A stretch of 22,314 bases of DNA from a virus, in the IMG/VR virus record IMGVR_UViG_3300031250_000222, positions 1 to 22,314 of that record. One strand, written 5' to 3'. The position numbers were made by a program, and so were the translations under genes. Positions 1 through 22,314 of this stretch are shown in pieces. The notes under the pieces were generated by a model that did not search any database, was not told where the DNA came from, and saw nothing but the letters and a program-made list of their open reading frames with translations. Each line of letters starts with the position of its first letter. Within the stretch, counting starts at the first letter, position 1.

Positions 1-2676
1 TCATTTCCGCCCCGCGGCGTCCTTCAACCGATACAGCGCCGCCAGCGCATCCCGCGGCGTGAGCGTATCCGGATCGATGCCGTCCAGCGCCTTGCGCAGC
101 GGGTCTTCGGGTTTTGCCGGGGCGGCGTGGGCGAAGAGGGGGAGATCGTCGATCAGCGTCTCCACCGGCGCGCGGCGGTCGGCGGCTTCGAGTTCGGCCA
201 GAATGGCGTGAGCGCGCGCCACGACGGCCGGCGGCAGGCCGGCGAGTTCGGCGACATGGACGCCATAGGAGCGATCGGCGGCGCCCTTGATCACTTCGTG
301 GAGGAAGACCACGTCGCCCGCGCAATCGGCGACCTTCATGGTGAGGTTCACGAGACGCGGCAGGCGTTTGGCGAGCTGCGTGAGTTCGTGGAAATGCGTG
401 GCGAAGATGGCCCGTGCGCGATTGGCCTCGTGCAGATGTTCGATCGTCGCCCAGGCGATGGAGAGCCCGTCGAAGGTCGCCGTGCCGCGGCCGATCTCGT
501 CGAGGATCACCAGCGCGCGCGGCCCCGCGCCGTTGAGGATCGCGGCGGTCTCGACCATCTCGACCATGAAGGTCGAGCGCCCGCGCGCGAGATCGTCCGA
601 GGCGCCGACGCGCGAGAACAGCCGGTCGAGCGCGCCGATGCGGGCGCGCGCCGCCGGCACGAAGGAGCCCGCCTGCGCGAGCAAAGCAATCAGCGCATTC
701 TGGCGCAGGAAGGTGGATTTGCCGGCCATGTTGGGGCCGGTGACGACAGCGATCTTCGCATCGGACAGATCGCTGTCGTTGGGCGCGAAGGCAGCGCCCT
801 GCGCCTCGAGTGCGGCTTCCACCACTGGATGGCGCCCGCCCTCGATGGAGAAGTCGAGCGAGGCGTCGACATGCGGGCGCGTCCAGCCGCGCTTTTCGGC
901 GAGGTCGGCAAGAGCGGCGACGACATCGAGACGGGCGAAGCCTTCCGCGACGGCTTTCAGCGCCTCGGTCTGTTCGAGCGTCGCGGCGGAGAGTTCCTCG
1001 AACACTGCGAGTTCTCTCGCGAGCGCGCGGTCGGCGGCGGAGGCGATCCTCGCGTCGAGTTCGGCGAGTTCGCGCGTCGAGAAGCGCATGGCGTCGGCCA
1101 TCGTCTGGCGATGCGTGAAGGTCTCCGACAAGGGTGGGCGCAGCAGCTTCTCGCCGACCGAGGCGGGCGTCTCGAGGAAGTAGCCGAGAAAATTATTGTG
1201 CTTGATCTTGAGTTGCCGCACTCCGGCAAGATCGGCGTAGCGCTGCTGCAGCGACGCCACCACAACGCGGCTCTCGTCGCGCAAGGACCGCGCCTCGTCG
1301 AGTTCGGCGTCGACGCCTTTGGCGATGAAGGCGCCGCCGCGCTTGTCGAGCGGAACTTCCTCCGCGAGGCTGCGGGCAATGGCAGCCTCCAATGCGGCGA
1401 GAGCGTCGGCGCCGGCGCCGCGCAGCGTCGCGATGTCGGCGTGCGCTTCCGGCGGCGCGTCTGCGTGGTCGAACAGCGCGGCGCAATCGCGGGCGGCGCC
1501 GAGGCCGAGCGCAATGGCGCGCAGATCGCGCGGGCCGCCACGTTGCAGGGCGAGGCGCGACAGCGCGCGGGCGAGATCGGGGGCGCGCGCGAGACGCAGG
1601 CGCAGGGCGTCACGAAGGTCTGCGCGCTCGGTGAAGAAACCCACGGCGTCGAGCCGCGCGGCGATGGCGGAGGGATCGCACAGCGGCGCGCCGATGCGCT
1701 CGGCGAGCAGCCGCGCGCCGGCGGACGTGACGGTGCGATCGACGACGGAGAGGAGCGAGCCATCACGCGCGCCGGACAGGGTGCGGGTGAGCTCGAGATT
1801 GGCGCGCGTTGCGGCGTCGATCTCCAGCGTTCCGCCGACGCTCGTGCGTACCGGGCGCGACAGGGCAGGGCGCTGGCCTTTCTGCGTACGCTCGACATAG
1901 TGCACGGCGACGGCGCAGGCGGCGGTTTCCGCGGCGGTGAAGGCGCCCAGACTGTCGAGCGTGGCGATCGAGAAGAAATCGGTGAGCCGCCGCGCGGCGC
2001 TGTCGCTTTCCGATATTTCGCGGCCGAGCGGGGTGACCGGGGCAGGGATCAGCGCGAAGGCCGCGGCCAGCGCCGGCTCGCGCACGAGGCTTTCACCGGC
2101 GACGATCTCGCGCGGCTCGAGGCGCGCCAGTTCCGCGGCGAGTTCGGTCTCGCCGCGCTCGCCGACGAGAAAGGCGCCGGTGGAAATATCGACGCTGGCG
2201 ATGGCGTAGCGCCAGCCGCCGTCGTCGCTGCGGGCGCGCGCCACGGTGGCGAAGGCGTTGGGCCGGCCGGGTTCCAGCAGGCTTTCCTCGGTGATGGTGC
2301 CGGGCGTGACGAGCCGCACGACATCGCGGCGCACGACGGATTTGGGGCCGCGCTTCTTCGCTTCGGCCGGGTCCTCGATCTGCTCGCAGACGGCGACGCG
2401 ATGGCCCAGGGCAATGAGCTTTTGCAGATAATCGTCGCTGCGCTCCACCGGCACGCCGCACATGGGGATGTCCTCGCCCATGTGCTTGCCGCGTTTGGTG
2501 AGCATGATGCCGAGCGCGCGCGAGGCGGTCTGCGCATCCTCGAAAAACAATTCGTAGAAATCGCCCATGCGGTAGAACAGCAGGCAGTCCATATTGGCCG
2601 CCTTGATCTCGATATATTGCGCGATCATCGGCGTAGCGCCGGCGGCGGCGCGCGCTGTGGGGTCTGCCGTGGCCAT
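1..2676 (-). CDS. mutS: DNA mismatch repair protein MutS (891 aa)
   Basis: MutS binds base-base mismatches and small loops and starts methyl-independent or MutL-coupled repair in the cytoplasm. The N-terminal mismatch-binding Phe-x-Glu is visible as F40 and E42 in GDFYEL. The ABC-type ATPase core carries Walker [10 protein letters not shown] at about 647-655 and Walker B LVILDE with D726 and E727, followed by the [10 protein letters not shown] signature. Near the C-terminus, about residues 842-850, DLPLF resembles a beta-clamp binding motif, and a tetramerisation-like tail follows. The length is normal for the family, and the stop codon occupies the first three bases of the window. The ATG at 2676 was chosen because it gives the usual short N-terminal leader; M17 is a weaker alternative. 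The gene is a housekeeping neighbour transcribed away from the virion cluster. Confidence 0.98.
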
Positions 2677-2859
2677 GGCGGTGCTTTAACAAGGTTCCGG
2701 GGGCGGCGCCAGCGAGGGGCGAGGGATGCAGCTTCCGGCAGGGGCGCCGAACGCCCAGCGTAGCTGTTGCAAATACAACTGGTTGTGACGCAGCTTTGGC
2801 AATCGCGAAATCTGACAGAATATATTCTTATTTTGAAACAATATGTTGGATTATATTCC

Positions 2860-2888
2860 TTGACAGCGTATCGCTGCCTCGATAAAAC
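2860..2888 (+). promoter_or_regulatory. Candidate sigma70 promoter of the virion cluster
   Basis: TTGACA at 2860-2865 is a perfect -35 hexamer. After a 17-bp spacer comes TAAAAC at 2883-2888, a 4-of-6 match to the -10 consensus. The promoter sits inside an AT-rich island, faces the virion genes and would give a leader of roughly 240 nt before the first start codon at 3134. No other comparably good promoter was seen ahead of the cluster. Control by a GTA-type activator (CtrA or GafA in Rhodobacter) cannot be judged from the sequence, and no TTAA-N7-TTAA CtrA box was seen. Confidence 0.5.
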
Positions 2889-3051
2889 CCGCACATGCTC
2901 CAGAACTGCGCCCAAGAGACACGGGCGTCGACGAAACGGGATTGCGACGGACAATCACGCTGCGCGCTCGCGCCTGCTTTCCGAGCTTCTTGAATTTCCG
3001 GCCGCGCGACCACTTGCGCCTCCAATCGAAAATCTGACGGCGACGCCTGAT

Positions 3052-3100
3052 CGCCGCTGACGCTGCGGGTCGACGACCCCGGCGCGCGGCGTCAGCGGCG
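3052..3100 (+). promoter_or_regulatory. Leader stem-loop with 12-bp perfect arms
   Basis: The arms CGCCGCTGACGC (3052-3063) and GCGTCAGCGGCG (3089-3100) are perfectly complementary over 12 bp. A smaller inner hairpin (GGGTCG at 3067-3072, CGACCC at 3074-3079) lies between them. No T-tract follows, so a simple intrinsic terminator is unlikely. The structure ends 33 nt before the protease start codon and would lie in the 5' leader of the cluster mRNA. It may be a translational or processivity control element, or a binding site in DNA; the function is inferred. Confidence 0.45.
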
Positions 3101-3133
3101 CCGTCCGGTTCGAACCCCCGCCGAGGATCGATC

Positions 3134-3760
3134 ATGCAGGCTCTCGCCATCGCGTCTTTGTATCGCGAAGAAAAGCGCGCCGCGGCGCCGCTCGCCGTCA
3201 TCGGCGACAGCGGCGTGTTCGAGGGCTACGCGAGTCTCTTCGGCCAGCGCGACGACAGCGGCGACATCGTCGCGCCGGGGGCTTTCGTAGCCACCTTGCA
3301 CAAGCGCGGCGCGCGCGGCGTGAAGCTGCTGTGGCAGCATATGGGCACGGAGCCGATCGGCGTCTGGACGAAAATTTCGGAGGATGCGCGCGGGCTGAAG
3401 GTCGAGGGCAAGCTCGATCTTTCGGTATCGCGAGCGCGCGAGGCGCTGTCCTTGATGCGCAGTGGCGCGGTCGACGGGCTCTCCATCGGATTTCATGCCG
3501 TCCGCTATACGAAGGACAAGGCGACCGGCGGGCGGCGCCTGCTGGAAGTCGATCTGCCGGAGATTTCCGTCGTGACCTTTCCGATGCTGCGCAGCGCGCG
3601 CATCGCCAAAGTGAAGGCCGCGCCGGTGACGATCGACGATCTGATCCTGAAGCTTGCGCGGCTGCGCTATGCGCAATCGGCGCAGAGATTCGAGGCCAAG
3701 CTGCTGCGCCCTGGAGTGCGAGCCTTCGGCTCGCAACTTGAAGGCTCGCGGTCCATGTGA
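3134..3760 (+). CDS. HK97-family prohead protease (GTA gp4-like), displaced
   Basis: This serine protease (208 aa, peptidase U35/S78 type) cleaves the N-terminal delta domain of the capsid protein during head maturation. The core runs from about residue 22 to 165. Probable catalytic residues are H69 in LLWQHMGTEP, S117 in DGLSIGF and E143 in LPEISVVTFP. The ATG at 3134 is preceded by GAGGA with a 6-nt spacer. In RcGTA and HK97-like phages this gene lies between portal and capsid, whereas here it precedes the terminases. Residues 194-208, from GVRAFGSQ to the end, are encoded by a hairpin-forming dispersed repeat, so the original C-terminus has probably been replaced or extended. The catalytic core looks intact. 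Confidence 0.9.
   Translation: MQALAIASLYREEKRAAAPLAVIGDSGVFEGYASLFGQRDDSGDIVAPGAFVATLHKRGARGVKLLWQHMGTEPIGVWTKISEDARGLKVEGKLDLSVSRAREALSLMRSGAVDGLSIGFHAVRYTKDKATGGRRLLEVDLPEISVVTFPMLRSARIAKVKAAPVTIDDLILKLARLRYAQSAQRFEAKLLRPGVRAFGSQLEGSRSM
3718..3755. repeat. Dispersed repeat with GCGAGCC/GGCTCGC hairpin
   Basis: GCGAGCC (3718-3724), TTC and GGCTCGC (3728-3734) form a perfect 7-bp hairpin, and CTCGCGGTCCA follows at 3745-3755. The latter 11-mer recurs at 12292-12302 in the gp12-gp13 gap in a similar context. This kind of palindromic unit resembles short intergenic repeats I know from Hyphomicrobiales genomes. It overlaps the 3' end of the protease gene and supplies its last codons and stop. 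Confidence 0.55.
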
Positions 3761-3770
3761 AATGTCGTTC

Positions 3771-3798
3771 TGGTTTGCTTTGCTGCGCTGGCAATGAC
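3771..3798. repeat. Solo arm of the CATTGCGAGCGCAGC-type palindromic repeat
   Basis: This 28-bp stretch matches, with a few mismatches, the right arm of the long inverted repeats at 8430-8457 and 10353-10382 (GCTTCGCTGCGCTCGCAATG core). Only one arm is present, so it looks like a decayed or partial copy. It lies between the protease and the small terminase gene. Confidence 0.55.
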
Positions 3799-3866
3799 AG
3801 CGCGGTGTGAGAGCGTGTTCTTCGAGTTCGGATTTCCTTATTACAGCCACGCCGGAGCGATCTTCC

Positions 3867-4355
3867 ATGCGCAAGAACAGCCCGCCGACCGCGGAAGACA
3901 TCGCGCAGGCGAAGGTGCTCTACGACGCCGGCGCCCGCGTTGCGGAGGTGGCCGCGACGCTGGAGATGACCCCGGCGCAGTTTCTGAAGTTTCGCGGTGA
4001 ACACGGCTGGCCGTTGCGGCCCTCGCCGATCGCCGCGCCAAAGCCGCCGCCGCAAAAACCCGAGCGTTCACTGATCCTGAGGCTCGAGGACGCAGTGGAG
4101 CGCGAATTCGCGCGCGCCGAAGCGGCGCTGGCGAAGCACGCGCCCAAGACCATCGAGCAGAGCGCCCGCACCCTGGCCAGTCTGGTGAAGACGCTGGCCG
4201 AACTCAAACGCATGACACGCGAAACGCGCGACGGGGATACGGATGAGCGGGACGCAGCCGACGACGACGACGCGCCTCCCCGCGAACTGGCCGATTTGCG
4301 CGCGGAGCTTGCTCGACGGCTCGAGCGCCTTGGCGGCGACGGGGCGGCTGGATGA
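3867..4355 (+). CDS. Small terminase-like DNA-binding protein (GTA gp1-like)
   Basis: The 162-aa protein has a helix-turn-helix-like N-terminus (about residues 9-50, with VAEVAATLEMTPAQFLKFR), a helical middle (about 74-116), a very acidic linker (122-136) and a charged C-terminal helix (138-155). Its place directly before the large terminase and its general form fit the small terminase subunit that recognises DNA for packaging; RcGTA gp1 is the closest model. The ATG at 3867 was preferred over the in-frame upstream start at 3807 because it follows GGAGCGA and gives a sensible N-terminus; the upstream part lies in repeat-derived sequence. The last 35 codons overlap the large terminase gene in another frame. 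Confidence 0.65.
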   Translation: MRKNSPPTAEDIAQAKVLYDAGARVAEVAATLEMTPAQFLKFRGEHGWPLRPSPIAAPKPPPQKPERSLILRLEDAVEREFARAEAALAKHAPKTIEQSARTLASLVKTLAELKRMTRETRDGDTDERDAADDDDAPPRELADLRAELARRLERLGGDGAAG

Positions 4356-5640
4356 ACTCCTCGACGGCATTTCCGCGCGGGAACTCGAGCGGCTGCTGGC
4401 CGACTGGGAGTTTTCCGCCCGCCGAGACCAATGGCCACCGCCGGCGGCGCAGGGCGGCGGCCCCTGGCGTTGCTGGCTGGCGCTGGGCGGGCGTGGCGCA
4501 GGCAAGACCCGCGCCGGCGCCGAATGGGTGAAGGGGCTGGCGCTGGGGCGCCCGCAATTCGCACCGGCGCCGCTGCCGCGCATCGCGCTGGTCGGCGAAA
4601 CACTTGCCGATGTGCGCGAGGTGATGATCGACGGCGCTTCCGGACTGCTGGCTACGCATCGGCGCAGCGAGCGGCCCGTGTGGGAGGCGACGCGGCGCCG
4701 GCTGGTATGGGCCAATGGCGCCGTGGCGCAGGCCTTTTCCGCCGAAGATCCGGAGAGCCTGCGCGGCCCGCAGTTTTTCGCCGCCTGGTGCGACGAACTC
4801 GCCAAATGGCGTTATGCGAAGGAGACCTGGGACATGCTGCAATTCGCCCTGCGGCTCGGCGACTGGCCGCGCCAACTGGTGACGACGACGCCGCGTCCGT
4901 TGCCGCTGCTGAAACAGATTCTCGCCGACCCGACGACGGCGGTGACGCGGGCGAAGACCAGCGAGAACGCCGCGCATCTGGCGCCGTCCTTTCTCGAGAC
5001 CGTGCTCGGGCGCTACGGCGGCACGCGGCTCGGGCGGCAGGAACTCGACGGCGAGATCGTCGAGGAGCGCGCGGATGCGCTGTGGAGCCGCGACATGCTG
5101 GAGAGCCTGCGCGTCGCCGCGGCGCCGGCGCTTGCGCGCATCGTCGTCGCGGTGGACCCGCCGGCCTCCAGTGGCAAGCGGGCGGACAATTGCGGCATCG
5201 TCGCCGCGGGGATCTGCAGCGCCGGCGTCGTGCATGTGCTGGCCGACGCGACGCTCGCCGCGGCGCGCCCGGCGCACTGGGCGCGGGCGGCGATCGGGCT
5301 CTATCACAAGCTTGCCGCCGATGCGCTGGTGGCCGAGGCGAACCAGGGCGGCGAAATGGTGCAGGCGGTGCTGACCGAGGCCGACCCGGCGGTTCCCGTG
5401 ACGCTGACGCGCGCGACGCGCGGCAAATATCTGCGCGCCGCGCCGGCAGCGCAGCTCTACGAACAGGGCCGCGTGCGCCATGTCGGCGCCTTCCCGGAAC
5501 TCGAGGACGAGATGTGCGATTTCGGACCGAACGGGCTGTCGTCCGGGAGAAGCCCGGACCGGCTCGACGCGCTGGTGTGGGCGATCACCGCGCTGGCGCT
5601 GACGCCGAAGGCGGGGGAGCCGCGGGTGCGGCGGTTGTGA
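4243..5640 (+). CDS. terL: Terminase large subunit (GTA gp2-like packaging ATPase/nuclease)
   Basis: TerL (465 aa) drives DNA into proheads and cuts it. Walker A is GGRGAGKTR at 82-90, the Walker B acidic pair is D184 and E185 in AWCDELAKW, and the coupling motif TTTPRP lies at 214-219. The RNase H-like nuclease domain follows: D305 in VVAVDPP, E365 in VAEANQGGE and D442 in DRLDALVWA fit the metal-binding triad. All key residues look intact. The ATG at 4243 overlaps the preceding gene by 113 nt. No ATG lies in frame nearer the ATPase domain, although TTG at 4309 is possible. The related RcGTA terminase packages random headfuls of host DNA. Confidence 0.95.
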   Translation: MSGTQPTTTTRLPANWPICARSLLDGSSALAATGRLDELLDGISARELERLLADWEFSARRDQWPPPAAQGGGPWRCWLALGGRGAGKTRAGAEWVKGLALGRPQFAPAPLPRIALVGETLADVREVMIDGASGLLATHRRSERPVWEATRRRLVWANGAVAQAFSAEDPESLRGPQFFAAWCDELAKWRYAKETWDMLQFALRLGDWPRQLVTTTPRPLPLLKQILADPTTAVTRAKTSENAAHLAPSFLETVLGRYGGTRLGRQELDGEIVEERADALWSRDMLESLRVAAAPALARIVVAVDPPASSGKRADNCGIVAAGICSAGVVHVLADATLAAARPAHWARAAIGLYHKLAADALVAEANQGGEMVQAVLTEADPAVPVTLTRATRGKYLRAAPAAQLYEQGRVRHVGAFPELEDEMCDFGPNGLSSGRSPDRLDALVWAITALALTPKAGEPRVRRL

Positions 5641-5856
5641 GCGCGTGAGCGCGCCATCTCCCCAGCCCTCCTCCGCTTCGCGGGAGAGCGGGCAGATCCG
5701 GGGCTTTCCCGGCCGCTTTGCCTCTTGTCCCGAATTGCGCCGTGCGTCCCCTTTCCCGCCATAGGGCGTCGTAGGACGTCCGTCTCTCGACGGGCTTTGG
5801 CGGGGGAGAGACAGGGAACGGGCCCTCTCGCATCAAGAAACATCAGGACATCCCCC
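5641..5856. repeat. Palindrome-rich gap between terL and portal
   Basis: This 216-bp gap interrupts an otherwise tightly packed operon. It contains CTCCGCTTCGCGGGAG-like inverted sequence near 5668-5685. GTCTCTC (5782-5788) pairs with GAGAGAC (5806-5812), nested in further partly complementary blocks (CCCGCCA and TGGCGGG), and the palindrome GGACGTCC lies at 5774-5781. No gene is supported. The pattern suggests an inserted intergenic repeat, but no second copy is present in this window. Confidence 0.35.
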
Positions 5857-7041
5857 ATGCCCTCTCTCTTCACGCGCCTCCTCGGCGCGATCGCTCCCTC
5901 GCGCGAGGCCAAGCAGTCGCGCGCGGGAAAACTTCTCGCGCTGCATTCTCTCGGTCTGCCTCAGTGGACCGCGCGCACGCATGTCGAGCTGACGCGGGCC
6001 GGCTACGAGCGCAACGCCGTCGTCTATCGCTGCGTGCGGATGATCGCCGAAGCTGTCGCCTCCGTGCCATGGACGATGTATCGCGGGCGCGAGGAGATCA
6101 TCGAGCATCCGCTGCTCGATCTCATCGCGCGGCCCAATCCGCTCGACACCGATGTGTCGTTTCTGGAAAGCGTCGTCAGCAATCTGCTGCTCTATGGCGA
6201 CGCCTATGTGGAGGCGGCGTCGCTCGACGGCCAACCGCGAGAACTCTACGCCCTGCGCTCCGACCGCATGAGTTTGGCGCCCGGCCGCAGCGGCTGGCCC
6301 TCGGCTTACGTCTATCGCGCCCAGGGCGACGAGGTTCGCTACGAGCTGACGGGCGAGGGCGTCGAGCCGATCCTGCACATCAAGCTCTACAATCCGCTCG
6401 ATGACTGGTACGGCTTCGCGCCGCTCGCCGCCGCGCAGGTGGCGCTCGATGCGCACAATGCCGCGAGCTTCTGGAACAAGGCCTTGCTCGACAATTCCGC
6501 GAGGCCCTCCGGCGCGCTGGTCTATGCCGGACCCAATGGCGCGACGCTGTCGGACGAACAGTTTTCACGGCTGAAAAGCGAACTCGACGAGAACTACTCC
6601 GGCGCGCTCAACGCCGGGCGCCCATTGCTGCTCGACGGCGGGCTCGACTGGAAGCCGCTGTCGCTGTCGCCAAAGGACATGGATTTTGCGGAAGCCAAGG
6701 CGAGTGCGGCGCGCGAGATCGCGCTGGCCTTCGGCGTGCCGCCGCTGGTGCTGGGCCTGCCGGGCGACAACACCTTCAAGAATTATCAGGAGGCCAACCG
6801 CGCTTTCTGGCGCGGCGCCGTGATCCCCATGGTGGCGCGGGTGCAGAAGAGTTTTGCCGCCTGGCTGGCGCCGGCGTTCGAGCCCTTCCGCTTCGACTAC
6901 AACGCCGACCGCATCGATGCGCTGGCGGAGGAGCGGGCGACGGAATGGGGGCGCATCGGCGCGGCGTCGTTCCTGTCCGTCGACGAACAGCGCGAGGCGG
7001 TGGGCTACGGGCCGGCGCAGAAGCGGCAGGAAAGCAGATAG
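5857..7041 (+). CDS. HK97-family portal protein (GTA gp3-like)
   Basis: The portal (394 aa) forms the dodecameric ring at the head vertex through which DNA enters and leaves. Typical features are the N-terminal NAVVYRCVRMIAEAVASVPW helix (about 53-72), PNPLDT, the LLYGDAYVE block, the IKLYNPLDDWYG segment and the ALAFGVPPLVLGLPGDNTFKNY-type block near residue 290-315. The length is close to the RcGTA portal. The ATG at 5857 follows AGGA at 8-nt spacing; an in-frame ATG at 5725 lies in palindromic non-coding sequence and was rejected. The small gene and protease usually found after the GTA portal are missing here; only 79 bp separate it from the capsid gene. Confidence 0.94.
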   Translation: MPSLFTRLLGAIAPSREAKQSRAGKLLALHSLGLPQWTARTHVELTRAGYERNAVVYRCVRMIAEAVASVPWTMYRGREEIIEHPLLDLIARPNPLDTDVSFLESVVSNLLLYGDAYVEAASLDGQPRELYALRSDRMSLAPGRSGWPSAYVYRAQGDEVRYELTGEGVEPILHIKLYNPLDDWYGFAPLAAAQVALDAHNAASFWNKALLDNSARPSGALVYAGPNGATLSDEQFSRLKSELDENYSGALNAGRPLLLDGGLDWKPLSLSPKDMDFAEAKASAAREIALAFGVPPLVLGLPGDNTFKNYQEANRAFWRGAVIPMVARVQKSFAAWLAPAFEPFRFDYNADRIDALAEERATEWGRIGAASFLSVDEQREAVGYGPAQKRQESR

Positions 7042-7120
7042 GCCCGACAGTCACCCTCAAAATCCAGGCGACGCCGCCGGGCGCAGCCGCGCGTTCATGC
7101 TTCACACCAAGAGGACTGCC

Positions 7121-8476
7121 ATGACACATATCGAAATGAAATCCGCCGCCGGCGACGCCTTCGGCGACTTGCACGAGGCCTTCGAGGCCTTCAAGGAGAC
7201 CAACGACGAGCGGCTGAAGCAGCTCGAGACGCGGTTCGGCGTCGATGCGGTGACAGAGGAAAAGCTGTCGCGCATCGACACGGCGCTGGATGAAACCAGG
7301 CGCCGGCTCGATCGAATGACGCTCGACGCCGGACGGCCGCGCCGCGGCGGCGAGCCGGCGGCGCAGGAGGGCGCCGCGCGCGAACACAAATCGGCCTTCG
7401 ATCTCTATATGCGCGCCGGCGAAAGCAGCAGCCTGCGGCGGATCGAGGAAAAAGCCATGTCGGTCGGCTCGGGCGCCGACGGCGGTTATCTGGTGCCGAC
7501 GCCGGCGGAGCAGGACATTCTGCGCCGGCTCGCGAAGATCTCGCCGATCCGCAGCATCGCCAGCGTGCGCCAGATCTCGACGCATGTGCTCAAACGCGCC
7601 TTCTCGACCACAGGTCCGGCCGCCGGCTGGGTGGCGGAAGCCGATCCGCGGCCGCAGTCCAGCAATCAGCAGATCGCCGACCTCACCTTCCCGGCGATGG
7701 AGCTTTACGCCATGCCGGCGGCGACGCAGACCCTGCTCGACGACGCCGTCGTCGATATCGAGCAATGGATCGCCGAGGAAGTGCAGACGGCCTTCGCCGA
7801 ACAGGAAGGCGCGGCCTTTGTCGGCGGCGACGGCGTGAACAAACCGAAAGGCTTCCTGAGCTACCCGACCATCGCCGACGCCAGCTGGGCCTGGGGTAAT
7901 CTCGGCTTCATCACCACGGGCGCCGCCGGCGGCTTTCCGGTGACGCAGGCGTCCGATGTGCTGTTCAATCTCGTTTATGCGCTGCGCGCCGGCTTCCGGC
8001 AGAACGGCAAATTCGTGATGGGCCGCCGGGCGCAATCGATGATCCGCCAGTTCAAGACGACGACCGGCGAATATATCTGGGAGCCTCCGGCGACCGGCGG
8101 CGCCGCGGCGACGCTGATGAATTTCCCGGTCATCGAAGCCGAGGACATGCCGGACCCCGCCGCCAACTCCTTCTCGGTGGCGTTCGGCGATTTCGAGCGC
8201 GGCTATGTCGTCGTCGACCGCATCGGTATCCGCGTGCTCCGCGATCCCTATTCCGCCAAGCCCTATGTGCTGTTCTACACGACAAAGCGCGTCGGCGGCG
8301 GCGTGCAGAACTTCGAGGCGATCAAGCTGCTGAATTTTCGGCCTGATCGACGCGGCCTTTTTCGACACTGCCATCGTCATTGCGAGCGCAGCAAAGCAAT
8401 CCATCTCCAGGACAACGACGCGCACCATGGATGGACTGCTTCGCTGCGTTCGCAATGGCGCGCCTTTTCCATATGA
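7121..8476 (+). CDS. HK97-type major capsid protein (GTA gp5-like), C-terminally extended
   Basis: This 451-aa protein builds the icosahedral head. Residues 1 to about 110 form a charged, coiled-coil delta/scaffold domain that the prohead protease should remove. The HK97 fold begins around KAMSVGSGADGGYLVPT (111-127) and runs to FEAIKLLNF (398-406). GAGGA sits 5 nt before the ATG at 7121. Relatives usually stop just after a KLLKF-like end. Here the frame continues 45 residues, with Cys, His and Arg in abundance, through a dispersed palindromic repeat. Inserting one base after 8334 would give KLLKFSA and the stop TGA at 8344-8346, so a one-base deletion, or a sequencing error, explains the tail. 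The true product may be about 408 aa. Confidence 0.93.
   Translation: MTHIEMKSAAGDAFGDLHEAFEAFKETNDERLKQLETRFGVDAVTEEKLSRIDTALDETRRRLDRMTLDAGRPRRGGEPAAQEGAAREHKSAFDLYMRAGESSSLRRIEEKAMSVGSGADGGYLVPTPAEQDILRRLAKISPIRSIASVRQISTHVLKRAFSTTGPAAGWVAEADPRPQSSNQQIADLTFPAMELYAMPAATQTLLDDAVVDIEQWIAEEVQTAFAEQEGAAFVGGDGVNKPKGFLSYPTIADASWAWGNLGFITTGAAGGFPVTQASDVLFNLVYALRAGFRQNGKFVMGRRAQSMIRQFKTTTGEYIWEPPATGGAAATLMNFPVIEAEDMPDPAANSFSVAFGDFERGYVVVDRIGIRVLRDPYSAKPYVLFYTTKRVGGGVQNFEAIKLLNFRPDRRGLFRHCHRHCERSKAIHLQDNDAHHGWTASLRSQWRAFSI
8378..8457. repeat. Long inverted repeat, copy 1 (28-bp arms)
   Basis: The arms at 8378-8405 and 8430-8457 are complementary over 28 bp with about three mismatches, around a 24-nt loop. 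They share the CATTGCGAGCGCAGC core with copy 2 at 10301-10382. Such palindromes are common intergenic elements in alphaproteobacterial chromosomes. This copy lies inside the extended reading frame of the capsid gene and directly before the connector gene. Confidence 0.85.
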
Positions 8477-8490
8477 ACGGAGAGACCTTC

Positions 8491-9057
8491 ATGAGGCCGA
8501 CGCTGATCGCGCCGCCGGCGCTGGAGCCCGTGTCGCTCGTCGAGGCGAAGAGCTGGCTGCGCATCGACACGAGTGACGAAGACGATCTTGTTTCCGCCCT
8601 GATCGTCGCGGCGCGTCTGTCGCTCGAGGCCATGACGCGGCGGCTGTTCGTTTCGCAAGGGTGGCGGCTCTCCTTCGACGGCTGGCTGCGGCGGCTCGAC
8701 GCGACGATGACGATGGAATTGCCGTTCGCGCCCTTCACCGCCGTCACGGCGCTGCGCATCTACGGCGCGGATGGCGCGGCCTCGCCGGTCGATCCGGCGA
8801 TCTGGCGCGCGCCGCCGGCGATGGATGCGCCGCGGATCGTGTTCTCGCAAATGCCGCCGCAGCCCGGACGCGTGCTCGACAGTGTCGAGATCGAGGCGAC
8901 ATTCGGCTATGGCCCGCAGGCGAGCGATACGCCGGAGCCGCTGCGGCGGGCCATTGTGGCGACCATAGCGCGGCTTTACGAGAACCGCGGCGACGCCGAT
9001 GTGCCGCCGGCCGCCATGGCGCTGGCGGCGCCTTTCCGGCGCGAGCGTCTGCGATGA
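8491..9057 (+). CDS. Head-tail connector protein (gp6-like)
   Basis: The 188-aa protein belongs to the phage gp6-like/phiE125 gp8 connector group, which docks under the portal. It opens with the typical EPVSLVEAKSWLRID segment, then DEDDLVSALIVAARLSLEAMTRR, and ends with a helix rich in Ala and Arg (RRAIVATIARLYENRGDA). GGAGAG lies 6 nt before the ATG at 8491. An ATG at 8473 that overlaps the capsid stop is in frame but lacks a ribosome-binding site. The stop overlaps the next start (ATGA at 9054). Confidence 0.85.
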   Translation: MRPTLIAPPALEPVSLVEAKSWLRIDTSDEDDLVSALIVAARLSLEAMTRRLFVSQGWRLSFDGWLRRLDATMTMELPFAPFTAVTALRIYGADGAASPVDPAIWRAPPAMDAPRIVFSQMPPQPGRVLDSVEIEATFGYGPQASDTPEPLRRAIVATIARLYENRGDADVPPAAMALAAPFRRERLR

Positions 9058-9383
9058 GCGCGCCGACGATCGGCGCACTGCGCCGTCGCGTGATGCTGGA
9101 GACGCCGCAGGAGACGCCGGACGGCGCTGGCGGTCTCGTTCGCGTCTATGCGCCGCTCGTGAAAATCTTCGTGAAGATCGAAGCGATCGGCGCGCAGGGC
9201 GGCTTCGTCGAGCAGCGCCAGGAACAACAGGCGACGTATCGTGCCACGCTGCGCTGGCGCGCCGATGTCGTCTGCCAGATGCGATTCACATTCTCGGGAC
9301 GGCAATTGTTGATCGAGGCCGTGGACGATCCGGACGCCAGCCGGCGCTTTCTCGTCTGTCGGTGCGTGGAGATCACTCCATGA
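9054..9383 (+). CDS. Head-tail adaptor/joining protein (gp7-like)
   Basis: The 109-aa protein matches the phage head-tail joining family: an N-terminal GALRRRVMLETP block, a VRVYAPLVKIFVKIEAIGAQ strand region, EQRQEQQATYRATLRWRADV and a short C-terminal strand. It connects the portal/connector to the tail. Its start overlaps the previous stop as ATGA at 9054-9057, and its own stop overlaps the start of a micro-ORF in the same way (ATGA at 9380-9383), so it should be translated by coupling. Confidence 0.85.
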   Translation: MSAPTIGALRRRVMLETPQETPDGAGGLVRVYAPLVKIFVKIEAIGAQGGFVEQRQEQQATYRATLRWRADVVCQMRFTFSGRQLLIEAVDDPDASRRFLVCRCVEITP

Positions 9384-9447
9384 GGCGAAGCCGGGGAGTT
9401 CACACCATGAGGCGAAGCCGAGGAAATCATTCGAGGAGGCGAAGCCC
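9379..9447. repeat. 27-bp tandem repeat, about 2.5 units
   Basis: Unit 1 is 9379-9405, unit 2 is 9406-9432, and a partial third unit is 9433-9447. All share the core ATGAGGCGAAGCC, with the ATG changed to AGG in the third. The third unit supplies the strong GAGGAGG ribosome-binding site for the DUF3168 gene, 8 nt from its ATG. The period is a multiple of three, so the frame is kept through the array. Confidence 0.85.
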
Positions 9448-9451
9448 ATGA
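9380..9451 (+). CDS. Micro-ORF of 23 codons bridging gp7 and gp8
   Basis: The frame from ATG 9380 to TGA 9449-9451 encodes a very basic peptide in which MRRSRG occurs twice, nine residues apart, followed by RRRSP. Its start overlaps the gp7 stop (ATGA) and its stop overlaps the gp8 start (ATGA at 9448-9451), so ribosomes could pass through it by termination-reinitiation. It consists of a 27-bp tandem repeat. Whether a stable peptide is made is unknown; it may serve only as a translational bridge. The double 4-base overlap is the main support. Confidence 0.4.
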   Translation: MRRSRGVHTMRRSRGNHSRRRSP

Positions 9452-9864
9452 CAGAGCCGGCGGCAGTCGCCCTGCGCAAGGCGATGCTCGCTCGATTGTC
9501 GGGCAGCGCGCCGCTCGCCGCAGCGATCGGCGGCGCGAAAATCTATGACGAAGCGCCGCGCGGCGCGGAGGCGCCCTATGTGCTCTTCGCCGATGCGCAA
9601 ATGCGCGACTGGTCGACGCCCGGCGCGCCGGGCGCCGAGCATTTCGTCACGCTGTCGGTGGTGTCGACCGCGCGCGGGACGCTCGAAGCCATGACCATCG
9701 CCGGGCTCGTCTCGGCGCTGCTCGACGAGGCGCCGCTCACGCTCGCCGGCCATGCGCTGATCGATCTGCGGTTTGTGACCAGCGAGACGCGACGTGACGC
9801 CAACGGGCGTTTCGCCAAAGTGAACTTGCGCTTTCGCGCGACGACGGAACTGACGGAGGCGTGA
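9448..9864 (+). CDS. DUF3168 tail-completion protein (gp8-like)
   Basis: The 138-aa protein has the DUF3168 pattern: LRKAMLARLSGSAPLAAAIGG, then IYDEAPRGAEAPYVLFAD, a beta-rich middle with HFVTLSVVS and a C-terminal TRRDANGRFAKVNLRFRATTE. In RcGTA the equivalent gp8 is a tail terminator lying between the head-tail adaptor and the tail tube gene, as here. GAGGAGG (9433-9439) is a strong ribosome-binding site supplied by the tandem repeat. Only one base lies between its stop and the next start. Confidence 0.85.
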   Translation: MTEPAAVALRKAMLARLSGSAPLAAAIGGAKIYDEAPRGAEAPYVLFADAQMRDWSTPGAPGAEHFVTLSVVSTARGTLEAMTIAGLVSALLDEAPLTLAGHALIDLRFVTSETRRDANGRFAKVNLRFRATTELTEA

Positions 9865-9865
9865 A

Positions 9866-10276
9866 ATGACCGCGCAAAAAGGCAAGGATCTTCTGCTCAA
9901 GATCGACGACGGAGCCGGCAATTTCGTGAGCGTGGCCGGTCTGCGAACGCGCCGCCTCGCGCTCAACGCCGACACGGTGGATGTGACCGACGCCGAATCT
10001 ATTGGACGCTGGCGCGAGTTGCTGGAGGGCGCCGGCGTCAAGCGGGCCAGCGTCTCCGGCGCCGGCGTGTTCAAGGATCAGGCGTCGGACCTGCTGCTGC
10101 GGCAGGTGTTCTTCGATGGCGTCATTCGCAACTGGCAGATCGTCGTTCCGGCCTTCGGGGTGATCTCCGGCGTATTCCAGATGTCCAGCCTCGATTATCG
10201 CGGCGACCACACGGCGGAGCTGACCTTCGAACTGGCGCTGGAAAGCGCCGGCGCGTTGAGTTTTGCAGCGCTGTGA
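9866..10276 (+). CDS. Major tail (tube) protein, TP901-1 family (gp9-like)
   Basis: The 136-aa protein polymerises into the tail tube. It starts with the typical MTAQKGKDLLLKIDDGAGNF, followed by VAGLRTRRLALNADTVDVT, the DAESIGRWRELLEGAGVK block and a C-terminal strand pair ending in ELTFELALESAGALSF. GGAGG lies 6 nt before the ATG at 9866. A long perfect hairpin starts 25 nt after the stop, which may protect or terminate the transcript behind this high-copy product. Confidence 0.9.
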   Translation: MTAQKGKDLLLKIDDGAGNFVSVAGLRTRRLALNADTVDVTDAESIGRWRELLEGAGVKRASVSGAGVFKDQASDLLLRQVFFDGVIRNWQIVVPAFGVISGVFQMSSLDYRGDHTAELTFELALESAGALSFAAL

Positions 10277-10300
10277 GTCGGTAAGCACAGAGACAAGTTT

Positions 10301-10382
10301 GTCATTGCGAGCGCAGCGAAGCAATCCATCTCCGAGGCGACAGAGATTTTTGGATGGATTGCTTCGCTGCGCTCGCAATGAC
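10301..10382. repeat. Long inverted repeat, copy 2 (30-bp perfect arms)
   Basis: The arms at 10301-10330 and 10353-10382 are perfectly complementary over 30 bp, around a 22-nt loop. They are nearly identical to the repeat at 8378-8457. The element fills most of the gap between the tail tube and the first tail chaperone gene. It would form a very stable hairpin in mRNA. No proper T-tract follows, so termination is not assured. Confidence 0.9.
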
Positions 10383-10411
10383 GCGGGGAGATGGAATCGC
10401 GGGGGAGCAAA

Positions 10412-10777
10412 ATGGCCAATGGCAAACGCGGTGAAGTCGACGCGACGCTCGACGGCAGGAGCTACACGCTGTGCCTCACGCTCGGCGCGCTGGCGGAACT
10501 CGAGAGCGGCTTGGGGGCGAGCGATCTCGTCGCGCTCGCCGAACGTTTCGAGGGACGCCGGCTTTCGGCGCGCGACCTCCTGCGGATCATCGGCGCCGGA
10601 CTGCGCGGCGGCGGCCACCCGCTGAGCGACGACGACGTCGCGGCGATGAAGGTTACCGGCGGGCTGCCGGCCTATGTCCAGATCGCGGCCGATCTCCTCG
10701 CCGCGACATTCGGCGATGCGCCGGAAGGACAGGCGGCAACCCCTCCGGCGCCGCAGGACGCCGAACCGAAATCGTGA
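10412..10777 (+). CDS. Tail assembly chaperone, GTA gp10 family
   Basis: The 121-aa protein resembles the GTA gp10 group (MANGKRGEVDATLDGRSYTL, then LTLGALAELESGLG and a helical segment with ARDLLRIIGAGLRGGGHPLSDDDV). It probably guides tape measure and tube assembly. The ATG at 10412 follows GGGGGAG closely. An in-frame ATG at 10391 lies at the edge of the hairpin repeat and is less likely. The C-terminus is Pro/Ala-rich and low in complexity. The stop overlaps the next start as GTGA. Confidence 0.85.
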   Translation: MANGKRGEVDATLDGRSYTLCLTLGALAELESGLGASDLVALAERFEGRRLSARDLLRIIGAGLRGGGHPLSDDDVAAMKVTGGLPAYVQIAADLLAATFGDAPEGQAATPPAPQDAEPKS

Positions 10778-11004
10778 ACGAAAATGGCAGGGAGTCCTCC
10801 CGGCCCGAGCCATTTCCGTTCGAGCGCGCCATGCGCTTCGGTTTCGGCGTCCTGCGGCTTTCGCCCGAGGCGTTCTGGCGCATGACGCCACGCGAACTCC
10901 ACTGCGCCCTGTGCGCCGTCTACGGCGAGCGGCCTGGCGCGCCGACACGAGACAGGCTGGGCGCCCTGATGCGCGCCTTTCCCGACGAGACGAGGCCGAC
11001 ATGA
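10774..11004 (+). CDS. Small tail assembly chaperone (TAC_6/DUF2376, rcc01693-like)
   Basis: The 76-aa protein carries FPFERAMRFGFGVLRLSPEAFWRMTPREL, the hallmark of the small chaperone that sits between gp10 and the tape measure in RcGTA. The start is GTG at 10774, overlapping the gp10 stop by four bases. The gene ends by ATGA overlap with the tape measure start. No slippery heptamer was seen at the gp10/gp10.1 junction, so coupling rather than programmed frameshifting is likely. Confidence 0.85.
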   Translation: MNENGRESSRPEPFPFERAMRFGFGVLRLSPEAFWRMTPRELHCALCAVYGERPGAPTRDRLGALMRAFPDETRPT

Positions 11005-11597
11005 CCACCGACAATTTCCCCGACGTGTTCCACCAGCCCGGCGCCGCCACGCCTTTCGCGACGCAGGATCTGACGGCGATGAAGGCGTTGCTCGATCAGA
11101 TCAACGCATCGGCCGGCGCCGCTTCCAAGTCCCTGTCGAGCGGCTTTTCCGGCGCCTCCACCCAGGGGAAGTCCCTCGACGCGGTGTTGACGAAACTGGC
11201 GACGAGCCTCGCAAAGCTCGCTTTGAAGCAGGGCGCGCAGACGCTGGGGCAGGGGATTTCCTCCGGCCTCGGCGCGCTGTTCTCGAATGTGTTCGGCGAG
11301 AACGGCGGAGGCGGCGCCAGCGTCGCGCCGTTTGCCGACGGCGGCGTCGTCGCCAGCCCGACCTATTTTGCCAGCGGCGGTGGGCTCGGACTGATGGGCG
11401 AGCGCGGGGCGGAGGCGATCATGCCGCTGGCGCGCGGACCAGACGGGCGGCTCGGCGTGGCGGCGCAGGCGACGCCTGGCGCTGCGGCGGTGACGGTGAA
11501 TATTTCGACGCCGGACGTCGACGGGTTTCGCCGCGCCGAAGCGCAGATCTCCGGCGCGCTGGCGCGAGCAGTCGGGCGCGGGCAGCGCAGCCTGTGA
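11001..11597 (+). CDS. Short tail tape measure protein (GTA gp11-like, 198 aa)
   Basis: The tape measure sets tail length and passes through the tube on DNA delivery. A helical N-terminal half (about 20-85) is followed by Gly/Ala-rich hydrophobic stretches. The C-terminal signature PFADGGVVASPTYFASGG, then LMGERGAEAIMPLARGPDGRLGV, is typical of tape measures in this group. At 198 aa it is far shorter than in ordinary siphophages but close to RcGTA gp11 (about 219 aa), implying a very short tail. The start overlaps the previous stop (ATGA at 11001-11004). Confidence 0.88.
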   Translation: MTTDNFPDVFHQPGAATPFATQDLTAMKALLDQINASAGAASKSLSSGFSGASTQGKSLDAVLTKLATSLAKLALKQGAQTLGQGISSGLGALFSNVFGENGGGGASVAPFADGGVVASPTYFASGGGLGLMGERGAEAIMPLARGPDGRLGVAAQATPGAAAVTVNISTPDVDGFRRAEAQISGALARAVGRGQRSL

Positions 11598-11630
11598 AAT
11601 CGATCGCGCCGAAGAATGGGGTGACGCGCA

Positions 11631-12269
11631 ATGACCGGCTTTCACGAAATCCTGTTTCCGCTCGATGTGTCGCTGCATGGCGCCGGGGGCCCCGAGCGGC
11701 GCACCGACGTCGTCGCGCTTGGTTCCAATCGCGAGGCGCGCAACGCCCGCTGGGCCATGTCGCGCCGCCGGTACGAGGCCGGTTACGGCGTCAAGAGCCT
11801 TGCGCAGCTTTCGCGGATCGTCGCCTTTTTCGAGGAGCGGCGCGGGCGGCTTTACGGCTTTCGCTGGCGTGACCGCGCCGACAGCGCCTCCTGCGCGCCG
11901 GGCGCATCGCCGGCGCCGGGCGATCAGCGGATCGGCGTCGGCGACGGCGCGACGCTGGCGTTTCAGCTGACGAAAACCTACGGCGCCGAGTTTGCGCCCT
12001 ATGTGCGCACGATCGCCAAACCGGTCGCGGATTCAGTGAGCATCACCGTCGATGGCGTTCAGGCCGCGGCGTCAACCTTCGCGCTCGATGCGACGACGGG
12101 CGTCGTGACATTTGCGAGCGGCCACACTCCGGCGGCGGGGGCCGTCGTCTCCGCCGGCTTCGTCTTCGATGTGCCGGCGCGGTTCGATACGGACTTTCTG
12201 GAAATCGATTTCGCTGCTTTCGAAGCCGGCGCCATTCCAAAAATTCCGATCGTCGAAATTCTTCCCTGA
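11631..12269 (+). CDS. Distal tail protein, DUF2460 (GTA gp12-like)
   Basis: The 212-aa protein opens with the DUF2460 pattern FHEILFPLDVSLHGAGGPERRTDVV and contains NARWAMSRRRYEAGYG, then LAQLSRIVAFFEERRGRLYGFRWRD. It ends with FLEIDFAAFEAGAIPKIPIVEI. In RcGTA the equivalent forms the ring at the end of the tail tube. GGGGTGA lies upstream of the ATG at 11631. An 89-bp gap with a dispersed repeat separates it from gp13. Confidence 0.9.
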   Translation: MTGFHEILFPLDVSLHGAGGPERRTDVVALGSNREARNARWAMSRRRYEAGYGVKSLAQLSRIVAFFEERRGRLYGFRWRDRADSASCAPGASPAPGDQRIGVGDGATLAFQLTKTYGAEFAPYVRTIAKPVADSVSITVDGVQAAASTFALDATTGVVTFASGHTPAAGAVVSAGFVFDVPARFDTDFLEIDFAAFEAGAIPKIPIVEILP

Positions 12270-12275
12270 CGCCGA

Positions 12276-12302
12276 GTTACGAGCCTGGAAACTCGCGGTC
12301 CA
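12276..12302. repeat. Partial dispersed repeat in the gp12-gp13 gap
   Basis: The stretch contains ACGAGCCTGGAAACTCGCGGTCCA, whose last 11 bases (12292-12302) also occur at 3745-3755 within a similar element. It is the only notable content of the 89-bp gap apart from the gp13 ribosome-binding site. Confidence 0.4.
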
Positions 12303-12358
12303 GTGCAAACGACCCCGGGTCTTCTGCCTCGCACGCATCTCCCACATTGGAGGCCGCC

Positions 12359-13249
12359 ATGCGCGACGCCAGCGCCAGTCTGCGCGCCAAACTGGATTCC
12401 CCCGTTTCGACCTTCTGCACATGCTGGCGCCTCGCGCGCCGCGACGGCGTCGTCATGGGCTTCACCGATCATGATCGTGACATCGCTTTCGGCGGCGTGA
12501 CATTTTCCGCCGCGACGGGTCTCTCCGCCAGCGAGACGGAGAGCCGTCTCGGCTTCGCTGTCGGCGGTAACGAGACCTCGGGCGCGCTCGACAGCGCCGG
12601 CATCGTCGAAGCCGATGTGCTGGCGGGCGCCTATGACGGCGCCGGTGTCGAGATTTGGCTCGTCGACTGGAGCGATCCCACCGACCGGCTGTTGCTCGAT
12701 GTGGCGACCATCGGCGAAATCCGCCGCAGCGAATTCGCCTTCGTCGCCGAAACGCGGTCCGGCGCCCATTGGTTCGATCAGCCACAAGGCCGTTCGTTTC
12801 AGCGCGCCTGCAGCGCCGATCTCGGCGACGCGCGCTGCGGAGTCGATCTGTCGCGGCCGGGTCTTGCCGTCGACGGCGTCGTCGCCGGATTGTCCGGCGG
12901 CGTGCTGGCGATGGATGTGAGCGGCCTGTTCGCGAGCGGCTTCTTCGCCGGCGGGCGCCTGCGTTTTGCGAGCGGCGCCAATGCCGGGTCGACCTTTACC
13001 GTGAAGTCGCATTTGCAGGATGCGACGCGAGCCTCGATCGTGTTGTGGAGCGCACCGCCGCGTCCCGTTGCAGCCGGCGACGCCGTGCATCTTTCGGCGG
13101 GCTGCGACAAGAGCCCCGAAACCTGCCAGGCGCGCTTTAGGAACATCGTCAATTTCCGCGGCTTTCCGCACATGCCGGGAAATGATCGCGTCATCGCCTA
13201 TCCCAGCGCGCTGGCGCCGACGATGGACGGCGGGAGCTTCTTCAAATGA
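12359..13249 (+). CDS. Tail hub protein, DUF2163 (GTA gp13-like)
   Basis: The 296-aa protein begins MRDASASLRAKLDSPVSTFC and has the DUF2163 order, ending with CDKSPETCQARFRNIVNFRG and a GNDRVIAYP block. Cys151, Cys160, Cys249 and Cys256 form two pairs (Cx8C and Cx6C) that could hold a metal; the RcGTA hub is reported, as I recall, to hold an iron-sulphur cluster. GGAGG lies 5 nt before the ATG at 12359. A TTG at 12347 is in frame, but it overlaps that ribosome-binding site and was rejected. The stop overlaps the gp14 start (ATGA at 13246). Confidence 0.9.
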   Translation: MRDASASLRAKLDSPVSTFCTCWRLARRDGVVMGFTDHDRDIAFGGVTFSAATGLSASETESRLGFAVGGNETSGALDSAGIVEADVLAGAYDGAGVEIWLVDWSDPTDRLLLDVATIGEIRRSEFAFVAETRSGAHWFDQPQGRSFQRACSADLGDARCGVDLSRPGLAVDGVVAGLSGGVLAMDVSGLFASGFFAGGRLRFASGANAGSTFTVKSHLQDATRASIVLWSAPPRPVAAGDAVHLSAGCDKSPETCQARFRNIVNFRGFPHMPGNDRVIAYPSALAPTMDGGSFFK

Positions 13250-13683
13250 GCCTTGTGCGCGAGGATATCGTTGCGGCGGCGCGGCGCTGGATCGGCACGC
13301 CCTATCGCCATCAGGCGTCGCTGTGCGGCGTCGGCTGCGACTGTCTCGGGCTGGTGCGCGGCGTGTGGCGCGACGTGGTCGGCCACGAGCCGGAGGAACC
13401 GCCGCCCTATACGCCGGACTGGGCGGCGGAGCAGGGCCGCGAGACCCTGCTGCTGGCCGCGCAGCGCCATTTCGTCGAAATCGCCGCGGACCGTTTTGGC
13501 GCCGGCGACATTCTGCTGTTTCGCTTTCGCGACCACACGCCGGCGCAGCATCTCGGCGTGGCGTCGCGTGCGACGCATATGATCCACGCGCATCAGGGCG
13601 CCTGTGTCGCCGAGGCGGCGATCGCGCCCCATTGGCGGCGGCGGATCGTCGCCGTCTTTCGTTTTCCCGATGTGCAGGAGTGA
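13246..13683 (+). CDS. NlpC/P60 tail peptidase (GTA gp14-like)
   Basis: The 145-aa cysteine peptidase probably opens the recipient cell wall from the tail tip. The catalytic Cys is C33 in GCDCLGLVRGVW, preceded by WIGTPYRHQASL. H102 in QHLGVAS is the likely catalytic His, and H114 and H116 in MIHAHQ are nearby polar residues. FGAGDILLFRF at 84-94 is the conserved strand. It starts by ATGA overlap with the hub gene and ends just before the megatron gene. Confidence 0.92.
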   Translation: MSLVREDIVAAARRWIGTPYRHQASLCGVGCDCLGLVRGVWRDVVGHEPEEPPPYTPDWAAEQGRETLLLAAQRHFVEIAADRFGAGDILLFRFRDHTPAQHLGVASRATHMIHAHQGACVAEAAIAPHWRRRIVAVFRFPDVQE

Positions 13684-13689
13684 CCGACC

Positions 13690-16600
13690 ATGGCGACGAT
13701 GGTCCTGCAAACGCTGGGGTCGGCGATCGGCTCGGCCGTGGCCGGGCCGGTCGGCGCCCTGGTGGGGCGGCTTGCCGGCGGCTTCGGCGGCGCGCTCGTC
13801 GATCGCGCCCTCGCGCCGCATGCATCGCCACGCTACGCCATCGGCCCGCAACTGAAATCGATGGACGGTATCGCTTCGACAGAAGGGGCCGGCCTGCCGC
13901 GCGTCTATGGCCGCGCCCGCATCGGCGGACAGATGATCTGGGCGACGCGCTTTCTCGAGGAGACGAATGTCTCGATGAGAGGCGGTGGAGGAGGAAAGGG
14001 TGGTGGCGGCTCGGGCTCCGGCGCAACGCAGATCGAAGTGACCTTTTCCTATTTCGCCAATTTCGCCATCGGTCTCTGCGAAGGACCGATTGCTTTCGTG
14101 CGTCGCATTTTCGCCGACGGCGTCGAACTCGACATGACGACGCTGCCGATGCGCATCTATCATGGAACGGAGGACCAGCTGCCCGACCCGCTGATCGCCG
14201 CCAAGGAAGATCCGGAAAATGTTCCCGCCTATCGCGGGCTCGCCTATGTCGTGTTCGAGCAACTGCCGTTGCAACATTTCGGCAATCGCATTCCGCAATT
14301 CACATTCGAGGTCGTGCGGCCTGTCGGGGGTCTCGGGACGATGATCCGGGCGGTGGACATCATCCCCGGCGCGACGGAAGAGGGATATCAGGCGTCCCTG
14401 CATCTGGATTTTTCCTGGCCGGGCGTGTCCACCGCGGAGAATCGCAATCAGCTCACCGCGACGACCGACTGGATCGCGTCGATCGATGCCTTGCAGGCCC
14501 TGTGCCCCAATCTCGAGAGCGTCGCGCTCGTCGTGGCCTGGTTCGGCGACGATCTGCGGGCCGGGCAATGCCGCATCGAACCGAAGGTGGATTCAAGGTT
14601 CAAGACGATCGGCGAGTTCAACTTCATCACCGGGGAAGCCTGGCCGCCGGACTGGTCGGTGGCGGGCGCCACTCGCGCCACGGCGTCGCTGGTGACGCAG
14701 ATCGACGGGCGCTCGGCCTTCGGCGGCACGCCAAGCGACGATTCCGTGCGCGCGGCGATTGCCGATCTGAAGGCGCGCGGATTGAAGGTGACCTTCTATC
14801 CCTTCGTGATGATGGATATTCCGCCCGGCAATGTGCTGGCCGATCCGCATACGGCGACCGCGCCCCAGCCGCCGTTTCCCTGGCGCGGGCGCGTCACCTG
14901 CGATCCGGCGCCGGGCGCTCCCGGCAGCGTCGACGCCACGACGGCGGCGAGTGTGCAGATCGACACGTTTTTTTCGAACTACCGACCGTTCATTCTGCAT
15001 TGCGCGCAATTGTGCGTCGATGCCGGCGGCGTCGACGCCTTTCTGGTCGGTTCGGAACTCGTCGGCCTGACCCGCGTGCGTTCGGCGCCCGGGGTCTATC
15101 CGGCGGTCTCGCAGCTCGTCGCCCTGTTCGGCGAGGTGAAGGCGATTCTGCCGTCGGCGAAAACATCCTATTCCGCCGACTGGACCGAATATGGCGCGCA
15201 TGTTCCGGTCACAGGCGAGGTGCGCTTTCCGCTCGATCCACTCTGGGCGGCGGCGGATTTCATCGGCATCGACGTCTACTGGCCGTTGACCGACTGGCGC
15301 GACGGAGACGGCCATCTCGACGCAGCCGAGGCCGATGCGATCTACGATCTCGATTTCTTGCGTCGCCGCATCGTCTCCGGCGAGGGCTACGACTGGTATT
15401 ACGCCGACGCCGACGCGCGTGCCGCGCAGCAGCGCACACCAATCACCGACGGGCTGGGCGAAGCCTGGATATATCGGCAAAAGGATCTCCAGTCCTTCTG
15501 GTCCAGCGCGCATTACGAGCGGAGCGGCGGCGTGCGCGCGTCGCAGCCGACGGCATGGGCGCCGTATTCGAAGCCGATATGGATCATGGAGACGGGATGT
15601 CCCGCGGTCGATCGCGGGGCGAACGCCCCCAATGTGTTTCCAGATCCGCGGTCGGTCGATGGCGGCCTGCCGTATTTTTCGCGCGACGGACGCGACGATC
15701 TGATGCAGGCGCGCTTTCTGGAAGCGATGATCACGCATTACGATCCGCCGACGCCCGCCGCCAATCCCGTGTCGCCGGTCTATGGCGGGCCGATGGTCGA
15801 TCCGGCGCGCATTCATGTGTGGTGCTGGGACGCGCGGCCGTTTCCCGCCTTTCCGACGCTGTCGAGCGTCTGGAGTGACGGTTCGCATTGGGAGACCGGC
15901 CACTGGGTCACCGGCCGGCTGGAGGGCGCTCCGCTCGACCGGCTGGTCACTGAGTTGGCCGGCGGCGCGGCGCCAGGGCTCTCGCTGCCGCGTCCGCAAA
16001 TCTACGGCTTTGTCGATGGCTATGTGATCGACCGGCCGATGTCGCCGCGCGACGCCGTCGAACCGCTGACGGCGCTCTATGGCTTCGACGCGATCGTCAG
16101 CAGCGGCGCAGTCCGCTTCACGACGCGGCGCAATCGTGCGGCGCCCACGCTCGGCGACGATGATCTCGTTCCCGATCGCGACGGCAGACTCGTGACCTTC
16201 ACGCGCACGCAAGAGAGCGAACTGCCGCACGAAATCGCCTTGTCCTTTACCGATTCGATGCTCGACTACAGTGTAGGGCAGGTGCTGTCGCGCCGGCTCG
16301 AGGGCTGGTCCCTGCGCCGCAGCGAAGCGCAAACGGCGGTGGTGACGAACCGGGCCGCCGCCACGGCGGCGACCAACGCCTGGCTGGCGGATCTGTGGGC
16401 CGGGCGCGACGGCGCCGAATTTTCGCTGCGGCCCGGCGTCGCCTTGCTGGAGCCGGGCGATCTCGTGCGGCTGGACGGCGCCGGCGGCGGACGCCTGTTT
16501 CAGATCACGGGCCTCGTCGATGGCCTCGTCCGCAAGGCGACGGCGCGATCGGCGGATCGGCTGGCTTGCGATGTCGCAGCGCCGCGGCTTTCGACGACGC

Positions 16601-17556
16601 CGGTCGCAGGGCCGCGTTTCGCGGGTCCTCCCCATGTGGTGTTTCTCGATCTCGCCGCTGCGCGCGATGATCCGGCGCCACTGTCCTTCGTCGCCGCCTT
16701 CGCAGATCCCTGGCCGGGGTCGCTGGCGATCTGGCGCCAGAGCGGGTTCGGGTATGAAATATTCGGACGCATCCTCCGGCCCGCGACGATCGGCCAGACG
16801 CTGGATGTTCTTCCCGCCGGCCCGACCGGGCGTTTCGATCGCGCGTCCAGCGTCACCGTGCGCTTCGGCGCGGCGGCGCTCTCGTCGGTCGCGGACGGCG
16901 CGGCGCTGTCGGGCCGCACGTCCATGGCCATTCGCGGCGCCGACGGGCTTTGGGAAATCTTTGCTTTCGCCCGCGCCGATCTTGTCGGCGACAATGTCTG
17001 GCGGCTGTCGCGTCTACTTCGTGGTCTCGGCGGCGAAAGCCGTCTCGCCGCCCGCGATGCGCCCGCCGGATCAATAGTCGTGCTGCTCGACGATGCGCTG
17101 GTTCCGCTGGCGCGGAACACCTCCGAGATCGGCGCGCCGACGATCTGGCGCATCGGCCCGGCCGATCGCGACTACTCGGATCCCCTCTACGTGCAGGCGA
17201 CCATCGCCGCGACCGGCAAGGCGCTCACGCCTTTTTCGCCGGTGCGGGCGCGGGCGACGCGAGGCGATGCGGGGGTGACCATCTCGTTCATTCGCTGCGG
17301 GCGGGTCGATTCCGACGCTTGGGAGGGGAACGAAATTCCGCTCGGCGAAGCGACCGAGCGGTACGAGATCGAACTGGCTTTACCGGGAGGCGGACGTCGC
17401 GTGCTCGAGATGACGAGCCCGTCGGCGCTCTATACCGCGGCGTTGGAGATCGCCGATTTCGGCGCGCCGCAGTCTGCCCTTTCGCTTTCCATTTTCCAGT
17501 TGAGCGCCGTGATCGGGCGGGGATTCCCGCTCAGCGCGACGCTTCCCGTCGCATGA
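13690..17556 (+). CDS. Megatron/host specificity protein with GTA TIM-barrel domain (gp15-like)
   Basis: This 1288-aa tail-tip protein is close to RcGTA gp15 in size. The N-terminus has a Gly/Ala-rich hydrophobic stretch (about residues 7-37). A poly-Gly/Ser loop lies at about 98-114. The GTA TIM-barrel-like region runs roughly from 425 to 720 and includes DTFFSNYRPFI, WTEYGAHVP, METGCPAVDRGANAPNVF and IHVWCWDARPFPAFP. A phage-tail_3-like region (about 780-950) and beta-rich C-terminal domains follow. The protein forms the tail baseplate tip and contacts the recipient surface. It is the largest gene in the cluster, shows no frameshift and begins 6 nt after gp14. Confidence 0.95.
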   Translation: MATMVLQTLGSAIGSAVAGPVGALVGRLAGGFGGALVDRALAPHASPRYAIGPQLKSMDGIASTEGAGLPRVYGRARIGGQMIWATRFLEETNVSMRGGGGGKGGGGSGSGATQIEVTFSYFANFAIGLCEGPIAFVRRIFADGVELDMTTLPMRIYHGTEDQLPDPLIAAKEDPENVPAYRGLAYVVFEQLPLQHFGNRIPQFTFEVVRPVGGLGTMIRAVDIIPGATEEGYQASLHLDFSWPGVSTAENRNQLTATTDWIASIDALQALCPNLESVALVVAWFGDDLRAGQCRIEPKVDSRFKTIGEFNFITGEAWPPDWSVAGATRATASLVTQIDGRSAFGGTPSDDSVRAAIADLKARGLKVTFYPFVMMDIPPGNVLADPHTATAPQPPFPWRGRVTCDPAPGAPGSVDATTAASVQIDTFFSNYRPFILHCAQLCVDAGGVDAFLVGSELVGLTRVRSAPGVYPAVSQLVALFGEVKAILPSAKTSYSADWTEYGAHVPVTGEVRFPLDPLWAAADFIGIDVYWPLTDWRDGDGHLDAAEADAIYDLDFLRRRIVSGEGYDWYYADADARAAQQRTPITDGLGEAWIYRQKDLQSFWSSAHYERSGGVRASQPTAWAPYSKPIWIMETGCPAVDRGANAPNVFPDPRSVDGGLPYFSRDGRDDLMQARFLEAMITHYDPPTPAANPVSPVYGGPMVDPARIHVWCWDARPFPAFPTLSSVWSDGSHWETGHWVTGRLEGAPLDRLVTELAGGAAPGLSLPRPQIYGFVDGYVIDRPMSPRDAVEPLTALYGFDAIVSSGAVRFTTRRNRAAPTLGDDDLVPDRDGRLVTFTRTQESELPHEIALSFTDSMLDYSVGQVLSRRLEGWSLRRSEAQTAVVTNRAAATAATNAWLADLWAGRDGAEFSLRPGVALLEPGDLVRLDGAGGGRLFQITGLVDGLVRKATARSADRLACDVAAPRLSTTPVAGPRFAGPPHVVFLDLAAARDDPAPLSFVAAFADPWPGSLAIWRQSGFGYEIFGRILRPATIGQTLDVLPAGPTGRFDRASSVTVRFGAAALSSVADGAALSGRTSMAIRGADGLWEIFAFARADLVGDNVWRLSRLLRGLGGESRLAARDAPAGSIVVLLDDALVPLARNTSEIGAPTIWRIGPADRDYSDPLYVQATIAATGKALTPFSPVRARATRGDAGVTISFIRCGRVDSDAWEGNEIPLGEATERYEIELALPGGGRRVLEMTSPSALYTAALEIADFGAPQSALSLSIFQLSAVIGRGFPLSATLPVA

Positions 17557-17566
17557 GGCCGCAGCA

Positions 17567-18970
17567 ATGACCGACAGCGCCAATCTCGCCTTGCCCTATC
17601 TCGACGCCGCCCAGGCCCAAAAACACGTCACTCACAATGAGGCGCTGGCGCTTCTCGACGTGCTCACGCAACTCGTGTTCGTCGCCCGCACCGCGGCCCC
17701 TCCGGCAATTCCGGCGGAGGGGCAGTGCTGGCTGGTGAGCGGCGGAACCGGCGCCTTCGCGGGCAAGGACAATGCGGTTGCCGCGTTTCTCTCCGGCGCA
17801 TGGACGTTCGTCGCGCCGCGCGCAGGATGGCGGGCCTGGAGCGTCGCTGATGCGACACAACTGATCTACGACGGCGCAGCGTGGAACGACGCCGCCGGCG
17901 GGTTGCACGCCTTGCAGAATTTGACTCTGCTCGGCGTCGGGACGACCGCCGATGCGCAAAGTCCGCTGTCGGCGAAGCTCGGCAAGGCGCTTTTTGCCGC
18001 GAAGAGCGTCGGCGAGGGCGGTGACGGCGATCTTCGCTTCGTTCTCGACAAGGAAGGCCCGAGCCACAGCGTGTCGCATCTCTACCAGTCGAACTGGTCG
18101 GGCCGCGCCGAAACAGGCCTCACCGGCGACGACGATTTTCATCTCAAGGTCTCGGCCGACGGCGCGCTCTGGAGGGAGGCGATCGTCGTCGACTGCGCGA
18201 CGGGGCGGCCGGCCTTTCCGCAAGGGATGGGCGACGGCGCGCCGTTCGGCTTCCGCAATCTGCTGCGCAACTCCCGCTTCGCGGTCAATCAGCGCGCCGT
18301 GTCGGGCGTCGTCACTCTGGCGGCCGGCGCCTATGGCCATGACGGCGTCAAGGCCGGCGCCGCGGGCGTGACATACGCATTCGCCACCTCGGGCGCCGAT
18401 GTGATGCTGACGATCGCCAGCGGCTCACTGATCCTGCCGATCGACGGCGAATGGATCGAGAGCTGCGCTTACACGCTTTCGCAGCAGGGAACCGCGCCGG
18501 CGCGCCTGTGGCAGGGAACTGGCGCTGCCGGCGCCGGCATCTATGCCGCGACGCCGTTCACGACGCCGGCGCTCACAAGTGGAACGCAGGCCAACGTCGA
18601 ATTCGGGCCGGGGACCGTGCTGCGTCCGCAGTTCGAGCGCGGGCTCTATGCGACGATGTTCGAGCGACGGCCCACCGTGATCGATATCGCCTTGTGCCTC
18701 GCATATTTCCAGTGCAGCGCGGACGGGTTTTCGTTGTGGCGTGGCGATGTCACGTCGGGCGAGATTTATGGCGGACATGTCGCCTTCAGCGGTGTGATGC
18801 GCGCGGCGCCAGGCGTCGTCGTCACCGATGCGTCGGCGCCGGTCAAATTCCCTGCCGGACCCGGCGTCATTACCGCGACGACGCGCGGATTCGTCGAGCT
18901 GCGCGCGGCAAATGCCAGCGGCGCAGCCGGATGTTTCTCGTCGAGCTGGACAGCGTCCGCCGAACTCTGA
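17567..18970 (+). CDS. DUF2793 tail-fibre-like protein
   Basis: The 467-aa protein starts with the DUF2793 signature (LALPYLDAAQAQKHVTHNEAL, then LDVLTQLVF). The N-terminal domain (about 1-110) anchors to the virion in related proteins. The C-terminal part is fibre-like, with the FGPGTVLRPQFERGLYATMFERRPTVIDIALC pattern seen in phage receptor-binding proteins. In RcGTA a DUF2793 fibre (rcc00171) is encoded far from the main cluster, but here it follows the megatron gene after only 10 bp. The fibre role is inferred from the domain and location. Confidence 0.85.
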   Translation: MTDSANLALPYLDAAQAQKHVTHNEALALLDVLTQLVFVARTAAPPAIPAEGQCWLVSGGTGAFAGKDNAVAAFLSGAWTFVAPRAGWRAWSVADATQLIYDGAAWNDAAGGLHALQNLTLLGVGTTADAQSPLSAKLGKALFAAKSVGEGGDGDLRFVLDKEGPSHSVSHLYQSNWSGRAETGLTGDDDFHLKVSADGALWREAIVVDCATGRPAFPQGMGDGAPFGFRNLLRNSRFAVNQRAVSGVVTLAAGAYGHDGVKAGAAGVTYAFATSGADVMLTIASGSLILPIDGEWIESCAYTLSQQGTAPARLWQGTGAAGAGIYAATPFTTPALTSGTQANVEFGPGTVLRPQFERGLYATMFERRPTVIDIALCLAYFQCSADGFSLWRGDVTSGEIYGGHVAFSGVMRAAPGVVVTDASAPVKFPAGPGVITATTRGFVELRAANASGAAGCFSSSWTASAEL

Positions 18971-19094
18971 CGACCGCTGCGGCGCGTCCTTCGCGTCCTT
19001 TTTCATCGTCCCCGAACCTGCGCGCAGCCGCGGTCCCGCCGCTTCGTCGGCGGCGCGGCGGCGCGCTGTCCTTTCGACCAAAGGAGAGCTGCAG

Positions 19095-19628
19095 ATGACG
19101 AGTGCTTTCGAGAAACCTGCGCCGACGCCGCGGCGGCGCCGGATGCTTCGAATCCTGATCGTGGCGACGGCCTGCCTTGGACCCTCGAGCGCCTTCGCCG
19201 CCAACAGCGTGACATTGCCCGACGGCGCGGTGATGTCGGTCTATGCGCCGGGAGGCTATGCGCCGATCATGGCGACGACGCCACTCGGTACGCAGGCGGT
19301 TCAATTGTCGACCTTGCCGGATACGGGCGCCGGCGATCTCTCGGCGATCCGCAGTCAGACGGCGACGGGCAACGGCAAGCTCGATGCGCTGCATGGCGAC
19401 GATCAGGCGTTCCAGGGCGCCGTCGCGATGACGCCCGGCGCTGCGCAGGCGGCGCAGCGATCGATCGGCATGGCCTGCACCTTGTCGGGCAATGTCGCAC
19501 TCGTCTTCGCCGACGGTTCGACGCTCGCTGTTCCCGTGCAGGTCGGGTGGTCGCTGTTTCCTTTTGCCGTCACCACCGTCGCCACCGCCGGCACCACGGC
19601 GGCGTGCGTCTATTCGAACCTGAAGTGA
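19095..19628 (+). CDS. Small exported or lipid-anchored beta-rich protein, unknown function
   Basis: This 177-aa protein has an Arg-rich start (R13-R16), a hydrophobic stretch (about 20-29) and a possible signal peptidase I site after AFA (residue 35). Cys27 in VATAC also roughly fits a lipobox, so a lipoprotein is possible. The mature part ends in a beta-rich stretch (CTLSGNVALVFADGSTLAVPV, then FPFAVTTV) of a type I associate with small phage structural proteins. AAGGAG lies 8 nt before the ATG at 19095, and M17 is an alternative start. It forms a tight pair with the SGNH gene. Export signals are unusual for a virion gene. Function unassigned. Confidence 0.75.
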   Translation: MTSAFEKPAPTPRRRRMLRILIVATACLGPSSAFAANSVTLPDGAVMSVYAPGGYAPIMATTPLGTQAVQLSTLPDTGAGDLSAIRSQTATGNGKLDALHGDDQAFQGAVAMTPGAAQAAQRSIGMACTLSGNVALVFADGSTLAVPVQVGWSLFPFAVTTVATAGTTAACVYSNLK

Positions 19629-19636
19629 GGCACGCG

Positions 19637-21115
19637 ATGCTCGCACGCTTTCTCGCGCTGTTCGTTGCGGTCGTTTTCACATTGCCGGCGGCCGCTGTTC
19701 CCGGCGGATCGTCGCCGCCATTCTCGCAGGCGTCACGTCTGCGTCCCGCCAACAACCAGATCTGCGTCATCGGCCACAGCATGGCGCAGCAGATCATCAC
19801 AAACGGATCGTCCGGCGCGACCCGCAACGTGTCGCTTCAGCCCGTCTCGGCGCTGGGCGTGGTCGCGATGATCTCACGCGGTCATTACGCGATTTCCGAG
19901 GCGAATACCTTCGCGGTTGCCGGCACGAAGATCAAGGATCTCTATGCCACCGCGTTGCCGTCCGGCCTCACGCAGCTGCAATCGGCGCTCGCGGCGCCGT
20001 GCGGCACGGTGTTCCTTTGGAACGGCGGCCACAATGACATGGCCGCGGGCAACAGCGCTGCTCTCGCGCTGTTCGGAACCGGCGATGACGGCAAGGGTCT
20101 GAAATACGCGCTCGACACGCTGACCGGGGCCGGCAAGCCGGTGGTCGTCATGACCGACCCTCCGAGCGGCAATGCGAGCAACACCGGCTACCGCTTCAAC
20201 ACGGCGACCAACAAGCAGTTCTCACAGATCCGCAACTGGATATTGAAGGCTCCCTCGCTCTATCCCGGGCAGGTCTATGCGGTCGACACATTCCCGTTGT
20301 TGCAGGACCGCAGCGGCGGCGCGACGGCCGGCGACAACCTCAACGCGCTTGTCCAGGATGGCGTGCATCCCAACACGCTCGCCGCAATCCGAATCGCCGG
20401 GCCGCTGAAAGCGACGCTCGATGCCCTCGGCCTGCCCTGGACGCCGCCTTACGTCGCCGGCTCCGGCGACATTTTCGACGCTGCCGCCAACACCACGGGC
20501 AATCTCATATCGAACGGCGCGGTCTATGGAGCGACGACGACGGCTCCCGCCGCGCAGGGCGGGGTGACGTTCGCCGGCAACTTTCCCGCCAATCTCGGCG
20601 GCGTGTCGTGGACCACGAATTCTGCGGCGCAGGCCGGGACGCTGACGGCCACTGGTTCGATGGTTACGACAGCCAGCGGGCAGTGGTTTCAACTCACCGT
20701 CACCGGAACGACGGGCGCGACAGTCTCGCCGAGCATCATATTTTCGGAAGCGGCATCGCCGACACTCTCCAACGGCGACGTGCTGCGCTGTCGCGGAGAC
20801 TGGGAAATCGATCCGTCGTCTGTTGGCCTCGCCTCCTTCGGGACGCGGTTGAGCGTCACCCGGCCCAGCGGAACGTGGACTTCGGAAGCCGCGCAGGAAG
20901 GATACACCGCGGAGCAGACCGCCGGCGCGCCCGATGCGGCGACATGGGGCCTGCTCGGATCGCCGGTTTCCGGCATGTGGACGGGGCCGATCACCGTCAC
21001 GGCGACGGGTACCGAAACCTCGGTGGGCTGCAATGTGCAGATCATCCTGAAATCGTCGGCTTCGCCAAATTTCACCGTCCGCTGGCGCGATCTTTCGCTG
21101 CGCAAGGATCAGTGA
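19637..21115 (+). CDS. Exported SGNH/GDSL-type hydrolase with beta-rich C-terminal domain
   Basis: The 492-aa protein has a signal peptide (about 1-20, ending PAAA). The SGNH blocks are visible: S48 in ICVIGHSMAQ (His in place of the usual Asp of GDS), N133 in GGHND, and D241 with H244 in DGVHPN. It should hydrolyse an ester, for instance acetyl groups on a surface polysaccharide. Residues about 275-492 are Thr/Ser/Gly-rich beta structure, perhaps carbohydrate-binding. The gene starts 8 nt after the small exported gene, with GAGG upstream. It may modify or bind the cell surface, or be a virion-borne spike; both are inference. Confidence 0.85.
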   Translation: MLARFLALFVAVVFTLPAAAVPGGSSPPFSQASRLRPANNQICVIGHSMAQQIITNGSSGATRNVSLQPVSALGVVAMISRGHYAISEANTFAVAGTKIKDLYATALPSGLTQLQSALAAPCGTVFLWNGGHNDMAAGNSAALALFGTGDDGKGLKYALDTLTGAGKPVVVMTDPPSGNASNTGYRFNTATNKQFSQIRNWILKAPSLYPGQVYAVDTFPLLQDRSGGATAGDNLNALVQDGVHPNTLAAIRIAGPLKATLDALGLPWTPPYVAGSGDIFDAAANTTGNLISNGAVYGATTTAPAAQGGVTFAGNFPANLGGVSWTTNSAAQAGTLTATGSMVTTASGQWFQLTVTGTTGATVSPSIIFSEAASPTLSNGDVLRCRGDWEIDPSSVGLASFGTRLSVTRPSGTWTSEAAQEGYTAEQTAGAPDAATWGLLGSPVSGMWTGPITVTATGTETSVGCNVQIILKSSASPNFTVRWRDLSLRKDQ

Positions 21116-21131
21116 TCCGCGTTGCCACTGG

Positions 21132-21172
21132 CGGCGGCGCGCCTCGGGTTCGCCGCGCCGCCGAACCTTTTT
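21132..21172 (+). terminator. Candidate intrinsic terminator after the SGNH gene
   Basis: CGGCGGCGCG (21132-21141) and CGCGCCGCCG (21154-21163) form a perfect 10-bp GC stem with a 12-nt loop. A TTTTT tract (21168-21172) follows after four bases. It lies 16 nt past the SGNH stop, before the endolysin gene. The gap before the T-tract makes it somewhat weak. Confidence 0.5.
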
Positions 21173-21200
21173 CCACACGCTCGAAACCAAGGAGATCTTC

Positions 21201-21704
21201 ATGGACGACTGGCCTTTGCAAAAGGAGTGCGACCAGTTCTACGGTAATCCGCGTGGGCGCGGCGCGCGGGCGTCGCCGACATGGGAGCGGGATTGCCTTA
21301 TGCGCGTCTCGCCGCCCTTCACGCTGCGGTTTGCCGGCAAGCCGTTGCGGTCGATCCGCATCCATCGCAAATGCGGGGCGTCGCTGTCGCGGGTGTTCTC
21401 GCATATTCACGAAGCCGCGAAAGGGGACCAGAAGACCATCGACGACTGGGGCGTCTCGGTCTTCGGCGGCTCCTACAACTACCGCCTGACGCGTGGGGGA
21501 ACCCTGCTGTCGATGCACGCCTATGGCTGCGCCATCGATCTCGATCCCGTCCGCAACGCCTTCCACGACGTGACGCCGAATTTCCTGCATCCGCCGGCGC
21601 ATGTGGTGGTCGAAGCCTTCGAGTCCGAAGGCTGGATCTGGGGCGGTCGCTGGGGCGGCCGCGCCTGCGACGGGATGCATTTCCAGGCCGCGCGCCTCGT
21701 CTGA
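21201..21704 (+). CDS. M15-family peptidase, probable endolysin
   Basis: The 167-aa zinc peptidase of the VanY/L-Ala-D-Glu type cleaves peptidoglycan peptides. The zinc ligands are H106 and D113 in SMHAYGCAIDLDP and H160 in CDGMHFQ, with D157 the likely catalytic acid. WIWGGRWG just before the last motif is typical. No signal peptide is present, so it would need a holin or other route across the inner membrane. AAGGAG precedes the ATG at 21201. It lies between two terminator-like hairpins, so it may form its own short transcript or depend on readthrough. Confidence 0.9.
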   Translation: MDDWPLQKECDQFYGNPRGRGARASPTWERDCLMRVSPPFTLRFAGKPLRSIRIHRKCGASLSRVFSHIHEAAKGDQKTIDDWGVSVFGGSYNYRLTRGGTLLSMHAYGCAIDLDPVRNAFHDVTPNFLHPPAHVVVEAFESEGWIWGGRWGGRACDGMHFQAARLV

Positions 21705-21715
21705 CGCATCCCCCG

Positions 21716-21739
21716 CGCCGGGCGGCTCCCGGCGTTTTT
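21716..21739 (+). terminator. Intrinsic terminator between endolysin and holin-like gene
   Basis: CGCCGGG (21716-21722), the 5-nt loop CGGCT and CCCGGCG (21728-21734) form a perfect 7-bp stem followed at once by TTTTT (21735-21739). It is the best canonical terminator in the window. It starts 12 nt after the endolysin stop codon. Confidence 0.75.
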
Positions 21740-21756
21740 CAAAAAAGGACAAGAGA

Positions 21757-21939
21757 ATGAAAGGGTATCGCACTTACATCGCCGCCGGCGCCACCGCCAT
21801 CTTCGGTGTTCTGGCCTCCACCGACTGGGTGTCGTTCCTGAGCGACCCGAAGGCCGGAGCCGTCGCGCTCGGCGCGGCGGCGCTGATGGCGACGATGCGG
21901 GCCGTCACCACGACGCCGCCGGGCCAGTCCGCGTCCTGA
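21757..21939 (+). CDS. Small two-TM protein, holin-like
   Basis: The 60-aa protein has two hydrophobic segments (about 7-21 and 33-49) separated by a short polar turn with SDPK, and a hydrophilic tail, a form common in small holins. AAGGA lies 7 nt upstream of the ATG at 21757. Next to an endolysin without a signal peptide, a holin role is likely but not shown by any signature motif. It follows a strong terminator, so it may need readthrough or its own promoter. No spanin genes were recognised. Confidence 0.65.
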   Translation: MKGYRTYIAAGATAIFGVLASTDWVSFLSDPKAGAVALGAAALMATMRAVTTTPPGQSAS

Positions 21940-21963
21940 TTTGGCTTTTGCGAGCGGGGGTAT

Positions 21964-22314
21964 ATGCTGCGCAGCGTCATGACGCTCCACAGACACATCT
22001 CCGGCATCGTTGTCTGCGCCGCATCGATCGCGGCGCAGACGGCGCATTGCGAAGATACACAATGCCTCTCGACGAGTGACACCCGCGCCAGCATCGCCGA
22101 ACATGGCCTCGCCGAGCCTTTCGCCGCCATGCGCGAAGCGGCGGCGCGGGTGCAGGGCGAAGCCTTGAACGCGAGGCTATGCCGCAGCGGCGATATCTTT
22201 GTCTATGAGGTGCGCGTGCTCAAGAGCGATGGTCAGGTGGTGAAAACGTCAGTTCGCGCCTCGCGCGCGGCGCCGTCCGCGATCGGCGGCGAAAAGGACC
22301 GGGGAGGGCATTAG
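21964..22314 (+). CDS. PepSY-like exported protein, chromosomal flank
   Basis: The 116-aa protein starts with a signal peptide (hydrophobic stretch about 13-28) and continues with a PepSY-like pattern (LSTSDTRASIAEHGLAEPFAAMREAA, then FVYEVRVLKSDGQVVKTSV). Such small periplasmic proteins often sit near two-component regulators; the downstream genes are outside the window. The stop TAG is the last codon of the window. ATG 21964 or ATG 21979 may be the start. It lies only 24 nt after the holin-like gene and marks the right edge of the cluster. Confidence 0.75.
   Translation: MLRSVMTLHRHISGIVVCAASIAAQTAHCEDTQCLSTSDTRASIAEHGLAEPFAAMREAAARVQGEALNARLCRSGDIFVYEVRVLKSDGQVVKTSVRASRAAPSAIGGEKDRGGH

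Follow-up and report, generated by a model that had tools for sequence, protein, structure and literature searches.

The major capsid gene of a gene-transfer-agent (GTA) type cluster reads past its usual family end and through a palindromic repeat; the gene is considered to have originally stopped at TGA 8344−8346, with a REP-like palindrome lying in its 3′ untranslated region, and a small loss of sequence (net −1 modulo 3) would have exposed the repeat to translation (probability roughly 80%). The window, meaning the whole stretch of DNA analysed, is a 22,314-base IMG/VR record in which a mutS gene neighbours an RcGTA-type cluster of structural genes (prohead protease, terminase, portal, capsid, and g6 to g15); the cluster is of the GTA type, with a methane-oxidiser-like bacterium as host. 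By translation, the capsid ORF (7121−8476, 451 aa) starts at ATG 7121 and stops at TGA 8474−8476; residues 402−406 read KLLNF, 45 more codons stay open after them through the palindrome, and TGA 8344−8346 lies out of the current capsid frame. Both the lost stop and the 45 residues running through the inverted repeat had been proposed in a sequence-only reading of this DNA, and the coordinates and the palindrome are confirmed here. The features of the region are as follows.

7121−8338, plus strand: body of the RcGTA-type (g5) HK97-fold major capsid gene, residues 1−406 (Pfam, TIGR01554, PDB, Foldseek)
8333−8341, plus strand: codons 405−407 (AAT TTT CGG), site of the net one-base loss modulo three (K405 conservation, relatives' stops)
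8339−8473, plus strand: read-through tail of 45 codons with non-coding composition, followed by the stop TGA 8474−8476 (codon log-odds, pLDDT)
8344−8346, plus strand: probable ancestral capsid stop TGA, now out of frame (GCCTGATC context like that of relatives)
8375−8460, no strand: REP-like palindromic element with an 18-bp outer stem, in the post-capsid hairpin slot (fold, motif copies, relatives' genomes)
8479−8484, plus strand: probable Shine-Dalgarno sequence (GGAGAG) of g6, 2 nt past the new stop (read from the sequence)
8491−9057, plus strand: g6, head-tail connector (Pfam PF05135, E 6e-8; relatives' alignment)
10301−10385, no strand: second full REP copy, 82% identical to the first (E 9e-19), 24 nt past the stop of g9, the major tail gene
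3771−3798, minus strand: half REP copy, 10 nt past the prohead protease stop (93% over 28 nt, E 4e-7)

The window capsid is an RcGTA-type HK97 capsid by full-length homology: Pfam Phage_capsid matches residues 121−406, NCBIfam TIGR01554 matches residues 15−406 up to the model end (385/385) and stops exactly at 406, and the RcGTA capsid Rcc01687 is matched both in sequence (PDB 6tb9, E 5e-89) and by Foldseek (6tb9, E 4e-24). The gene has portal on one side and g6 on the other, in a cluster with RcGTA order, and g6 aligns with its relatives from residue 1 at 49−58%. Rcc01687 (g5; 6tb9/6tsu/6tba) belongs to the same HK97-type family and the capsid-g6-g7-g8-g9 order is kept; the alignment reaches KLLKF at residue 384 of 386, and the solved capsid ends two residues later, whereas the window ORF carries 45 extra residues past KLL(N)F. 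The usual family end, which falls a few residues past KLLKF and is not strictly defining, is missing from the window capsid because of the frame loss; this atypical C-terminus weakens the claim that this copy yields a normal product, not the claim of family descent.

A tblastn search with capsid residues 1−406 recovered about 158 relatives, and all but three of them end with KLLKF (or a close variant) plus 1−4 residues (GVS, GTA, AAS, GTT, SA and similar) and a stop; the exceptions are a 9-residue end (L113), a different frame break near residue 385 (L104), and one sequence that looked aberrant (L081). The 45-residue tail is absent by tblastn from all of about 155 relatives, which rejects the possibility, allowed for in the sequence-only reading, that the relatives all share it. 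In a 43-sequence alignment K405 is at least 90% conserved; the non-consensus N405 of the window therefore marks the lesion, and the rest of the capsid is fully conserved. The GCCTGATC context of TGA 8344−8346 matches relatives that end ...GCC TGA TC (L030, L145, L164). The nearest capsid found has 77% identity, and genus and family searches gave none closer (g6 at most 59% identity), so we infer the ancestral end of the exact window lineage from these more distant sequences. The sequence itself shows no more than that codons 405−407 are, on balance, one base short modulo three. The earlier proposal of a small frame loss beside TTTT, with the old stop at 8344−8346, fits all of the comparative data; that exactly one base was lost is unproven, as the three-residue ends of near relatives are GVS, GTA, and AAS, not SA. 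Likewise, the restored KLLKFSA holds as a family-like end in that relatives stop 1−4 residues past KLLKF, but the SA end is found only in more distant relatives; ...FGTA* is the commoner end among near ones, and a four-base loss from a GTA end fits as well as a single-base loss from an SA end.

By its many dispersed copies, extragenic location, and palindromic fold, the palindrome belongs with REP-like elements. The 8375−8460 sequence folds with a z of −4.2, and 0/200 shuffles fold as well; its half-site motif occurs five times in the window against none expected, and the repeat is present there in three places. REP matches are found in 12 of 14 related genomes, with 2 to 70 in each. All 25 copies sampled are intergenic, and 24 of them lie beside at least one gene 3′ end; the sample comes from one Methylocystis genome and L027, with gene calls from a simple purpose-made codon model. 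Were it not for the upstream loss of the capsid frame, the window copy would not lie inside an ORF. No Rfam match was found for the palindrome, the plasmid and phage collections gave weak matches only, and a literature search for the REP consensus returned nothing relevant. Br-REP1 and Br-REP2 of Bradyrhizobium (PMC5082802) are similarly short, dispersed extragenic palindromes that are often in 3′ untranslated regions; the window consensus, however, is unlike either when compared to the sequences in that paper, and has no Rfam match. Rickettsia palindromic elements (RPEs; reviewed in PMC10969869) resemble the window case in that a protein ORF reads in frame through a palindromic repeat, however RPEs insert in frame and are kept coding, whereas the window repeat is normally extragenic and is ‘coding’ only via the upstream frame loss. 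In-frame insertions kept coding in several genes or relatives, which characterize the Rickettsia type of element, were not found for the window REP.

The repeat occupies a slot that in relatives holds a hairpin. The gap from the capsid stop to g6 is about 57−90 nt in the nearest relatives; a hairpin with a stem of at least 8 bp is present within the first 65 nt of 35 of 45 distinct capsid-g6 gaps, compared to 1.9% of shuffled gaps. It starts 8−37 nt past the capsid stop, mostly at 10−20 nt (4 nt in L021), and the stem sequences differ widely between lineages with complementarity kept. The 60 nt after the capsid stop have a mean fold z of −2.4 in the 44 nearest relatives, versus +0.2 for an equally long stretch within the end of the gene, against shuffles that preserve base composition only, not dinucleotides. 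Among the spacers of the cluster, those that follow TerL and capsid are outstanding for folding, unlike the ones that follow g6 to g9; a z of −2.1 is also seen for the 60 nt past g10, but this stretch overlaps coding sequence. The sequences compared are window 8347−8475 and the capsid-g6 gaps of L005−L026 and L085−L103. REP replaces the hairpin in the post-capsid slot of the window and of L027, an uncultured Methylocystaceae genome; in the latter (1300−1390) the repeat lies 12 nt past an intact capsid stop, a second case of REP in this slot. The post-capsid hairpin and the signal after TerL are candidate attenuators or mRNA 3′-end stabilisers. The Caulobacter GTA operon has an internal terminator and an anti-terminator to pass it (PMC11150451); this terGTA of Caulobacter crescentus is likewise a GC-rich inverted-repeat structure inside a GTA operon, however it lies after the operon's first gene and is made up of three repeats of 150 bp, whereas the relatives' hairpins are single and follow the capsid gene (PMC11150451).

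The read-through tail has the codon usage of an off-frame sequence, with a log-odds of −0.255 per codon versus +0.267 for the capsid body, and none of 573 windows from other genes scores as low. AlphaFold2 with the 43-sequence alignment, in a model of moderate confidence (mean pLDDT 61.9), gives the tail a pLDDT of 32−48, with residues 412−451 below 50; no homologue of the tail was found. In 56% of relatives, shifting the frame there would likewise add at least 45 residues, so the length of the tail needs no explanation. The suggestion in the sequence-only reading that the tail could affect assembly thus finds no support in composition, pLDDT, or length. The tail looks less like a new feature of the capsid than like the outcome of a small, ordinary mutation or a slip in sequencing; it probably has no function, and the base loss, if real, is probably a tolerated or damaging lesion.

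For the preferred reading, we infer an order of events in which an RcGTA-like capsid gene would have ended a few codons past KLLKF at TGA 8344−8346, as in relatives, with a dispersed REP-like palindrome 28 nt downstream of that stop in the slot where relatives have a hairpin that is short and GC-rich. Codons 405−407 would then have undergone a small deletion (net −1 modulo 3) that put the stop out of frame, and the frame would have stayed open across REP until a stop occurred by chance, 2 nt short of the ribosome-binding site of g6. That the frame is open to just before the g6 Shine-Dalgarno sequence counts against this reading, as it can be read as selected coupling; chance explains it. On such a coupling account the frame loss would be fixed in the lineage, the capsid would carry a 45-residue Arg/His/Cys-rich REP tail, and ribosomes would cross the hairpin and stop beside the g6 start, with translational coupling replacing hairpin control of the capsid:connector ratio; this is highly improbable. 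It is very unlikely, if a little less so, that the tail is really translated and retained in particles as a C-terminal extension: the 45 codons open through the repeat and the RPE precedent for palindromes within proteins (PMC10969869) would favour it, but the tail is missing from all relatives, its codon usage and pLDDT are those given above, and the repeat is extragenic at the 25 other places sampled.

A larger REP-linked deletion that took the original stop and spacer is unlikely, though less remote than a genuine tail; TGA 8344 would then be coincidental and CGGCC...GGCCTTTTT (8339−8362) would be the remnant of the old hairpin. Hairpins of relatives have a right arm (CGCGGCCTTTCTC in L010) that its GGCC arms and T run do resemble, although these lie about 30 nt nearer codon 406; against this account, GCCTGATC after codon 406 matches the relatives' own ends, and the remnant folds weakly (−6.5 kcal/mol). 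The least probable account is programmed −1 frameshifting at AAT TTT that yields both normal and long capsid; a −1 slip at TTTT would reach TGA 8344, however the site (G AAT TTT) as read from the sequence is not a canonical X XXY YYZ heptamer, and relatives encode the normal end in frame with no shift needed. A run of TTTT is also too short for ordinary transcriptional slippage.

The missing base may instead be a sequencing or assembly error, with the capsid gene of the organism normal; this is a sub-case of the preferred reading, with which its probability overlaps, and it falls somewhat short of an even chance. An exact search of viral contigs finds the junction in one record only, four Ts in a row mark the site, with an 18-bp palindrome (a strong hairpin) just downstream, and the capsid is otherwise fully conserved. 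Against an error, no other frame break is seen where window genes were compared with those of relatives (from terminase to g15, and DUF2793; mutS lies outside the compared regions), and lesions in other GTA capsid genes make decay plausible: L104 has its frame break near residue 385, and in-frame TAG codons are seen in G012 (C4:104616−105827) and G061 (C101:15970−17175). Capsid lesions (or errors) thus recur in this GTA group, and on these two grounds the balance tips slightly towards a real lesion.

Elsewhere in the cluster, the window prohead protease (3134−3760) is upstream of g1/terminase; the 14 relatives that have the cluster all carry it between portal and capsid, which suggests a rearrangement in the window lineage. 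The half REP at 3771−3798 follows the protease gene. The GTA portal ORF is extended in 6 of 14 Methylocystaceae relatives (L283−L285, L288, L294, L295; e.g. L284 16772 downward, L294 16556 downward) by a PAGxxxGGQWT-polyGly linker and then interchangeable C-terminal domains; the window portal has no such extension. The four domains scanned match CdiA_C (PF18451, E 4e-19), RNAse_A_bac (PF18431, E 1e-16), DUF6883 (PF21814, E 8e-12), and, weakly, CdiA_C_tRNase (0.005). The extensions look like interbacterial polymorphic (CDI-type) toxins fused to the GTA portal; no report of a toxin-GTA portal fusion was found in the literature searched, the nearest being MuF toxins (PMC5576092). The portal-protease gap, 1.5−6 kb long, holds displaced portal 3′-end fragments with up to 87% identity (L284, L285, L288, L290, L294, L295, L296). 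In L288, the gap that was read in detail, there are portal fragments with other C-terminal domains and small paralogous ORFs of some 120 aa. Pfam had no match for the one scanned; these ORFs resemble immunity genes, by analogy with CDI/Rhs orphan-module arrays.

The frame slip by itself is ordinary and matters little, and the comparison set is its useful by-product. Where a REP-like repeat lies next to a gene end, loss of a base creates a phantom C-terminal tail, and capsid annotations of this kind call for caution. Of more interest than the slip are the CDI-type toxin-portal fusions in relatives and the conserved post-capsid hairpin, which is a testable candidate for the excess of capsid over single-ring connector proteins.
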